A DNA stretch of 64,000 bases, from assembly GCA_023703655.1 (NCBI GenBank), contig CP097973.1, forward strand, positions 1,234,170-1,298,169, read 5' to 3'. The position numbers and the translations under genes were made by a program. The stretch comes from SAR86 cluster bacterium (GTDB lineage: Bacteria > Pseudomonadota > Gammaproteobacteria > Magnimaribacterales > D2472). This document shows, one piece after another, positions 1 through 64,000 of this stretch (its first letter is position 1; the number at the start of each line of letters is the position of its first letter). The notes beneath the pieces are model-generated. The model saw only the letters and a list, made by a program, of their open reading frames with translations, made no database searches and was not told the origin of the DNA.

Positions 1-162
1 GAAGAGGACCTTAGGGATGGCTTAATTTCGGACTGTGTTTCTTTAGAAGACTATTCGAGAGAAGGCGAGCAAAATAATGAACAAAAAAGAAGGTATTTGA
101 TTTCAGGAAGTGTAATTTTTGTGTTTTCAATCACTTTTTTTACACCATTAGGATACTTATAA
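1..162 (+). CDS. C-terminal end of an unknown membrane-anchored protein (partial)
   Basis: Frame 1 is open from the first base to a TAA at 160-162, giving 53 residues. The visible part is a charged stretch rich in Glu, Asn, Lys and Arg followed by one hydrophobic segment (about residues 33-48) that could be a C-terminal membrane anchor. The next gene begins one base after the stop, which suggests one operon with the five or six small genes downstream. The family cannot be named from this fragment, and the 5' end is outside the window. Confidence 0.5.
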   Translation, partial: EEDLRDGLISDCVSLEDYSREGEQNNEQKRRYLISGSVIFVFSITFFTPLGYL

Positions 163-163
163 C

Positions 164-448
164 ATGACTATAATTTATTACTTCATCTTCTTCTTTGTCT
201 ACATGACGCTAGGCGTAGCTATTTTAGAATTTCTTTTTTGGTCAATTGAAAAATCGTTTAACTACTTAAAAGAATATTTTTTCCCAACTCCCCAACTACC
301 CGATGAAATCATCGATGCAATTGAACAGGAAGCTCATGACTTTGTTTGGAATATGCATAGAGTGGGAGATGAACCAAACTTTGGAGAGTATATGCAAGTT
401 GTACATTATCTTTATTACAAGAAATATGATGAGTATTTTCTTAAGTGA
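164..448 (+). CDS. Small membrane protein, unknown
   Basis: This 94-residue protein has one strong N-terminal membrane segment (about residues 4-27, rich in Phe and Tyr) and then a soluble acidic tail. I do not recognise a family. It starts one base after the upstream stop and overlaps the next gene by the GTGA of its own stop, so the genes are probably translationally coupled. It belongs to the integrative-element cargo. Confidence 0.55.
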   Translation: MTIIYYFIFFFVYMTLGVAILEFLFWSIEKSFNYLKEYFFPTPQLPDEIIDAIEQEAHDFVWNMHRVGDEPNFGEYMQVVHYLYYKKYDEYFLK

Positions 449-711
449 TAAGTAGGTTTCTTGACCAAATAAGAATTGATTTTACTTTGGGAGATTTATA
501 CCTAAATTTCTTATTAATCTCTATTTCTATTTTGTCAGGCATTATTGTCTTCCTTTTAACAAGCAAACTTTATTCTAGAATATTTGATTGGTTGGATGAT
601 ATTCCTTTTGGTGCTCTATTTTTTATACCACTGGTTCTTATAGGTATTGCTCTTTGGTTATTTATTACATATGTTTTGATTAGCATAGTAGTTTTATTAG
701 GTTTAAATTAA
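445..711 (+). CDS. Small two-helix membrane protein, unknown
   Basis: This 88-residue protein starts at a GTG that overlaps the stop of the upstream gene. Two long hydrophobic segments (about residues 17-40 and 55-86) flank a short polar loop containing DWLDDIPFG, so it is almost entirely membrane-embedded. The size and topology recall holins or immunity-type membrane proteins, but no motif supports either. It is part of the same tight cargo operon. Confidence 0.5.
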   Translation: MISRFLDQIRIDFTLGDLYLNFLLISISILSGIIVFLLTSKLYSRIFDWLDDIPFGALFFIPLVLIGIALWLFITYVLISIVVLLGLN

Positions 712-723
712 GATGAAATTAGC

Positions 724-945
724 ATGAGTAAAATTGTTTCAAGAGCAGACTTCCTTGTTAAAAAAATACTGTGGACTAAGTCAGAACTTAGAGCAGAAAA
801 AGATATTGCAAAGCGAGAAAAAGTATTTGAGCATCAAGACAAATTGGTTGAGTGTCTTCATGCTGAGTCAGACAAAGCCTATGAAAGCAAAGACTTAGAT
901 AGGATGAAAGCGATGGTTGAAAAGCTTCAGGCTATTTTGAAATGA
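724..945 (+). CDS. Small charged helical protein, unknown
   Basis: This 73-residue soluble protein is rich in Lys and Glu and predicted to be almost fully helical, with coiled-coil-like spacing in residues 18-72. There is no signal peptide or membrane segment. Its stop overlaps the start of the downstream lipoprotein gene by ATGA, which suggests coupling. No family is recognised. A small DNA-binding or scaffold protein would fit but is not shown by the sequence. Confidence 0.5.
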   Translation: MSKIVSRADFLVKKILWTKSELRAEKDIAKREKVFEHQDKLVECLHAESDKAYESKDLDRMKAMVEKLQAILK

Positions 946-1859
946 AAAACATCCTCCTCACATTGATGGTCTTTGGAATTGTTGGTTGTAATACCATCCC
1001 AAAATATCCCCCTGAGGAACAAATGATTTTTATAGATAGTCTTAAGGTTGATGGATGGAAACAATCAAAAAATATTTACGGAAACAACGCCAAAGCATGG
1101 ACCATAAAAGACAATTCTAGATGGTCTAGGTTTTATGCTGAAAAAAAAATTGGTGAAAAACGTGTCGCAATTAAGACTGATGGTCAATGGTATATAGGCA
1201 CTGTTAGTCCAGAATGGGCTGAGGGTCAATTTCTTATGAGTTTCTCTGCTGGGAGAGATTTTGATTTAGATTATAACAAAGGCGAATTTTTTTATTGGCA
1301 GTCACATGACTTTCCTCTTTTAACAGCTCTCGAGACAGCATGCAAAAATTTTTATGGTTTAGAAGAAATTGATAAAGATGTAACTCAGCCATTAAATAGT
1401 GATGGGGTTTTTATTTATCCACCTATCATTACGGCATCTTGTCTATCCAAAGCTGAAGTCAAACAAAAACAAATGGATAGATACACAACTAAATGTAAAA
1501 ATTATGGATTTAAAGATGGAACTGACGCTCTAAACTTCTGTGTTATGCAACAAATTCAAAACACTGAAAATACTATTCGTTCAATTTCTCAAAAAATTAA
1601 AGATAAAGCATTAAAACAAAATATAGATTCAAAAAAATTATTTAATTTGGATGCCTTGATGCTTGGGTTAGAGGTTTTAAATCCTACCGCAGAAAAAACA
1701 CAAACACCCTCTATACAACAGCAAAATATACCTACGGTTACAGGTCAAAACTATAGTTTTGTAACAACTGTTCCATCTAATCAAAATTGTCCAATTACTG
1801 CATCGTTACTTATAAAACAAGAAGTAAACAGAGGGAATAGGATTTGTTATTACCAATGA
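942..1859 (+). CDS. Lipoprotein of unknown function
   Basis: The 305-residue product begins with a lipoprotein signal ending in the lipobox IVGC (Cys at residue 16), so it should be anchored in the envelope. The mature part is polar, holds several cysteines (around residues 134, 167, 185 and 200) and a helical middle segment (about 205-235), and ends in a low-complexity Gln/Thr/Pro/Asn stretch before NRGNRICYYQ. I do not recognise the family. It is joined by four-base overlaps to the genes on either side and is the largest protein of this cargo operon. Confidence 0.6.
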   Translation: MKNILLTLMVFGIVGCNTIPKYPPEEQMIFIDSLKVDGWKQSKNIYGNNAKAWTIKDNSRWSRFYAEKKIGEKRVAIKTDGQWYIGTVSPEWAEGQFLMSFSAGRDFDLDYNKGEFFYWQSHDFPLLTALETACKNFYGLEEIDKDVTQPLNSDGVFIYPPIITASCLSKAEVKQKQMDRYTTKCKNYGFKDGTDALNFCVMQQIQNTENTIRSISQKIKDKALKQNIDSKKLFNLDALMLGLEVLNPTAEKTQTPSIQQQNIPTVTGQNYSFVTTVPSNQNCPITASLLIKQEVNRGNRICYYQ

Positions 1860-2290
1860 AAAACATATTTTATCTATCAGCAGTTTTGTTATCAGTAAGT
1901 TTATGGTCTAAACCAGTATTGAATTTAGAATGCGTTCATGAGTCTGGATACGAGAGAGTTAGTGTTTTCAATGTAAAAATTGATTTTGATAAAAATATTG
2001 TTAATGGGTTATTGGGTGTATATGGGTGTTGTGGTTATTTTAGATGGATGGAATTGAAGCTTGTAGAAGAAACAGATAACAGCTACCACATTCATCAAGA
2101 GCCTGTTGATAATGAGAAAATTATCTTTAAGTACAATATTCAAATGAGATGGGTTTTAAACAGGAGCACAGGCAAACTGATAGGTGAAGAATGGAACGAT
2201 AGATATGGATGGGAGTCCAGTGTTGAGCCCTATGAAAGAACTCGTATCATTGCAAATTGTTCAAAGGTAAATAGTGAGAAGCTTTTTTAG
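1856..2290 (+). CDS. Secreted protein of unknown function
   Basis: The start at 1856 (MKNIFYL) is preferred over an in-frame ATG at 1844: it opens a clean Sec signal peptide (about residues 1-18) and overlaps the upstream stop by ATGA. The mature protein of about 125 residues contains cysteines near the start, a GCCGYFRW stretch in the middle and one near the end, which fits a disulfide-bonded periplasmic or secreted protein. No family is recognised. It follows the lipoprotein gene directly, and the two may act together in the envelope. Confidence 0.55.
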   Translation: MKNIFYLSAVLLSVSLWSKPVLNLECVHESGYERVSVFNVKIDFDKNIVNGLLGVYGCCGYFRWMELKLVEETDNSYHIHQEPVDNEKIIFKYNIQMRWVLNRSTGKLIGEEWNDRYGWESSVEPYERTRIIANCSKVNSEKLF

Positions 2291-2302
2291 GGTTATTTAT
2301 TA

Positions 2303-2494
2303 ATGAAACTAGACCCAACAATCATTGGAGCATTAATCATTGGAGCTTCAATTATTCTTGGAGCATTTGTCTACCAATACTATTCTGATTACAACGTATG
2401 CTTGCGAGAACATACGAAGGCATGGGAACGTACAAGTTTTAGAGGAGCTTCAATAGAAAACGCTTTAAGGTCATGTAAAGATATTAAAAGATAG
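2303..2494 (+). CDS. Small single-pass membrane protein, unknown
   Basis: This 63-residue protein has one N-terminal hydrophobic segment (about residues 7-26, Ile-rich) followed by a soluble tail containing two cysteines (residues 33 and 58). It is the last plus-strand gene of the cargo run, 12 bases after the secreted protein. There is no family assignment; small size lowers confidence, but position and spacing fit an operon. Confidence 0.45.
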   Translation: MKLDPTIIGALIIGASIILGAFVYQYYSDYNVCLREHTKAWERTSFRGASIENALRSCKDIKR

Positions 2495-2549
2495 AACGAT
2501 AAAGCTTTTTGTTCAAAGCAGTGCCTTTCATAATCATTTCAGCTATAGC

Positions 2550-2747
2550 TTAGGGTATTTTTCTATCTATTAATCGACCAATTGCATTCAGCTTCTCTGA
2601 AATTTCATCAAGCTTTTCTATCTGAACATCCAACAGATTATTTGTTTCATTAAAAGCTTCTGTCATCCTTTGACCAACAATCAACAAAAGAATGAAAGTC
2701 AGTATAAGTACAAACAATATCCCAAGCATTAAGTATTCGTATTCCAT
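2550..2747 (-). CDS. Small membrane protein with a coiled-coil tail, unknown
   Basis: This 65-residue protein has one N-terminal transmembrane helix (about residues 5-25) and then an amphipathic segment with heptad-like Leu/Ile spacing (residues 28-62). That shape is common in small phage and element proteins and in spanin or inner-membrane accessory proteins, but no motif settles a role. It is the last gene of the minus-strand group that includes the polymerase-like and GIY-YIG-like genes. Confidence 0.4.
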   Translation of the reverse strand: MEYEYLMLGILFVLILTFILLLIVGQRMTEAFNETNNLLDVQIEKLDEISEKLNAIGRLIDRKIP

Positions 2748-2769
2748 AATATTTTCAAATTATAACTGC

Positions 2770-3120
2770 TTAACATTGAGTTATCCCAAGTTCTTGGTCA
2801 ATCCAACTAATGATTTTGTTCATGTCTTTGTGGTCGTAATACTCTCCTTTCTTGGTTTGAAATACGGTCTTTAATTTACTTTCGAGTGATTGAAGTTCTG
2901 CTTTGCTTAAAGCAGTATCCCAAGTCTTCTCAATGTTAAAGTGTCGTGTATCACATTTATGACATTTGTAAGTTCCCCGATAATCGCTAATTCTTCCTTT
3001 TAAGTTTTGAGTGATACCAACCTTTATCATTGAGCTATCAACTGAAAAAGAATTAGGTACGTGCCTTCTAGATAACATAGGAGTCAACATATCGAAACTG
3101 AATACATACATTGAGTTCAT
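2770..3120 (-). CDS. GIY-YIG-like protein of the T5orf172/MUG113 type
   Basis: The 116-residue protein contains an IKVGITQNLKGRISDYRG stretch (residues 32-49) typical of the T5orf172 branch of the GIY-YIG superfamily. A CHKC pair follows (residues 53-56), then a helix ending in ESKLKTVF and the motif GEYYD. The family is common on phages and mobile elements, where members are thought to be nucleases or DNA-associated proteins. Its start overlaps the stop of the polymerase-like gene by four bases, so the two are likely coupled. Catalytic activity is not assured, because the first GIY-type motif is weak (MYVFSF). Confidence 0.6.
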   Translation of the reverse strand: MNSMYVFSFDMLTPMLSRRHVPNSFSVDSSMIKVGITQNLKGRISDYRGTYKCHKCDTRHFNIEKTWDTALSKAELQSLESKLKTVFQTKKGEYYDHKDMNKIISWIDQELGITQC

Positions 3121-4511
3121 AAGTTTTTTATTTGGTTCATCAAGGAGTATTTCTCATAGACCTCGTGATAGCCTGTTGAATACATAAATTCCTTAATCAT
3201 AGGAATGTGTTTCTTTTCAGCTATCAGCTCATCATGAACAGTTAAAACAGGTATGTCGTGGCTTTCGAAAAACTCATAAGCTATCTGAAAGATAAGATTG
3301 GCTTCTACCCATTGGATTATTTGTCCTGCTAATTTACCTTTGTAAAAGTAATCCTTGATTGATTGGTGTTTGTCTTCTAACAAATTCATTATCTGAAGAT
3401 TAGTTAGATTGCATTTTTTTCTAGCTCTTGCAGTAAAAATATCTGCTTCGTTATCAATCCATTCATTAAATAACTTACTAACAGAACTTTTGCTTTTGAC
3501 ATTGAGCATGAGCTGTATCATTTGTTTGTTTAAGTTTCTGTGAACTGAAGGGGCTGTTATGTATGCATCTTCTTGTTCTCTATTATCGTCTTTCAGCTCT
3601 TGATAAGTCTCTTGCTGATACCAGTTATTTGTTTCTTGCTTGTAGCAAAGATTAATGTGAGATGCTGGAAAGTCTGCTGTTCCAGTTTCATTTCTATTGA
3701 TAAGGATTGTTGGTCTATCGTTTTTCCCAGTATTCTGCCAATAACCTCCACTTCTTCCACCAAAGGCAAAGTTTGGATTAGCCAATTCTATAAAAAGCTT
3801 TTCAAAGTCTTTGGCTACATTCGTATCTTCAGACCAAGTTTTATAATTCCTATAAAGACGTATTCTTTCTCCTCCTTTACCATAAACAATCATGTCTTTA
3901 TTTTTTTCTAAAAGACTTACATCTACTTTTTCTTTACTTGTCCAAAGAATGATTTCTTGGTCATTCAAATACCAAAAATAATTACGCATGATGTAATCAA
4001 TATGCTTGGTATATTTATTATCCCGGTAAGGAATTAAGTTTGTTTTATTGGTATGGTCTCTTAGTCTGACAATGTTACTAGGACCTTCATAAACACTTTC
4101 ATTGTTAAAGCCAAAATCAAGTGCAAGTTTCAAAGCCTTTGCAGTTACATTGAAGCTTGATGTAAGTTTAGGATTGTTATTCTTTGTTCTTGGAGGAGCT
4201 TTAAATCCTATAAGTATCTTTGCTTTAACCAAGTTATCTATTACTGCAATCAATGAAGAATAACTTATGTTATGAGGATTGAAGGGAAAGGGAAGATTTT
4301 TAGTTTTGTCTCTCGAATAAAAGAATATACCTTTGTCGTCTCTATGATATTTTGCAATATTACAAAATAATAAATGCAAAGCATCTAGTTGTTTTTTATT
4401 CCAGGTTCTATTGTCCTTACCAAAGTTAATATCTTTAGCTAATGGATGTGTCCTTAAATCTTCTTTAGTTACTGTTTCAAAAGCAAATAAATGAAAGTCA
4501 ATATAAGGCAT
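3117..4511 (-). CDS. Family A DNA polymerase palm-like protein of a mobile element
   Basis: The protein has 464 residues from the ATG at 4511; an in-frame TTG lies one codon upstream. An N-terminal winged-helix-like part (about residues 40-105) is followed by a palm-like region. That region has SGGYWQN (254-260), a motif A-like ADFPASHINLCY with Asp280, a basic helix RNLNK (325-329) where the polymerase fingers helix would be, and a motif C-like VLTVHDELI with His426-Asp427-Glu428. This order matches an uncharacterised mobile-element family whose motif A normally reads D-[FY]-S-G-x-H. Here Ser-Gly is replaced by Pro-Ala, so activity is uncertain. Replication of the element is the likely role. 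No exonuclease domain is present. Confidence 0.55.
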   Translation of the reverse strand: MPYIDFHLFAFETVTKEDLRTHPLAKDINFGKDNRTWNKKQLDALHLLFCNIAKYHRDDKGIFFYSRDKTKNLPFPFNPHNISYSSLIAVIDNLVKAKILIGFKAPPRTKNNNPKLTSSFNVTAKALKLALDFGFNNESVYEGPSNIVRLRDHTNKTNLIPYRDNKYTKHIDYIMRNYFWYLNDQEIILWTSKEKVDVSLLEKNKDMIVYGKGGERIRLYRNYKTWSEDTNVAKDFEKLFIELANPNFAFGGRSGGYWQNTGKNDRPTILINRNETGTADFPASHINLCYKQETNNWYQQETYQELKDDNREQEDAYITAPSVHRNLNKQMIQLMLNVKSKSSVSKLFNEWIDNEADIFTARARKKCNLTNLQIMNLLEDKHQSIKDYFYKGKLAGQIIQWVEANLIFQIAYEFFESHDIPVLTVHDELIAEKKHIPMIKEFMYSTGYHEVYEKYSLMNQIKNL

Positions 4512-4701
4512 CAAAAGAGTCTAAACTATTTACTGCCTATAGGGAAGAACCTGTAAAGATAATATCTAATTATTTATATTCTTTTAACCATTCTTTTTAA
4601 AACCCTCTAAAGCCCTGTAAAGTACTGATTTTATAGGGAATATACAACTAAATGTTATGTATTAATTACTGATTCATTAATACAAATACTAAATTGTTTT
4701 G

Positions 4702-5010
4702 TTAACTAGTTAATAACTCAATCAATGGTAGCCCCATCGATTGTAATAAAACCATCGCAGTAAATCCTGCTCCCCAAAATAAAGGTATTAAAAGGTATTC
4801 ATCATCACTATCTTTTTCTCTTTTACGTTCTTTTATCGCATCTTTGGGATAGATTTCAGAGTATTTATGTAATTTGGGTAAAAGTAAATTATTTTGTGTT
4901 ATCAACTTACTAAAAGCCTTAACTAAGTACACAAAGAAAAATATTACAGCCCCAAGTAAACTTGGTATGAAAAAAAAATATAACAATAAACCTTCTAACC
5001 ACTCAGGCAT
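4702..5010 (-). CDS. Two-helix membrane protein, unknown
   Basis: This 102-residue protein has an N-terminal membrane segment (about residues 8-33), a charged cytoplasmic or periplasmic middle with many Lys, Arg, Asp and Glu (50-72), and a second hydrophobic segment (73-98). It begins 9 bases after the tiny ORF that overlaps the integrase stop, so it may share the integrase transcript. I do not recognise a family. The 190 bases between this gene and the polymerase-like gene hold no ORF and are very AT-rich; a promoter or replication origin there is possible but unproven. Confidence 0.45.
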   Translation of the reverse strand: MPEWLEGLLLYFFFIPSLLGAVIFFFVYLVKAFSKLITQNNLLLPKLHKYSEIYPKDAIKERKREKDSDDEYLLIPLFWGAGFTAMVLLQSMGLPLIELLTS

Positions 5011-5019
5011 TTTTTTATC

Positions 5020-5097
5020 TTAACCTATCAACCAAAGACATAGAACAACAAGAGTTAATTCAGAAAACAACCAATGCCACGCTAAGTTATCCTTCAT
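5020..5097 (-). CDS. Possible 25-residue membrane peptide overlapping the integrase stop
   Basis: An ATG at 5097 overlaps the integrase TGA as ATGA and opens a 25-codon frame ending at 5020. The product, starting MKDNLAWHW and continuing with a Leu/Val-rich stretch to LWLIG, would be one short transmembrane helix. The overlap and the close spacing to the next membrane gene are what support it. At this length chance is a real alternative. Confidence 0.3.
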   Translation of the reverse strand: MKDNLAWHWLFSELTLVVLCLWLIG

Positions 5098-6575
5098 ATC
5101 TTCTCCATTAACCAACCTGCATCTTTTAGTCTTTTACTAGGCTTCCATCCTAAGTCAGTTGAACCAAGTCCTTCAAAATCTTTTTCATATCTTCCCAACA
5201 AATACATTCGAGAAGTTTTGAAATCCATCTTGCTAGGTTTACCTTCATCAAACTCCGGACTATATAAGTTTGTATTTCCTGCATACCAATAAACCATCAT
5301 CTCTTGAAGTGCTTTGTTTGATTCTTGATTGTAATAATGAGAAACAGCATTTAGATTTCCACGTTTGTATTCAACACTTGCTTGAACATATCCTTCAGTT
5401 ACATCTCGCTTTGAATGGTTCAATAAGATATTTAAATCTTCATTAGACAATCCCAGTTCCCTTGTTGCTGTTGAAAAGGTTCTTCTGAAATCGTGGGAGC
5501 TTAGATTAAAGTTTAGGTCTAATTCAGATTGTATTTTGCTGAAAGCCTTATCAGGACTAGTGATATGACCATCTCCTCTTGGGCTTTGAAAGACCCACAT
5601 GGGATGCTTATTGGTAGATTTAGTGCTACCTTTCATACGATACCTGTAATCTAGCATCAAAAATAAGAGGTCTGTCATAGGAACTACATCAACTCTATCC
5701 CGTTTTGTTTTCTCTAAAGTGATTGTTCCTTTAATAAAGTCCACGTTGCTCCATTTAAGAGAAGCTGATTCTTGTCTACGCTTCCCGGTCAGTAGGGTAA
5801 ATAGAAGATAATCACGCATTACTGGAGTTAGCTGTCCTCGTTTCCTTGCTTTGCCATGTTGAGGTGCAACTTTTAAAAAAGCTTGGAAGAACTCATACAT
5901 ATCATCTTTAGGAATATGCGTAGTTTTAATGTTGATTGGTGGTAATTCTCCTACTAATTCTTTGGCATGAATGAATGGATTTTCTAAGATGTATCTCTTT
6001 GCTACCGCTTGTTGCATTAGCTTTCTAGCGTATATAAACGCTGTTCTATCGCTACTTTGATAAGGGCAACTGTGCCACCAGTCCATTATGATTTCTGTTG
6101 TTAGTTCAGTTACTGGTATCTTTAAAAGACTAGGCATCCTATTCTTCATACGCCTAACGTAATCATCTCTAGTGTTTTCTTTTAAACGTTTATTGTCTTG
6201 AAAGTAATCGTTAGCTAAATCAAGCAGAGTTTTATTTTTAGAAGCTTCCTGTTTGATTACTGTCTTTGGATTAGTCCCTTCGTATCGTATCTCGTGAATT
6301 ACTTCCCTAGCTTTTAATTTAGCTTTTTCAAAATCCCAATGAGAACAAGCACCAATGGTATATGGAATTTGTTTTCCAACTCCTCCTTTACGTGCATAAC
6401 ATCCATAGGAACTCTTGCCACTTGTATAAACTCTAATCCAAAATCCTTCTAGCTTCTTATCACGAACATAAAAGTCTTTTGATTTGGGCTTATATTTCTT
6501 CCAAGAACTCTTGTTTAATGAAGCAGACTCATTAAAGGAGATTCTTTTTTTTGCTATGTTTTGCTCAGAAGTCAT
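5094..6575 (-). CDS. int: Tyrosine recombinase (integrase) of the element
   Basis: The protein has 493 residues from the ATG at 6575; an in-frame TTG sits one codon upstream. The N-terminal part resembles the arm-binding domain of P4-like integrases (residues about 30-95), followed by a core-binding domain (115-205). The catalytic domain shows the expected set: Arg266 in LTGKRRQE, Lys289 in LEKTK, His361-x-x-Arg364 in SHDFRRTF, His387 in LLNHS and the nucleophile Tyr396 in EGYVQ. It lies about 100 bp from the tRNA-Phe remnant, so it most likely catalyses insertion at that tRNA. An extra C-terminal stretch after the tyrosine (about 97 residues) is longer than usual. Confidence 0.9.
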   Translation of the reverse strand: MTSEQNIAKKRISFNESASLNKSSWKKYKPKSKDFYVRDKKLEGFWIRVYTSGKSSYGCYARKGGVGKQIPYTIGACSHWDFEKAKLKAREVIHEIRYEGTNPKTVIKQEASKNKTLLDLANDYFQDNKRLKENTRDDYVRRMKNRMPSLLKIPVTELTTEIIMDWWHSCPYQSSDRTAFIYARKLMQQAVAKRYILENPFIHAKELVGELPPINIKTTHIPKDDMYEFFQAFLKVAPQHGKARKRGQLTPVMRDYLLFTLLTGKRRQESASLKWSNVDFIKGTITLEKTKRDRVDVVPMTDLLFLMLDYRYRMKGSTKSTNKHPMWVFQSPRGDGHITSPDKAFSKIQSELDLNFNLSSHDFRRTFSTATRELGLSNEDLNILLNHSKRDVTEGYVQASVEYKRGNLNAVSHYYNQESNKALQEMMVYWYAGNTNLYSPEFDEGKPSKMDFKTSRMYLLGRYEKDFEGLGSTDLGWKPSKRLKDAGWLMEKI

Positions 6576-6629
6576 CAATACGCCACCATCTATAGATGAT
6601 TATACCTCTAAGTCATCATTAAGTCATCA
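6569..6629. repeat. Three direct copies of AAGTCATCA beside the integrase start
   Basis: The 9-mer AAGTCATCA occurs at 6569-6577, 6610-6618 and 6621-6629. The last two start 11 bases apart, close to one helical turn, and the first overlaps the integrase start codon. Repeats in this place, between an integrase gene and its attachment core, are typical of arm-type sites bound by the N-terminal domain of tyrosine recombinases, and can also let integrase repress itself. The role is inferred from position only. Confidence 0.5.
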
Positions 6630-6679
6630 CGTTTTTTGCCTTATAAAGCCCGTAATTACTGTATTTATACAATAGATGT

Positions 6680-6729
6680 AAGGACTGAAAATCCTTGTGT
6701 CGGTGGTTCGATTCCACCTCTGGGCACCA
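6680..6729 (+). pseudogene. 3' remnant of tRNA-Phe(GAA), attachment-site core
   Basis: The sequence reads as the 3' two thirds of a tRNA. The anticodon stem is AAGGA/TCCTT around loop CTGAAAA (anticodon GAA, Phe). A variable loop GTGTC, a T arm GGTGG-TTCGATT-CCACC, the acceptor strand TCTGGGC, discriminator A and CCA follow. Upstream there is no D arm and no GCCCAGA acceptor strand in the right place, so this is not a working tRNA. It is best read as the displaced 3' end left by integration; the complete tRNA-Phe should lie at the other end of the element. Confidence 0.85.
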
Positions 6730-6731
6730 TT

Positions 6732-6953
6732 CTAAACATCATTATTCTTTTTGTTCTTCTTTTCGGTTTTTTTCAGATCCTCGACTAGTAAAATTAACAG
6801 TACGATGATCGCGAAGGGTGAGGAATATCGTAAGTTCTCCCAATCTGAAAACGGATATGCGAGGCCATCAAAAAAATCATGTGCAATATCCCAGGTTACC
6901 AACAAACCGATAATGCACAATGCAACAAAGTAGATCTTAGATTTATTTATCAT
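6732..6953 (-). CDS. Small two-helix membrane protein, unknown
   Basis: From the ATG at 6953 the protein has 73 residues, with a first hydrophobic segment right at the N-terminus and a second near residues 42-58, and a Lys/Asn-rich tail. An in-frame ATG at 6983 would add ten residues; neither start has a clear Shine-Dalgarno, and 6953 is preferred because it begins just before the first helix. It lies just outside the tRNA remnant, downstream of the zinc receptor terminator. No family is recognised. Confidence 0.4.
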   Translation of the reverse strand: MINKSKIYFVALCIIGLLVTWDIAHDFFDGLAYPFSDWENLRYSSPFAIIVLLILLVEDLKKTEKKNKKNNDV

Positions 6954-7020
6954 TTTTAAGTATCTTAAGGGGGTCCAATTCATAATTGAAGCTGCATATG
7001 GTGCCCGAAGATAAAGAAAG

Positions 7021-7047
7021 TGGACCCATCAATGATTAATGGGTCCA
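7021..7047 (-). terminator. Hairpin terminator after the zinc receptor gene
   Basis: TGGACCCAT (7021-7029) and ATGGGTCCA (7039-7047) form a perfect 9-bp stem with a 9-base loop. The hairpin lies 14 bases beyond the receptor stop on the minus strand and is followed in that direction by a T-rich stretch (CTTTCTTTATCTTC). The T run is imperfect, so intrinsic termination is likely but not certain. Confidence 0.6.
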
Positions 7048-7060
7048 AATAGAGGGAAAC

Positions 7061-9289
7061 TTAAAAGCTTAAATTAAATCTAATTCCGTAATTTCTTCCT
7101 GGAAGAGGAACTTCATTCTTTACAAAAGATGCATGGTTTCTTGCAACTTCATCAAGCATGTTTTTTCCAAAAATTGATAAGGTAAATTCACCCCGTTGAA
7201 GATCAAATGTCTTTGTTAATTTAAAATTTAACATTTGATAGCCATCAGTGGCTGTTTCACCAAGAGCAGTACTATTTTGCTTGTCAACATCCTTCAGATT
7301 AAGAACAAGCTTTATATCAGCATTGGAATACTCGGCACTATAAATATTTCTTGCTGGAGTAAGACGTGGAATGTTATTACCATTGCTTAGCTCGCCTGAT
7401 ATATCATCTCTTCCAAATGAAAGTTTTAAAGCTCCAGACCCAAAATCAAAAACGTTACCAATTTCAATCTCGTATCCGTCCATCTCAGCATCCTGTTGAA
7501 GGTAATTAGCTAAGATTAATCCACCATGATCATCATGATGCTCCTCATGCTCTTCGTCGTGCTCTTCATGCTCTTCTTCAGTTTCATCTTGTAAGTAAAT
7601 ATAGTTATCTATATCGTTTCTAAAAACTGTGGCGGTTGCATAAAAGCTACCATTTTTAAAGTTTAGAGTTACATCTAAATTATTTGAGGTTTCTGCATTG
7701 AGATTAACATTTCCGACCTCAAATCTACCCGTGGCTAAATGTGCGCCATTCATAAACATTTCAATAGATGAAGGTGCTCTTTCAACATTTGCAAAACCAA
7801 AATCTAAATCAAGGAAATCATTTAATTGTCTCCCAATGTTAAAAGCTAAACTTGTATTATCAAATGAGCGGTCATAATTGGTTATCTCCATTTCTTCATG
7901 TTCATCATGATCATCGTCTTCATCATGGTGTTCTTCGTCTTCGTCATGATGTTCACTGACAGATCCTTTTGTATCAACACTGTCAACTCTCAGACCAAAA
8001 TCAAAACTGTAATCTCCAAAACTTCTACTGAGATAATAACCTACTGTAAATTCTTCAGATGTTGCAGGTTGCATGAATGCCTCAGATCCAATTATTGAGG
8101 TATCTTCTTCAATAATATTAAAGGAGACTTTTTGAGATATTAACGAAGTAGAGAGATCAAAAATTGCGCCATATTCTGAAGAGTCGTTTGTGAAGGTTGT
8201 TGGGCCCTCTTCATCATGTCCCTCGTGCTCATCATGATCATCATCTTCATCATGATGCTCCTCCTCTTCATGCTCCTCAGCATGTTGCTCTGTGAAAGAA
8301 TAATCCGAGTCTCTAAAGAAAAAATCAACTTTACTTACTAAATTTCCACCAAAATTGTAGGAACCCTTTATATCGAATTTATCAGATTCAGTATTCGTAA
8401 AAATTCTCTCTCCTTCATGCTCATCATTTCCTTCTTCGTCATGCTCATCACCATGTGCTCCATGATCGTCACCATGAAAAGGTATACCATATGAGCTTTC
8501 TATACTGCCAACTGAAAAACCTAAGTAACCCCAATCTGTAACAGTAGAAGCGCCAAATTTTAATGATTCGGATTCAAAGTCAGTATTTGCTAGATAACCT
8601 AAGTCTTCTTCATGATGTTCTTCCTCATCATGATGATCTTCATCCTCATCATGATGCTCTTCTTCCTCAGAGTGAATAACAGCTCCACTAGGAATGTCAT
8701 AATTACCTAATGAAGTATTCTTATACGCTAAAGTTACATTTAGATTTTCAAAATTATCCTGGAAACTAAAAGATTGTGTGTCACCATCATTAACTGATTG
8801 CGATTCAAGTCCAACTTTAAGGGCTCTTTCAACATTTGTCATTGGTATTGAGTTATCAACAATGTTGATAATTCCGCCTATGGTTCCATTCGAATAAAGT
8901 AAAGATGAAGGGCCACGAACAACTTCAATTTGTTCTACATTACTCAAATCAACATCATTAAAATGATCAGCTCCCAAGCCAGAGACATCCCGATTGACGA
9001 TACCGTTTTCGAGTATCTTTATTCTTGAGCCAGACATTCCTCTGATAATTGGTTGGCCAACTGCAGCACCATAGTCAGCTGAGGCAACTCCTAGTAAATC
9101 ATCTAGGGTTTCACCAATACTTTGTGTGGCATCAGAAGAAACCTCTGAACCATCAACTATGTGAATAGGATCACCAATTTCGTTAAACGTTTTACCTAAT
9201 ATTGAGGACGTAACAATCACTTCCTCTATGTTATCTTGTGCAAAACTAAAAGTTGCTGCCAAACCAATTAAGGTTAAATATTTTTTCAT
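7061..9289 (-). CDS. TonB-dependent receptor with His/Asp/Glu-rich loops, probable zinc uptake (ZnuD-like)
   Basis: The 742-residue outer-membrane receptor has a signal peptide (1-17), a TonB box region EEVIVTSS (22-29), a plug domain (about 38-145, with QPIIRGMSGSRI and VEQIEVVRGPSSLLY) and a 22-strand-type barrel ending in LSF. Five acidic His-rich inserts sit at about 206-229, 272-294, 336-362, 446-468 and 571-590, all plausible extracellular or metal-collecting loops. ZnuD-type zinc receptors carry such loops, though five is many. A Zur-like box lies 34-48 bp upstream, and an AAGGGG Shine-Dalgarno precedes the ATG. Energy would come from the TonB2 cluster at 25-30 kb. Other divalent metals such as nickel cannot be excluded. 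Confidence 0.85.
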   Translation of the reverse strand: MKKYLTLIGLAATFSFAQDNIEEVIVTSSILGKTFNEIGDPIHIVDGSEVSSDATQSIGETLDDLLGVASADYGAAVGQPIIRGMSGSRIKILENGIVNRDVSGLGADHFNDVDLSNVEQIEVVRGPSSLLYSNGTIGGIINIVDNSIPMTNVERALKVGLESQSVNDGDTQSFSFQDNFENLNVTLAYKNTSLGNYDIPSGAVIHSEEEEHHDEDEDHHDEEEHHEEDLGYLANTDFESESLKFGASTVTDWGYLGFSVGSIESSYGIPFHGDDHGAHGDEHDEEGNDEHEGERIFTNTESDKFDIKGSYNFGGNLVSKVDFFFRDSDYSFTEQHAEEHEEEEHHDEDDDHDEHEGHDEEGPTTFTNDSSEYGAIFDLSTSLISQKVSFNIIEEDTSIIGSEAFMQPATSEEFTVGYYLSRSFGDYSFDFGLRVDSVDTKGSVSEHHDEDEEHHDEDDDHDEHEEMEITNYDRSFDNTSLAFNIGRQLNDFLDLDFGFANVERAPSSIEMFMNGAHLATGRFEVGNVNLNAETSNNLDVTLNFKNGSFYATATVFRNDIDNYIYLQDETEEEHEEHDEEHEEHHDDHGGLILANYLQQDAEMDGYEIEIGNVFDFGSGALKLSFGRDDISGELSNGNNIPRLTPARNIYSAEYSNADIKLVLNLKDVDKQNSTALGETATDGYQMLNFKLTKTFDLQRGEFTLSIFGKNMLDEVARNHASFVKNEVPLPGRNYGIRFNLSF

Positions 9290-9322
9290 AGCATGTGCCC
9301 CTTAAAAGTTGTTATTAAACAT

Positions 9323-9337
9323 TGTTATAACATAACA
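9323..9337. promoter_or_regulatory. Zur-box-like operator upstream of the zinc receptor
   Basis: TGTTATAACATAACA matches the core GTTATA-N-TATAAC of the gammaproteobacterial Zur box at 12 of 13 positions (the flanks match less well). It lies 34-48 bp upstream of the receptor start, where a repressor would overlap the promoter. Zur represses zinc-uptake genes when zinc is sufficient, which agrees with the receptor's His-rich loops. Binding is inferred from sequence match and context. Confidence 0.65.
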
Positions 9338-9338
9338 G

Positions 9339-10145
9339 TCAATCCGATTCACATATTTTTATTAAATTTAGTGCCCAATCTTTTATTAAAGGATTATCTT
9401 TAGCATTCAGAATATACTCTTGGCCTTGACCTTTGCATTGCAGCCTGCAATTTATGGGATCTTTCCATCTAATTCTGTTTAAAAAAAGTTTTTTAGTATT
9501 TTGAAAATATCTTTTAGGTAATTTCCAATTAGATCTAGATTTCCCCTCTTCTGTCAAAATTAATTGCTTATTTGTTTTAGTAAACATACCGTAACCTTTA
9601 TTTTTTAATAAAGAATTATTAATTTTTAAATCTCTTGCTCCAACGTAAATAGTATTATTTTTAAAAATTTTGTTATGCATTTGGCCGTGAGGATGTGTAA
9701 TATTTTTCCTTTCTAAAAAATCATTTATATGACTATCACCTTTTATAATTTTTTCCACTTGTAGCCACCCAAAAATATGATGCAAATCTTTATTATCACG
9801 TGTGTATTTTTTAAACCAACCAAAAAATAAAAAAAGATCATTTACTCCAACATCATTGTTGTCGAGCTCAGTTTGTGCCGCATTGGCTTGTCCGAAAAGC
9901 CCTCTTTTATCTCTTAAATCTGGATCATAATGACAATACTTATAATCAAGATGAGTATTGCATTTCATAAATGAAAAAAGGTCCAATGCTTTTTTGTTTT
10001 GAATAACTAAATCCCTATACTTATTGGGTGATCTTATTTTCCAAGGTATTGGTATTGAATAAATGCCTCCATCATCCAAAATTGGTGATGCAGCACCACC
10101 TGAAGATGAATCAAATCCCTTTCTGCTTAAAATTATTCTATTCAT
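9339..10145 (-). CDS. Nmad3-like putative nucleotide-modification protein
   Basis: The 268-residue protein opens with MNRIILSRKGFDSSSGGAAS and then SPIL and SIPIP motifs, the hallmark of the Nmad3 domain (nucleotide modification-associated domain 3). A GLFGQ, a FLFFGWF, an HHIFGWLQV and a GKSRSNWKLP motif follow in the same family order. The family was predicted from phage and bacterial gene neighbourhoods to act in hypermodified-base or modified-nucleotide metabolism; its reaction is not established to my knowledge. The gene is very AT-rich with many Lys and Asn codons, unlike the receptor next to it, which suggests acquisition. It shares no obvious operon and its stop lies next to the Zur box. 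Confidence 0.65.
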   Translation of the reverse strand: MNRIILSRKGFDSSSGGAASPILDDGGIYSIPIPWKIRSPNKYRDLVIQNKKALDLFSFMKCNTHLDYKYCHYDPDLRDKRGLFGQANAAQTELDNNDVGVNDLFLFFGWFKKYTRDNKDLHHIFGWLQVEKIIKGDSHINDFLERKNITHPHGQMHNKIFKNNTIYVGARDLKINNSLLKNKGYGMFTKTNKQLILTEEGKSRSNWKLPKRYFQNTKKLFLNRIRWKDPINCRLQCKGQGQEYILNAKDNPLIKDWALNLIKICESD

Positions 10146-10150
10146 AGATT

Positions 10151-10179
10151 TTGATTTTCTTCACTGTTTTTCATATTAT
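10151..10179 (+). promoter_or_regulatory. Sigma70-like promoter of the riboswitch RNA
   Basis: TTGATT (10151-10156) and TATTAT (10174-10179) are separated by 17 bases, a standard sigma70 arrangement. The expected transcription start near 10186 falls right at the 5' edge of the first aptamer, so the transcript would begin with the riboswitch. No other promoter is as good in the interval. Confidence 0.55.
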
Positions 10180-10184
10180 AGAGC

Positions 10185-10243
10185 TACGTTCATCCTAATT
10201 TAATCAAATTAGGACGGAAGTAGTCGTGAGACGAAGGAACGCA
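10185..10243 (+). promoter_or_regulatory. Glutamine riboswitch aptamer 1 (glnA / Downstream-peptide class)
   Basis: CGTTC (10187-10191) pairs with GAACG (10237-10241) as P1. A hairpin CCTAATTT/AAATTAGG forms P2, followed by the conserved ACGGAAGTAG, a small hairpin TC-GTGA-GA, and CGAAGGAACGC. This order of conserved blocks is that of the glutamine aptamers known mainly from cyanobacteria and marine metagenomes. The copy lies directly in front of a second aptamer of the same class. Identification is by remembered consensus, so a covariance-model search should confirm it. Confidence 0.75.
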
Positions 10244-10245
10244 TT

Positions 10246-10297
10246 ATCGTTCATCTCGAAAGAGACGGAAGTAGGTAATGATACCGAAGGAACGCGT
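10246..10297 (+). promoter_or_regulatory. Glutamine riboswitch aptamer 2 (tandem copy)
   Basis: CGTTC (10248-10252) pairs with GAACG (10290-10294), P2 is TCTC-GAAA-GAGA, then CGGAAGTAGG, P3 GGTA-ATGA-TACC and GAAGGAACGCG. The conserved single-stranded blocks repeat those of aptamer 1 while the helices differ in sequence but keep pairing, which is strong evidence for a conserved RNA structure. A small hairpin TATACC/GGTATA follows at 10310-10325 and may belong to the expression platform before the Shine-Dalgarno at 10348-10353. Confidence 0.78.
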
Positions 10298-10357
10298 TGA
10301 GAAGTGGGGTATACCTTTAGGTATATGAGTTAATCAACACGAGAACTGGAGGCAAAT

Positions 10358-10522
10358 ATGACTACGTTCTACAGAGGCACTGAAGTGACTGCTAATGATG
10401 TTGTTAGAAGCCAAGCTGCTAAAAACAAATTCATTTACAGAGGCACTAAAGTTAGCCAAAACGTAAGCAAGTCAGCAAAACCACAAAAAGGTAATTACCG
10501 TGGTACTAGCTGGAATGCATAA
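10358..10522 (+). CDS. 54-residue YRGT-repeat peptide under glutamine riboswitch control
   Basis: The ORF starts at ATG 10358 behind a good Shine-Dalgarno (CTGGAGG) and ends at a TAA at 10520-10522. The product carries three similar motifs: FYRGTEV (residues 4-10), IYRGTKV (26-32) and NYRGTSW (46-52), separated by polar, Lys/Ser/Asn-rich linkers. YRG motifs of this kind recall the DUF4278 family of small proteins. Short ORFs are the usual partner of the Downstream-peptide type of glutamine riboswitch, and a strong terminator follows, so this is a one-gene transcript. Its role is unknown. A nitrogen-status effector, as for small inhibitors of glutamine synthetase in cyanobacteria, is an analogy only. 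Confidence 0.75.
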   Translation: MTTFYRGTEVTANDVVRSQAAKNKFIYRGTKVSQNVSKSAKPQKGNYRGTSWNA

Positions 10523-10537
10523 CTTTCTCTGAAAGTT

Positions 10538-10570
10538 AAAAAAGGAAGGTTTTTACCTTCCTTTTTTGTT
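10538..10570 (+). terminator. Rho-independent terminator of the riboswitch-peptide transcript
   Basis: AAAAAAGGAAGGT (10538-10550), loop TTTT, and ACCTTCCTTTTTT form a strong hairpin that runs into a T tract. It lies 15 bases after the peptide stop, which makes the riboswitch and peptide a closed, monocistronic unit. Confidence 0.85.
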
Positions 10571-10603
10571 TTGGTATAACTATTAGGTATTATTTTGTGA
10601 ATA

Positions 10604-12940
10604 TTGAAACAAATAACTTACATTTTTTTAATTCTTTTGCTATTTGGTTGCAGTAATAGCAACGAAGACCATTCCTGGTATCCATTTCCTTTTTCTCTAT
10701 TTGATGGGGTCTATAGTGCAGGTCCTATTGCGCTAACAAATGACTTTAAAAAAGATCAGGTGCTTTGGGATCAAATCAATATTCTTAATCTCAGCCTAGC
10801 ACGCATGTCATATATGATGCAGCTTGGAAGTCCTGATATTGATATAGCGTGGCTAATGCAAGAAGGAGAATGGCCAGACAAGTCAAGTTTCAGCAGTGGA
10901 AGTTACAAACTAAATCAACATGAATCTGAGTTAAGCAAGTATTTGAATATGAATGGATTCACCTATGACAGGATAAGCAGAAATCAATTACTTAATTCAA
11001 ATACAAAATTAAATCGTCTTAAAGTTGGTAACGGGGAGTATAAGGCGTTAATAATTCACAATACAGATCATATTCTTCCTGACCTTTATAAAAAGATTTC
11101 CGATCTGGCTAAATCAGGTGTCCTAATAATATTCTTAGGAGAATTGCCTAATAGAGCAAGTGGTTTTAAAGATAAAGAAGTCAAAGACACAAGTATATTG
11201 AATCTTAATAAAAGCATTGTTGGAGATATAGAAATCATTGATGAAATGAGCGAAATAAAAGATTTTTTGAAGCCACTGATCAATCAAAAACTTTTTACAA
11301 ATGATGATGTAAATCTGCACGTCAGAGTTAATAAAAGAGATTGTAATAATGAAAAAATTTTATTTCTATTTAATAGCAGTGACGAGCAGATTGACTACAA
11401 ATTTGACATCGACAGGGAATACTCGAACGTGAATATTTTCAATCCTTATGATGGATCAATAATAGGATTAACAACAAAAAATGGTGAAGAAAGTGTTTCA
11501 ATTTTTCTTGAGGCAAATAAGTCAAAAATAATATCCCTTAAATCTGATAACAATTATGAAAGTTGTTGGACTAAGTCAATGTGGGATGATCCAAATAGGG
11601 AGTATTTTCCAATAATTAGATGGTGGTGGCCTGGCAATGCAGTGAATATAGATCAGCTAGAAAAAGAACTCAATATCTTTAAAGTGGCCGGTTTTTCTGG
11701 AGTAGAAATTCAAACGCTTACAATAGGCCTCTCAAATGCTCACCTAAAAAAAAATGAGCAGAATATTTTTAAAGTTGGTGATGCATCTTTTTTTAGCAAT
11801 CTAAAATATGTCTTTTCTAAGGCAAAAGAGCTTGAACTTGATGTGGATTTAACACTTGGAAGCGGATGGTCAAGTGGCGGACCATTTATAAAAAATTTTC
11901 CAGCACAACAATTGGTTAAGTCTGAAATTGAGCTTAAAGGTCCGTTAAATATTGAAGTTGCAGAACCAAGTATTGAAGATCCGTTTTTTGCGAATGCGAC
12001 AAATTGGGTGGTTGAAAATACAATTGGTGAATTTGATAGTGACTTAGAACTTGTAAGCATCTCTAGCGCTCAAATAATCAAAAAAGATGGCGAAGAGAAA
12101 CTCATCAACTTCAAAGATATTTCAACTAATTTTGACGGAAATAAACTTAATATTGATATAGGCGCAGGAAAATATAAAGTCTTTTTTGTATATCAAAATG
12201 ATGTTTCACATAACGTTCTAGGTTCAGGATATCCAAATGCTCTTGAAAACTCATTAGTCATTGATCATCTATATAAAGGTGGTATTGATGAATATCTAAA
12301 AAAACTTGGTGAAGTTTGGTTAGATGGAATCAGTCCATATAAACCAAGGAGTTTTTTCGTTGATAGTTTTGAGCTTATTGGTCAGCTACCCTGGTCAGAT
12401 AAATTTTTTGAAAAGTTCAATGAGATGCATGAATATGATTTAAGACCCTTTCTACCATTGCTATTCAAAGAATATGGTGAATCAAAATACTTATACTCTA
12501 TCTTTGGTGATGAGGCTGAATATCAGACAACAAACAAATTACAAGAAAGAGTGCGAGAGGATTACATCCTTGTTAGAGAGCATCTATTTATGAATGAGTT
12601 TCTTATGCCAATGAAGAATTGGATGGATGAAAAGAATATCACCCTTAGAATGCAAGCACATGGTGGATTTGGAGATTACTTAGATGCATATGCAGTTGCT
12701 GATATTCCTGAAAGTGAAAGCTTATTTGCCGGTGGTGATTATGACTTTTTAAAGTTAGCAGCATCTGCTGGACATGTTTCAGGCAAAAACACTATAAGCT
12801 CAGAATCATTTATCAAACTAAGTATTTTTGATACAACAATTAGTCTAGATGAATTCCATTCATTTTCAGGTAATGCATTTGCAGCCGGTATTAATCAAAT
12901 TGTTTTTCACGGCTATGCTTATGACTATAAAACTAAATAA
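10604..12940 (+). CDS. GH106-like alpha-L-rhamnosidase lipoprotein, domains circularly permuted
   Basis: The 778-residue product starts at a TTG and has a lipoprotein signal (LLLFGC, Cys16). Residues 25-240 match the region that normally follows the barrel in GH106 (WYPFPF, SLARMSYMMQLGSPDIDIAWL), and 237-310 a beta-rich segment (HVRVNKRDCNNEKILFLFN). The catalytic barrel comes second: IIRWWWPGNAVNIDQLEKEL (337-356), LGSGWSSGGPF (418-428), candidate acid Glu590 in FVDSFE, IPESES (701-706) and candidate base Glu734 in SSESF. It ends at GINQIVFHGYAY, exactly where the N-terminal part would usually begin. The C-terminal beta-sandwich domains of the family are absent. Substrate is probably rhamnose-containing polysaccharide or a related glycan. 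The 3' end overlaps the convergent phzF-like gene by 8 bp. Confidence 0.75.
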   Translation: MKQITYIFLILLLFGCSNSNEDHSWYPFPFSLFDGVYSAGPIALTNDFKKDQVLWDQINILNLSLARMSYMMQLGSPDIDIAWLMQEGEWPDKSSFSSGSYKLNQHESELSKYLNMNGFTYDRISRNQLLNSNTKLNRLKVGNGEYKALIIHNTDHILPDLYKKISDLAKSGVLIIFLGELPNRASGFKDKEVKDTSILNLNKSIVGDIEIIDEMSEIKDFLKPLINQKLFTNDDVNLHVRVNKRDCNNEKILFLFNSSDEQIDYKFDIDREYSNVNIFNPYDGSIIGLTTKNGEESVSIFLEANKSKIISLKSDNNYESCWTKSMWDDPNREYFPIIRWWWPGNAVNIDQLEKELNIFKVAGFSGVEIQTLTIGLSNAHLKKNEQNIFKVGDASFFSNLKYVFSKAKELELDVDLTLGSGWSSGGPFIKNFPAQQLVKSEIELKGPLNIEVAEPSIEDPFFANATNWVVENTIGEFDSDLELVSISSAQIIKKDGEEKLINFKDISTNFDGNKLNIDIGAGKYKVFFVYQNDVSHNVLGSGYPNALENSLVIDHLYKGGIDEYLKKLGEVWLDGISPYKPRSFFVDSFELIGQLPWSDKFFEKFNEMHEYDLRPFLPLLFKEYGESKYLYSIFGDEAEYQTTNKLQERVREDYILVREHLFMNEFLMPMKNWMDEKNITLRMQAHGGFGDYLDAYAVADIPESESLFAGGDYDFLKLAASAGHVSGKNTISSESFIKLSIFDTTISLDEFHSFSGNAFAAGINQIVFHGYAYDYKTK

Positions 12941-13718
12941 TTATTTCTCCATGAAAAAAGGTTGTTGCATAGCCACCAAGAATCACTCGATCATCAGCTA
13001 ATTCACAATATAGAATTCCTGACCTCTCTGAAATCTGCTTGGCAACCATTTTGTTTTTTCCTAACTGAGATGCCCAATATGGGATCATAACTGCATGTGC
13101 TGATCCTGTTACAGGATCTTCATCAACACCAGTCTTTGGAAAAAAACATCTTGAGACAAAATCAAATTCAGAACTCCTCGCAGTTACGATCAATCCCATT
13201 TGATCAAAGCGACTTATTTTCTCGAAATTTGGTTCAAGATCCTTAACTTTTTGTTCACCAGATAAAACTGCCATGAGTTTTGTTTTGCCTTGATATGCAG
13301 CATCAGGCATTACACCAATCGCGTCCCTAATTTTTTCTAATCTTTCATACTTTGCAGGATTATCAGTGGGAAAATCCAAATAAATCAAGCCATCATCCCT
13401 TTTAGCTAATAACTTGCCATGCTCTTTGCAGGTAAATACGATCTCATTTTTTTCTTGGAAATAATTATCAAACAATGCTTTTGCTGAAGCTAAGGTTGCA
13501 TGTCCACAAAGGTCAACTTCAGCTGATGGGGCAAACCACCTAATATGAAAAGGTTCGCTTGATATATTTACAAACGCTGTTTCAGACAAGTTATTTTCCG
13601 CAGCAATTAATTGCATAACTGATTCGTCAATATCAGCATCCATGACAACTACAGCGGCTGGATTTCCTTCAAATCTTTTGCTGGTAAAGGCGTCTATTTG
13701 AAACATTTTCAATTTCAT
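12933..13718 (-). CDS. PhzF-family isomerase/epimerase
   Basis: The 261-residue protein belongs to the PhzF family of diaminopimelate-epimerase-fold enzymes. It shows the N-terminal FQIDAFTSKRFEGNPAAVV, the catalytic-Glu motif ENNLSETAFV (residues 41-50), the GHATLASAKALF motif (77-88) and DPVTGSAHAVM near residue 200. Chromosomal members away from phenazine genes are usually of unknown substrate, and nothing nearby suggests phenazines. It is a single gene, convergent with the GH106-like gene and divergent from thiD. Confidence 0.85.
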   Translation of the reverse strand: MKLKMFQIDAFTSKRFEGNPAAVVVMDADIDESVMQLIAAENNLSETAFVNISSEPFHIRWFAPSAEVDLCGHATLASAKALFDNYFQEKNEIVFTCKEHGKLLAKRDDGLIYLDFPTDNPAKYERLEKIRDAIGVMPDAAYQGKTKLMAVLSGEQKVKDLEPNFEKISRFDQMGLIVTARSSEFDFVSRCFFPKTGVDEDPVTGSAHAVMIPYWASQLGKNKMVAKQISERSGILYCELADDRVILGGYATTFFHGEIII

Positions 13719-13781
13719 TTTTCAACTCTAGACTTATACATATACAATGGCAAATCTTTTATAATTTTTATTTCAAATATC

Positions 13782-14558
13782 ATGCAAAAACTTAAGTCTA
13801 TTCTGAGCATTGCGGGTTCTGACTCTTCAGGTGGAGCCGGTATTCAAGCTGATATTAAAACAATTACAACCCTAGGAGGTTACGCTGCAAGCGTAATTAC
13901 TGCTGTTACTTCTCAAAATACTCAAGGTGTTCAGGGCATACATGACATTCCGCTGTCGGTAATTAAAAGTCAAATCAAATCTGTGATTTACGATATTGAT
14001 GTCCGAGTAATTAAAACAGGTATGCTCAATAATCCTAATTTAATTAAATTTATTGGTAAGAATCTTTCTCACAAAAAGTTGATTGTTGATCCTGTAATGG
14101 TGGCTGCATCAGGTGATATTCTTGTTGAAAAATCACTTTGCAAAGTTATTAAAGTTAATCTTCTGCCAAGTGCATTTTTAGTCACTCCAAATATATATGA
14201 GGCAGAGATTCTTTCGGGGATACCAATAAAATCAATTGATGACCAAATTCAATCTGCAAAATTAATTAAATCTTTTGGTGCAAAGAATGTTTTAGTTAAA
14301 GGTGGTCACATGAATGAAAAGATTTTGGCGGATGTTCTTTTGGCTGGCAATAAGATAGAGGTCTTTAAACATAAGAAAATTATTACAAAGAATACTCATG
14401 GGACTGGTTGCACTCTCGCAAGCGCAATTGCTACTAAAATTGCTCAAGGTCACAAAATGTCTATTGCCGTAAAAACATCAATAGACTATGTGCAAGTACT
14501 ATTAAAAAAATCTCCTAAAATTGGCAAAGGGAATGGGCCTTTAGCGCATAATATTTAA
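13782..14558 (+). CDS. thiD: Hydroxymethylpyrimidine/phosphomethylpyrimidine kinase
   Basis: The start at 13782 (MQKLKSILSIAGSDSS) gives 258 residues, the normal ThiD length; an upstream in-frame start would add an unlikely extension overlapping phzF. The protein phosphorylates HMP and HMP phosphate for thiamin synthesis. Visible motifs are the ribokinase-type AGSDSSGGAGIQADIK, KTGMLN, VDPVMVAASGD, the anion-hole and catalytic region HGTGCTLASAIA, and VKGGH. It is monocistronic here, while thiS and thiG sit at 39-40 kb. Confidence 0.93.
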   Translation: MQKLKSILSIAGSDSSGGAGIQADIKTITTLGGYAASVITAVTSQNTQGVQGIHDIPLSVIKSQIKSVIYDIDVRVIKTGMLNNPNLIKFIGKNLSHKKLIVDPVMVAASGDILVEKSLCKVIKVNLLPSAFLVTPNIYEAEILSGIPIKSIDDQIQSAKLIKSFGAKNVLVKGGHMNEKILADVLLAGNKIEVFKHKKIITKNTHGTGCTLASAIATKIAQGHKMSIAVKTSIDYVQVLLKKSPKIGKGNGPLAHNI

Positions 14559-14567
14559 AATTTATAT

Positions 14568-14801
14568 TTATTTATCTCTTTTTGAAAGACGACTAAATCT
14601 TACTCTAATAGAGTAAACTCGCACTAAAGCTACAAAAGTGATAACAATCTGAGTGAATAGAGAAATTGCTATAGTATTTCTCCAATCCCAAATATCTATA
14701 GTTAGCCAAAGCAAAAAGGTCTGCAAAGGAAAATTTATTAATAGACCCATAAAAACAACTATTACACTCTCTCGAAAAGCAGTTTTTTCCGTTTTGTTCA
14801 T
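14568..14801 (-). CDS. Small two-helix membrane protein, DUF7220-like
   Basis: The 77-residue protein has two membrane helices (about 12-33 and 43-60) and ends in VRVYSIRVRFSRL. That layout resembles DUF7220-type proteins of phages and marine bacteria, which end in a similar SLxRSYxLRRxF motif. The start abuts the stop of the sulfotransferase-like gene, so they are likely cotranscribed. The match is by pattern only and the function unknown. Confidence 0.5.
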   Translation of the reverse strand: MNKTEKTAFRESVIVVFMGLLINFPLQTFLLWLTIDIWDWRNTIAISLFTQIVITFVALVRVYSIRVRFSRLSKRDK

Positions 14802-15425
14802 TTACCAAACCTCATAGTTGAGTGATGTTAGCAATTCTTTAGACAAAAAAGAATTTATAACTTGAATTTCCTCCTTATTTAGACTTGGGGTCATTAGGGA
14901 TTCTGAGATCTTTTGATCAGTATGAAGTCCTCTTCCATTTACATATGAATCAAAACGAATGAAATTTTTCTGGGTGCCAATAATCTCACATAACTCATTA
15001 TGTATATGCTCTTGTTTATTAAAAAAATCTTCTACATTTATACAGATCGATTTATCTATTTCCTTCGACATATCTAAATAGCTTTGATTTTTTTCATTCC
15101 ATAGCGTTATGACGTTTCTATAATCTTCAATTTGTGCCGAAATAAAGTCTATAAAATCTAACTCTTTAAGTTTGGGATAATGATTAGAGTATGGTTCTTT
15201 ATGCATAGATTTAAGCCATGAAAACGGGTGACGAAAGCAAAATACAAATAGAGTATCCGCTATGTCTAAATCATCTAATTCTTCAGATTTTGGGGCAAGT
15301 CTATGCTTCCATCCCAGAAAATCATAACCGTGAAGCGAAAGATTAAAGTTTTCTCTCAAAAAGACACTCACGGCATTTGTACCAGTGTGCCTTTCACCAA
15401 AAATTTTAAAGTATTTAATAGTCAA
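14802..15425 (-). CDS. Sulfotransferase-like protein
   Basis: The 207-residue protein begins KYFKIFGERHTGTNAVSVFL, a P-loop-like motif that in sulfotransferases binds the 5' phosphate of PAPS, followed by VFCFRHPFSWLKSMH (residues about 60-74), the usual second motif with its Arg and Ser near the 3' phosphate. This ERxTGTN type occurs in marine bacteria and cyanophages. Substrate is unknown; surface polysaccharide or lipid is possible. Its start overlaps the stop of the YbjQ-like gene by four bases. Confidence 0.7.
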   Translation of the reverse strand: MTIKYFKIFGERHTGTNAVSVFLRENFNLSLHGYDFLGWKHRLAPKSEELDDLDIADTLFVFCFRHPFSWLKSMHKEPYSNHYPKLKELDFIDFISAQIEDYRNVITLWNEKNQSYLDMSKEIDKSICINVEDFFNKQEHIHNELCEIIGTQKNFIRFDSYVNGRGLHTDQKISESLMTPSLNKEEIQVINSFLSKELLTSLNYEVW

Positions 15426-15739
15426 TCTTTTAGTTTTACTGCGGTACCAAATGCAATGACTTCAGAAGCGCCTGGTGCGATAGCTGAGGTTTGAAATCTA
15501 AAAGCCAATATAGCATTGGCACCCTTTTCTTCAGCTTGATTTATCATTCTAGCCAAAGCCTCTTCTCTTGCTCGATTTAATAATTTTGAATATCCTTGTA
15601 GTTCTCCGCCAATAATATTTTTAAGTTGGGCAAGTATATCGCTACCAAAATTTCTAGCTCTTACTGTGCTTCCAACCACGAGCCCTAGATATTCATCTAC
15701 TTCTTTGTTTTCAATTGTCGAAGACGTAACTACTAACAT
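15422..15739 (-). CDS. YbjQ/UPF0145 family protein
   Basis: The 105-residue protein matches the UPF0145 (YbjQ) family over its whole length: LVVTSSTIENKEVDEYLGLVVGSTVRARNFG at the start, GELQGYSKLLNRAREEALARM in the middle and GANAILAFRFQTSAI with EVIAFGTAV at the end. Members form pentameric assemblies; their role is not settled. It is the first gene of a short minus-strand operon with the sulfotransferase-like gene and the two-helix membrane protein. Confidence 0.88.
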   Translation of the reverse strand: MLVVTSSTIENKEVDEYLGLVVGSTVRARNFGSDILAQLKNIIGGELQGYSKLLNRAREEALARMINQAEEKGANAILAFRFQTSAIAPGASEVIAFGTAVKLKD

Positions 15740-15777
15740 TGTTTAAAAATAACAGATTCAATATCATAATAGAATTG

Positions 15778-16101
15778 ATGATCGAAACAAAATTTAGTAT
15801 TGGACAATTAGTGAAACATAAATTTTTGCCATTTCGTGGCGTCATTTATGATGTAGATCCTATCTTTAATAATACAGAAGAATGGTATCAATCTATTCCA
15901 AAAGATTTTAGACCTAAAAAAGATCAACCTTTTTACCATTTATTTGCCGAAAATGGTCAAATTTTTTACAACGCTTATGTTTCTGAACAAAACTTGCTAA
16001 TTGATGAATCAAAACTCAAATCAAATCATCCTGATGTTGATATTTTTTTTAATGTATTTGATGGAGAAAAATATCATCAATCAAAAGCAAAAATTAATTA
16101 G
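15778..16101 (+). CDS. hspQ: Heat-shock protein HspQ / hemimethylated-DNA-binding YccV family
   Basis: The start at 15778 (MIETKFSIGQLVKHK) gives 107 residues, the usual HspQ length. Family motifs are GQLVKHKFLPFRGVIYDVDP, the central EEWYQSI and PFYHLFAENG, and YVSEQNLL. HspQ is a small protein that affects Lon-type proteolysis and DnaA stability in enterobacteria. The 3' end overlaps the convergent aminotransferase gene by 8 bp. Confidence 0.88.
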   Translation: MIETKFSIGQLVKHKFLPFRGVIYDVDPIFNNTEEWYQSIPKDFRPKKDQPFYHLFAENGQIFYNAYVSEQNLLIDESKLKSNHPDVDIFFNVFDGEKYHQSKAKIN

Positions 16102-17302
16102 CTTCTAAGTACGCAATCGTTAATGCAACTTCAAAAATTTGCATAGAAGTTTTTATCTCTTTTATGGTTGCTGCAGTTGGAGCTAAACGAATGTTAGAGT
16201 CATTAGGGTCATCAAAATTTGGGTAAGTTGACCCTGCAGGCGTCAAAAGTAACCCAAGTTCTTTGCATATTGATACAGTCCTTTTTGCTAGCCCTTTAGC
16301 AGTATCAAAAGAAACAAAATATCCTCCAGTTGGTTTTGAAAAGCTTCCGAGTTTTGGATCAAGATTTTCAAGCATGTTAATCACTAAATCAAATTTTGGT
16401 TTTAGTATGGCTGCATGCTGATCCATGTGTCCCAAAAGCGCTTCTTTATCATTAAAAAACATGCAATGCCTCATTTGATTTATCTTATCAGGACAAACCA
16501 TCATTCCACCTCGTTGATTTATGACCATGTCAAATAATTGTTTGCCTGCGGCAAAGTAAGATATGCCTCCACCACCGAATGTAATCTTCGAAAATGAACT
16601 CATTATGATTGTTTTATCTTCCATGCCTGCATCTACAGCAAGGCCCCATAGTGAGGATTGTTTGATTGTGGTATCAAAATCATGAAACATGTAAGCATGA
16701 TCAAAGATACAAATGCTATCTTTGGCATGCTGCTTAAATAAAGCTAAAAGTTGTTTAATATTTGAATCCGAATAAGTATGACCAGTTGGATTTGAATGTC
16801 TTGGAACAAATATGCCCCCTACTACATTTCTTTCAGATTTAAGAGCACGTTCTAATGCTATAAGATCAATCCCATCTTCTTGGAAAGGAACACAAATAGT
16901 GTCAATTTCAAAATCTTCTAGTATTCTAAAGTGCCTGTCAAAACCTGGTGTTGGACAAATAAAACTTGGCTTATTTATGTCCTTCCATGCCTTTGGTTTG
17001 CCCATTAAATACATAGCAAGTACTGTTTGATAACATATTAGCAAACTAGATTGTTCGCATACTGCAGTCGTTTCATACTCACTACCTAATAATGAAGATG
17101 CGAGTACTCGAGCTTGTTTAATTCCAAGTGGGTGGCCATAATTTCTTATATCAATGCCTTCTTCTGTATGAGATGGAGGCACAATGCTAAGCATTTCATC
17201 GGACAAATCTAATTGATCGGAAGCAGGCCTTCCTCTAGTGAGGTCAATATTTAGACCCATACTTTTCAGCGAGTCATATTTATTTTTTAGATCTTCATCC
17301 AT
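16094..17302 (-). CDS. PLP-dependent aminotransferase, aspartate aminotransferase-like class Ic
   Basis: From the ATG at 17302 the protein has 402 residues and begins MDEDLKNKYDSLKSMG before the substrate-loop motif LTRGRPASDQLDLSD. Fold-type I features include HSNPTGHTYS (about 170-180), the FDHAY motif with its Asp, and the PLP-lysine stretch SSFSKITFGGGG. The pattern fits the aminotransferase family PF12897, members of which include aspartate aminotransferases related to the MocR type. A longer in-frame ORF reaching 17413 is rejected because it would run into the divergent rmuC gene. The exact donor and acceptor are not determinable. Confidence 0.85.
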   Translation of the reverse strand: MDEDLKNKYDSLKSMGLNIDLTRGRPASDQLDLSDEMLSIVPPSHTEEGIDIRNYGHPLGIKQARVLASSLLGSEYETTAVCEQSSLLICYQTVLAMYLMGKPKAWKDINKPSFICPTPGFDRHFRILEDFEIDTICVPFQEDGIDLIALERALKSERNVVGGIFVPRHSNPTGHTYSDSNIKQLLALFKQHAKDSICIFDHAYMFHDFDTTIKQSSLWGLAVDAGMEDKTIIMSSFSKITFGGGGISYFAAGKQLFDMVINQRGGMMVCPDKINQMRHCMFFNDKEALLGHMDQHAAILKPKFDLVINMLENLDPKLGSFSKPTGGYFVSFDTAKGLAKRTVSICKELGLLLTPAGSTYPNFDDPNDSNIRLAPTAATIKEIKTSMQIFEVALTIAYLEAN

Positions 17303-17348
17303 AGTATTATGTAAATATAATGGACACATTTTACAGGATAAACTAGAA

Positions 17349-18245
17349 ATGGATGGAATAACTGTTTTAATAATGCTCTCAATTGCAATTTTAGTGCTAT
17401 TAATTTTTATCATTTTAAGATCATCAAAACCAGACCAGACAAAAAAGACAGATGAGTCATTAACCCTACTTGATAGATCATTTGAGCGGCAAGAGATAAA
17501 GCTAAATGATTTAGCTGATCAATTAATAGAATTTAATAAGCCACTTGATAAATTAAATCGATATTTATCAGGCGGCACCCAAGCAGGTAAATTTGGAGAA
17601 TGGTCACTTGAATCAATTATTAGTGATATCTTGCCAACTAATCAATATGAAAAAAATGCAGAAACTATTTCTGGATCAGGTAAAAGAGTAGAATTTGCTA
17701 TCAAATTACCTGAAGGGCTGTTGATGCCAATTGATGCAAAATTTCCCTCAGGTCTATACGACGGCTACCTTGAAGCAACACGATCTGGTGATGACAAATT
17801 AGTAAAGAATTCTTTGAACGAAATCAGAAGAAAAGTTCTATCAGATGCCGAGGATATAAATACAAAATATATTCAATCTGGTATCACCACTGATATGGGT
17901 GTAATGTTTATACCCAGTGAAGCCTTACTTCAATTAATCGATACTATCGATAACATCAGGGAGCAAATTTTTAGAGATCATAGAATTTTAATACTGGGTC
18001 CCAATTCTTTGGCTGCATACCTTATTAGCATAAATGTTGGTTTTAAAACCATCTCTCTAAATGAAAGAGCTAGCGAAATAATGATTGAGTTTGGCAAACT
18101 TAAAAAAGAGTTTGAAAACTTTAGTTCCTCTACTGAAGAATTAGATAAAAAAGTAAATGCATTGCAAAAAACAATCAATGAGCATTTAACTAGAGAAAGA
18201 CAGATGGCTAAGGCTCTTAAAAATATGGATCAATTAGAGAAATAA
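17349..18245 (+). CDS. rmuC: DNA recombination protein RmuC
   Basis: From the ATG at 17349 (MDGITVLIMLS) the protein has 298 residues. It has an N-terminal membrane anchor (about 4-23), a short coiled coil, and the RmuC domain with KFGEWSLESIISDILP, VEFAIKLP, PIDAKFPSGLYDGY and ILGPNSLAAYL. RmuC proteins limit inversion of short inverted repeats and have a PD-(D/E)XK-like fold; the visible PIDAKFP contains the expected Asp and Lys. The gene is shorter than E. coli rmuC because the N-terminal coiled coil is reduced. It is divergent from the aminotransferase gene with 46 bp between starts. Confidence 0.9.
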   Translation: MDGITVLIMLSIAILVLLIFIILRSSKPDQTKKTDESLTLLDRSFERQEIKLNDLADQLIEFNKPLDKLNRYLSGGTQAGKFGEWSLESIISDILPTNQYEKNAETISGSGKRVEFAIKLPEGLLMPIDAKFPSGLYDGYLEATRSGDDKLVKNSLNEIRRKVLSDAEDINTKYIQSGITTDMGVMFIPSEALLQLIDTIDNIREQIFRDHRILILGPNSLAAYLISINVGFKTISLNERASEIMIEFGKLKKEFENFSSSTEELDKKVNALQKTINEHLTRERQMAKALKNMDQLEK

Positions 18246-19073
18246 CTACAGATAAAATCTTCTCCACATGTTCATACCAAACATTAAGGCTGCTATCCAA
18301 AGGACTAATTCAATAACATTTGGGTTACTGTTATAGCCAAAGAATCCCTTCAAAAAAACTCCAATTATTCCTTTATCATGCATCGGATGATAATCTCCAT
18401 CATTGATGGGCTGAAGAATATCCCAGGGTCTATAAATTTCTTCTTTTTTGATTTGATCGGACTTCACTAGATACTCTTCTAACTCATGTGTACCATATGC
18501 GACCATTCCAGCGGATAAAAATACTAAAAGCAAAGTTGTATATTTAAAAATATATTTCAAATTAACCTTTCTGCCTTGTTGAACAATTAAATAGCCAATA
18601 GCAATCGCCATTAGTGCTCCGATAACAAAACCTACATATGAAAAACTACCAGTTATTGAGAAGCTAGATATTAAAAATACTGCCGTTTCAAAGCCCTCCC
18701 TTAGAATTGCAAAAAATACTACTAAGAATATGCCCCATGAAGATAGTGCAAGAGCTTGAGTAGCTTGATCTTCAAGTATTTTTCTGTCGCTGACATGTTT
18801 TGAGAGCCAGAAAATAACATACCATATTAATAATGCTGTTATATACAAAAAGACTCCCTCAAATAAAGCTCTAATTGAATCATTGCCAAGGGCGTTTTTT
18901 GCTTGGATAACTGAATATCCAACCAGAATGCTGGCAAGAATAGAAGCGGCGACAGCCAACCAAAGCTTTGGTAACTGATCAGTCTGATTAGTTTTAATGA
19001 GTAAGAGATAGATTATTCCTACAACGAGTGATGCCTCTAACACTTCCCTAAAAACAATTATAAATTCTGCCAA
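18246..19073 (-). CDS. FTR1-family iron permease (EfeU-like)
   Basis: This 275-residue inner-membrane protein has seven likely helices and the two Fe-binding REXXE motifs of the family: FREVLEASL (residues 8-16) and LREGFETAVF (about 123-132). FTR1/EfeU permeases import iron across the inner membrane. No efeO or efeB gene is adjacent, so the partner for oxidation or capture is unknown. A near-perfect Fur box lies 18-36 bp upstream. The stop abuts the convergent rmuC gene. Confidence 0.9.
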   Translation of the reverse strand: MAEFIIVFREVLEASLVVGIIYLLLIKTNQTDQLPKLWLAVAASILASILVGYSVIQAKNALGNDSIRALFEGVFLYITALLIWYVIFWLSKHVSDRKILEDQATQALALSSWGIFLVVFFAILREGFETAVFLISSFSITGSFSYVGFVIGALMAIAIGYLIVQQGRKVNLKYIFKYTTLLLVFLSAGMVAYGTHELEEYLVKSDQIKKEEIYRPWDILQPINDGDYHPMHDKGIIGVFLKGFFGYNSNPNVIELVLWIAALMFGMNMWRRFYL

Positions 19074-19090
19074 ATTAATGCCTTCTAGAT

Positions 19091-19109
19091 GCGAATGATT
19101 ATCATTATC
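19091..19109 (-). promoter_or_regulatory. Fur box upstream of the iron permease
   Basis: On the minus strand the site reads GATAATGATAATCATTCGC and matches the 19-bp Fur consensus at 17 positions. It sits 18-36 bp upstream of the permease start, where Fe-Fur would block transcription. It is also about 60 bp upstream of gcvT on the other strand, but glycine cleavage genes are not usual Fur targets. Confidence 0.85.
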
Positions 19110-19169
19110 ATTATAACAAATTCTTGTTAAGCTTAAAGTAGCTTAAAATAATGTACATAAAAAATTATC

Positions 19170-20219
19170 ATGAATAAAACTTTCTTACATGATTTCCATC
19201 TTAAAAATAATGCAAAAATGGTTAACTTTAGTGGATGGGAAATGCCACTAAATTATGGTTCTCAGTTAGATGAACATCTAAAAGTGAGAGAGAATGTTGG
19301 AATGTTTGACGTCTCTCATATGACAGTTTTTGAAGTCTTTGGAAAAGATGCAGAAGAATTTCTTAAGAAAATTCTTTCAAATGATATTGCTAAAATTAAA
19401 ACTAATGGAGAAGCCATCTACAGTCTTCTTTTGAATGAGGCTGGCAAAATCTTAGATGACCTTATTGTATACAATCTTAATGAAAAATATTTTATTGTTT
19501 CAAATTGTGCAACCAAAGAAAGGGATGAGGAGTGGCTCAAAGAAAATGCTATGGCTTTTGAGGTTAAAGTTGAGCATAAAGAGGATTTTGGAATAATCGC
19601 AATTCAGGGGCCTGATGTAAGTGATTTTTTTGAAAAAAATATAGGTGCATCAATTGTGAACCTAAAAAATTTTGAATGTGCATCTCACAAAGGCCTTATT
19701 TTCGCCCGTACTGGCTACACGGGTGAGGATGGATTTGAGATCATCGGTAACAAAGAAGCATTATTAGAACTATGGAATGAATTCAATGATGCAGGTGTTG
19801 ACCCCATTGGATTGGGCGCAAGAGATACCCTCAGAATTGAAGCAGGATTATGCCTATACGGGACTGATATGAATGATAAAACACATCCCTATGAGTGTAA
19901 CCTTGGATGGACTGTTGACATGAACGATAAAGAAAGGCATTTCATTGGAAAGAAAAGCTTAATGAAAATTGATCCAAAAAAATCAAAAAAACTAGTGGGT
20001 GTAGTTTTAGAAGACAAAGGTATTCTTAGAGCAGGTTATGAAATCAGTGACGGCAAATCTAATGGCGAAATTTTATCTGGAACATTCTCACCAGTCTTAA
20101 AAAAAAGTATTGGGTTTGCAAGGGTTACTTCTGAGTTTGGGTCAACTGGAACAGTTATTATTAGAAATAATGCATTAAATGTTGAGATAGTCTCACCTCG
20201 CTTCATAAAAAAGAGATAA
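19170..20219 (+). CDS. gcvT: Glycine cleavage system T protein (aminomethyltransferase)
   Basis: The 349-residue protein carries the tetrahydrofolate-binding GcvT fold: MVNFSGWEMPLNYG, MFDVSHMTVFEVFGKDA, GIIAIQGPD, FARTGYTGEDGFEI, GLGARDTLRIEAGLCLYG and HPYECNLGWTVD. It transfers the methylene of glycine from GcvH to tetrahydrofolate and releases ammonia. It is followed by gcvH at 9 bp and a broken gcvP. No glycine riboswitch is visible in the 96 bp upstream. Without an intact P protein it could still act on methylene groups but not in the full cycle. Confidence 0.95.
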   Translation: MNKTFLHDFHLKNNAKMVNFSGWEMPLNYGSQLDEHLKVRENVGMFDVSHMTVFEVFGKDAEEFLKKILSNDIAKIKTNGEAIYSLLLNEAGKILDDLIVYNLNEKYFIVSNCATKERDEEWLKENAMAFEVKVEHKEDFGIIAIQGPDVSDFFEKNIGASIVNLKNFECASHKGLIFARTGYTGEDGFEIIGNKEALLELWNEFNDAGVDPIGLGARDTLRIEAGLCLYGTDMNDKTHPYECNLGWTVDMNDKERHFIGKKSLMKIDPKKSKKLVGVVLEDKGILRAGYEISDGKSNGEILSGTFSPVLKKSIGFARVTSEFGSTGTVIIRNNALNVEIVSPRFIKKR

Positions 20220-20228
20220 AATATATTT

Positions 20229-20615
20229 GTGAGTGATATACCGGGTGATTTAAAGTTTCTTTCTTCGCATGAGTGGGCTCGTGTAAACGACGACGGCACA
20301 GTTACTATTGGGATAAGTGATCATGCTCAAAGTCAACTTGGAGATATAGTCTATGTTGAATTACCAGAAATTGGTAAGGAAGTTGAATTTGAAGGAGACA
20401 CTGCAATTGTTGAGTCTGTTAAGGCGGCATCGGATGTTTATTCTCCAATAAGTGGTGAAATAGTTGAAACAAATGATGCTATAGAACAAGAACCTGAAAT
20501 TATTAATCAGTCTCCCTTTGAAGAAGGTTGGTTCTTTAAAATTAAGCCCCATAACATAGATGAGTTGAGTGAACTTTTGTCTCCAGAAGAATACTCAGAA
20601 ATTTGCGAAGATTAA
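20229..20615 (+). CDS. gcvH: Glycine cleavage system H protein (lipoyl carrier)
   Basis: The 128-residue protein starts at a GTG at 20229. It has the lipoyl domain with the lipoylated lysine in VESVKAASDVYSP, preceded by ISDHAQSQLGDIVYVELPEIG and followed by NQSPFEEGWFFKIK. It shuttles the aminomethyl group between P, T and L proteins, and its lysine would be lipoylated with the help of the LipA/LipB pair at 47-49 kb. It lies between gcvT and the chimeric gcvP. Confidence 0.95.
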   Translation: MSDIPGDLKFLSSHEWARVNDDGTVTIGISDHAQSQLGDIVYVELPEIGKEVEFEGDTAIVESVKAASDVYSPISGEIVETNDAIEQEPEIINQSPFEEGWFFKIKPHNIDELSELLSPEEYSEICED

Positions 20616-20621
20616 ATAACT

Positions 20622-22151
20622 ATGCCTAAAAAAGAAATTCTTGATAAGAAGAAACCTTCGTTTAGTAAGACTCCTGATGACTTAAATATTGAAGGTTTTG
20701 CCAAAAGACATATCGGGCTTAAAAAGGAAGATATTCAATCAATAACTAATGAGCTGGGATTCAATGATCTAGTTGATTTTGTTAATGCCGTTGTTCCAAA
20801 TAATATTCTAATTGACGGAACTAGCGATTCAGATGGACTTTCTGAAGAGGAAGCACTTAACAAACTTAAATCTATTGCGAAAAAGAATAAAATCTACAAG
20901 ACATTCATAGGTCAGGGTTATTATCCAAGTTTTACTCCAAGTATTATTAAAAGAAAAGTATTTGAGAATCCTGGTTGGTACACCTCCTATACTCCATATC
21001 AAGCTGAAATTTCCCAAGGAAGACTTGAAGCACTTATAAATTTTCAGACAATGGTTCAAGATTTGACAGATTTAGATATTTCAAATGCATCATTGCTTGA
21101 TGAACCTACTGCAGCAGCAGAAGCAATGGCCCTTGCAAATAGAACAACAAAATTGAAGTCAAAACTTTTTTTATTAGATGCAAATTCATTTCCACAAACA
21201 CAATCAGTTGTTCTCTCTCGAGCAAGACCACTTAATATTGAGGTAATAATTGATAAACCTGAAAACTTCAAGAACTACGAGGCATTTGGAGCATTAATAC
21301 AGTACCCAGGAAATGATGGCTCAATAAAGGACTATACTGAAATTGTTTCTAATCTTAATAAAAAATCAACTATTGCTATTGCCGCGACAGACTTACTTGC
21401 TCTAACTCTTATAAAATCACCAGGTGAAATGGGATTTGATATTGCTATTGGAAATTCTCAACGGTTTGGAGTTCCACTAGGATTTGGTGGGCCACATGCA
21501 GCTTTTATGTCTGCTAAAGAATCTTTCAAGAGATCAATTCCAGGCAGGCTAGTTGGGGCATCAATAGATAAATTTGGAAATACTGCATACAGACTTGCAT
21601 TACAGACTCGGGAACAACATATAAGAAGAGAAAAAGCAACCTCAAATATCTGTACTGCTCAGGCATTACTAGCAATCATGGCAAGTTTTTATGCCATTTA
21701 TCACGGACCTGATGGTTTGAAGAATATTGCAATACTCTGTAAAAGATCGAAAACTGATAATTGGCAGTTTCCTCAAGGAGGTATTGATAAAAAAGAAACT
21801 CCGTTGGATGCAGCTTATAGAGAATTATTTGAAGAGGTAAATATTCAAAAGAATCAGGTTGAATTAATATCAGAATATCCTGAATGGATTAAGTATGATC
21901 TGCCACCTAAATTCAAAAAGACGCCTTATACATTGAATGGCTTTAAAGGACAAAATCAAAAGTGGTTCTTATTTATGCTTAAGGAAGATGTAAACATTTC
22001 TTTTCATAATGATGTGAAACCGGAATTCGATTCATATGATTGGGTAAATTATTGGAGTCCATTAGAAAAGATAATTTACTTCAAAAAAGATGTTTATGAG
22101 AAGGTATTGAAGGGCTTTTCAGAGAAATTTACTGAGCTATGTTTGAAATAG
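20622..22151 (+). CDS. Chimeric ORF: N-terminal third of GcvP fused in frame to truncated RppH (Nudix)
   Basis: Residues 1-370 are typical glycine dehydrogenase (GcvP): FAKRHIGL, PGWYTSYTPYQAEISQGRLEA, SLLDEPTAAAEAM, RFGVPLGFGGPHAAF, ALQTREQHIRREKATSNICTAQALL, YAIYHGPDGLKNIA. The next residue begins RppH: ILCKRSKTDNWQFPQGG, the Nudix box (residues 386-408), GQNQKWFLF and IIYFKKDVYEKVLKGF. The GcvP part stops at about residue 370 of some 950, so its PLP-lysine half is missing. RppH lacks about 20-30 N-terminal residues with the first strand, and its Nudix box has Asn in place of the final Gly. The junction lies near 21732. A deletion or an assembly error would both explain it. As drawn, glycine decarboxylase is dead and RNA pyrophosphohydrolase doubtful. 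Confidence 0.85.
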   Translation: MPKKEILDKKKPSFSKTPDDLNIEGFAKRHIGLKKEDIQSITNELGFNDLVDFVNAVVPNNILIDGTSDSDGLSEEEALNKLKSIAKKNKIYKTFIGQGYYPSFTPSIIKRKVFENPGWYTSYTPYQAEISQGRLEALINFQTMVQDLTDLDISNASLLDEPTAAAEAMALANRTTKLKSKLFLLDANSFPQTQSVVLSRARPLNIEVIIDKPENFKNYEAFGALIQYPGNDGSIKDYTEIVSNLNKKSTIAIAATDLLALTLIKSPGEMGFDIAIGNSQRFGVPLGFGGPHAAFMSAKESFKRSIPGRLVGASIDKFGNTAYRLALQTREQHIRREKATSNICTAQALLAIMASFYAIYHGPDGLKNIAILCKRSKTDNWQFPQGGIDKKETPLDAAYRELFEEVNIQKNQVELISEYPEWIKYDLPPKFKKTPYTLNGFKGQNQKWFLFMLKEDVNISFHNDVKPEFDSYDWVNYWSPLEKIIYFKKDVYEKVLKGFSEKFTELCLK

Positions 22152-22921
22152 CTTTATTCATAGTAGTTGGAATTTTTGCAGGAATCCTAGCCGGCTTACT
22201 GGGCGTGGGTGGTGGCTCAATTATTGTGCCTACTCTATTTTTTGTTTTCTCATGGTTAAATTTTCCAGATGCAACAAATATTCAGATGGCAATTGCAACA
22301 TCACTTGCATGTATTGTAATAACAAGTATTTCCTCAACTATATCTCATAATAAGAAAGATGGGGTGCGATGGGACGTGTTCATAGTGCTTAGTATAGGTA
22401 TTCCGATGGGTGCATTTATTGGAGTTAATTTTATTTACCTTGTAAGTGATTTACTACTTAAGCTGATCATTGCTGTATTCATAATTTATGTTGGAATATC
22501 CTCATTCTCGAACAAAAAAAGTGAATTCATAGAAATTAAAAGTAGTGCCCCTAAAAATATTGTAGTTGGTTCAATCATCGGATTATTGTCAATTCCACTT
22601 GGAATTGGAGGTGGGAGTTTTTGTGTTCCATATTTAAGAATGCTTGGTTTCGATATAAGGCGCGCTATTGGAACATCTGCTGCATGCGGTATTACTATAT
22701 CAATTGCTTCAACAATTTTATTTTTATTAAAAGACAGTCTTGATAGCTTAAATCCAAATTTAGGTATTATTTATTGGCCAGCAGTTTTTTGGATAAGCAT
22801 GAGTAGTGTATTTTTTACAAGAGTTGGGGCTAATATGTCTTACCGCATAAATGAAGAGCTGCTTAAAAAGATTTTTGGTGCGGTTATAATTTTGCTAGGT
22901 ATATTGCTTTTTATAAATTGA
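22139..22921 (+). CDS. TauE/SafE family transporter
   Basis: The 260-residue inner-membrane protein has about eight helices in two repeats, each opening with the family motif: FAGILAGLLGVGGGSIIVP at the start and GSIIGLLSIPLGIGGGSFCVP in the middle. The family exports or imports sulfite, sulfonates or other organic anions; substrate here is unknown. It overlaps the end of the chimeric ORF by 13 bp. The order rppH-tauE-lgt-thyA is typical for gammaproteobacteria, which supports the 3' half of that chimera being in its native place. Confidence 0.88.
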   Translation: MFEIALFIVVGIFAGILAGLLGVGGGSIIVPTLFFVFSWLNFPDATNIQMAIATSLACIVITSISSTISHNKKDGVRWDVFIVLSIGIPMGAFIGVNFIYLVSDLLLKLIIAVFIIYVGISSFSNKKSEFIEIKSSAPKNIVVGSIIGLLSIPLGIGGGSFCVPYLRMLGFDIRRAIGTSAACGITISIASTILFLLKDSLDSLNPNLGIIYWPAVFWISMSSVFFTRVGANMSYRINEELLKKIFGAVIILLGILLFIN

Positions 22922-23724
22922 TGATAGATTTACCAGATTTTTTCAATAATCCAAGTCTTATAAGTTTTGGCGCATTCAAGATCCAATATTATTCTTTAAC
23001 CTGGATTATATCGGCGCTATTAATATACTTTTACTTAAAGAATCATAGAATTATTAGAGATCTAGGCCTTAACCAGAAAATAGTTAGCGATATGGTAATT
23101 ATTTATGGGTTATTCTTCGGCGCAATGATTGGTGGAAGGTTGGGCTACATGTTTTTTTATGATCTTCAAAGATGGATTGAAGATCCCTTTAGATTGTTTT
23201 TCCTATGGCAAGGAGGTCTTAGTTTTCATGGAGGTTTAATAGGAGTAATTGTTAGTTTATATGTATTCTCCATTAAGCAAAAAATAAGCTTTCTTGCCTT
23301 AATGGATTCAATTGCTCTAGCAATGCCAATAGGTCTTGGGTTAGTGAGGATTGGAAACTTTCTCAATGGTGAACTTTTTGGTAGACCTACAAATGGAGAA
23401 TGGGGATTTATCTTTCCTACTGATCCATTGGGTATACCAAGGCATCCATCACAACTTTACGAGTGTTTTCTTGAAGGAATAATATTATTTTTTGTGTTGA
23501 ATTATATCGCTAGACAAAATGTTGCAAAGGGAGTTACTGCATCAGCTTTATTAATTTTTTATGGGCTTTTTAGGTTTATTATTGAATTCTTTAGACAGCC
23601 AGATATACACATTGGTTTAATTGCGTTTGACCTGAGTATGGGTCAAATTCTATCTTTGCCGATGATGATAATTGGTTTAGTATTAGTTGTGGTATTTCAA
23701 AGAAACAATGCAACAATATCTTGA
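22921..23724 (+). CDS. lgt: Prolipoprotein diacylglyceryl transferase
   Basis: From the ATG at 22921 (overlapping the tauE stop as TGATG) the protein has 267 residues and about seven helices. Family motifs are GGRLGYMFFYD, WQGGLSFHGGLIGVI, the Lgt signature GLVRIGNFLNGELFGRPT and RHPSQLYE. It adds diacylglycerol from phosphatidylglycerol to the lipobox Cys, the first step of lipoprotein maturation, needed for several lipoproteins in this window. It overlaps thyA by 17 bp. Confidence 0.95.
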   Translation: MIDLPDFFNNPSLISFGAFKIQYYSLTWIISALLIYFYLKNHRIIRDLGLNQKIVSDMVIIYGLFFGAMIGGRLGYMFFYDLQRWIEDPFRLFFLWQGGLSFHGGLIGVIVSLYVFSIKQKISFLALMDSIALAMPIGLGLVRIGNFLNGELFGRPTNGEWGFIFPTDPLGIPRHPSQLYECFLEGIILFFVLNYIARQNVAKGVTASALLIFYGLFRFIIEFFRQPDIHIGLIAFDLSMGQILSLPMMIIGLVLVVVFQRNNATIS

Positions 23725-24574
23725 TCTTTTAGAAGAAATTCTCATCAATGGAGAAACAAAAGACGATAGGACTGGAGTTGGTACTATCGGCATTTTTGGT
23801 GCTCAACTAAAATTCAATTTAAATGAAGGTTTTCCAGCTGTGACAACAAAAAAGCTTGCTTGGAAAGGTGTAGTGTCTGAGCTACTTTGGTTTTTGGAAG
23901 GATCAGATGATGAAAGACGGCTAGCTGAAATTAGATATAACAAAACAAGATCTGAGCTTGATGATCTTGATAAATACAAAACCATTTGGACAGATAATGC
24001 TGATAATCAAGGAAAGGCACTAGGTTACCAGAATGATAATCTTGTTAAGAAACTTGGTCCAGTATATGGCGTCCAGTGGAGAAGCTGGAACGGTATAGAT
24101 CAGGTCAAAGATCTGCTGAGTAACTTACAAACAAATCCACATAGTAGAAGGCACATTTTAAATGCGTGGAATGTAAGTGAAATAGAGCGTATGGCATTAC
24201 CTCCTTGTCATGTGATGTCACAGTTTTATGTAGGTGAGGATGGCTCTCTTTCATGCCATATGTACCAAAGAAGTGCAGATATGTTTCTTGGTGTACCATT
24301 TAACATAGCAAGTTATGCGCTCTTAACACATATCTTTGCATCCATATTAGATCTTAAAGTTGGTGCTTTTGTTCACAGCTTTGGAGACTGTCATATATAT
24401 CTTAATGCTATAGAGCAAGTTAAAGAGCAAATATCTAGAAAGCCATTAAAATTGCCTGAATTAGTAATGCCAAAAATTTATTCGATTGATAATATTGCAG
24501 AATTGAGAGTTAGCGAATTTAAATTGCAAGGCTATGAACATCATCCGCCCTTAAAAGCAAAGATGGCTGTCTGA
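23708..24574 (+). CDS. thyA: Thymidylate synthase
   Basis: The start at 23708 (MQQYLDLLEEILINGETKDDRTG) gives 288 residues. Motifs are DRTGVGT, the nucleophile Cys in MALPPCHVMSQFYV, RSADMFLGVPFNIASYA and FGDCHIYLNA. The enzyme makes dTMP from dUMP with methylene-tetrahydrofolate; the dihydrofolate it yields is reduced by the next gene. It overlaps lgt at the start and folA at the end (TGATG). Confidence 0.96.
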   Translation: MQQYLDLLEEILINGETKDDRTGVGTIGIFGAQLKFNLNEGFPAVTTKKLAWKGVVSELLWFLEGSDDERRLAEIRYNKTRSELDDLDKYKTIWTDNADNQGKALGYQNDNLVKKLGPVYGVQWRSWNGIDQVKDLLSNLQTNPHSRRHILNAWNVSEIERMALPPCHVMSQFYVGEDGSLSCHMYQRSADMFLGVPFNIASYALLTHIFASILDLKVGAFVHSFGDCHIYLNAIEQVKEQISRKPLKLPELVMPKIYSIDNIAELRVSEFKLQGYEHHPPLKAKMAV

Positions 24575-25077
24575 TGAAGGAAATCATTTCACATGTAGTA
24601 GCCTTTTCAGAGAATTTGGTAATTGGAATTGATAATAAATTACCCTGGAATCTTCCGAAAGACCTTCAACATTTTAAGAACTACACCATAAATAAGTCTA
24701 TCATCATGGGAAGAAAAACTTATGAGTCTATTGGCAGACCCCTACCCAACAGAAATAATATTGTAATTTCAAAAACTCTCTCAAATCTTGAGGGTATTTA
24801 TGTATGTGAAAGTCTCGATGATGCATTAAATCAGGCAAGAATACTTAATAAAAATGCTCAAAATGAAATCGTTATGATCGGTGGGGCAAGAGTGTTTTTA
24901 GAATCAGCACATCTTGTGAATAAGTTAGTGCTAACAAAGGTTAAGTGTAATATTGATGGTGATGTGTTTTATCCTAGATTGGATTTTCAAAAATTCACTT
25001 TAGAAAATAGTGAAGAATATAAGCAAGATGATTTGCATGCCTATGATTTTACAATTGAAGTGCTTAGTAAAAACTAA
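24574..25077 (+). CDS. folA: Dihydrofolate reductase
   Basis: The 167-residue protein shows VAFSENLVIGIDNKLPWNLPKDLQHFK with the substrate-binding acid replaced in the usual place by Asp, IIMGRKTYESIGRPLPNRNNIVIS, and MIGGARVF. It regenerates tetrahydrofolate for thyA, with which it is translationally coupled. The 3' end meets the TonB2 cluster convergently with a 4-bp overlap. Confidence 0.95.
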   Translation: MKEIISHVVAFSENLVIGIDNKLPWNLPKDLQHFKNYTINKSIIMGRKTYESIGRPLPNRNNIVISKTLSNLEGIYVCESLDDALNQARILNKNAQNEIVMIGGARVFLESAHLVNKLVLTKVKCNIDGDVFYPRLDFQKFTLENSEEYKQDDLHAYDFTIEVLSKN

Positions 25078-26489
25078 GAATTTTGCTCAATAAATTCTCT
25101 TCTTAACGCAAGGTTTTTTAGGCGCACTTCTTCATTTTCAGAATATCTGATCCAGTTATTTGCAGTCTTTTTAACAACCTTGTCTTCATCACGTGCAGCT
25201 AATCTAAAATATTTTTTTGCATCATCAAATTTTTCTAGCTCAAAAAATGCTTGCCCTAATACCAAATGAGCCTGAGATTCTTTCTTAAGATTACCTTTTT
25301 TTAGGCCATTTTCTATGGCAATGATTGCATCTTCAATTCTGTCTTCAAAAAGATATAAATTACCAAGCAATATGTATGTCTCTCCTCCCTTTTCATCAAG
25401 GCTTGCAGCTTTTTCGAGTACTGGAATGGCTTTGTCAATTTCTTGAGCCATTCTCCATGCATCAGCAAGAAGTTTTAAATTTTTGAATGTCTCTGAAACG
25501 ACTGGCTTAAGCTCTTCTTCTTCAGTTTCTTCATTTTTTACAAGCACCTTTTTGTTTTGACCATCAACAAGAACTTGGGCAGCCCAATATGGTGTTTTAT
25601 ACAACAACATAAGTTGAGCTAAAGATGTATACTCCGATTCTTTATCAAGCAAATCTTTCATATACGCAGTTTTTAATGTGAGCATAAAATCCCTTTCTCT
25701 ATCCAACTGACTGTATATTCCACCTAGTGAAATAAAATGATTCTTTTTAGGATAAAACTCAATCAAAACCTCATACAAAGGTAATCTTTTTTGCAAAGAT
25801 TCTTCTTTGGTGATTACATTTTCCTCGGCCAACATCCCATAACAAGCAGCAAGCAGAACATACCAATTTTCTTTTGGTCTATAGCCCTCTTCCTCCATAG
25901 CAAATCTAATTGCTTCTTCTGCTGAGGATGTAGCCTTTCGGTAATCTTCTTTGTTGAAATATGCTTGCGATAACAAATAATGAGATTGAGCAGTTATTTT
26001 TTCTACTTCATCCATCCATTGTAAGATTAATTCAATACCACGATCATAGTCCTCATTTACCATATTTAGCTGCGCGAGCGTTAAGAGTGATGATGTTCTT
26101 AATGGAATTGTTGCTTCTGGTTCATTCAACAACATCTCATATGCATTCATGGCTTGATCATATTTCTCTTCGCTAAAGTATATATATCCCCAGTAATTCC
26201 ACATTACAGATCTATCATAACTTTTCATCTCAGATCGCTTGTTATATAGCTCAGTAAGAATCTCCTTTGCTTTGTTCCAATCAGGAGCCTCATTGCCCTC
26301 ATCATCCATTTCCTCAAGCGCTTCGACTATTTTTACAATTTTTTTTGCGGTAGATGCTTGTAACACTCTAGCTTTCCTATAAACAGGCTTTTTCTTTTTC
26401 TGATCGGCTGACTGAGCATTAAGATGGACTGCAGTCGTGAATGAAAAAGCAAATAATGTGGCAAAAATAAAGCTAGTGAATAATTTCAT
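25074..26489 (-). CDS. TPR-repeat protein of the TonB2/TtpC cluster
   Basis: The 471-residue protein has a signal peptide (about 1-25) and tetratricopeptide-like helical repeats across most of the mature part, for example EKYDQAMNAYEMLL, EDYRKATSSAEEAI, EDRIEDAIIAIENGL and EKFDDAKKYFRLAA. The same kind of periplasmic TPR protein ends the tonB2 operon of vibrios and shewanellae, where it is thought to help TonB2 function. Its start overlaps the tonB stop by one base. Confidence 0.85.
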   Translation of the reverse strand: MKLFTSFIFATLFAFSFTTAVHLNAQSADQKKKKPVYRKARVLQASTAKKIVKIVEALEEMDDEGNEAPDWNKAKEILTELYNKRSEMKSYDRSVMWNYWGYIYFSEEKYDQAMNAYEMLLNEPEATIPLRTSSLLTLAQLNMVNEDYDRGIELILQWMDEVEKITAQSHYLLSQAYFNKEDYRKATSSAEEAIRFAMEEEGYRPKENWYVLLAACYGMLAEENVITKEESLQKRLPLYEVLIEFYPKKNHFISLGGIYSQLDRERDFMLTLKTAYMKDLLDKESEYTSLAQLMLLYKTPYWAAQVLVDGQNKKVLVKNEETEEEELKPVVSETFKNLKLLADAWRMAQEIDKAIPVLEKAASLDEKGGETYILLGNLYLFEDRIEDAIIAIENGLKKGNLKKESQAHLVLGQAFFELEKFDDAKKYFRLAARDEDKVVKKTANNWIRYSENEEVRLKNLALRREFIEQNS

Positions 26490-27172
26490 TAAAGATCCTC
26501 TAATATAAATGTGAATTTATGTGGCACGTCGTATACTTTGACAGCATTACCATCAACAATTTTTGGCTTATATTTTAACTTAAGTGCGGCTCTAGATGCA
26601 GCACTATTAAATATTGAGCATTTTCTGTATTCTGTGGCTGGATCAGTAGGATCTCCACAAAATCCTTCAAGTGGAACAACATCTTCAACAGTTCCAGTTT
26701 CTGTAATTGTAAAAGCTACTATTGAATATCCTTGAATACCTCTTTCTTGAGCCCGTCTAGGATATATTGGAGTAACCTTAAACAATGGAATGTACTCTCC
26801 ATCTCTAAAAAAACCCCCACCAGCTGCAAAATTTGTTTTTGGTTTTGGTATCGCTACATCCACTCCTTCTATTGGAGCTAAATCGAGCTCTGGTTGAGCA
26901 ATATCTTCAGGCTGTTGGTCAGGTTCTTCAGGTTTTTCAAAATCATCATATAAGGTGTCAATGTCTCTATCCGGCATAATTACATCAGCAAGCTTTCTTG
27001 CATTGTCTGTTTTTATCCCTGTATCACCTAAAGAAATTAATGCTACCATCAAGAAAAAAAGTGCTACTGTGATAAATACTGCTAAGCCTGCACCCGCTAA
27101 ATATTTATTAAACTCAAAAGCTCTTTCGACATATAAAAGAACGGGTCTAAAAATATTTAGTACTGCTTGCAT
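26489..27172 (-). CDS. tonB: TonB2-type energy transducer
   Basis: The 227-residue protein has an N-terminal cytoplasmic tail and membrane anchor (about 27-48), a Pro/Glu-rich periplasmic spacer (80-110), and a TonB C-terminal domain with TPIYPRRAQERGIQGYSIVAFTITETGTVEDV and LKYKPKIVDGNAVKV. It passes proton-motive energy from ExbBD to outer-membrane receptors such as the zinc receptor at 7-9 kb. It carries an unusual Cys pair (FCGDP and RKCSI) in the C-terminal domain. It belongs to a six-gene operon. Confidence 0.93.
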   Translation of the reverse strand: MQAVLNIFRPVLLYVERAFEFNKYLAGAGLAVFITVALFFLMVALISLGDTGIKTDNARKLADVIMPDRDIDTLYDDFEKPEEPDQQPEDIAQPELDLAPIEGVDVAIPKPKTNFAAGGGFFRDGEYIPLFKVTPIYPRRAQERGIQGYSIVAFTITETGTVEDVVPLEGFCGDPTDPATEYRKCSIFNSAASRAALKLKYKPKIVDGNAVKVYDVPHKFTFILEDL

Positions 27173-27177
27173 TTAAA

Positions 27178-27588
27178 TTATTGAGGTTCAGCCGCAAGAG
27201 AAATATTGAATACACCAGCTTCTCTAGCTCCATCCATCACTTTGATGATTGTGTCAGCCATGGCTTTTTCATCTGCTTGAATTACCACAGAGCCTTGAGG
27301 ATTGTCGGCAAGCAATTTTACAACATTTGCTTTAACTTGCCTTGCATCAATTCTTCTTCCGTCCATATATATTTCACCAATTGGACCAACTGCAATAAGT
27401 ATTGCAGCATTTTCCTGAACTTCAGACGTCTCTGAGTCAGGTCTATTAATTTCAAGTCCTGGTTCCTTGATGAAATTAGCTGTCACTATAAAGAATATCA
27501 GCATAATAAATACTACATCCAACATTGGAGTTAAATTAATTTCGCTTTCTTCTTCTTGTACGGCAGACGATATTGCGTTTCTTCTCAC
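27178..27588 (-). CDS. exbD: ExbD2-type biopolymer transport protein
   Basis: The 136-residue protein has one N-terminal helix with the proton-path Asp in INLTPMLDVVFIMLIFFIVTA and a periplasmic domain with VVIQADEKAMADTIIKVMDGAREAG. It forms the proton-driven motor with ExbB and TtpC. The gene lies 9 bases after exbB and 5 before tonB. Confidence 0.94.
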   Translation of the reverse strand: MRRNAISSAVQEEESEINLTPMLDVVFIMLIFFIVTANFIKEPGLEINRPDSETSEVQENAAILIAVGPIGEIYMDGRRIDARQVKANVVKLLADNPQGSVVIQADEKAMADTIIKVMDGAREAGVFNISLAAEPQ

Positions 27589-27597
27589 TTTCTTAAC

Positions 27598-28122
27598 CTA
27601 GTTTTTTATTAATTCTTTTATGCGCTCTTCTTCTCTCGATTTTGCGCTGTTTAAATAAATTGTAGCAAATACTCCGGATAATGCAGTAGTCATGCCCGCC
27701 ATAGTCGGTAGTGTTGCCTTTGAAACGCCTCCTGCCATTGATCTTGCATCGCCTCCACCTGTAAATGCCATTACTTGAAAAACTTCGATCATTCCCGTCA
27801 CTGTTCCAAGCAGTCCAAAAAGTGGAGCTAAAGCTACGCAAGTTTGAATCAAAGACATGTGTTTAGCTATTTCTTCTTTTGCTTCAGATCTGAGTTTCTC
27901 TTTGATTTGAGAGGATTCCCAAGAAGTATGGTCAGAAATTGAATCCCATTTTTGCTTAATTGTGCTCATGAAAGTGTTATGCCCAGAATTAAAATACCAT
28001 ATTCTTTCAATGATTAATGCCCACATAAAAAAAGCTAAAAATGCTATCAACCATAGTACAGGACCACCTGCAGTCATAAAATCATTTAGAGATGCGAATG
28101 ATTCAGATATGGCGTAAAACAT
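27598..28122 (-). CDS. exbB: ExbB2-type MotA/TolQ/ExbB channel protein
   Basis: The 174-residue protein has three helices and the family pattern: an N-terminal helix in VLWLIAFLAFFMWALIIERIWYF, then the conserved LIQTCVALAPLFGLLGTVTGMIEVFQVMA and SKATLPTMAGMTTALSGVFATIY. This short form is ExbB2, as in vibrio TonB2 systems. It sits between the longer TtpC-like protein and ExbD. Confidence 0.93.
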   Translation of the reverse strand: MFYAISESFASLNDFMTAGGPVLWLIAFLAFFMWALIIERIWYFNSGHNTFMSTIKQKWDSISDHTSWESSQIKEKLRSEAKEEIAKHMSLIQTCVALAPLFGLLGTVTGMIEVFQVMAFTGGGDARSMAGGVSKATLPTMAGMTTALSGVFATIYLNSAKSREEERIKELIKN

Positions 28123-28125
28123 AAT

Positions 28126-29508
28126 TTAAGACTTGTCTGAATGTTCAGCAACGATACCGGTGCTCTGCTCTTCAAGTACATTGATTATTCCTCTTGCAGA
28201 AGAAGATGCAAATGAATGCAACAATGTTGTTGGGATTGCAACAACCAGACCAAGCACAGTCGTTACTAGGGCTTGCGATATCCCCCCAGCCATTATCTTA
28301 GGATCACCAGTTCCAAATAATGTGATTTGTTGGAAAGTAACAATCATACCTGTAACCGTACCTAACAACCCTGCAAGTGGCGCTACCACAGAAATTATTT
28401 TTACAACATTTATGCCTTTCTCAATGGATGGTCTTTCCGCCATAATTGCCTCAGCAAGTTTAAGCTCCAATGTTTCAATGTCCTTACTAAGATTTTCCCT
28501 GCCAACCTGAAGTACTCTACCTAATGGATTATTAGAATTCGGTTCTGAAGCACTGGCTTGCTTTCTCACAGCAATACCCATCATATAAAGCTGATACAGC
28601 TTCCACAAAGCAATTCCAATACCAAAAAGTCCAACAATAATAATAATGTACCCTACTTCTCTACCTTGGTTAATTCGTTCTAAAAGACTTGGAGCAAGTA
28701 TTAAATTTGCAAGTAAGCTTCCTCCTGCTGGTCCAGTTGGATCAACAGAAAATTTAATAATATCACCAGGATCTGCATTAGATATCCTTTTCGCTCCACT
28801 TCTATATTTACCAGCAGGTTGCTTTGCAAGAAAAGCATATTGTCCCTTTGAAGGAATATATTCTAAATATTTACCATCACAAACTGCATTATAAAGCGCA
28901 ACTCTTGTGACTTCACAAGAAATAGATTCACCATCAAGGTTAATAACATTAGCTGTGAATTTTGATACTTCTGAGCCAGCAACCATTTCTCTTTGCAACT
29001 CAAACCATAAGCGTTCAAGCTCAATAATTGTTGGAAGCACAGTAGCTTCAGACATTTTTGAAGATAACTCATTCAAAAATAACTCTCTTTCACGACCATA
29101 TTCTGCAGCAGTTAGGGATTCAGAAAAGAGTGAACTTGCTTCTCCTGCTGTACTTTGCAAGTGTCCGAAGAGTTCTACCAAAGAACCTAATTCTTTTTTA
29201 TAAGCTTCTTCTTTGACCTTTAGTATTTCTTCATTGGCCTTGTATTCAGCCTCTAGTTGCTCAGCAATTCTTTCTTGTCTAGCTAATTCACGTTTTTCAG
29301 CCTCTAAGATTGCAGCTTGCTTATTTTTTTCAGCAAGAAATTGAGCTTCTCTGATTGAGTTTTCATCTTGCTCAACAGTTCTACCCTCTTGAACAAGCTC
29401 AAGTAAGCTTTTTACTGTTGTTGGTTCACCTTCATCATTAATATCCTGAGCATATGACAATACAGAAAATATTGTTGTTAGAAGGATGCTGTATTTCAAA
29501 TATTTCAT
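28126..29508 (-). CDS. TtpC-like MotA/TolQ/ExbB protein with long periplasmic domain
   Basis: The 460-residue protein has a signal peptide (1-20), a long coiled coil (about 45-125), a periplasmic domain, a central helix (about 285-305) and a C-terminal MotA/TolQ/ExbB domain with SVVAPLAGLLGTVTGMIVTFQQITLFG and ISQALVTTVLGLVVAIPTTLLHS. This is the layout of TtpC, the extra component of vibrio TonB2 systems. It is found only beside DUF3450 and ExbB2 genes, as here. Its start overlaps the DUF3450 stop by four bases. Confidence 0.9.
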   Translation of the reverse strand: MKYLKYSILLTTIFSVLSYAQDINDEGEPTTVKSLLELVQEGRTVEQDENSIREAQFLAEKNKQAAILEAEKRELARQERIAEQLEAEYKANEEILKVKEEAYKKELGSLVELFGHLQSTAGEASSLFSESLTAAEYGRERELFLNELSSKMSEATVLPTIIELERLWFELQREMVAGSEVSKFTANVINLDGESISCEVTRVALYNAVCDGKYLEYIPSKGQYAFLAKQPAGKYRSGAKRISNADPGDIIKFSVDPTGPAGGSLLANLILAPSLLERINQGREVGYIIIIVGLFGIGIALWKLYQLYMMGIAVRKQASASEPNSNNPLGRVLQVGRENLSKDIETLELKLAEAIMAERPSIEKGINVVKIISVVAPLAGLLGTVTGMIVTFQQITLFGTGDPKIMAGGISQALVTTVLGLVVAIPTTLLHSFASSSARGIINVLEEQSTGIVAEHSDKS

Positions 29509-30278
29509 CTAGCACCTCCAATTTTTACAGGAAGCATTAACATATCTATAGGTGCTTCTTTTTTAGCCATCCTAATGCCATCTCGGATCTGTGTTCTATA
29601 ACTACCAGAAATTTCTTCCCAGGTTTGAGTATCAGGGTCCCAATATCCGGTGTCTCTTCCATCTTTAGTTTGATAGAACATACCCAGTCTTCCAACTCTA
29701 AGAATATTCACAACTATTTCAGTTCCATCTATAACAATAGTTTCTTCATAAGCATCTAATTTTCTTCCATATTCAGCCTCAATGTTAAATGCTTCAAGTA
29801 TCTGACGTACCTGTTCAGATGCAGTAACTTTGGGGTTTGATAAGGAGTCTCTTACTAGCTTAAGTCTGTCTGTTCTTTCTTTAATATGAAAAGGGGTGTC
29901 AAGGTTTACGTATTTCTCTAAACCATCGAGCATTCTCTGAGCAAGGGGTGGAATTTGTCTTTGCATGATAACAACTTGAACCAGCTGCTCATCATATTTA
30001 TCCATTAAATCAAGTTGAGCTTGGATTTGAATCCTTTTTTGAGCGTTATAAAGTTTTAAACCCTCAACTTGTTTTGATACAACCTTATATTCGTTAACTA
30101 TCTTATCGGTAGAAGATTCTGTTGCATCAATTCTATCTTGTGAATCTGCTGAAAGATTGTTGTTATCTCTGCCTACTTCTAGGGCGGCTTCTATTTGTGA
30201 AGAAACTGCTTCTTCACCAACTGTTAAGATGGAGAATAGAAGTACAACTGCTAACGCAGGTAATTTAATTTTAGACAT
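29505..30278 (-). CDS. DUF3450 periplasmic protein of the TonB2 cluster
   Basis: The 257-residue protein has a signal peptide (about 1-22) and a long helical coiled coil (about 45-125, QKRIQIQAQLDLMDKYDEQLV), then a compact C-terminal domain with DGTEIVVNILRVGRLGMFYQTKDG. This is the DUF3450 family, always first in TonB2/TtpC operons. It is the promoter-proximal gene here; about 100 bp separate it from the convergent-side neighbour. Confidence 0.9.
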   Translation of the reverse strand: MSKIKLPALAVVLLFSILTVGEEAVSSQIEAALEVGRDNNNLSADSQDRIDATESSTDKIVNEYKVVSKQVEGLKLYNAQKRIQIQAQLDLMDKYDEQLVQVVIMQRQIPPLAQRMLDGLEKYVNLDTPFHIKERTDRLKLVRDSLSNPKVTASEQVRQILEAFNIEAEYGRKLDAYEETIVIDGTEIVVNILRVGRLGMFYQTKDGRDTGYWDPDTQTWEEISGSYRTQIRDGIRMAKKEAPIDMLMLPVKIGGAR

Positions 30279-30378
30279 AAAAGTCCCCTTCTAAGTTGAA
30301 CTAATACTAACAGATGTGCAATAAATGAAAAAGGATAATTTCGTTAATTTTTTTCACAAAAAATTACAATTGCAACCC

Positions 30379-31245
30379 TTATTTAAAAAAATTAGGGATA
30401 TATTTTGGCGTATTCTTTATATACAGAATGTAATCACCTTGATCACCCCATTTTTCAAGCCCTCTTTTTTGTAAAATACTCGCACCAGAGATAAAGTTTA
30501 TTTGTATAAATGTAAAAATTGGTGATATGAGGGCTAAATAGGCAGAGCCACCTAAAAACTCGAATGCCATTATTGTAATACCAGCCCACACCATGAATTC
30601 ACCAAAATAATTTGGGTGTCTTGAGTAATACCATAATCCCTCATTTATAAACTTACCATGATTTGTAGGATTAGAATTAAATACACTTTTTTGTCTATCT
30701 GCGATGGCTTCATAGATAAATCCAAAAACAAATATGATCAAGCCAAAAGAAAAAACGAGCAAGTCATTTGAGACGTCATTATGTAAGATTGCTACTAAGG
30801 CCGGTGCTAAGCATATTGTTATCCACACACCTTGAAGAGTCCAAAACATAAAAAATAATCTTGGAGCAGTTTTCACATGTTCAAATCTTTTATCTTCACC
30901 AGCCCTTAAGACTCTAATAAATAAAAATGAGCCGAGTCTCAAAGCCCATGCTCCAATCGACAGAGCAATTATAATTTTTTGGATACTCAATAAATTATTA
31001 GTATATGAAATGATGGATGCAGTTAAGACTAATACTAGATATGTCGCGCTACCAGTGAGATCATAAAATCTTTCAGTTTGAAGTATTGATGATGGTATAA
31101 AAATTAGCCATTGAATAACAAATGCTATTGCAAGCATAATTATCATGGCAGATATACCAATTACATTGACAGTATTGAATGAAACAAAGAAATACAGTGC
31201 TGAAGAAATTGCTGTTGCAAGGATGCTTATAGTTAGATATGGCAT
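30379..31245 (-). CDS. DUF1295 / steroid 5-alpha-reductase-like membrane protein
   Basis: The 288-residue protein has about seven helices and the C-terminal signature SRHPNYFGEFMVWAGI seen in DUF1295 and isoprenylcysteine methyltransferase or steroid-reductase-like proteins; GLWYYSRHPNYFGE holds the likely NADPH or cofactor-binding residues. A reductase of isoprenoid or sterol-like lipid is the usual guess, without proof. It stands alone between the TonB2 operon and efp. Confidence 0.82.
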   Translation of the reverse strand: MPYLTISILATAISSALYFFVSFNTVNVIGISAMIIMLAIAFVIQWLIFIPSSILQTERFYDLTGSATYLVLVLTASIISYTNNLLSIQKIIIALSIGAWALRLGSFLFIRVLRAGEDKRFEHVKTAPRLFFMFWTLQGVWITICLAPALVAILHNDVSNDLLVFSFGLIIFVFGFIYEAIADRQKSVFNSNPTNHGKFINEGLWYYSRHPNYFGEFMVWAGITIMAFEFLGGSAYLALISPIFTFIQINFISGASILQKRGLEKWGDQGDYILYIKNTPKYIPNFFK

Positions 31246-31296
31246 AAGAATTTATTAACAATTTAGAGTATATAATAAGCTATTAGTTTGACTCTA

Positions 31297-31860
31297 ATGA
31301 CAAAAATTTCAACAAATCAATTTAAAAATGGCGTTAAGATTATAATTAATAATGCCCCATGCGTGATTATTGAGAATGAGTTCCATAAGCCAGGAAAGGG
31401 GCAAGCGGTAATGAGAATAAAATATAGAAATCTTCTCAATCAAAGAGTCGTCGATAAAACATTTAAGTCAGGAGAATCAGTTGAGGAAGCTGATGTATTA
31501 ACAAAAGAAATGACATATCTCTATAAAGATCAAGAATCTTGGTGCTTTATGGATCCTGACTCTTATGAACAGATAAATATTAAGGAAGATCTTGTTGGTG
31601 ATGCTAAGAATTGGCTGATTGGACAAGAGAGCTGCCAAGTGATTACATGGAATAATAGTGTAATTTCAATTGAACCCCCAGCTTTTGTTGAGTTAAAAAT
31701 TTTAGAGACTGAACCTGGACTTAAAGGTGACACCGTTTCTGGGGCAACTAAGCCAGCAATCTTAGAAACTGGACAAGAAATTCAAGTGCCTTTATTTGTA
31801 GAAATTGACGAATTGGTAAAAATTGATACTAGGTCTGGAGATTATGTTAGCAGAGTCTAA
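31297..31860 (+). CDS. efp: Translation elongation factor P
   Basis: The start at 31297 (MTKISTNQFKNGVKI) gives 187 residues. The three beta-barrel domains are recognisable, with the tip loop FHKPGKGQAVMRIK holding the lysine that is beta-lysylated in gammaproteobacteria, PPAFVELKILETEPGLKGDT, and the ending IDTRSGDYVSRV. EF-P rescues ribosomes stalled on polyproline. The modification genes epmA and epmB are not in the window. It overlaps argS by 17 bp. Confidence 0.95.
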   Translation: MTKISTNQFKNGVKIIINNAPCVIIENEFHKPGKGQAVMRIKYRNLLNQRVVDKTFKSGESVEEADVLTKEMTYLYKDQESWCFMDPDSYEQINIKEDLVGDAKNWLIGQESCQVITWNNSVISIEPPAFVELKILETEPGLKGDTVSGATKPAILETGQEIQVPLFVEIDELVKIDTRSGDYVSRV

Positions 31861-33574
31861 AACAATCTACGCGATAAAAGAATCACTGTCTAAATCCATT
31901 GATTCTGAGAGTGGGCTCATTGCATTTAAAAATCAAATCTTAGCAAAATCAAAAGTTTCAATATCAGATAATTTATCTAATGGTCACTTATCATCTAATG
32001 TTTGTATGATTGCAGCATCATTCTTAAATAAAAAACCAATTGAAATCTCTCATGCTTTTGAAGAAGGTTTGCAAAAATTAAGTTTTGTCAAAAATGTTAA
32101 AACTGCAGGTCCCGGTTTTTTAAATATCTTTCTTGAGCAATCTTGTTTTTTAGATAATTTTTTGGATATAAAAGATATCACTTCATTAGTCCAAAAAGAT
32201 GATAAAAAATCAATTCAAATAGAATATGTTTCTGCTAATCCAACAGGGCCACTGCATGTGGGGCATGGTCGAGGTGCGGCGTATGGTGATGCACTTGCAA
32301 GAATTTTAAAATTTTACGGGCATGATGTAAGCACTGAATACTATGTAAATGATGCAGGAAGGCAGGCAGATATTCTTACGTGCAGTATATTTTTGAGAAA
32401 GCATAATCTCTTGGAAGACGATTATCCCAATTCAGCATACAAAGGATCTTACATAAAAGATATTTCAAATATGCTAGAAAAAGATATTGATTTTTCAGAT
32501 GATTTTATTGATCAAATAGAAAAAAAATTATCAGATCCAGAGGAACACATAGATTATTTGATTGAGATAATCAAATCATACGATAAAGATTATTGGTTAT
32601 ATCTGAAAGAGTTTTGTTTGAAAAAAGTTATATCGTTAATCAAGGCTGACCTTGATCTTTTAAATGTGCATCATGATTGTTGGTTTTTTGAATCGTCACT
32701 TGGACAGCTTGATAATACAAACTCCCTTTTATCAAAAGCCATAAAAGATATTAACCAAAAGAATAAATATGAAAAAAATGATGCGTTGTGGCTAAAATCA
32801 ACTGTGCATGGTGATGATAAAGACAGGGTGCTCGTTAGAGAAAATGGAAAGGGAACATATCTAGCCTCTGATGTTGCTTATCACAAAGATAAGCTCGATA
32901 GAGGTTTTGATGAAATCATAAATGTTTGGGGTGCTGATCATCATGGCTATATCAAGAGAATTGAGAGTGCAATCGAATCAATTGGATACTCAAAAGATAA
33001 ACTAGTTGTCCAGCTTGTCCAGTTTGCAAACCTTATCGAAAACGGAAAAAAATTAAAAATGTCCACTAGGTCAGGTGAATTTTATCAACTTTCAGATTTA
33101 ATTACTGCAATAGGGTCTGGTGCAGCGAGATTTTATTATTTATCAAAGCAGGCTGACCAGCATTTTGATTTTGATATCACTCTTGCCAAGTCAAAAACTA
33201 AAGAAAATCTCTTTTACTACATTCAGTATGCTCACGCACGTATATGTTCACTCACAAAAAAATATAATCAAGGAGATAATGAAGAATTAAGTCAATTTTC
33301 AGATGAAAATTTCTCAAAATGTGACGATCTCATACTGAAAGTTAGTAAATTTAATGAAATTATTGAGGCTGCTGCCCAAAAATATCAGCCACATTTAATC
33401 ATCTTTTTTTTAAGAGACGTTGCTCAAACCTTTCACAAATTTTATAACGATAATAATATTCTTGATTCAGACAAAGATGAAAGAGAAAACATTATGTTAT
33501 GCATGGTGAATGTAAGGCATGTCATTGCAAAATGTTTGGGTTTGCTTGGAATTGAGCCGATAGAAAAAATGTAA
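31844..33574 (+). CDS. argS: Arginyl-tRNA synthetase
   Basis: From the ATG at 31844 the enzyme has 576 residues. The class Ia signature HVGHGRGAAYGDALARI (HIGH-like) follows IEYVSANPTGPLH, and the lysine loop shows in KKLKMSTRSGEFYQLSDLI. An N-terminal Add-1 domain and the C-terminal anticodon-binding helix bundle are present. The gene overlaps efp, and a SPOR gene follows directly, as in related gammaproteobacteria. Confidence 0.95.
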   Translation: MLAESKTIYAIKESLSKSIDSESGLIAFKNQILAKSKVSISDNLSNGHLSSNVCMIAASFLNKKPIEISHAFEEGLQKLSFVKNVKTAGPGFLNIFLEQSCFLDNFLDIKDITSLVQKDDKKSIQIEYVSANPTGPLHVGHGRGAAYGDALARILKFYGHDVSTEYYVNDAGRQADILTCSIFLRKHNLLEDDYPNSAYKGSYIKDISNMLEKDIDFSDDFIDQIEKKLSDPEEHIDYLIEIIKSYDKDYWLYLKEFCLKKVISLIKADLDLLNVHHDCWFFESSLGQLDNTNSLLSKAIKDINQKNKYEKNDALWLKSTVHGDDKDRVLVRENGKGTYLASDVAYHKDKLDRGFDEIINVWGADHHGYIKRIESAIESIGYSKDKLVVQLVQFANLIENGKKLKMSTRSGEFYQLSDLITAIGSGAARFYYLSKQADQHFDFDITLAKSKTKENLFYYIQYAHARICSLTKKYNQGDNEELSQFSDENFSKCDDLILKVSKFNEIIEAAAQKYQPHLIIFFLRDVAQTFHKFYNDNNILDSDKDERENIMLCMVNVRHVIAKCLGLLGIEPIEKM

Positions 33575-33575
33575 A

Positions 33576-34103
33576 ATGCGAGATTATGCAAAAAAAATTA
33601 AATCAAGCAAATCGACAAAATCAAGAGCTGCTTATAAGTTAAAAAAAACGGGAAAGTTGCTCGTTTCCTTGAGGTCGATTGCATTAATCGCTGGCTTTTT
33701 GATCTTAATTTTATTGTTGATATTGCAAATTTTAAAAGTAGATATTAAAGAAATAGTTTTTGAGCCTGTTGAGGTGAATATAAATTACTCCTATCCAATT
33801 CAGCTGCAAGAGGACAGCGTTACATTGCCTGAATTTATTGCCCTAAAAGATAACTGCGACTATTTGTTGCAGGTTGAGGCATATGGTAGAGAAGTATATG
33901 CTCAAGAAGAATTATCAAAAATAATGAATTTTGGTCTAAACGCTTACATTGAACTTTTCTACAGTACTAATGATCCAAATAAACCACTCTACAGGATTTT
34001 ATCTGGCCCTTTTGAAAATAAGTCCTTGGTAAATAATGCTAGAGATATGTTAATCAAAAATGGGCGCAAGCCATTAATTCTTAAGAAATGCAGTCAAACT
34101 TAA
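33576..34103 (+). CDS. SPOR-domain protein, FtsN-like
   Basis: The 175-residue protein has a basic cytoplasmic tail, one membrane helix (about 38-55) and a short C-terminal SPOR-like domain (about 95-172) with LLQVEAYGREVYAQEELSKIM, YRILSGPFENKSLVNNARDMLIKNG. SPOR domains bind denuded septal peptidoglycan, and a SPOR gene after argS is common, so an FtsN-like division role is likely. It is short, lacking the long linker of E. coli FtsN. Confidence 0.8.
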   Translation: MRDYAKKIKSSKSTKSRAAYKLKKTGKLLVSLRSIALIAGFLILILLLILQILKVDIKEIVFEPVEVNINYSYPIQLQEDSVTLPEFIALKDNCDYLLQVEAYGREVYAQEELSKIMNFGLNAYIELFYSTNDPNKPLYRILSGPFENKSLVNNARDMLIKNGRKPLILKKCSQT

Positions 34104-34759
34104 TTGCACAAAATATTAAAATTTTACAAAGCGAGATAAATACAATCGCTGAAAAGAATGTAAAGCTAATTGCCGTGTCAAAGAGAAAACCACTTGCAAT
34201 GATTGAGCAGGCTTTTGATTTAGGGATAAATGATTTTGGAGAAAATTTTGCGCAAGAACTTAAAGAGAAAGCAGAAACGAGTTCAAAGAATATTACATGG
34301 CACTTCATTGGCCCTATACAATCAAATAAGATCAAAGATATTGCAAAATATTCGGATTGGGTACATTCAATTGAAAGAGAAAAGGTAGCAAAGAAATTGA
34401 ATGAGCATGCATTAATGCATAATAAAATCATAAACTCTTTAATTCAGGTAAATATTGATTCAGAAAATTCCAAATCCGGAGTATCATTAGACGCCCTGTT
34501 TGAGCTTAAAGACTACATTCTTAAAAATTGTGAGAACTTAAACTTAAGAGGGCTTATGTTTATGCCAAGATTTACTTTGGACAAAAATGAAAAAGATGAA
34601 TCATTGAAAAAGATATGTTCGGTGATCAGTAAATTTAAAAATATATACAAGGATGCAGATACTTTTTCTTTTGGCACTACTCATGATTATCAGTTATCAA
34701 TAAAAAATGGATCAAATATGATTAGGGTTGGTGAAAAAATATTTGGAAAAAGAATATGA
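34088..34759 (+). CDS. yggS: YggS/PLPBP pyridoxal-phosphate homeostasis protein
   Basis: The 223-residue protein matches the alanine-racemase-like YggS fold: KLIAVSKRKP with the PLP lysine, DFGENFAQEL, WHFIGPIQSNK, NIDSENSKSGVS, LRGLMFMP and a final SFGTTHDYQLSIKNGSNMIRVGEKIFG. It buffers PLP and affects amino-acid metabolism. It overlaps the SPOR gene by 16 bp and proC by 4 bp. Confidence 0.92.
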   Translation: MQSNLIAQNIKILQSEINTIAEKNVKLIAVSKRKPLAMIEQAFDLGINDFGENFAQELKEKAETSSKNITWHFIGPIQSNKIKDIAKYSDWVHSIEREKVAKKLNEHALMHNKIINSLIQVNIDSENSKSGVSLDALFELKDYILKNCENLNLRGLMFMPRFTLDKNEKDESLKKICSVISKFKNIYKDADTFSFGTTHDYQLSIKNGSNMIRVGEKIFGKRI

Positions 34760-35538
34760 AACTAGGCATTATTGGATACGGAAACATCGCAAAGGCAATG
34801 GTCGCAGGGCTGGATGGAAAATTTAATCCAATATATGTAAACGATCGCAAACCTCAATCAAAAAAAGCTTATAGGAAAAAAAGCCTACAAGATTTTAAGA
34901 TTGATGATATTGAGAAAATAAATCTTGATTTTATATTTATATGTGTAAAGCCTAAGGATGTGAAAGGTGTATTGCATTCCCTTCAGCAATTTAAAAATAA
35001 ACCCTATTTGATTTCTGTTGTTGCTGGTATAAATCTTACAAGCCTTGAAAATATGTATAACAGTAAAAAAGTTATTAGGATAATGCCTTCAACTGCTGCC
35101 AAATACAGGAAAAGTGTTACAGGTATATTTGCAAAGTCAAAAGGAAGAGAATACAAATTAGCAATATCGGTACTAAGAGAATTTGGAACTGTATGTGAAC
35201 TAACTTCAGAGTCTCAGTTTCATGAATTTACTTCTGTGTTAGGGAGTGGTCAAGCATTTATATTCGAAATACTTAAAAATTATCGGAGTAAGATAAATAA
35301 ATTTTCTAAAAATTCTAAAGAATTAAATAGAAATTTCTATAATTTTATTTCCAGCGTTGCAGATGCATATGCTGATGGAAAAGATCTTGAAGATTTGATC
35401 AATGAAATACGCTCGCCAAAAGGAACCACTCATGCCGGAATAATATCCCTTAAACGCGATAAGGTTAAAAATAAAATTGATAAAGCATTTAAAGCAGCAG
35501 AATTAAGATCTAAAGAGATTCAAAATGAATACAAGTAA
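34756..35538 (+). CDS. proC: Pyrroline-5-carboxylate reductase
   Basis: The 260-residue protein has the Rossmann start KLGIIGYGNIAKAMVAGL, VKPKDV, RIMPSTAAKYRKSVTGI, GSGQAFIFEIL and the C-terminal signature SPKGTTHAGIISL. It makes proline from pyrroline-5-carboxylate. The usual PNxP of the catalytic loop reads MPSTAAKY, and the motif GxxPA is SGQAFI, small but notable departures. It follows yggS by an ATGA overlap and overlaps yggT by 14 bp. Confidence 0.9.
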   Translation: MKLGIIGYGNIAKAMVAGLDGKFNPIYVNDRKPQSKKAYRKKSLQDFKIDDIEKINLDFIFICVKPKDVKGVLHSLQQFKNKPYLISVVAGINLTSLENMYNSKKVIRIMPSTAAKYRKSVTGIFAKSKGREYKLAISVLREFGTVCELTSESQFHEFTSVLGSGQAFIFEILKNYRSKINKFSKNSKELNRNFYNFISSVADAYADGKDLEDLINEIRSPKGTTHAGIISLKRDKVKNKIDKAFKAAELRSKEIQNEYK

Positions 35539-36064
35539 TGTAGCGCTAGTGCTTATATCGATGTTGATAAGTTATGTGTATGTATTCGCATTCTTGTTTA
35601 GAACATTTAAAGTGGACTACTATAATCCTATAGTTAAAACCTCAGTTAATTGGCTTGAGCCAATCCCAAATGCAATTTTTTTCTTTTCAAGCAATCCTTT
35701 GCTCAACACTATCTTAATATCATTATTTGTTAAGGTGATTGGTGCTTTTCTAGTTCTATCAAACTCTTACTCTGCCGTATTCATTTTTATCATTTGTGTA
35801 TTTGATGTCGTAGGGTTTATTGTACAAGTATTATTTTTCTCTATTATTGGGTCAGTAATCATGAGTTGGGTGTCTCCAAACAGTGATAATTTATTTTTTC
35901 GATTAGTAAATGAGTTCTCGGATGCTATTTTGAATCCTATAAGAAAATTTATTCCTGCAATGGGCGGATTAGACTTCACCCCAATTTTTGGCTTAATTCT
36001 ATTTAATTTCTTAAATTCTTTTGTAGGAAACGGATTCATTGTGTGGCAGTTAGCCTTGAGATAA
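35525..36064 (+). CDS. yggT: YggT family membrane protein
   Basis: The 179-residue inner-membrane protein consists of two YggT repeats; the second has IIGSVIMSWVSPNSDNLFFRLVNEFSDAILNPIRKFIPAMGGLDFTPIFGLILF. The family is associated with cell division or osmotic tolerance without a fixed function. Its position between proC and metX is conserved in gammaproteobacteria such as Pseudomonas. Confidence 0.9.
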   Translation: MNTSNVALVLISMLISYVYVFAFLFRTFKVDYYNPIVKTSVNWLEPIPNAIFFFSSNPLLNTILISLFVKVIGAFLVLSNSYSAVFIFIICVFDVVGFIVQVLFFSIIGSVIMSWVSPNSDNLFFRLVNEFSDAILNPIRKFIPAMGGLDFTPIFGLILFNFLNSFVGNGFIVWQLALR

Positions 36065-36072
36065 TTAGTACA

Positions 36073-37176
36073 ATGGAAAAAACAAGAAAAATATTAAGAA
36101 AATCTCAGGAGTTCCATTTTCAAAATGGAAAATCAATCAGTCAATTTGAGCTTGCATATGACACATATGGGAAGCTCAATAAAGCAATGTCGAATTGCAT
36201 ACTTGTATGTCATGCCTTTTCAGGTAGTCACCATGCAGCTGGAAAATTTGACAATGATGAAAAGAATGGTTGGTGGGATGAGTTCATAGGTGATGGAAAA
36301 ACCATTGATACAAATAAATACTTTGTTGTATCTGTTAATAATTTTGGGAGCTGTTTTGGGTCTTCAGGACCAAAATCAATTTGTCCGGAAACAAAAAAAC
36401 CATACGGAATTGATTTTCCCGATGTAACTGTTCTGGACTGGGTTAAATCACAGAAGATATTAATGGAAGAGCTTAAGATACCTCATTGGGAAATGGTAGC
36501 AGGAGGAAGTCTTGGTGGAATGCAAGCATTGCAGTGGGCGATTAGTTATCCTGATATTGTTAAAAAGGCATGTGTAATTGCAGCAACAGCGCAGTCATCA
36601 CCACAAAATATTGCATTGAATGAAGTTGCAAGAGAAATGATTAAAAAAGATGAGAATTTTCATGATGGCAATTACTTTGAAAAAAATGCAATACCAAAAG
36701 TAGGATTAATGACCGCAAGGATGCTTGGTCACATTACATACTTATCAGAAAATAATATGCAAAAAAGATTTGGCAGAAAGAAACAAAACCCTGAGTCTAA
36801 AGTAGAGACCGATGTGATATATGAAATTGAAAACTATCTGAGATATAAGGGTGATAAATTTTCTGAAATTTTCGATGCTAATACATACATTTTGATGACC
36901 AAGGCCATGGATGAGTTTAATATTTGTGGTGATAATGAAAATGATTTTCAATTGATTCTAAAAAAGATTAAGGCAAAGTTGCTAATTATTAGTTTCGAGT
37001 CAGATTGGTTATTTCCAAGTTGGCATAGCAAGTTTATTCAAAAAAATGCAATGAAAGTTGGAATATCCTCCTCATATATTGAATTAGAGGGCTCATATGG
37101 ACATGACAGTTTTTTATTTGCATCAGATGAATACTGTAATATTGTTGAGAATTTCTTAAATTTTAATGATGGATAG
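36073..37176 (+). CDS. metX: Homoserine O-acyltransferase MetX
   Basis: From the ATG at 36073 the protein has 367 residues; an upstream GTG at 36043 lies inside yggT. This alpha/beta hydrolase-fold acyltransferase shows CHAFSGSHHAAG, the FGSCFGSSGPKSI region, the nucleophile Ser in VAGGSLGGMQALQWAI, SFESDWLFPSW with the Asp and YGHDSFL with the His. It activates homoserine for methionine synthesis. In gammaproteobacteria with metW next to it the donor is often succinyl-CoA. It overlaps metW. Confidence 0.92.
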   Translation: MEKTRKILRKSQEFHFQNGKSISQFELAYDTYGKLNKAMSNCILVCHAFSGSHHAAGKFDNDEKNGWWDEFIGDGKTIDTNKYFVVSVNNFGSCFGSSGPKSICPETKKPYGIDFPDVTVLDWVKSQKILMEELKIPHWEMVAGGSLGGMQALQWAISYPDIVKKACVIAATAQSSPQNIALNEVAREMIKKDENFHDGNYFEKNAIPKVGLMTARMLGHITYLSENNMQKRFGRKKQNPESKVETDVIYEIENYLRYKGDKFSEIFDANTYILMTKAMDEFNICGDNENDFQLILKKIKAKLLIISFESDWLFPSWHSKFIQKNAMKVGISSSYIELEGSYGHDSFLFASDEYCNIVENFLNFNDG

Positions 37177-37753
37177 GCATTATCAAATTGATAGATGGAT
37201 ACCGGATGGGTCTAAAATATTAGATTTAGGTTGCGGTGATGGTAGTTTTTTAAAAGACCTTTCTGAAAAAAAAGAAATAACGGGTTTTGGTGTTGAGAAT
37301 GATTTTGAAAAAATAAATCTTTGCATAAAAAATGGAGTCTCTGTTCTTCATCATGATATTGATGATGGAGTGAAAGAGTTCAGTGGCATGGATTTTGATA
37401 TAACAATCATGGCAAGCTCTATCCAATGCGTAAGAAATCCAAAAAGAGTACTCAAAGATATACTTAAAGTTTCCAAAAGATGCATCATAACAATTCCAAA
37501 CTTTGGCTACTGGAAAATTAGATTCGGTTTGTTTAACGGACGTATGCCTATTTCCAAGAGACTACCAAACAAATGGTATGAAACTAAAAATATTCATCTT
37601 TGTACCATCAAGGATTTTGAAGAATTGTGTTTGAATAATGAGCTTAAAATAATTGAAAAACACTTTCTTAACGAAGATGGTGAATCTATTAAAAATACCT
37701 TTCTAGCAAATCTCTTTGCAGCTGAGGGAGTCTACCTTGTTGGATCAAGATAA
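37166..37753 (+). CDS. metW: Methionine biosynthesis protein MetW
   Basis: The 195-residue protein has the class I methyltransferase-like motif ILDLGCGDGSFLKDL, VLHHDIDDGVKEF, MASSIQCVRNPKRVL and NFGYWKIRFGLFNGRMPISKRLPNKWYETKNIHLCTIKDFE, all typical of MetW. MetW works together with MetX to give active homoserine acyltransferase. Start is at ATG 37166 or the adjacent ATG 37169, within the last codons of metX. Confidence 0.92.
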   Translation: MMDRHYQIDRWIPDGSKILDLGCGDGSFLKDLSEKKEITGFGVENDFEKINLCIKNGVSVLHHDIDDGVKEFSGMDFDITIMASSIQCVRNPKRVLKDILKVSKRCIITIPNFGYWKIRFGLFNGRMPISKRLPNKWYETKNIHLCTIKDFEELCLNNELKIIEKHFLNEDGESIKNTFLANLFAAEGVYLVGSR

Positions 37754-38336
37754 AATCTTTGTTATAGCATCTAATAACAAAGGTAAAGTAGCTGAATTCA
37801 AGAATTTGTTAGATCCTGTAAAGATAATACCTCAGTCTGAGATACGTGACATTGAAGTAGAAGAAACAGCAACCACTTTTGTTGAAAATGCACTTTTAAA
37901 AGCAAAAGGAATTTCAAAATTCACTGATCATATGGTGATTGCTGATGATTCAGGTTTATTAGTTCCAGAGTTAAACTATGAGCCTGGTTTGAGGTCAGCA
38001 AGATATGCATCAAAAAAAGCAACTGATTCAGCAAATAAAAAAAAGCTGAAAGAAAAAATTATTGAATATGGTGTTGATTCTTTACCGGCATACTTTGTAT
38101 GTTTATTGGTCATAATAAAGTCAACCAATGATCCAATGCCACTTATCTTTGAGGGAAGAGCATACGGCTCAGTAAAAATTCAATCCAAAGGCGATAATGG
38201 TTTCGGTTACGATGATATGTTTTACCCAACTGGCTTGGATGAATCATTTGCCTCGATTGATAATAAACTTAAAGCTCAATTAAGTCATAGAGGTAAAGCT
38301 ATAAAAAAGATGATTGATGCATTGAAAGAAGCCTAG
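37737..38336 (+). CDS. rdgB: RdgB/HAM1 non-canonical purine NTP pyrophosphatase
   Basis: A TTG at 37737 or 37740 opens the expected N-terminus (LDQDKIFVIASNNKGKVAEF); no ATG is available, and a further TTG at 37716 would give an odd extension. Motifs are SNNKGK, EETATTFVENALLKAKG, ADDSGLLV, PGLRSARYA, GDNGFGYDDMFYP and QLSHRGKAI. The enzyme removes dITP and XTP. The RdgB signature is intact. It overlaps metW by 17 bp. Confidence 0.92.
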   Translation: MLDQDKIFVIASNNKGKVAEFKNLLDPVKIIPQSEIRDIEVEETATTFVENALLKAKGISKFTDHMVIADDSGLLVPELNYEPGLRSARYASKKATDSANKKKLKEKIIEYGVDSLPAYFVCLLVIIKSTNDPMPLIFEGRAYGSVKIQSKGDNGFGYDDMFYPTGLDESFASIDNKLKAQLSHRGKAIKKMIDALKEA

Positions 38337-38339
38337 CTT

Positions 38340-38990
38340 TTATTTTTTAGTGAGCATGAAGGTAAAAATCTTTCTTTTTTCGTTTATTGCCTTGAGGTGA
38401 AATTTTGTTTTAAATTCAAAATTTAATTCTTTAATTTTTTCAAATTTATATTTTTTAGATCGTGCTCTTGCTGACTCAATTATTGTCTCAGCATAATCTT
38501 CCCAGTCAGTCCTAACAAATAATTTGCCTGATTTATTTAACTTTTTATAAATTAAATCTAAGAAATCCTCAGAAAAAAGTCTGCGTTTATTATGTCTTGC
38601 TTTTTGCCACGGATCAGGAAACAAAATATTTATCTCGTCAACTGAGCTGTCACTTAAATTTTCAAAAATCTCTCTTGCATCACCATCAAAGATAAAGATA
38701 TTTTGTAAAGATTCTTTTTTTATTTTCCTTATTAAGCTACCAATCCCAGATAAGTAAACTTCGGATGCAATAATAGTTTTTTCAGGATAATTTAAAGCAT
38801 AATTAATAGTGTAATCGCCATTTCCAAATCCAATATCTAAGACCAAATTGGATTTGCTTAGTGAAACTTCGAGACTTTTAAACTTAGCAAAATCAAAATC
38901 CTCTAAAAGTGCAATGTGTCTTTTTTGGCTTTCGGTGAGTCGACCATGCCTATTTACATAGCTTGGCAGAAACTTTTTAATCTTATTCAA
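38340..38990 (-). CDS. trmB: tRNA (guanine-N7-)-methyltransferase
   Basis: The 216-residue protein carries the TrmB pattern: [33 protein letters not shown] (SAM motif), [28 protein letters not shown] and the C-terminal [11 protein letters not shown]. It makes m7G46 in tRNA. It overlaps thiG by 8 bp in the rpoH-thiS-thiG-trmB operon and converges on rdgB. Confidence 0.94.
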
Positions 38991-39762
38991 TCAAACCCTT
39001 TTTTGGAGAAGATGCTGAACCATAACTTTTCTTAGGCATTCTGCCCGCCAGAAAGGCCTCTCTTCCGGATAATACTGCTTTTTTCATTGCGCTTGCCATC
39101 AAAATAGGATCTTGAGCCATTGCAACTGCGGTATTCATCAGGATGCCGTCGCAACCAAGCTCCATAGCTATTGAAGCATCAGATGCTGTTCCAACTCCAG
39201 CATCCACTATTACAGGTTTCTGAGAATCCTCAATAATCATACTCAAATTATAAGGATTGATGATTCCCAAGCCGGATCCAATAGGAGATGCAAGTGGCAT
39301 TATTGCGACGCAACCAGCATCATCAAGCTCTTTACAAAATATTGGGTCATCGGAACAATAAACTAAGACTTCAAAACCCTCATCAATTAATACTTGAGCG
39401 GCTTTAATTGTTTCTGACATATTTGGGAAAAGATTTTCTTCATCACCTAAAACTTCTAATTTTACAAATGTTTTACCATCAAGTAGTTCTCTCGATAACT
39501 GACAAGTCCTAATAGCATCATCTGCAGTGAAACATCCTGCTGTATTCGGCAGTATTGTCCATTTTTCTGGATCAATAAAATCAAGCAAATTTGGTTCATT
39601 TGAATTTTGACCCAAATTTGTTCTTCTAATTGCAACTGTTACTATCTCAGCGCCTGAAGCAGAAATAGCGTCTTTAGTTTCCTGAAAATCTTTATACTTG
39701 CCTGTACCAAGCATCAAACGAGAACTGAAAGAGCGTTCTCCAATTTTTAGTATGTCACTCAT
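38983..39762 (-). CDS. thiG: Thiazole synthase
   Basis: The 259-residue TIM-barrel enzyme shows [12 protein letters not shown], the Schiff-base lysine in [59 protein letters not shown] and [21 protein letters not shown]. It builds the thiazole phosphate of thiamin using ThiS thiocarboxylate. It overlaps thiS by ATGA. No TPP riboswitch is seen upstream; transcription probably comes from rpoH. Confidence 0.95.
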
Positions 39763-39968
39763 CCACCACCTACAGCTTCAACTATTTCGATTTTATCTTG
39801 ATTTGTTATCAAAAAACTATCATGTTGAGACTTGGGAACAATTTCATTATTGATTTCAATAGCAAACCTTTTATTTTCAAGGTTTGAAATTGATATTAGA
39901 TCTGAGAGTTTGTTAGATTCTAGGCGTTTGTGCTTTCCGTTGAGAATAACTTCGACCTTAGGCGGCAT
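39759..39968 (-). CDS. thiS: Sulfur carrier protein ThiS
   Basis: The 69-residue ubiquitin-like protein ends in VEAVGGG, with the Gly-Gly tail that is thiocarboxylated for thiazole synthesis. The start overlaps rpoH by 11 bp and the end overlaps thiG. Size and context agree with ThiS. Confidence 0.9.
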
Positions 39969-40818
39969 TTGACATTGCTGCTCGCAGCTTCTTTAATGCT
40001 CCATTTTCGATTTGTCTGATTCTTTCAGCTGAAACTTTATATTCAGACGCAAGATCTTGAAGAGTGATTTTATCATCCAGCAAGAATCTTCTATTTATGA
40101 TATCTTTGCTACGTTCATCTAGAATTTCAAGCGCAGCAAATAATTCATCTCTGTTATGGTCTTCAACTTCATCAGCTTCAACCATTATGGCTGGATCAAA
40201 CCTTTTATCTTCTAGATACTGTGATGGAGACATAATCTTTTCATCATCATCTGTATCAGCGGGACCATCAAACGAAGAATCATTTGAAGAAAGCCTATTC
40301 TCCATATGTAAAACATCTTTTACTTCTACATTCAAATCATCTGCAATTTTTTCAGCCTCGTCTTTGGTAAGCCAATCTAGAGTTTTCTTTTTTCTTCTCA
40401 AATTAAAGAAAAGTTTCCTTTGTGCCTTGGTTGTAGCAATTTTTACTAGGCGCCAATTCTTAAGGATGTATTCATGAATCTCTGCCTTAATCCAATGTAC
40501 AGCAAATGATACTAGACGCACCCCTTTTGTAGGATCAAACCTATCAACTGCTTTCATTAAACCTACATTACCTTCTTGAATAATATCAGCCAAAGGCAAA
40601 CCATAACCGTTATAAGTTCTAGATATATGAACAACAAATCTAAGATGTGAAAGCACAAGCTGTCTGGCAGCTTCTAGATCATCGTTTTCATAAAGTTTGT
40701 TGGCCAACTCCTTTTCTTGCTCGATAGTAAGAATAGGTATCGAATGCACACACGACAGATAGGACTCTATATCCTTACCGGGAGTGGTAAGCTCAATTGG
40801 TTGTAAATCAGTACCCAT
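39958..40818 (-). CDS. rpoH: RNA polymerase sigma-32 (heat-shock sigma factor)
   Basis: The 286-residue sigma70-family factor has regions 1.2 (ESYLSCVHSIPILTIEQEKELA), 2 (LSHLRFVVHISRTYNGYGLPLADIIQEGNVGLMKAVDRFDP, HWIKAEIHEYILKNWRLVKIATTKAQRKLFFNLRRKKK, with the RpoH box QRKLFFNLR), and 4 (LDERSKDIINRRFLLDDKITLQDLASEYKVSAERIRQIENGALKKLRAAM). It directs heat-shock transcription. It is the first gene of an operon with thiS, thiG and trmB. Confidence 0.95.
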   Translation of the reverse strand: MGTDLQPIELTTPGKDIESYLSCVHSIPILTIEQEKELANKLYENDDLEAARQLVLSHLRFVVHISRTYNGYGLPLADIIQEGNVGLMKAVDRFDPTKGVRLVSFAVHWIKAEIHEYILKNWRLVKIATTKAQRKLFFNLRRKKKTLDWLTKDEAEKIADDLNVEVKDVLHMENRLSSNDSSFDGPADTDDDEKIMSPSQYLEDKRFDPAIMVEADEVEDHNRDELFAALEILDERSKDIINRRFLLDDKITLQDLASEYKVSAERIRQIENGALKKLRAAMSNAA

Positions 40819-40869
40819 TATAAAAAATTTGTATAGTTTAATATAAGTATATGTTATTTAAGAAGATAA

Positions 40870-41682
40870 TTATAGCAACTTTTCACTAAATTCATCCACT
40901 AATTTTACAATTTCGTTATATCTTAACCTATTAGATATGGCAAAAAAGCTAGGATTCAAGACGCTATCAGCTTTTCCATAGATAATTTTCTTCTTTGTAT
41001 GAAGATCATAAATGCCTCCGTTGTGAGCCTCCAAAACTGCGTTTGCTGCCGCTATATCCCATTCACTGGTTGGACCAAACCTAAAATATAAATCAGCGTT
41101 ATTTGTGGCAAGCATACAAATCTTAAGAGAACTCCCAACCGATAAAAAACTATAATCAATTCCCTTATTTTCTAGAAACTGCCTAAATTGGTCATCTTTT
41201 TTAGAGGAATGGCTTCTACTTTTAACGATTACAATAGAATCACTATAAATAGACTTTTTTTGGCTTTCTTTAAATATTGGTCCTTCAGATAACCATATTT
41301 CATCTATTGCAGGAGCCGCAACATAGCCAAAGATTGATTGCGTATCTTTAACTAAAGCAACATTTATTGTGAATTCACCACTTCTATTTATAAATTCTTT
41401 TGTTCCATCTAAAGGATCGATGAGCCAAAAAAGACTAGGAATTTCTTTTGGGTAAGTATTTTCTTCGGACAGAATTGGAATATCAGGAAACTTGTTAGTC
41501 AGCTTTTCTATTAATATATCATTTACTATCAAGTCTGCTTGTGTAACTGGAGAACCATCTTTTTTTTCATCTACAAAAAAATCCTTCGAATTGTAAATTT
41601 CCATAACCTTAGCCGAAAGGATTGGGTGTATTTCATGGAAAAAATCTTTTACTTCGCTTAAGAAGATAGAGTCATTCTGCAT
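40870..41682 (-). CDS. cysQ: 3'(2'),5'-bisphosphate nucleotidase, CysQ family
   Basis: The start at 41682 (MQNDSIFLSEVKDFF) is preferred and gives 270 residues; a longer ORF to 41736 runs deeper into phoA. The inositol monophosphatase-fold motifs are present: SEENTYP, WLIDPLDGTKEFINRSGEFTINVALV and SEWDIAAANAVLEAHNGGI. It hydrolyses PAP, the product of sulfotransferases such as the one at 14.8 kb. It is the last of three clustered phosphatase genes. Confidence 0.9.
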   Translation of the reverse strand: MQNDSIFLSEVKDFFHEIHPILSAKVMEIYNSKDFFVDEKKDGSPVTQADLIVNDILIEKLTNKFPDIPILSEENTYPKEIPSLFWLIDPLDGTKEFINRSGEFTINVALVKDTQSIFGYVAAPAIDEIWLSEGPIFKESQKKSIYSDSIVIVKSRSHSSKKDDQFRQFLENKGIDYSFLSVGSSLKICMLATNNADLYFRFGPTSEWDIAAANAVLEAHNGGIYDLHTKKKIIYGKADSVLNPSFFAISNRLRYNEIVKLVDEFSEKLL

Positions 41683-42805
41683 GCTTATCACAAGATGTAG
41701 ATGGAGCTTTATCAGCAAGCTCAATGATCTTTCCAAAAATATCTACATGGTCAAATGTGCCTGAAAACATTTCTGCACCTGGTCCATATGCAAACACACC
41801 TATTGGAGCTAATGTGTGTCTATCGGTAGACCACGATATTATTACCTCATTTTGATCTTGTTTTAGAAGATTCAGTCCGCCAGTTTCGTGATCAGATGTA
41901 ACAATTATTAAGGTGTCATTCCTGTTTGACGCATAGCCCAAAAGATAGTTAATTGTATTATTGAAGTCTTGATATTCATCAAGCATGGGTTGAACTCTAT
42001 TATCATGCGACTCCCAGTCAATTTGGCTGCCCTCTGTCATTAGAAAAAATCTTCCACAGTCATCAGATGAAGATTCAAGGTACTTAACAGCAACCTTTGT
42101 CATTGCCAATTGTGTAGGCCCATCACCCCTATTAATGCCAGAATCTGCAAACAAACCGATAATTTTTTTTTCGGAATCACTGATGCTTGTGAGTTTTTTA
42201 AAATCTAAGTAAAACTGCAACTTATCAGTATTTTTAATACGGAAAAACTTTCTGCCTCCACCTAGGGCAATCTTTATGGTAGATTCTGTGAGTTGAGTTG
42301 CTATTGCTTCCTCTTTATATCTACTATCAATATGAGCGTAGTGCGCTGCAGGGCTTGCATGTGTCACAGATGATGTTGCAACTAGACCTGAATGATAATG
42401 ATAATCATCTAAAATCTCTGAAATATTTTTGACCTCTTGTTTTGCCGAATCAATTCCCAAAAATCTATTCTTAGTCTTCACTCCTGTTGCCCATGCTGTG
42501 CCGCTTGCTGCAGAATCTGTATATAAATCATCAAATGAGTAGTTGGTGACAATTCCAGAGATGGGCATTCTGTCCACGGCAGTATTAAATTTAGGACCTC
42601 CCTCAAATAACCTTGCTAATTTAATATGATTGAAACCAACCCCATCTCCAATTACTAAAATAATTTTTTTTGGAACAAAAAAATCTTTTTGAGATAATTT
42701 AATAGGGCTGACAGCATTTCCAATTTTCACACGCTCAATTTTTTCTTCACACTTTAAGTTAAAGTGCAATGAAAGTAATGCTAAAAACAATATTGTGGTT
42801 TTCAT
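41672..42805 (-). CDS. phoA: Alkaline phosphatase, PhoA family
   Basis: The 377-residue protein has a signal peptide (1-19). Metal-site and catalytic motifs are IILVIGDGVGFNHI, YTDSAASGTAWATGVKTKN with the nucleophile Ser, THASPAAHYAHI, MTEGSQIDWESHDNR and IIVTSDHETGGLNL. It is shorter than E. coli PhoA, and releases phosphate from organic esters in the periplasm. It is coupled with the e(P4) gene by an ATGA overlap. No Pho box is obvious upstream of the pair. Confidence 0.92.
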   Translation of the reverse strand: MKTTILFLALLSLHFNLKCEEKIERVKIGNAVSPIKLSQKDFFVPKKIILVIGDGVGFNHIKLARLFEGGPKFNTAVDRMPISGIVTNYSFDDLYTDSAASGTAWATGVKTKNRFLGIDSAKQEVKNISEILDDYHYHSGLVATSSVTHASPAAHYAHIDSRYKEEAIATQLTESTIKIALGGGRKFFRIKNTDKLQFYLDFKKLTSISDSEKKIIGLFADSGINRGDGPTQLAMTKVAVKYLESSSDDCGRFFLMTEGSQIDWESHDNRVQPMLDEYQDFNNTINYLLGYASNRNDTLIIVTSDHETGGLNLLKQDQNEVIISWSTDRHTLAPIGVFAYGPGAEMFSGTFDHVDIFGKIIELADKAPSTSCDKHAE

Positions 42806-43623
42806 TTAGCTTGTAGGACTTTCTGTCTTATTGCTTTTAACTCTTTTGCTGAACGAGAATAATCATGATCATAGATAGAAGATTCCCAGTCTCCATACTG
42901 AGGATTTTCAATCATAAACCATTTCTTTCCCCAATAATCTTGGTACAAATCAGCAATCTTTTTTCTTTCATTTGGTCCTATCTTATTTTCTTTTAATGAA
43001 ACAAAATCGCCTAAATTATCACCAAGTTGAAAAATGATCCTGTAATTTTGGGCTATCATCTGTTTTCTTGGATATTTGTCATCCCCCCAACCATTTTCAT
43101 CTCTCATCAGTAAAGTATCTTTTTCATCAGAGATAGGAATACCTAGTTTCTTAAAATTTTCTCTAGTGCTAGATTCGAATTTATGACGTCTATTTGTTAC
43201 ATAGAAAATCTCAATTCCATTATTTTTAACTTTTTTCAAAAATTCAATGGCTCCAGGAAGTGCCTTTGCACTTGCCTCAAAGCACCAATCATCCCAACCC
43301 TCTGGATAAGAGGTTGAATTGAGAATTAATCTTGCTTCATATGGTGAGTTATCAAGAATAGTTTCATCTACATCAATAACAATTGCAGGTGGTAATTCAT
43401 TTATTCTCGTATTATGTTCAGTAAAAGCATTCCAACTTGTATCGCCTAAAGCTTTCTTTATTGAGTCACCTGCAATGTTATAAGTCTGTTTAATTGCAAC
43501 ATGATGCTCAGCTGCAGTTTGAGAATATATAACTGCTAACATTCGCTGTTGCTCAGGATGGAAATCATCTGACAAACAAAAATTAGATAATATCAACAAA
43601 AAGTAAATTTGAGGTGCTTTCAT
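42802..43623 (-). CDS. HAD-family acid phosphatase, e(P4)/class C 5'-nucleotidase type
   Basis: The 273-residue secreted protein has a signal peptide (about 1-18; no good lipobox, although many relatives are lipoproteins). Class C acid phosphatase motifs are VIDVDETILDNSPYEARLI with the nucleophile Asp, EGWDDWCFEASAKALPGAIEFL, EIFYVTNRRHK and IFQLGDNLGDF. It dephosphorylates nucleotides such as NMN or nucleoside monophosphates in the periplasm. It is the first gene of the phosphatase operon. Confidence 0.88.
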   Translation of the reverse strand: MKAPQIYFLLILSNFCLSDDFHPEQQRMLAVIYSQTAAEHHVAIKQTYNIAGDSIKKALGDTSWNAFTEHNTRINELPPAIVIDVDETILDNSPYEARLILNSTSYPEGWDDWCFEASAKALPGAIEFLKKVKNNGIEIFYVTNRRHKFESSTRENFKKLGIPISDEKDTLLMRDENGWGDDKYPRKQMIAQNYRIIFQLGDNLGDFVSLKENKIGPNERKKIADLYQDYWGKKWFMIENPQYGDWESSIYDHDYSRSAKELKAIRQKVLQAK

Positions 43624-43664
43624 ATATATCTGCTATTATAATTTTGGTCAGTAAAAGTATCTAT

Positions 43665-43826
43665 ATGTTAGAAAGATTTGAAGATAAGTTAGAAAAACTC
43701 AAAAAAGGACTTGAGTGGATGTCAAAAGACAGAAAGGTTGTATTACCCCACCACAAAACTTTTGAGTTGGTTGAAGAGATGCTTGAAATAGTTGAAAGCT
43801 TAAAAAAGGAAAAAAATGACAAGTAA
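43665..43826 (+). CDS. Small coiled-coil protein, unknown
   Basis: From the ATG at 43665 the product has 53 residues, fully helical and highly charged (ERFEDKLEKLKKGLEWM, then VEEMLEIVESLKKEK). No family is recognised. It overlaps the isomerase gene by 11 bp and lies divergent from the phosphatase operon with 41 bp between starts, so it probably leads the isomerase transcript. Confidence 0.45.
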   Translation: MLERFEDKLEKLKKGLEWMSKDRKVVLPHHKTFELVEEMLEIVESLKKEKNDK

Positions 43827-44679
43827 ATATGAAAGTTTTAATCTTGAAATCGAAGATAATATTGCAAATATTATTCTATCGAGGCCTGAACAACTTAATA
43901 GCATGTCAAGAAAGTTTTGGGTTGAACTGCCTGAAATTCTTGAAGAAGTAAATCGTAATTCAGAGATAAGAGTATTAATAATTTCTTCCACTGGTAAACA
44001 TTTTTGTGCGGGCATGGATTTATCAGCATTTGATAACGGTGTAGCAAATATACCAAAAGAAAAAAGGCCAGATAACGCAAGAATTGGTGAGGCGTTATAT
44101 AGGTCTGCCAGGGAGCTTCAAGAATACATATCTAAGCTTGAAAAAATTAGAGTGCCTGTGATTGCTACCATCCATGGAGGATGCATTGGTGGTGCTGTGG
44201 ATTTAGTTACTGCATGTGATATCAGGCTTGCTACTACTGATGCATTTTTTTGTATTCAGGAAATAAATATTGGAATGGCAGCAGATGTAGGTACTTTGCA
44301 GCGCTTGCCCAGAATAATTCCTGATTCAAAGATGCGCGAATTGGCATATACAGGTCGAAGAATGTTGGCTGATGAAGCAAAAGAATCTGGATTAGTTAGT
44401 GATGTTTATAATTCGCAAGAGGAAATGGTGAATGCTGCTAAGGAAATGGCAAATGAAATTGCTAAAAAATCTCCTATAGCTATTTATGGATTAAAAGCTC
44501 TTATGAACTACTCCCGAGATCACACTATTAGTGATAGTCTTGACTTCAATGCGCTATGGAGTGGAGCCATGCTAAGCCAAAGAGATATGGAAGAAGCTAT
44601 AAAAGCTTTTGTTGAGAAAAGAGAAGCTACTTTTGGAAAAATGGCAGATGTTAAAAACTTTGATGAGGCTGGTAATTAA
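43816..44679 (+). CDS. Delta3,5-Delta2,4-dienoyl-CoA isomerase-like crotonase
   Basis: This 287-residue crotonase-fold protein matches mammalian ECH1 unusually well: KHFCAGMDLSAF, RVPVIATIHGGCIGGAVDLVTACDIR, FCIQEINIGMAADVGTLQRLPRII, ADEAKESGLV and MNYSRDHTISDSL. The Asp in GGAVDLVTACDIR and the Glu in IQEINIG agree with the catalytic acids known for the dienoyl-CoA isomerase. It would help oxidise unsaturated fatty acids with odd-position double bonds. Another isomerase activity in the crotonase family is possible. Confidence 0.85.
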   Translation: MTSKYESFNLEIEDNIANIILSRPEQLNSMSRKFWVELPEILEEVNRNSEIRVLIISSTGKHFCAGMDLSAFDNGVANIPKEKRPDNARIGEALYRSARELQEYISKLEKIRVPVIATIHGGCIGGAVDLVTACDIRLATTDAFFCIQEINIGMAADVGTLQRLPRIIPDSKMRELAYTGRRMLADEAKESGLVSDVYNSQEEMVNAAKEMANEIAKKSPIAIYGLKALMNYSRDHTISDSLDFNALWSGAMLSQRDMEEAIKAFVEKREATFGKMADVKNFDEAGN

Positions 44680-45446
44680 AGTTTCCTATGAAAAACTGGG
44701 TTCTCGTAAGTAGAATCTGACTTAAAAAATTTATATCCATCTAAATTGAAATTTATTAAATCTTTTGGATCAGTGATCCGATTCTGTATTATAAATTTCG
44801 TCATTAAACCTCGAGCTTTCTTTGCGTAAAAACTAATGATTTTAAATTGACCGTTTTTATAATCTTTAAAAATAGGAGAAATAACACTAACCTTGTTTCT
44901 GATGTTTGAAAGAGATTTGAAATACTCTTCCGATGCAAGATTGATGAGTGTATCCGAACCATTCTCAGAAATTTCATTAACAATCATATCGGTAATTTTT
45001 TCACCCCAAAACTCATATAAATTTTTACCTTTTGGATTAAGCAACTTAGTGCCCATTTCAAGCCTGTAGGGCTCTACAACATCAAGAGGTCTAAGCGATC
45101 CATAAAGACCAGATAAAATTCTGAGATGTTTTTGCGAAAATTCAATATCCTTTTCATTAAAAGTATCTGCTTCAAGACCCTTATAGACATCACCTTGAAA
45201 AACAAACATCGCTTGCTTAGCATTAGAGTTTAGTTGTCTTTGTCCTTCCCAATTTTGATACCTGTCGTAATTAAGAGTAGCTAGCTTGTCACTTAGACTC
45301 ATTAGTGAAGCAATATCTTTCGGTTCTTTTTCTTGAAGTTCACTAATTAGTACCTTTGATTCATCTAAAAAACTCGGGCTAGTAGACAGTCCAACGTTAA
45401 TTGGGTCAAAATCAAGTGTTTTTGCTGGAGAAATAACTATAATCAT
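44676..45446 (-). CDS. yaaA: YaaA/DUF328 peroxide-response protein
   Basis: The 256-residue protein opens with MIIVISPAKTLDFD and shows LSDKLATLNYDRYQNW, LRILSGLYGSLRPLDVVEPYRLEMGTKL, VISPIFKDYKNGQFKIISFYAKKARGLMTKFI and LINFNLDGYKF, the YaaA signature in order. In E. coli, YaaA lowers intracellular free iron in peroxide stress and binds DNA structure. It is a single gene, convergent with the isomerase gene. Confidence 0.93.
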   Translation of the reverse strand: MIIVISPAKTLDFDPINVGLSTSPSFLDESKVLISELQEKEPKDIASLMSLSDKLATLNYDRYQNWEGQRQLNSNAKQAMFVFQGDVYKGLEADTFNEKDIEFSQKHLRILSGLYGSLRPLDVVEPYRLEMGTKLLNPKGKNLYEFWGEKITDMIVNEISENGSDTLINLASEEYFKSLSNIRNKVSVISPIFKDYKNGQFKIISFYAKKARGLMTKFIIQNRITDPKDLINFNLDGYKFFKSDSTYENPVFHRKL

Positions 45447-45483
45447 TTTTTCTATTTTAACTAAATATATTTAAGATACATTA

Positions 45484-45936
45484 ATGACAACACATTTAGG
45501 AAGGTTTTTTTCGCTATTACTGCCTATTATTATTGTCTTGAACGTATTAATTGTGCTATCAAGATATGTATTTGGTGTTGGATTAGTTGCTTTTCAAGAG
45601 CTAGTGCTTTATTTACATGCAATCATTTTTTTAGGTTGTGCTGGATGGGTATTACTTAAGGATGAACACGTCAGAGTAGATATTTTTTATCGTGATCAAA
45701 GTAATAAAAAAAAGAACTTAGTCAATTTTATTGGGATAGTTTTTTTTCTATTACCATCGGTTTTTGTAATTGGTTGGTACTCTATCGATTTTATAGTGAT
45801 TTCATGGTCGATTGGAGAAAGTTCTACTGAGCCTGGAGGCTTACCATATGTTTATATCCAGAAATCTTTTATCCTGCTATTCCCTGTATTGCTGTTTTTA
45901 GCATCAATCAAGTTATTAATTAGGTTATGGAAATAA
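45484..45936 (+). CDS. TRAP transporter small membrane subunit (DctQ)
   Basis: The 150-residue protein has four membrane helices with the family motif FQELVLYLHAIIFLGCAGWVLLKDEHVRVDIFY. It is the small permease of a tripartite periplasmic transporter. The gene overlaps the large subunit by 10 bp. The binding-protein gene is not adjacent but lies on the other strand at 48.8-49.9 kb. Confidence 0.88.
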   Translation: MTTHLGRFFSLLLPIIIVLNVLIVLSRYVFGVGLVAFQELVLYLHAIIFLGCAGWVLLKDEHVRVDIFYRDQSNKKKNLVNFIGIVFFLLPSVFVIGWYSIDFIVISWSIGESSTEPGGLPYVYIQKSFILLFPVLLFLASIKLLIRLWK

Positions 45937-47255
45937 TTCCGTTAATTTTTATATTGCTAGTTTGTGCAAGTCTGCTCATGGGTTTTCCTGTGGCTTTTAC
46001 ACTTGCAGGGATTTCAGTTTTGTATGCACTCATAGGAGTAATAATCGGATTCTTTGACGCCAACCTTTTTAAAAACATTCCTATCCGAATTTATGGAATT
46101 ATGAATAATCAAACATTATTGGCCGTCCCGCTATTCATTTATATGGGTGTGACCCTTGAAAAATCTGGTATTGCAGCATCAATGTTATCTGAAATGGGTA
46201 AGGCATTCGCAAAAGTTAAGTCTGGACTTGGTATATCTATAATATTGGTTGGTACCTTGCTGGCAGCAAGCACTGGGATAGTTGGCGCTACTGTTGTGAC
46301 TATGGGGTTGATGTCGCTTCCAATTCTTCTAAAGCAAGGTTATTCAAAGGAATTTTCAACTGGCTTGGTCGCAGCTACCGGGACTCTTGGTCAAATAATA
46401 CCACCCTCAATAGCATTAGTTCTTTTGGGCGATGTAATGTCTAATGCTTATCAACGAGCACAAAATAATCTTGGCATTTTCTCTCAAAAGACCGTATCAG
46501 TCGGCGACCTTTTTATTGGAGCAATCATTCCAGGATTGTTGATATGTGTTGGTTATTTAATATATACAATCCTTGTAAATAGAAAAAAAATACTCAAAGT
46601 AGAAACTAATAATCAAAATACAAATCTGATTAGAACGCTGTTTCCGCCTTTCTTATTAATTTTTGTAGTTTTAGGCTCAATAATTGCTGGAGTTGCTACT
46701 CCAACTGAGGCGGCAGGAATTGGTGCGTTAGGTTCTTTCATGATTGCAACATTTTCAAATAAAACCTCCATTAATTTATTTAAGGATATCTCATTTCAGT
46801 CTGCAAAAATTACCACAATGATTTTTGCAATTTTAATTGGTGCATCTATCTTTTCATTAGTTTTCAGAGGAATAGGAGGAGATGATTTAATTGATCAAAT
46901 ATTTGGAGCTCTGCCTGGCGGGCCATATACGGCTTTGCTTATCATTCTTTTTGGAATATTCATCATTGGGTTTATATTAGATTTTATTGAGATTTGTTAT
47001 GTAATTGTTCCACTGATTGCGCCTCCATTGTTAATGATGGGGTTTGATCCAGTGTGGTTATCAATTCTTTTAGCAGTTGTTTTGCAAACATCCTTTTTAA
47101 CACCTCCATTTGGTTTCTCATTGTTTTATTTGAGAGGTGTTGCTGGAGATAACATTCAAACTAAAGAAATCTATAAAGGTGTTGTGCCTTTTATAGTAAT
47201 TCAGCTTGTGGCGTTGGCTTTGGTAATTCTTTTTCCTTGGATACTAATCTTATAA
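45927..47255 (+). CDS. TRAP transporter large membrane subunit (DctM)
   Basis: The 442-residue protein has about 12 helices and the DctM pattern: LMGFPVAFTLAGISVLYA, TLLAVPLFIYMGVTLEKSGIA, AATGTLGQIIPPSIALVLLGD, GVATPTEAAGIGALGSF, FILDFIEICYVIVPLIAPPLL and LQTSFLTPPFGFSLFYLRGVA. It moves the substrate with Na+ together with DctQ. The periplasmic receptor nearby is of the TakP type, suggesting 2-oxo acid or similar carboxylate uptake. Confidence 0.9.
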   Translation: MEIIPLIFILLVCASLLMGFPVAFTLAGISVLYALIGVIIGFFDANLFKNIPIRIYGIMNNQTLLAVPLFIYMGVTLEKSGIAASMLSEMGKAFAKVKSGLGISIILVGTLLAASTGIVGATVVTMGLMSLPILLKQGYSKEFSTGLVAATGTLGQIIPPSIALVLLGDVMSNAYQRAQNNLGIFSQKTVSVGDLFIGAIIPGLLICVGYLIYTILVNRKKILKVETNNQNTNLIRTLFPPFLLIFVVLGSIIAGVATPTEAAGIGALGSFMIATFSNKTSINLFKDISFQSAKITTMIFAILIGASIFSLVFRGIGGDDLIDQIFGALPGGPYTALLIILFGIFIIGFILDFIEICYVIVPLIAPPLLMMGFDPVWLSILLAVVLQTSFLTPPFGFSLFYLRGVAGDNIQTKEIYKGVVPFIVIQLVALALVILFPWILIL

Positions 47256-47262
47256 TTAAGAA

Positions 47263-48225
47263 CTATAAGCCAGCATTATTTTTTTCTAGAGCCTGCTCTG
47301 CCCTATAACTTGAGCGCACCATAGGTCCAGATACCACCTCAAGAAAACCTCTTTTAATACCAATATCTCTTAATTCATTGAATTCACTGGGCTTTATCCA
47401 TCTTGCTACTGGAAGGTGATTAAGAGTCGGTCTTAAATATTGACCAAGAGTTAGAATATCGACATTTGCTTCAAGAAGATCATCCATTGTCTCTATAATT
47501 TCATCTCTTGTTTCGCCCAAACCTAAAATTATGCTCGATTTTGTAAGCACTTCAGAGTTAATAACTTTTGAAGTTGCAAGAACATCAAGCGTTTGTTGAT
47601 AGCCTGCTCTTATATCTCTTACAGGATGAGTTAATCTTTTAACAGTTTCAATATTTTGTGCAAATACTTGAATGCCACAATTAACTAAGGTTTCTATCGA
47701 TGATTTTAATCCTTTAAAGTCTGGAGTTAATGCTTCCACTGATGTGTATGGATTATGTTCTTTAATTAGTTGCACTGTATCTGCATAGTGGTTAGCTCCT
47801 CCATCATCTAAATCATCTCTGTTAACTGACGTTAATACTACATACTTAAGATTCATTTTTTTTACAGCCAACGCAGTATTTATTGGTTCATACTGATCTA
47901 GCCATCCTTTTGGATTGCCAGTATCAACAGAGCAAAACTTACATGCCCTTGTACAGACTCCGCCCATGAGCATAAAAGTAGCTGTGCCCCTTGACCAACA
48001 CTCAGATAGATTTGGACACATTGCTTCCTCACAAACCGTGTAGAGTCTTTTTCCTTGTACTTGCTCTTTAACATGCTGAAAGTTGCTCGAAGAATTAGAT
48101 TTAACCCTTATCCATGAAGGTTTTTTCTGATTCGGAATGTTAGCATTTTGGTTAGCTTTAATACCATTTTTAACCGCTTTAATGCCATCTCTGTTAGTAA
48201 TCTTTACTGTTTTAATAATTTCCAT
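47263..48225 (-). CDS. lipA: Lipoyl synthase
   Basis: The 320-residue radical-SAM enzyme shows both iron-sulfur Cys groups: [13 protein letters not shown] with three Cys for the auxiliary cluster and [10 protein letters not shown] (CxxxCxxC) for the radical cluster, with the C-terminal RSSYRAE motif. It inserts sulfur into octanoyl-protein to make lipoyl cofactor, required by GcvH and 2-oxo acid dehydrogenases. It directly follows lipB (stop and start overlap) and precedes nothing on its strand. Confidence 0.95.
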
Positions 48226-48827
48226 TAGAAGTAATTGTTTAACTTATTTATTGCGGTATTTTTTACATCTTCAAGAGTTATTTTATTATGAATATCTTTC
48301 ATTTGTGTAACTTCAAGTCCCTGATAACCGCAAGGATTGATTCTGCTAAATGGCGCTAAATCCATATCTACATTTATGCTGATACCATGGTACGAATAAC
48401 CATTTGAAATTCTAAGTCCAATAGAAGCAATCTTTTTTTCTTTAGTATAAACTCCTGGACTATTTGCTTGAAGCTCAGAGGTAATATCATACCCTTCTAG
48501 TAAATCTTGTATAAATTTTTGGAGATCTGCCACAAGTTTTTTTGGGCCAAGTTTCCGCTCTCTTACATTAAGCAAAAAATAAATAACTATCTGACCTGGA
48601 CCGTGGTAAGTTACCTCCCCACCTCTATCAGTAGAGATGATAGGAATTGTTCCTGCATCTAAAATATGATTGGGATCTGCAGCAGTTCCCAATGTGAAGA
48701 CTGGATGATGTTGAAGAATCCAAATATTCTCCTTTTGATTATCTGTTTTAATAAAACTTCTCATTGATTCATAAGCAGACTTGAAATCTATTTTGCCAAG
48801 ATCTTTAATATCAATTGATTTAGTCAA
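48225..48827 (-). CDS. lipB: Octanoyltransferase LipB
   Basis: The 200-residue protein shows [27 protein letters not shown] with the catalytic His region, [27 protein letters not shown] with the lysine, and [11 protein letters not shown] with the nucleophilic Cys. It transfers octanoate from ACP to lipoyl domains. Its start overlaps the stop of the TRAP receptor gene by 4 bp, so receptor, lipB and lipA may be one transcript. Confidence 0.95.
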
Positions 48828-49897
48828 CGTATTTTTGTGTATGCATCTTCAGAGATTTCATGATAGCTCACAACCTCTGATTTAAACTTTAGGTAAGATT
48901 CATAGATGCTCTTAAATTGATTATCATTTTCAGCGATCTCATCTAATACAGACTTGGAAATGACTCTAAACTCATTAATAACGTCATCTGGTAGTTTCTT
49001 TAGTTGCACATTGTGAACATCTATTAATTCTCTGAGTGCCTGATTATTCATTGCTGTGTACTCATCAAGTAAGTCTTGATTCACAGCTTTTGCTGCGGTC
49101 TTAACAATTGATTGAAGATGAGTAGGCAATTCATTCCAAGCATCTAGATTAATAATGAATTCAAGCATTGATCCAGGCTCATGCCATCCAGGAAAATAAT
49201 AATACTTAGCTATTTGTTGAAAACCAAACGCTAAATCATTGTAAGGCCCAACCCACTCAGTAGCATCGATAACCCCTGTTTGTAATGCGGTATAAAGTTC
49301 GCCTCCAGGTATATTCACAGGAACTCCTCCTGCTCTTTTAAAAACCTCTCCTCCAATTCCAGGAATCCTCATCTTTAAACCTTTGATACTTTCAAGAGAA
49401 GTAATTTCCTTATTAAACCAGCCAAACATCTGAGTTCCCGTATTACCGCCAGGCATCGGCAAGAGATTAAATGGTAAATATAGACTCTCCCATATCTCAA
49501 GTCCGCCTCCCCTATTAACCCATGCGTTAATTTCATCAGCTGTAAATCCAAATGGAACGCCAGCAAAAAATTGAGCTGCAGGTATCTTTCCTTTCCAGTA
49601 GTAAGCGCCACCATGTCCCATTTGCACTGAGCCGCTTGATACAGCATCAAATACACCCATAGCTGGAACAATCTCGCCAGCCCCATAAACCTTTATTTCT
49701 AGTTGGCCTGATGACATTTCTTGAACTAGCCTACTAAATCGCTCGGGTGCCATGCCCAGTCCAGGTAAATTTTTGGGCCAAGTGGTAACCAATGACCATT
49801 TAAATTTCTTGTCTTGGACAACAGCAGTTTCTGTTACATTTTCTGCACATGAAGAAATAAACAGCAGGAGTGGGATTAAAAAAAATAACTTTCTCAT
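48824..49897 (-). CDS. TRAP transporter solute-binding lipoprotein, TakP-type
   Basis: From the ATG at 49897 (MRKLFFLIPLL), overlapping the uvrD stop as ATGA, the protein has 357 residues. The signal ends in a lipobox-like LFISSC, so the receptor may be lipid-anchored, which is less usual for DctP proteins. TakP-type features are KWSLVTTWPKNLPGLG, MRIPGIGGEVFKRAGG, the binding-site stretch DATEWVGPYNDLAFGF and YYYFPGWHEPG. TakP relatives bind 2-oxo acids or lactate with a cation. The partner membrane subunits lie at 45.5-47.3 kb on the other strand. Confidence 0.88.
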   Translation of the reverse strand: MRKLFFLIPLLLFISSCAENVTETAVVQDKKFKWSLVTTWPKNLPGLGMAPERFSRLVQEMSSGQLEIKVYGAGEIVPAMGVFDAVSSGSVQMGHGGAYYWKGKIPAAQFFAGVPFGFTADEINAWVNRGGGLEIWESLYLPFNLLPMPGGNTGTQMFGWFNKEITSLESIKGLKMRIPGIGGEVFKRAGGVPVNIPGGELYTALQTGVIDATEWVGPYNDLAFGFQQIAKYYYFPGWHEPGSMLEFIINLDAWNELPTHLQSIVKTAAKAVNQDLLDEYTAMNNQALRELIDVHNVQLKKLPDDVINEFRVISKSVLDEIAENDNQFKSIYESYLKFKSEVVSYHEISEDAYTKIR

Positions 49898-52062
49898 ATT
49901 ACTTCTAAGTTTGCGAATGATAGCACAAGCCACTTAGTGCCTGCAGATTCAAAGTTAACTTGGACACGTGCTGATTCACCTGCACCTTCATAATTAAGTA
50001 CTATCCCCTGACCAAATTTAGGATGCTGGACCTTTTGTCCAAGCGCAATTCCAATCTGATCTTCAAAATCCATAGGTTTTGATTCATTGCGTGAATACGG
50101 CATCGTAACTGATGCTTTTGGTCGAATTTCCATAATGCATTCAGATGGTATCTCTTTAATAAATCTTGAAGGAGGATTAAAAATATCATTTCCATGCAGC
50201 CTTCTTGACTCAGCATATGTTAGATAGAGTTTTTTCATAGCTCGTGTTATGCCTACGTAACATAACCTTCTCTCCTCTTCTAATTGATCAGGAGACTCCA
50301 TAGATCTCCCATGTGGAAATAATGTTTCTTCAAGCCCTGTCATAAAAACTAAAGGAAACTCTAAGCCTTTTGCCGAGTGTAAAGTCATTAGTTGCACGGC
50401 ATCATCAAATTCATCAGCTTGTCTGTCGCCAGCATCTAAAGATACATTGCTTAAAAATTGTTCTGTTATTTCTAGATTAGTTTTGTCATCAGAGAATGAC
50501 ATCTCAAAATTTTTTGCAGCTGATAATAGCTCCTCAAGATTTTCTTTTCTTGTTTTACCCTTCTCGCCAGGCTCTTTCTCATGAAACTGTATCAAACCTG
50601 ATTGCTCTAATATGCTACCAACAATTTCAGATAGTGAAATATCATCAATCTTTCCACATAGACCTAAGATGATTTCAAGAAACTTTTTAAGGCCATTTGC
50701 ACCTCTGCCACTAATAAGATTTTCATCAATCATTTTAGAAGATGCTTGTATGTAAGAGATATTATGTTTGTTTGCCAAAGATCTTATTTTTGCTAAAGTT
50801 TTAGCTCCAACGCCTCTAGTTGGATTTGCTACTGATCTTTCAAATGCAGGATTGTCATGCGGATTAAAAATTATTCTCAAATAGCTAATTGCATTTTTAA
50901 TCTCTAATCTATCGTAAAATCTGAGTCCACCATAGATTCTGTAGGGAATATTTGCTCGCAAAAGCGCCTCTTCAATTGCTCTTGATTGTGCATTAGATCT
51001 GTAAATCACTGCTGAATCACTGAAAAGCTCGCCGCCATCCATCCAGCTCTTAATAATTTCGGCAACAAATCTTGCCTCATCCTGCTCATTAAAAGCTTGG
51101 TAAAGAGTAATTTGTTCTCCTTCATTAGATTCTGTCCATAAATTTTTACCGAGTCTGGCTTGATTATTTTCTATTAAAGCATTTGCTGCATTTAAGATAA
51201 TGCTTGTCGATCGATAGTTTTGCTCAAGACGAATGGTTGCATTCTGTTTATGCTTGGTTTTAAAGTCTTCTAAGTGGCCAACTTTTGCACCCCTCCACCC
51301 ATAAATTGACTGATCATCATCTCCAACTGCTGTAATACTTGTTTCCTTTGAAGCAACCTCATTTAACCATGCATATTGAATTACATTTGTGTCTTGAAAC
51401 TCATCAATGAGAATATGCCTGAATCTTCGATGAAAGAAATCTCTTACCTTTTTGTTTGTCTTTAGCAGCTCATAACTTTTTAAGAGTAATTCTGCAAAAT
51501 CAACCAAGCTATCCTTTTTACAAATTTCGTCATACTGGGAATATATTTTTTTTACTGTCTCAGCATAGAAGTCTTTACTATCATCAACATTCTTTGGCCT
51601 TTTGCCAGCATCTTTCCATGAATTGATTTGCCATTGTATTTGCTTGGCAGGCCATGAACTTTCCTCTAGATTATTATCTTTACAAATCCTCTTAATAACC
51701 CGCAACTGATCTTCAGCATCAAGCACAGTAAATGTTGAAATAAGATTTGCTTCCTTATAAAAACGTTTGAGAGTTCTGTGAGCAAGTCCATGAAAAGTGC
51801 CACACCACAGATCCGCTAAAGGTGATTGAAGTAGTTCCTGAATTCTTGACTTCATCTCATTAGCAGCTTTATTGGTAAAGGTAACTGCCATTACAGAATT
51901 TGGATTTGACTGCATAGCCTCAACTATCCACGCAACCCTGTGAACTAATACTCTAGTCTTGCCTGATCCAGCTCCAGCAAGCACAAGTAGACTGGGAGCC
52001 TCAGAAGTTACCGCATCACGTTGACGATCATTTAATTCATTAAGAATATTAGAGACATCCAT
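49894..52062 (-). CDS. uvrD: DNA helicase II (UvrD)
   Basis: The 722-residue SF1 helicase has the Q-motif LNDRQRDAV, Walker A LVLAGAGSGKTRVLVHR, AVTFTNKAANEMKSRI, Walker B FRHILIDEFQDTN, TAVGDDDQSIYGWRGA, LEQNYRST and VQLMTLHSAKGLEFPLVFMTGLEETLFPH. The C-terminal extension includes GQKVQHPKFGQGIVL, a UvrD/PcrA RNA-polymerase-binding-type tail. It serves nucleotide-excision and mismatch repair. Confidence 0.95.
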   Translation of the reverse strand: MDVSNILNELNDRQRDAVTSEAPSLLVLAGAGSGKTRVLVHRVAWIVEAMQSNPNSVMAVTFTNKAANEMKSRIQELLQSPLADLWCGTFHGLAHRTLKRFYKEANLISTFTVLDAEDQLRVIKRICKDNNLEESSWPAKQIQWQINSWKDAGKRPKNVDDSKDFYAETVKKIYSQYDEICKKDSLVDFAELLLKSYELLKTNKKVRDFFHRRFRHILIDEFQDTNVIQYAWLNEVASKETSITAVGDDDQSIYGWRGAKVGHLEDFKTKHKQNATIRLEQNYRSTSIILNAANALIENNQARLGKNLWTESNEGEQITLYQAFNEQDEARFVAEIIKSWMDGGELFSDSAVIYRSNAQSRAIEEALLRANIPYRIYGGLRFYDRLEIKNAISYLRIIFNPHDNPAFERSVANPTRGVGAKTLAKIRSLANKHNISYIQASSKMIDENLISGRGANGLKKFLEIILGLCGKIDDISLSEIVGSILEQSGLIQFHEKEPGEKGKTRKENLEELLSAAKNFEMSFSDDKTNLEITEQFLSNVSLDAGDRQADEFDDAVQLMTLHSAKGLEFPLVFMTGLEETLFPHGRSMESPDQLEEERRLCYVGITRAMKKLYLTYAESRRLHGNDIFNPPSRFIKEIPSECIMEIRPKASVTMPYSRNESKPMDFEDQIGIALGQKVQHPKFGQGIVLNYEGAGESARVQVNFESAGTKWLVLSFANLEVI

Positions 52063-52068
52063 TTATTT

Positions 52069-52698
52069 TTAGTATATAAGACGCTCTCTAAACCACAGAT
52101 TCACGATCCATTTCTCTCCATTGGTTACAGGCATACCTGCATGCAAAGATTTTGGATGAATATTAGTTGTATCTTTTTCACAATTATGAAAGATCAATAC
52201 ATCCCCTTTTCTAGCATCAATATTAAATCCCAATTCTGGAAAATCTGTTCCACCACCATCCTCAACATCATTTAGATATGCAATGGCCGTTAAAAGTCGT
52301 TGTCCACCAGGCTCCCAATTTTTCTTTCCTTCCTCTGTTTTATAGTCAAATGAGTCAAAGTGGGCTTTATATTCGCCTGCCGTTTCATAATAAACAAGTT
52401 GGTATTGCTCAGCATTCCTGATGGGCATTTGAACTAAAATGGATATTCGCTTGCTGACCTCATGAAGAATGTCATTCTCATCATGTGTTAACCAACAATT
52501 TTGACTGGTTCGACTTTTATGTGTGACATGCTGATCTGAGCTTATAACAGTTGATTCCTTTAGCTTGTTTTTGCCAGCTTCTATGAAAGAATTGCACTCA
52601 TGATCATTCAAAAAATCGTTTACAACATAAACGATTGGATCTGCACTATACATCGTCACATTTTCTGCTATCTTTTTTGGAAAGTCTGTTTCAGTCAT
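52069..52698 (-). CDS. Prolyl 4-hydroxylase-like 2-oxoglutarate/Fe(II) dioxygenase
   Basis: From the ATG at 52698 (MTETDFPKK) the protein has 209 residues; an in-frame TTG at 52722 is an alternative. It shows the P4H domain order: KSRTSQNCWL (residues 61-70), the metal pair His113 and Asp115 in KAHFDSFDY, LLTAIAYLNDVEDGGGTDFPELG, GDVLIFHN, the distal His186 in SLHAGMPV and Lys196 for 2-oxoglutarate in GEKWIVNLWFRE. There is no signal peptide, so it acts in the cytoplasm. Its start is only 30 bp from that of a GT60-like GlcNAc transferase on the opposite strand, which suggests a joint hydroxyproline-glycosylation pathway. Free amino acid or a translation factor are other possible substrates. 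Confidence 0.85.
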   Translation of the reverse strand: MTETDFPKKIAENVTMYSADPIVYVVNDFLNDHECNSFIEAGKNKLKESTVISSDQHVTHKSRTSQNCWLTHDENDILHEVSKRISILVQMPIRNAEQYQLVYYETAGEYKAHFDSFDYKTEEGKKNWEPGGQRLLTAIAYLNDVEDGGGTDFPELGFNIDARKGDVLIFHNCEKDTTNIHPKSLHAGMPVTNGEKWIVNLWFRERLIY

Positions 52699-52728
52699 AT
52701 GAGATAATTGTATCTTAGACAAATAGTT

Positions 52729-53721
52729 ATGAGTATATTTATATCAATAGCTTCTTACCAAGATCCTTTGCTAGAAAGTACTGTATTTAGTGCAATTCAT
52801 AATGCTGATAATCCAAACAATCTCGTATTTGGCATTTGTGATCAATCCTCTAATATTAAAGATCTATCAGCATATAATGCTCAATCTGAAATAAAGTATG
52901 AGCACGTTGATCCTATACTTTCGAAGGGACCATGTTGGGCTCGAAATCGCATCCAAAGTCTCTTTCAAGATGAAGAGTTTTATTTACAAATTGACTCACA
53001 TACTCAATTTGATAAACATTGGGATACATTTTTAATAGAAAACTATACAAAAATTAAGAATATTTCTCAGGATATATATTTTGCAAAACCCATTCTAACC
53101 TGTTACCCAAGACCATTTGAAATCACTGATGTTGAAAAAGGTGAAGTCAAACTGAATCTTAGTGATCCATTCACGCAGGTAATAACATACAGAAAAGATA
53201 GTATTTTTATGCGTGACCTTTTCTCAAGGCAAATTGGTATACCAACCAAGTTATCTAGAGCCACTCATGGCTATTTATTAGCAGCAGGCTGTTTATTTAC
53301 AAACGGAAGTTTCATCAAAGACGTTCCATATGATCCAAATTTTTATTTCTATGGTGAAGAAATCTCATTAATGCTAAGAGCATTCACCAGAGGCTATAGT
53401 ATTTTTCATTTACCAAATGTTCCTATATTTCACCTTTACACTGATCCTGTAAATGCCCCAAGGAAATTACATTGGAATGAAGAAGAGGATATGCACAGAC
53501 CAACCAAATGGAATGAACTTGAAAAAATAAGTATTGAAAGATTGAGAGGTCTTGTTGAGAATAAGCTTGATGAGGTGTGGGGCCTTGGAGACATTTTTAC
53601 ATTAAATGATTATGCTGTACTAAGTGGATTAGATTACAAAGAAAAGAAGGTTATAGATGAAGAAAAAGCATTTAACAAAAAACTATTTGAAAGTGCTGAT
53701 CTCAGTGTAAGACCCTTTTAG
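52729..53721 (+). CDS. GT60-like (Skp1 GlcNAc transferase type) glycosyltransferase
   Basis: From the ATG at 52729 the protein has 330 residues. It matches the GlcNAc domain (PF11397) that includes Skp1-hydroxyproline GlcNAc transferases: IFISIASYQDPLLESTVFSAI at the N-terminus, NNLVFGICDQS, CWARNRIQSLFQDEEFYLQIDSHTQFDKHWD with the metal-binding DSH, a middle LAAGCLFTNGSF, FYFYGEEISLMLRAFTRGY and FHLYTDP. It lacks a signal peptide and membrane segments, so it is cytoplasmic like the protist enzymes. It lies head to head with a prolyl 4-hydroxylase gene; the acceptor protein is unknown. A MazG-like gene follows at 13 bp. Confidence 0.85.
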   Translation: MSIFISIASYQDPLLESTVFSAIHNADNPNNLVFGICDQSSNIKDLSAYNAQSEIKYEHVDPILSKGPCWARNRIQSLFQDEEFYLQIDSHTQFDKHWDTFLIENYTKIKNISQDIYFAKPILTCYPRPFEITDVEKGEVKLNLSDPFTQVITYRKDSIFMRDLFSRQIGIPTKLSRATHGYLLAAGCLFTNGSFIKDVPYDPNFYFYGEEISLMLRAFTRGYSIFHLPNVPIFHLYTDPVNAPRKLHWNEEEDMHRPTKWNELEKISIERLRGLVENKLDEVWGLGDIFTLNDYAVLSGLDYKEKKVIDEEKAFNKKLFESADLSVRPF

Positions 53722-53734
53722 ATATGGAGACAAT

Positions 53735-54151
53735 ATGAGTGATGAAGTAAAAAAATTTTTAGATGAATATTGTGACTTTGTCACTAAAGTTACAAGTGAG
53801 CCCAGTCTTGATCAAGATGCGCTTATAAAAAGAATGAAAGAGATAGACTCTGAGTCAGATATCCATTCCGCAAGACTTCTCACCGCAGCACTTGGCTTAG
53901 GAAGTGAGGGCGGAGAATTTGTTGAAATTGTTAAAAAAATGTTCCTACAAGGTAAGCCTGCCTCTCAAGAAAACATATTTCATATGAAAAGAGAGCTCGG
54001 CGATATCATTTGGTATTGGGCGACTGCATGTATGGCATTAAACTTAGATCCTTACGAAGTGATCAGTGAAAATAAATCCAAACTTGAGGCAAGATATGGC
54101 AAAGGATTTAAAGTTGAGAAAAGTGAGCACAGAAAAAAAGGTGATCTTTGA
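53735..54151 (+). CDS. MazG-like nucleotide pyrophosphohydrolase
   Basis: The 138-residue all-helical protein has the MazG-like acidic pattern LGLGSEGGEFVEIVKKMF (Glu pairs) and KRELGDIIWYWATACMALNLDPYEVISENKSKLEARYGKGF. MazG-like proteins hydrolyse nucleoside triphosphates or (d)NTPs with modified bases and are frequent in cyanophages. It begins 13 bp after the GT60-like gene, so one transcript is likely; a link with the glycosylation pair is unclear. An ATG at 53735 behind GGAGAC is a good start. Confidence 0.85.
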   Translation: MSDEVKKFLDEYCDFVTKVTSEPSLDQDALIKRMKEIDSESDIHSARLLTAALGLGSEGGEFVEIVKKMFLQGKPASQENIFHMKRELGDIIWYWATACMALNLDPYEVISENKSKLEARYGKGFKVEKSEHRKKGDL

Positions 54152-54169
54152 CCAGTTTCAAAGGAGAAA

Positions 54170-55870
54170 ATGAAATTGCGATCGCTGAAATTAAGCTTTG
54201 ATAGAATAGTCTTAATTATTACGGTTTGCTTGTCTGCAAACACCCTTTCATTGAATCTAGATAGTGATCTTTTGATCTTTAATGCTGATATATATACCTC
54301 TAATAACAAAAATCCTAAAGCAGACTCATTGGTAGTAAGTGATGGATATATTGTATATGTAGGAAATTATTTAGATGCTCAGCACTATGTTGGTAAAAGT
54401 ACTAAGTTAATTGATCTTGATGGTAAAACGGTTTTGCCAGGGTTTATTGATTCTCATACTCATCTTTCGATGGGCGCAAGACTAGTTAAAGGAATTGACC
54501 TATACAAGATGAATTCTATCTCTGATTGGCAGAATACCATCCTTGAAAACATTCCTAAGTTTAAAGATTCGCAATGGTTGTTTGGTGCAAGATGGGATCA
54601 TACTTTAACTAGCAATGGTGAATTACCGACCGTGTCAGATCTTGATGAATTAAAAATAGATAAGCCAATAGCCTTGAGAGACATTGATGGACATTCGATG
54701 TGGATTAATACGAAAGCCTATAAAAGGCTTGTGAATGAATATCCTGTTGAAAAGCTTCAGAGTGAGGGTGTTATATACAATGAAGATGGAACATTTAGTG
54801 GGATCCTCAAAGAGAGAGCAATGGAGCTAGTTGATGAGCTTGATGACTATCAAAATAGTCTTGCTGTTTCAAATAAAGATATTCAAAGAACACTGAGCTT
54901 TATCAATTCTATGGGTATTACCGGAATGCATGATATGCCAGACGAGCAAACTCTAAGAGATCTTAAACGACTAGCAAAGGAAAATAAGTTATATTCAAGG
55001 ATCTTATTTGGATCAATTATTGACTGTCGAGAATCAGATTGTGTTGAAGAACATTTAAGGCGTGGAAGTCTTTACAGACACTCTAATATTTATGAATTCT
55101 TGCTCAGTCCATATTTCATCAAACTCTTTATAGATGGCGTATTATCAACGCATACTGCAGCGATGCAAGAAGAATATAGCGATAAAGATAATCACTTTGG
55201 AGAACTGCTTTATTTACCATCGGAGATTGGTGAGATTGTCAAAAGATCAAATGATGCTGGTATACCAGTAGCTGTGCATGCCATTGGTGATGCAGCTGTA
55301 AAAGTGACTTTAGATGTTTTTGAGAAATATGGCTCAAGAGAGGTAACTAACAGGATTGAGCATGCAGAAATTATTGATGAGCGTGATTTAGTTCGGTTTA
55401 AGAAACTTAATGTTGCTTTGTCAATGCATCCTAATCATGGTACTGGCGTAATTGGTAAATATATATCTGAAAGGATTGGAGCAAAAAGAGAAAAGAATGC
55501 ATATGTATGGAATTCAGCTATCAAAGAGGATGCTCAACTTATGTTGGGGAGCGATTGGCCTACCGCACCTTTAAGTCCGATGATTCAAATAGCTGATGCG
55601 ATCTTTAGGGTTGGTCCTTTTGAGACTGATGATCAGCCATGGTATCCCAATCAAAAACTAAGCTTTTATAATGCATTGGTGGCATATACTCTTACCCCAG
55701 CAAAGGTATCTGGAGTAGATAAATATATTGGCAGCCTTGAAAAGGGAAAGTACGCAGATTTTGTAATCCTGAATAAGAAGCTCAATACGCTTGATCGAAA
55801 AGAATTTTTGGCAACTAATGTAATGTCAACCTTCTTCTTTGGAAAAGAGATTTATTCAGCAAATAATTAA
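54170..55870 (+). CDS. Amidohydrolase, YtcJ-like (amidohydrolase family 3)
   Basis: The 566-residue protein has a signal peptide-like N-terminus (about 1-28), then the typical start LLIFNADIYTSNNKNPKADSLVVSDGYIVYVG, the metal pair His-x-His in GFIDSHTHLSMG, AVHAIGDAAVKVTLDVF, RIEHAEIID, LGSDWPTAPLSPM and a C-terminal DFVILNKKLNT. YtcJ-like enzymes hydrolyse cyclic or N-acyl compounds; substrate is unknown. A predicted export signal suggests a periplasmic role. It precedes an alanine symporter by 2 bp, so the product may be an amino acid. Confidence 0.85.
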   Translation: MKLRSLKLSFDRIVLIITVCLSANTLSLNLDSDLLIFNADIYTSNNKNPKADSLVVSDGYIVYVGNYLDAQHYVGKSTKLIDLDGKTVLPGFIDSHTHLSMGARLVKGIDLYKMNSISDWQNTILENIPKFKDSQWLFGARWDHTLTSNGELPTVSDLDELKIDKPIALRDIDGHSMWINTKAYKRLVNEYPVEKLQSEGVIYNEDGTFSGILKERAMELVDELDDYQNSLAVSNKDIQRTLSFINSMGITGMHDMPDEQTLRDLKRLAKENKLYSRILFGSIIDCRESDCVEEHLRRGSLYRHSNIYEFLLSPYFIKLFIDGVLSTHTAAMQEEYSDKDNHFGELLYLPSEIGEIVKRSNDAGIPVAVHAIGDAAVKVTLDVFEKYGSREVTNRIEHAEIIDERDLVRFKKLNVALSMHPNHGTGVIGKYISERIGAKREKNAYVWNSAIKEDAQLMLGSDWPTAPLSPMIQIADAIFRVGPFETDDQPWYPNQKLSFYNALVAYTLTPAKVSGVDKYIGSLEKGKYADFVILNKKLNTLDRKEFLATNVMSTFFFGKEIYSANN

Positions 55871-55872
55871 TC

Positions 55873-57219
55873 ATGGCTTTTTATGAATTTACATCTTTAT
55901 TTGCTTCAACTGCGTGGGGTCCCTGGCTTGTTATATTGCTTGTGGGTTCAGGTATGTATTTTGCATTTGTCTCTAATTTTGCCCCCTATAAAAAAATATC
56001 GACTGGTTTGAAATTAATCTTTGAGAAGGACTCTGATAAAGAAGGATCAATATCCAAGTATCAAGCATTAACTGCCGCACTTTCTGGAACAATTGGTTTG
56101 GGAAATATTGCTGGTGTAGCATTAGCGATAAGTATTGCAGGGCCAGGAGCAGTTTTATGGATGTGGCTTACCGCCTGTGTTGGTATTGCAACAAAATTTT
56201 TTACATGCTCATTATCAGTTCTCTATAGAGAGAAGGATCGTGATGGAACCATTTTAAGTGGCCCGATGTATGTTATTAAAAATGGCCTCGGAAGAAATTG
56301 GCTGTTTTTAGCGTATTTTTTTGCATTCTTCGGCATGATTGGTGGTCTTCCCGCAGTACAAAGTAATCAAATTGTCCAAATAATAAGAGAATTATCTTTT
56401 CCTGAAATAGTTTCTCAAGACATGTTGGTATTTAACCTTAGTATGGGGGTCATAATTACACTCGTAACTGGTCTAGTAGTGATTGGCGGACTCAAAAGGA
56501 TTGCGCAAGCTTCAGCGTGGCTGGTGCCTTTCATGGGTGGTTTATATATTTTTGCAGCACTAATAATTTTAGTTTTAAATTTTAATGAGGTACCAGGCGT
56601 TATTTGGTTAATTATTACTGATGCCTTTAGCGGTAAAGCTGTAGTCGGAGGTACTTTGATGGGAGTAATTCTATATGGCATCCAGCGTGGAGCTTTTAGC
56701 AATGAAGCAGGCATCGGAACTGAATCCCTTATCCATGGGACCGCTAGAACAAACAATCCGATAAAACAAGGATTGGTGGCAATGGTTGGTCCAATATTTG
56801 ATACTTTGCTGGTTTGTACTGCTACAGCAGTAGTTATTATAGTTTCAGGCTTGTGGTTAGATTCAGGTTACTCTGGAGTAACTCTTACAGCAATGGCCTT
56901 TTACCAAGAATTAGGAGTCTTTGGTACAGCAGTAGTGTTTATTTGCGTGCTTAGTTTTGGAATAAGTACCATGTTTACATATTCTTACTATGGGGCTATG
57001 TGTGCGCGATTTTTATTTGGCAAAATAGGTCAAAAAATTTATTCGTATATTTTTATAGCAACAATATTATTTTTCGCATCGATATCGTTAGAGTCAGCTA
57101 TAAATATAATTGATGGTTCTTTTGCAATGATGGCAATTCCAACCCTTATTTCATCAATTTTACTTGCACCAAAAATTGTTGAACTTGCAAAAACTTATTT
57201 TACAGAAAAGTCCTTGTAA
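55873..57219 (+). CDS. AGCS-family Na+/alanine symporter
   Basis: The 448-residue protein has about 11 helices and the family motifs ALTAALSGTIGLGNIAGVALAISIAGPGAVLWMWLTACVGIATKFFTCSLSVLYREKD and GVILYGIQRGAFSNEAGIGTESLIHGTART. AGCS members take up alanine or glycine with sodium. It begins 2 bp after the amidohydrolase. The 3' end overlaps the convergent acetyltransferase gene by 25 bp. Confidence 0.92.
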   Translation: MAFYEFTSLFASTAWGPWLVILLVGSGMYFAFVSNFAPYKKISTGLKLIFEKDSDKEGSISKYQALTAALSGTIGLGNIAGVALAISIAGPGAVLWMWLTACVGIATKFFTCSLSVLYREKDRDGTILSGPMYVIKNGLGRNWLFLAYFFAFFGMIGGLPAVQSNQIVQIIRELSFPEIVSQDMLVFNLSMGVIITLVTGLVVIGGLKRIAQASAWLVPFMGGLYIFAALIILVLNFNEVPGVIWLIITDAFSGKAVVGGTLMGVILYGIQRGAFSNEAGIGTESLIHGTARTNNPIKQGLVAMVGPIFDTLLVCTATAVVIIVSGLWLDSGYSGVTLTAMAFYQELGVFGTAVVFICVLSFGISTMFTYSYYGAMCARFLFGKIGQKIYSYIFIATILFFASISLESAINIIDGSFAMMAIPTLISSILLAPKIVELAKTYFTEKSL

Positions 57220-57707
57220 AGATAAGTTACTGAATGGCCATCAGCAAAATCTTTACTTCCGCATGCCTTAAATCCAAGAGAATCATGGAATTTTAGTGAA
57301 ACAGTATTTTTAGGAACAGTGTTTACCTCACAGCATATTACTGTTCTAGGGGATAGGTCTTCGGCAATCATCCTATACAAACTATTTCCTATTCCAAGTC
57401 TTCTTGAGTTTTTATCAATAGCAATCCGATCAACATAAATAAAGGAATTAAATTTTTTACTCAAAAATTTATAGTTTTCAGAGTGATACTTTGCTCCCTC
57501 GGTCATGCATACCATGAAGCCAATAAGATCGTTATCTTTATAAACAAAAAAATTAATGTTTGCTATATCGATGAGCGCCCCAAACTCTTGCTCATCCTTC
57601 AATGAGCCCACTTCTGGCACATTTAATTGATTTAAAGCATATGCCTTGCTCAATAAACTTGGTGAGATTTCAGTATCAAGTTTTACTATTGAAATCTTTG
57701 ATTGCAT
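57195..57707 (-). CDS. GNAT family N-acetyltransferase
   Basis: The 170-residue protein has the GNAT fold with the acetyl-CoA motif in FIYVDRIAIDKNSRRLGIGNSLYRMIAEDL and the C-terminal TVSLKFHDSLGFKACGS. Substrate is unknown. The start overlaps the end of the enoyl-CoA hydratase-like gene by 32 bp in another frame, and the 3' end overlaps the alanine symporter gene. Confidence 0.85.
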   Translation of the reverse strand: MQSKISIVKLDTEISPSLLSKAYALNQLNVPEVGSLKDEQEFGALIDIANINFFVYKDNDLIGFMVCMTEGAKYHSENYKFLSKKFNSFIYVDRIAIDKNSRRLGIGNSLYRMIAEDLSPRTVICCEVNTVPKNTVSLKFHDSLGFKACGSKDFADGHSVTYLYKDFSVK

Positions 57708-58365
57708 CTAAAACTTTTCTTGCAGTTTCCTTTTGGGCACATTGCTTTGTTTTTTCATAAAATGGGTGTCCTAGAGTTGCTAAGTCACTGGCCTTTTCAA
57801 AAGCACGTGCCATTAAATTATCAGGCTCGGCTATTTCATCAAGATAGCCGACCTCCTTTGAGATTTCAAAATCAAAGGCATCAGCATGATAAACAGCACT
57901 ATAAAAATGCTTCTTTGAGATCCTGTCTTGAATAATTGCCATAATCTGTGTCGGAATATCCATATTATTTCTAACCTCATTTGCTTGACAAATAAAATCA
58001 CCTTTTATTCCAATCCGATAATCCGCACAACACAGAACAAAAACACCCATTGCAACCGCATGTCCTGTTGCTAATGCAATGATTGGTCTTGGAAATGTAT
58101 ATAGGTCATGAAGCATTTGATAGCCTGCACTAACCATTTTAGCAATTGCATCCATGTCTCCAGATGCTAAAGTTTTGAGGTCAAAACCACCTGAAAAAAG
58201 GCCATCGCGACCCTTTATTATAAGCGCACCCTTATCCTTCGGGACTTGTTCAAGAGATTCATTAAGTGAGGTAATCATTTCAAAAGAGAAAGCATTTGCT
58301 TTTCCATCATCTAGCGTAATGATTGAGATCTCATCTTTAGTTTCTATGCTTGTTAGTGCTGTCAT
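57676..58365 (-). CDS. Enoyl-CoA hydratase/isomerase family protein
   Basis: The 229-residue crotonase-fold protein shows GRDGLFSGGFDLKTLASGD and RPIIALATGHAVAMGVFVLCCADYRIGI, the two oxyanion-hole loops. It lacks the Glu of the normal hydratase catalytic pair in the obvious place and is short, so hydratase activity is uncertain. It heads a dense minus-strand group with an RNA-ligase-like protein and a ceramidase-like protein. Confidence 0.85.
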   Translation of the reverse strand: MTALTSIETKDEISIITLDDGKANAFSFEMITSLNESLEQVPKDKGALIIKGRDGLFSGGFDLKTLASGDMDAIAKMVSAGYQMLHDLYTFPRPIIALATGHAVAMGVFVLCCADYRIGIKGDFICQANEVRNNMDIPTQIMAIIQDRISKKHFYSAVYHADAFDFEISKEVGYLDEIAEPDNLMARAFEKASDLATLGHPFYEKTKQCAQKETARKVLDAIKDFNSKT

Positions 58366-58883
58366 TTTAAATTATGTGTTTTGATTACTTTCCATTGATT
58401 GATGTGTTCATTCACATCAACAATTGAAATTTTACTCATTACTACCTCATTTGGCGATAAAAAACTTTCTATAGAAGACTGCTTTTTGCTCTCCTCAATA
58501 TTTCCATAAAACAAACTAATATGTGGAAAAAAGTTTTCTGATTCTAATTCAAGCAACTTATCTAAAGTGTTCTTGAGTTTAAGCAAAGAATTATTTTTTT
58601 TGACTTTAAGAAATAAGGCCTGAAAAAACTCATTTTTAATTCCAAAACCACCTATATTCAACACTATTCTGCTATAACTTTTTAAATGCTTTGAAAGACA
58701 ACTATCAATATCAAGAACTGAATCTAAAATAGGGCCGGATAAAGTTAGATGAGGCTCAAAATTTGGTCCATTGAGTTTCTGATTAATATTATCTTTGAGA
58801 GCAGTTAATTCTTTAAGAGATGAATCTTCAAATTGTCCCCATATATATAGAGCTTTTGAAATGCGTTGAGATGAGTCGCCCAT
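58362..58883 (-). CDS. 2H phosphoesterase, 2'-5' RNA ligase-like
   Basis: The 173-residue protein has the two HxS/T-type motifs of the 2H family, HLTLSGPIL (about residue 42) and HISLFYG (about residue 121). This family includes ThpR/LigT RNA phosphodiesterases and cyclic phosphodiesterases. The actual substrate is unknown. Its end overlaps the crotonase gene by 4 bp and its start overlaps the ceramidase-like gene by 1 bp. Confidence 0.75.
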   Translation of the reverse strand: MGDSSQRISKALYIWGQFEDSSLKELTALKDNINQKLNGPNFEPHLTLSGPILDSVLDIDSCLSKHLKSYSRIVLNIGGFGIKNEFFQALFLKVKKNNSLLKLKNTLDKLLELESENFFPHISLFYGNIEESKKQSSIESFLSPNEVVMSKISIVDVNEHINQWKVIKTHNLK

Positions 58884-59830
58884 TAGTAATTTCTTAAACT
58901 TCTTTCAGTTCTAAAGTAAAAGAAAAAAGAAAGAGTGGCAAAAGAGGATAATACATGCCAAATGCCATGTGGTTGTATCAAAGAATCAGGATTGCAAAAT
59001 CGTGTACCTGGATAGCCTTGTAGCCAAATAATGAAGGCAATAAAGTAAAAACCACACCCTAAGAAGAACCATGGATTGTAAGTTCTTTTTATCACAGGCT
59101 CGGTCTTCATCAATACTGCTGGCAACCAAAAGAGAATAACCCACCAATAAGAACTGAAATCACTGATAATCTCATTTGGAAACGTTCCAAATAATGACAT
59201 CACAGCGATAGCAATAAAACCTGAGAATAGTCTCATATAGTTTGACCAAAAGTTCATCAAAACCTCAGTAATAATCCACCACCCAATTGACAATGCCCAA
59301 AGATTAAAATTGATACCTAAATCGTATCCAAAAAACCAGCTTAGAAGTGCAAAAATAGTTATTAAAGATAAATAAGTTTTTATAAAAGAAGACTCTTTCC
59401 AATCGTTGCAAGTAAAAATATTTATCAACCAAGGAATAGAAATATAAATAATCATGCTGAGCCAATCAGCCCATTGGCCCCAAGCAGTATGAGTGCCATG
59501 CATTAATAGCGAACCAGGTCCTAGAAAAACAGCTGCAGATGCATACAGTAATGCAATGAGATTTGGCCCTTTGAATTTTATAAGCTTTGCTCGTGGCTCT
59601 TTACTTAAGATCCAGAACATAAATAAGCCAGTGATGATAAATCCTAAATTACTTAGAGCATTGACAGGCTCTCTAAAATAACCACCACTAATCCTTTCAC
59701 ACCAGCGTGAAACTGACCCAATAGAGTAGCCAGGTTCAACTGATAAGAAAAAGGGGAAGTTTGCAAGCGTTAAGTAAATTGCAAAAAATGCTACAACAAA
59801 GCTCAAAGGTAATAAGAAAACTCTATTCAT
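58883..59830 (-). CDS. Ceramidase-like membrane hydrolase (CREST superfamily)
   Basis: The 315-residue protein has about eight helices and the pattern of alkaline ceramidases: WCERISGGYFREPVNALSNLGF, GPGSLLMHGTHTAWGQWADWLSM (Ser, His and Asp) and a C-terminal QPHGIWHVLSSFA (two His). The zinc-site order S-H-D-H-H is that of the ceramidase/adiponectin-receptor superfamily. Bacterial substrates could be ceramides or other amides of long-chain bases. The gene is in a lipid-oriented neighbourhood with a sterol-desaturase-like gene. Confidence 0.75.
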   Translation of the reverse strand: MNRVFLLPLSFVVAFFAIYLTLANFPFFLSVEPGYSIGSVSRWCERISGGYFREPVNALSNLGFIITGLFMFWILSKEPRAKLIKFKGPNLIALLYASAAVFLGPGSLLMHGTHTAWGQWADWLSMIIYISIPWLINIFTCNDWKESSFIKTYLSLITIFALLSWFFGYDLGINFNLWALSIGWWIITEVLMNFWSNYMRLFSGFIAIAVMSLFGTFPNEIISDFSSYWWVILFWLPAVLMKTEPVIKRTYNPWFFLGCGFYFIAFIIWLQGYPGTRFCNPDSLIQPHGIWHVLSSFATLSFFFYFRTERSLRNY

Positions 59831-59844
59831 ATAATTCGTTAAAA

Positions 59845-60147
59845 CTAAATAACTTTTTCGAATCCTTCAAAATTTGGAGGGCCTAAATACAAATCTTGAT
59901 TTTGTCCTGCATTCTTATGAGCCAATCTAAATGCTTCAGATTTTGTCCAAGCAATAAATGCATCTTTTGATTCCCACTTTGAATGAGAGGCATACAGTGA
60001 AAATTCTTTGGATTCCTCTCCTTTAATTAGGTTAAATTCTATAAATCCTGGAACTCCTTTTAAGTGCGAATCTCTATTTTTCAATACTTTTTCAAACGCA
60101 TCTTCTTTGCCGGGCACAATTTTAAATCTATTCATAGCGATAAACAT
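59845..60147 (-). CDS. Antibiotic biosynthesis monooxygenase / IsdG-like protein
   Basis: From the ATG at 60147 (MFIAMNRFKIVPGKEDAFE) the protein has 100 residues with the ABM ferredoxin-like fold: KVLKNRDSHLKGVPGFIEFNLI, LYASHSKWESKDAFIAWTKSEAFRLAHKNAG and a final GPPNFEGFE. Relatives of this type are often annotated as heme-degrading monooxygenases, and the Trp and His needed by IsdG may be represented by KWESK and AHKN. Heme activity is not proven. It overlaps nothing but sits 15 bp before the ceramidase-like gene. Confidence 0.75.
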   Translation of the reverse strand: MFIAMNRFKIVPGKEDAFEKVLKNRDSHLKGVPGFIEFNLIKGEESKEFSLYASHSKWESKDAFIAWTKSEAFRLAHKNAGQNQDLYLGPPNFEGFEKVI

Positions 60148-60148
60148 A

Positions 60149-60997
60149 CTAAAAAATACCACTCCTATGTTTTGTATTTGGAGGGCCGAAAATAATCTTT
60201 AAACGTTTGCTTAGATTGTTGCTTTCGCTAAGCTCATGAAGCATGGACTTCCATCCCATAAAAGTAATTTTTACAGGATTAAATGTGTTTACGTTATTAA
60301 CTAATCCAAATTTTACCTGAGACACTTCTGGTTCAAAAGTTCCAAACATTCGGTCCCATATAATTAAAAGATTGCCGTAATTTTTATCAATGTATTGTGT
60401 ATTTGACCCGTGATGTACTCTGTGATGTGAAGGAGTATTAAAAACCCATTCTAGTGGACCGAGCTTATTTATGATTTGGGTGTGTCCTACGACCCCCCAC
60501 AATGTGCTTATTACACCTGCAACAGCTATCATAGTTGGCTCAAATCCGATAATTGGTAATACAGCAAAAAATGGAATCTTTGATATTGGACCAAACCAAG
60601 CTTGCCTAAAAGAAACTGCAAAGTTCATTTCTTCACTTGAGTGATGACTCATATGAACAGCCCACAAAAACCTAACCTTATGAGAAAGTCTGTGATAAAC
60701 ATAAAAAACCAAATCAATTAATATAAATGTAAGCACCCATGCAACCCAAAGAGGCATTAAATTAACTAAATCGAAAAGCTTGAATTGATAAAGGTAAAAA
60801 TGAAAAGCTAGGGTGGCGCTCTTGATGGCAAAACTCATACCGATGTTTCCTGACAGCAATCCTATGGTACACAAGGTGTCTTGCTTAGAATATAGAGATT
60901 TATTTTGAATGCTCGATATTACTGATTCAATAAAGATCATTGCCAGTATGATTGGCACTCCAATTATATAAACCTCTGCAATAGTAATCTGATTCAT
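60149..60997 (-). CDS. Sterol desaturase / fatty acid hydroxylase family protein
   Basis: The 282-residue membrane protein has the di-iron His boxes of the family: HRLSHKVRFLWAVHMSHHSSEEMNFAVSFRQ (HxxxxH and HxxHH) and PSHHRVHHGSNTQYIDKNYGNLLIIWDRMFGTF. It hydroxylates or desaturates a lipid; the substrate is unknown, and a neighbouring ceramidase-like gene hints at a sphingolipid or similar lipid but is not proof. It precedes the ABM gene. Confidence 0.88.
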   Translation of the reverse strand: MNQITIAEVYIIGVPIILAMIFIESVISSIQNKSLYSKQDTLCTIGLLSGNIGMSFAIKSATLAFHFYLYQFKLFDLVNLMPLWVAWVLTFILIDLVFYVYHRLSHKVRFLWAVHMSHHSSEEMNFAVSFRQAWFGPISKIPFFAVLPIIGFEPTMIAVAGVISTLWGVVGHTQIINKLGPLEWVFNTPSHHRVHHGSNTQYIDKNYGNLLIIWDRMFGTFEPEVSQVKFGLVNNVNTFNPVKITFMGWKSMLHELSESNNLSKRLKIIFGPPNTKHRSGIF

Positions 60998-61015
60998 ATC
61001 AGCATTATATTTATT

Positions 61016-61873
61016 CTAATCAATCTTTAAATCCGAAATTGAGATTATATCTGTGTTTTGGTTAAGAAAAGAATAAAGCTTCTCTCTTATATATGCATGC
61101 TCTGCATCGGTAAATCGCCAGTGTCCACCTCCATTAATTGTCACTAATTTGTTTGGTGTCGTAAGTTTTGCGTGCAAACTTAGAGCCTGAGTATATGGTA
61201 CCAGCCTGTCGTCCGTGCCATGAATTGAGATGATCGCAGGGGTGTCATTTGAGATATAGTTAATGGGAGAGTATTTATTTGAAAAATCTTTAAGGTTGGT
61301 ATCTTCTGGCAGCCATCGTTGAACAAAGTTTAAGAAAGGTCTTTCATTTCGTAAAAAATTGTCATTTGCTTCTATATCAGTAATCCCAAAAAAATTTAAA
61401 ATAGCCTGAGGTTTATTACCTGTTACGCATCTATGTTTGTAACCTTCTGCATTCATTAAGCCAGCTAACAATGCAAGATGTCCGCCTGCACTTAACCCCA
61501 TCAATATGGTCTTTTCTTGAGATAAGCCGCGCCTTACGATTTCCTCTTCAACAAGTTTGTAGGCACACAAAACATCATCAATTGCATTGGGTGCAGTGTC
61601 ACTTCCGATTCTGTAACCAATCATGAATACGTTCATCTCTTGATTTAGATTAAAGTATGTTTGAAATCTTTTAACCCAGCGCGAGCTTGCTCTATCACCC
61701 CAAAGCCAACCACCACCATGTATCCAAATAAGCACCTCATCTGATTTGCCGGGATAAAAATCAATCTTTTGTTTTTGGTGTTCGCCATAAGAAATCGACT
61801 GAAATTCTCCAAAACTGGTTGAAGCACATGAATGAAACATTAAAATTGTGAGTAGTGTTGTAAATAACTTCAT
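61016..61873 (-). CDS. Lipoprotein esterase of the HSL-like alpha/beta hydrolase family
   Basis: The 285-residue protein has a lipoprotein signal ending MFHSC (Cys16). The oxyanion motif HGGGWLWGD, the nucleophile Ser in GLSAGGHLALLAG, the Asp in HGTDDRLVPY and the His in GGGHWRF fit the hormone-sensitive-lipase or carboxylesterase type. It would act in the envelope on small esters or lipids. It is a single gene divergent from the TPR protein gene. Confidence 0.85.
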   Translation of the reverse strand: MKLFTTLLTILMFHSCASTSFGEFQSISYGEHQKQKIDFYPGKSDEVLIWIHGGGWLWGDRASSRWVKRFQTYFNLNQEMNVFMIGYRIGSDTAPNAIDDVLCAYKLVEEEIVRRGLSQEKTILMGLSAGGHLALLAGLMNAEGYKHRCVTGNKPQAILNFFGITDIEANDNFLRNERPFLNFVQRWLPEDTNLKDFSNKYSPINYISNDTPAIISIHGTDDRLVPYTQALSLHAKLTTPNKLVTINGGGHWRFTDAEHAYIREKLYSFLNQNTDIISISDLKID

Positions 61874-61927
61874 TGTATTTTTACTAAGGCTCTTGAAAAA
61901 CTTTCTTTATATCGTATTTATTAGTTT

Positions 61928-62392
61928 ATGTTTAAACAAAAAATAACAATATTAAATTCAGCGATTATGTTGGTAATCTTATCTATGCCAGTTTTGTCTG
62001 TTAAATATGACAAACTTACGCCCAATGCTCAGTATACAAGAGCTGTTAAGTTTTTAGAAAAAGAAAGCTATAAAAAAGCTGAGAAAGCGCTAAAAGCTTA
62101 CACCAAATCAACACCAGAGGATACAGATGGCTGGAATCTGTATGCTTTTACTAACAGAAAACTTGGGAACTATGAAAAAGCTGAAGATTATTATCAAAAA
62201 GCACTAGAGCTCGATCCAAATAATAAATCTGCGCTTGAATATCAAGGAGAACTCTTTGTTGAGCTAGGCCGACTAGATGAAGCTAACAATAATTTAGAAA
62301 AGCTCAGGATGCTGTGTAAAGAAGGCTGTTTAGAATTTCAAATGTTGGAAAGATATATTAATTCAGAATCAGAAAAGCTCTACAAAAAATAA
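61928..62392 (+). CDS. TPR-repeat secreted protein
   Basis: The 154-residue protein has a signal peptide (about 1-24) and two to three TPR units, of which GNYEKAEDYYQKALELDPNNKSALEYQGELFVELGRLDEA is the clearest. There is one Cys pair near the C-terminus (MLCKEGC). Its partner is not evident. It faces the esterase gene across 54 bp and converges on the methyltransferase gene with no gap. Confidence 0.75.
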   Translation: MFKQKITILNSAIMLVILSMPVLSVKYDKLTPNAQYTRAVKFLEKESYKKAEKALKAYTKSTPEDTDGWNLYAFTNRKLGNYEKAEDYYQKALELDPNNKSALEYQGELFVELGRLDEANNNLEKLRMLCKEGCLEFQMLERYINSESEKLYKK

Positions 62393-63559
62393 TTACGGCT
62401 TTACGAAAAGCAATGTCATTCTGTCACTCTCGCCAATGGCTAGGTACTTTTCTCTGTCTTGGTCCTTTAGTCTCAAGTTTGGTGGCAACGTCCAGACGCC
62501 CTTAGGGTGATCGGCAGTATCTTTAGGATTAGAATTAATTTCTGATTTCCCCAACATGACAAATCCTGCATTTTGTGCAGCTTCGATTGCATAATTTTCA
62601 GTGACATATCCACTTTTTTTCATCGAATCGACCGAGGTACCGCTTGGCGCACGATGCTCAACTACTCCCAATATTCCACCTGATTTAAGTGCAGTAAAGC
62701 TATTTTTAAATATTGAATCCACACTTGATCCAATCCAATTATGAAGGTTTCTGAAAGTAACCACAGCATCTACGCTGCTAGGCTCAGCCAAACTTCCATT
62801 TAAATTAACTAATTTAATGGAGTCATAAATAGGATTGCTACTTAACTTTTCTTCAAAACGAGCTCTGCTTCTTTTTCGATAATTACTTTTAGAATTTGGA
62901 TCGTGATGTGCTGCGATTAAATTTCCTTGTTCTAAATAGCTGGCAAATATTTCTGTGTACCAACCTCCACCAGGAGATAATTCAATAACCTTCATTGCTG
63001 GTGATATACCAAAAAATGTAAGCGTCTCATATGGATGTCTAAACTCATCACGAGCCATATTTTTCTCACTCCTTACGGTGTGTTCAAGCGCTGATACTAA
63101 TCCCGAAGATTTTTGCTGAGGTATATCCTTGTTAGAAAGCGAAATCATTTTCCAATTTTCATCAACATTGATAAATTCATACAAAGTATTTCCTGTAAAA
63201 AGCAACTCATTTTTATCATTGAATCTGGAATAAATTACATCAGCAATGTACAGATCATTGCTTGGATATATCTTAATACTGTCAATTGTGCTGTAAGAAT
63301 ATCCTTCTTGAATGTTGTTTTTCATATCTCGATAAACTGCCTTTACATCTTCAATAGTTTTGGCATTTTTGGAAAGCGAATTAAATTTAACTGGGACAGA
63401 AAAATGGCTAGCAATACCATCAAAGTCATTTTCAATAAAATCTTGCACGTATTCACGATATACCTCTTCAACTTCACTAAAAACATCTTTTTGTTCAGCT
63501 AATACATTTAAATGTATTAGCATAAGAATTAAAGGTAAGGATATGTAGTATTTATTCAT
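62393..63559 (-). CDS. Secreted SnoaL-like domain fused to a class I methyltransferase-like domain
   Basis: From the ATG at 63559 (MNKYYISLPLIL) the protein has 388 residues; a longer ORF to 63616 has no signal peptide at its start. A signal peptide (about 1-21) is followed by a SnoaL/NTF2-like domain (about 25-145) and then a COG4798-like methyltransferase domain (about 165-388) with MKVIELSPGGGWYTEIFASYLEQG, VVTFRNLHNWI and VEHRAPSGTS. Such methyltransferase-like proteins are often secreted in marine bacteria. It is unclear what SAM would do outside the cytoplasm, so another activity is possible. It lies 41 bp before the cupin-associated gene start on the same strand. Confidence 0.7.
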   Translation of the reverse strand: MNKYYISLPLILMLIHLNVLAEQKDVFSEVEEVYREYVQDFIENDFDGIASHFSVPVKFNSLSKNAKTIEDVKAVYRDMKNNIQEGYSYSTIDSIKIYPSNDLYIADVIYSRFNDKNELLFTGNTLYEFINVDENWKMISLSNKDIPQQKSSGLVSALEHTVRSEKNMARDEFRHPYETLTFFGISPAMKVIELSPGGGWYTEIFASYLEQGNLIAAHHDPNSKSNYRKRSRARFEEKLSSNPIYDSIKLVNLNGSLAEPSSVDAVVTFRNLHNWIGSSVDSIFKNSFTALKSGGILGVVEHRAPSGTSVDSMKKSGYVTENYAIEAAQNAGFVMLGKSEINSNPKDTADHPKGVWTLPPNLRLKDQDREKYLAIGESDRMTLLFVKP

Positions 63560-63599
63560 TTGATGACTCCAAGATTTTATAATTTGATAAATTAACAAG

Positions 63600-63959
63600 C
63601 TAGATCCATTGATCATTTTGTGCGGTCAAATCATTTATTACATCGCCAGTATTAAGCACGTCTTTTGGCTCGATTAACATTATTTTAGCTTCTTTTTTTG
63701 CTAATGGTTTGTGTTTAACTCCTTTAGGAACAACTAACATTTCTCCTGAATTTAGCTCAATTGTTTGGTCAGTGAATTCTATGTGGATTTGTCCCTCGAT
63801 TACTATGAATACTTCATCAGTATCTGAATGTTGGTGCCACACAAAATCATTTTTGATTTTTACCAATTTGAATTGATAATTATTCATCTCAGCGATCACT
63901 TTGGGTGACCAAGTATCTGCAAACTTATTAAATTTATCTGAAAAGTTGATCTTTCTCAT
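63600..63959 (-). CDS. Small cupin-domain protein
   Basis: The 119-residue cupin has DFVWHQHSDTDEVFIVIEGQIHIEF with the His-x-His and Glu metal ligands and a second motif GEMLVVPKGVKHKPLAKKEAKIMLIEP with the final His. Function (sensor, isomerase or dioxygenase) is not determinable. It lies just upstream of the SnoaL-methyltransferase gene on the minus strand and may share its transcript. The last 41 bases of the window hold nothing else that I see. Confidence 0.82.
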   Translation of the reverse strand: MRKINFSDKFNKFADTWSPKVIAEMNNYQFKLVKIKNDFVWHQHSDTDEVFIVIEGQIHIEFTDQTIELNSGEMLVVPKGVKHKPLAKKEAKIMLIEPKDVLNTGDVINDLTAQNDQWI

Positions 63960-64000
63960 ACACGCTTAAAATATTTAATAAGAATAGTATTAACTAACCG

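Follow-up and report, generated by a model that had tools for sequence, protein, structure and literature searches.

The gene pair at the window locus

The window, which is the whole 64,000 nt stretch of DNA analysed (G000:C1:1234170-1298169), belongs to a SAR86 genome of 1.33 Mb in one contig. It contains two genes arranged head to head. The first encodes a collagen/BaP4H-type prolyl 4-hydroxylase of 209 aa (P4H; 52069..52698, minus strand), assigned from PF13640, a phmmer search of the PDB and an AF2 model. The second encodes a 330-aa glycosyltransferase of the GT60 family (PF11397; 52729..53721, plus strand), assigned from PF11397, an AF2 model and PDB folds. The P4H ORF (52069-52722, minus strand) reaches upstream to a TTG at 52722, with an ATG at 52698, and the GT60 ORF (52708-53721, plus strand) has its ATG at 52729. 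The sequence between the two divergent ATG starts is 30 bp long (52699..52728), exactly as in the original prediction, and this short divergent layout was kept in relatives. Inspection by eye revealed no signal peptide on either enzyme, which to that extent agrees with the cytoplasmic location proposed for both.

From neighbourhood comparison, the conserved left flank of the site is a uvrD-type helicase gene (49894..52062, minus strand) and the conserved right flank encodes a MazG-like pyrophosphohydrolase (PF03819; 53735..54151, plus strand); both lie outside the system. In many relatives from the same SAR86 family (f1), an RpiR-type HTH/SIS regulator gene is located between uvrD and P4H (e.g. 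L037 3310-4191). The window genome is without this regulator, the gap between uvrD and P4H being only 52063-52068. Elsewhere in the window, a gene at 58883-59830 (minus strand) encodes a ceramidase-family (PF05875) membrane protein, unusual for a marine gammaproteobacterium. Across the 1.33 Mb genome, this P4H was the sole match to PF13640, and all matches to PF11397 fell in the one GT60 ORF. PF11397 is scarce in the class, being found in 4/369 genomes.

Assignment of the two enzymes

The P4H matched PF13640 with an E-value of 2.9e-14 (54 bits, cut-off 27). In the alignment of SAR86 P4Hs, the HxD metal-binding motif was His113-Phe-Asp115 (52354..52362, minus strand), the distal metal ligand His186 (52141..52143, minus strand) and the 2-oxoglutarate-binding residue Lys196 (52111..52113, minus strand). 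All four residues, numbered from the ATG, were as originally claimed. In four relatives the HxD motif was either RxD or lost. The window enzyme carries HDHK plus the substrate RTS motif, as do BaP4H/collagen-type enzymes. The phmmer search against the PDB matched BaP4H (E 1e-32) and Cr-P4H (E 3e-28) and gave no match to PHD2, PPHD or DdPhyA at E<1. Structure models were made for both enzymes. For the P4H model (AF2, pLDDT 90), the best fold was 3gze, Chlamydomonas P4H-1 with (Ser-Pro)5 (E 1.5e-21), with further matches to BaP4H and collagen P4H, and to DdPhyA, PPHD and PHD2 near 1e-10. By sequence and model, the P4H is of the collagen/BaP4H/Cr-P4H type and not of the PHD type, and its predicted activity is peptidyl-proline hydroxylation. 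The expectation of a Skp1-hydroxylating type of P4H was therefore not borne out. Since the Skp1 hydroxylase is PHD-type (PMC7864055), the pairing with GT60 would be convergent on the P4H side.

The GT60 protein matched PF11397 with an E-value of 1.6e-48 (166.4 bits, cut-off 21), and the hallmark QIDSHTQF that had been singled out was located at residues 87-94. Within it, the DSH (DxH) catalytic motif (52993..53001, plus strand) was invariant in 30 GT60 homologues, bacterial and viral, and was present in every SAR86 allele whose region is assembled. The window enzyme also keeps EE, H235 and W249. With this score and the DSH retained, a weak family match lacking the DxH site was excluded. The best PDB folds for the AF2 model (pLDDT 94.6) were ppGalNAc-T2 and other GT27 enzymes (Foldseek, E 4e-10). 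As modelled, GT60 has a GT-A fold related to ppGalNAc-T and is Ser/Thr-transferase-like. Its predicted activity is transfer from UDP-GlcNAc to a peptide acceptor.

Presence, loss and exchange of the pair

The order set comprised 203 genomes, and f1, with membership taken from handle order, comprised 107 of these. Both genes were found in 45 f1 genomes and neither in 59; one had GT60 only and two had P4H only. The GT60-only genome (G502) and one P4H-only genome (G517) both break off at contig ends. The other, G007, is a genuine P4H-only genome with the GT60 slot filled by another ORF. This ORF, between P4H and mazG, encodes 272 aa (L248 3771-4586, plus strand); it appears 2OG-dioxygenase-like by eye and had no Pfam match and no solid PDB match. 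The f1 PF11397 genomes that were sampled had the divergent pair between uvrD (usually with the rpiR-type regulator) and mazG, while pair-negative f1 genomes retained uvrD and mazG with the pair cleanly absent between them. The predicted recurrence of the neighbourhood in related genomes was thereby confirmed.

On the UvrD tree, P4H and GT60 each switched state at least eight times. Among six supported independent contrasts, about five were concordant for the two genes and none opposed (p ~0.06). Because the genes adjoin in f1, joint loss alone could be co-deletion and proves little. In f4 the two genes are unlinked, P4H being beside uvrD and GT60 beside an algH-type gene; P4H was present in 20 f4 genomes, and all 14 with GT60 (14/14) also had P4H. 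The reverse state, P4H without GT60, does occur in SAR86, namely in G007, in f2 and in G039, which is 97% complete, whereas GT60 without P4H was restricted to the contig-edge case.

Several variant loci were also recorded. In two g9-like genomes, GT60 is split into two pieces beside an intact P4H (L131 7968-9015; G484:C1:11403-12105). Two f4 genomes carry, divergent from P4H, an ORF of 241-243 aa with no Pfam match (L260 3230-3952, plus strand; L261 2027-2758, minus strand). A potential adjacent pair in a second family (G055, f2) was dropped, since its contig measures 3.5 kb, the genome has two MazG copies and mis-binning is probable.

Within genus g1, the flanking genes were mostly 88-99% identical at the amino acid level, and P4H and GT60 were down to 40-45% in several genomes. 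When the DNA of G001 and G006 was compared, identity was ~90% in both flanks and 53-68% over exactly the two genes. Across 30 non-duplicate genomes, P4H and GT60 distances were correlated with the flanks controlled (partial Mantel r 0.62, p 0.0005), and r reached 0.93 among 92 close pairs. The bounds of the swap and the correlated distances together indicate a cassette that is exchanged as a unit.

The simplest alternative is that two unrelated enzymes sit side by side through synteny, inherited by descent only. Most adjacent pairs do come from one family and one site, as this would require. It was nevertheless largely refuted, and is very improbable, given that the flanks also occur without the pair, that both genes are exchanged together and that they co-occur in f4 although unlinked. 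Co-occurrence, joint loss, joint allele replacement and co-occurrence when unlinked support P4H and GT60 as a functional unit, so far as comparative genomics can indicate this.

A secreted Pro/Thr-repeat protein as candidate acceptor

Skp1 is eukaryotic, and the original prediction had proposed that the acceptor in a marine bacterium would be new. Candidate acceptors were sought by a hypothesis-led scan with a DNA pattern for alternating proline; other Pro-rich acceptors may exist. In pair-positive genomes the pattern pointed to a secreted protein that consists of a leader, an acidic stretch, an Ala-rich hydrophobic segment (consensus LSAGAIAAAVAAAAAIAA), a (PAPT)n repeat and a variable Ser/Thr-rich region. 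In the window genome, the candidate is encoded at G000:C1:1040611-1041435, ~245 kb from the pair. It has 274 aa, 68 of them Ser or Thr, with the leader and hydrophobic segment judged by eye. Its neighbours are yjbF/gfcB (PF11102), yjbH/gfcD (PF06082) and an SLBB polysaccharide-export gene. E. coli yjbE and gfcA have the equivalent operon position and are Thr-rich. The HMM comparison with GfcA/YjbE gave E-values of 0.0055/0.009, in a search of five sequences and over a low-complexity region.

PVPV pattern matches in pair-negative genomes were considered as a rival repeat and dropped, as they stem from (GT)n repeats read on the antisense strand. In G033, whose P4H is inactivated (see below), the RNase E tail has Ser/Thr-Pro-Ala-Pro repeats (L294).

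Correlation of the pair with export locus and repeat type

An HMM of the acceptor N-terminus matched 30/48 pair-positive and 5/59 pair-negative f1 genomes (p 2e-9), and within g5+g6 (by handle order) 10/20 versus 0/33. By PF06082, the f1 yjbH genes fell into two types, A being full-length and B diverged. The pair was present in 32/36 yjbH-A and 0/35 yjbH-B genomes of f1 (p 4e-16), and within g5+g6 in 10/10 and 0/25, respectively (p 5e-9). On independent tree contrasts, all six supported ones agreed (6/6, p 0.03). In the g5/g6 loci compared, types A and B occupy one chromosomal site, flanked by an SLBB gene and pheT-side genes at one end and by an esterase-size gene at the other. The pair was undetected in four yjbH-A genomes, which are 58-78% complete. 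Conversely, no yjbH was detected in 16 pair-positive f1 genomes, most of them incomplete, but including G486, which is 91% complete in two contigs.

The protein adjacent to yjbH differed accordingly. In f1-A it has (PAPT)n, and in f1-B Big-like repeats with (GT)n. (PAPT)n is again found beside yjbH in f4 (G565, G558, G563, G566, G060), where the two enzymes and the acceptor are spread over three loci. In f3, which is without both enzymes, the protein is acidic/(ST)n with no proline repeats. In f2, where the P4H is more distant and GT60 is missing, the protein has (PT)n or (PA)n in most genomes; in G007 it has (PT)n. In G037 (f2), a P4H gene lies ~6 kb from yjbF/yjbH and a gene for a 788-aa protein that includes a poly-proline stretch (L377 9274-11640, minus strand; L262 3218-3859, plus strand).

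An alternating-proline run of at least 12 residues was found in 29/32 genomes with P4H and in 2/19 in which P4H was dead or not detected (p 1e-8); the genomes are phylogenetically clustered, not independent, and in many cases incomplete MAGs or single-cell assemblies. The former class comprises genomes with P4H ligands intact and P4H-positive genomes with the residues unread; the f2 residues were read in some. Its exceptions were G515, with ligands intact and (TAPT)n, and G471 and G537, with short proline runs. In the other class, G058 and G539 carry (PT)n and contradict the rule unless their P4H sits in missing sequence.

As the pair comes and goes with an unlinked (PAPT)n protein, it probably decorates that surface protein. 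A new acceptor thus gained support, the strong candidate being the secreted protein with Pro/Thr repeats whose gene belongs to a capsule-type export locus. Two other explanations were weighed against this correlation. The first places the target of both enzymes among the cytosolic housekeeping proteins, for example EF-Tu or a ribosomal protein, with an indirect link to yjbH. Neither enzyme has a signal peptide, for the P4H of B. anthracis, a close structural relative, the title of PDB 5v7y reports modification of EF-Tu, and EF-Tu is hydroxylated by PPHD (PMC7864055). Such a target would not predict the unlinked yjbH A/B switch, the P4H-dependent proline repeats, or close relatives that either have or lack the pair and whose alleles are roughly 40% identical. 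Since the protein with which the pair correlates is an exported one, the cytosolic acceptor suggested earlier, such as EF-Tu, was not indicated, and this explanation is considered improbable. The second is that the genes form a fast-evolving defence or selfish cassette, with the variation reflecting an arms race and not the modification of a Pro/Thr protein. Presence/absence and allele swapping are typical of variable islands, and viral contigs are rich in GT60 homologues. As this leaves the correlation with the type of an unlinked export locus and with repeat composition unexplained, it too was given little credence. Modification of one protein by P4H plus GT60 is well supported by these genomic patterns.

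Natural P4H inactivation and GT60 outside SAR86

Four genomes carry an inactivated P4H. In G033 and G466, His113 is changed to Arg, and the two form a group in the P4H tree, with an SH-aLRT of 93 that falls short of the starred level. In G003 and G006, which differ from these, all P4H ligands are lost, so about two independent inactivations are indicated. The dead alleles were observed as intact ORFs beside an intact GT60 (L119 7400-8032, L114 7320-7961 and L121 7315-7953, all minus strand). Their dN/dS was 0.18-0.29 versus 0.03-0.11 in active pairs; constraint is relaxed yet not absent, which makes a residual non-catalytic role possible. The acceptors of the four genomes have (AAPT)n, mixed PAPT/AAPT or irregular xPPT, with proline runs of 4-8 versus a median of 36 (Mann-Whitney p 0.006, with the four genomes treated as independent).

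Outside SAR86, a P4H homologue was absent from 24/35 GT60-bearing bacterial genomes, and a general dependence of bacterial GT60 on P4H was rejected. Several non-SAR86 GT60 genes lie next to a gene for a surface protein, of type V or another kind, that contains (PTEA)n or (PTPE)n; such loci were L144, L148, L149, L155, L158 and L161. At L139, a (PTPE)n protein, GT60 and P4H are encoded within ~4 kb. This was the sole non-SAR86 locus with P4H adjacent. GT60s located beside Pro/Thr-repeat proteins, often without P4H, suggest that such repeats are the acceptors and that Thr suffices as a target when P4H is missing.

At least 596 confirmed GT60 homologues were found on viral contigs. P4H was in the flank of 4/80 viral GT60 loci (L168-L247), and the neighbours were mixed in function (NAD-dependent epimerases, YibB-like proteins, terminase and capsid genes). 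In the jumbo Xanthomonas phage XacN1 (L086 6019-9736), GT60 is directly followed by a carbamoyltransferase gene, possibly a nucleobase or virion modification pair.

These data bear on the strict order known for Skp1, in which P4H would make hydroxyproline and GT60 would add GlcNAc solely there, in this case within the exported PAPT repeats. The occurrence in SAR86 of P4H without GT60 but, the contig-edge case aside, not the converse is the asymmetry expected if GT60 needs the P4H product, and the cytoplasmic Hyp-GlcNAc transferase of Skp1 is GT60-related (PMC8724618). Against this, GT60 retains all catalytic residues scored in the four genomes with dead P4H and has a dN/dS of 0.07 in G003/G006, the 24 genomes above have GT60 with no such P4H, the GT60 fold is that of Ser/Thr transferases, and the P4H is outside the Skp1 (PHD) class. 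A strict Skp1-like order is consequently regarded as unlikely. Of the pathway originally postulated, the functional unit of two genes was supported, and the hydroxylate-then-glycosylate order was weakened by the intact GT60 beside dead P4H and by the 24/35 genomes without P4H.

Proposed pathway

The reading that we consider likely, from these sequence comparisons, is that P4H and GT60 form a co-inherited, horizontally exchanged cassette modifying the Pro/Thr repeats of a secreted GfcA/YjbE-like protein. Ahead of Sec export, while this protein is still cytoplasmic, P4H would hydroxylate proline of its PAPT repeats and GT60 would start O-glycans on the same repeats with an alpha-HexNAc, probably GlcNAc. 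As the sugar-bearing residue, threonine is somewhat favoured over hydroxyproline, which comes next and is itself rather doubtful. The product may be a stiff surface glycoprotein resembling mucins or extensins, by which an exported polysaccharide could be anchored or primed. More tentatively, with dual Hyp/Thr modification, the PAPT glycoprotein might be the carrier or anchor of a group-4-type capsule. Allelic variation of the cassette would then alter the surface met by phages or grazers.

Such a bacterial P4H-GT60 pathway appears to be undescribed so far, and the literature search found no bacterial GT60 named together with a P4H. Enzymes, acceptor and site motif can now be named for a probable new bacterial protein modification in a lineage that ranks among the most abundant at the ocean surface. 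If correct, the proposal would provide a function for the uncharacterized GfcA/YjbE and a bacterial counterpart of the hydroxyproline-rich surface glycoproteins of plants and algae. Glycosylation of the Thr-rich GfcA-type protein encoded in group 4 capsule operons, so far an untested suggestion in the literature (PMC8592465), becomes open to experiment. The natural P4H-dead, GT60-less and double-negative variants separate what P4H and GT60 each need.

Comparison with known systems

The closest parallel is the Skp1 PhyA/Gnt1 hydroxyproline-GlcNAc pathway of Dictyostelium and Toxoplasma, with its cytosolic hydroxylase and GT60-type transferase (PMC7864055, PMC8724618, PMC11570480). Both systems pair a cytosolic prolyl hydroxylase with a GT60-type cytosolic glycosyltransferase. 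In SAR86, however, the P4H is bacterial and collagen/BaP4H-type, the candidate acceptor is a secreted repeat protein, and GT60 is probably not strictly hydroxyproline-dependent. With the GT27 ppGalNAc- and GT60 pp-alpha-GlcNAc-transferases (PMC8724618), the SAR86 GT60 shares the GT-A fold, the DxH motif and a Pro/Thr-rich candidate acceptor. Unlike the mucin-type initiation enzymes, it is soluble and bacterial, has no lectin domain, is paired with a P4H and would act before export.

The SAR86 P4H resembles BaP4H and Chlamydomonas P4H-1 (3itq, 5iav, 5v7y, 3gze) in sequence, fold and Fe/2OG residues, and Cr-P4H binds (Ser-Pro)5, akin to the alternating-Pro repeats of the candidate acceptor. It differs in being inherited with a glycosyltransferase as a cassette in which catalytically dead alleles persist. 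For GfcA, which was termed uncharacterized in 2024, modification has only been speculated upon ('might be modified by O-antigens'), with no enzyme named (PMC8592465, PMC11494523). Like E. coli GfcA/YjbE of gfcABCDE/yjbEFGH (PMC8592465, PMC11494523), the SAR86 candidate is encoded beside yjbF/yjbH homologues, is Ser/Thr-rich, and has a hydrophobic leader at its N-terminus plus one further hydrophobic segment; it differs in carrying (PAPT)n.
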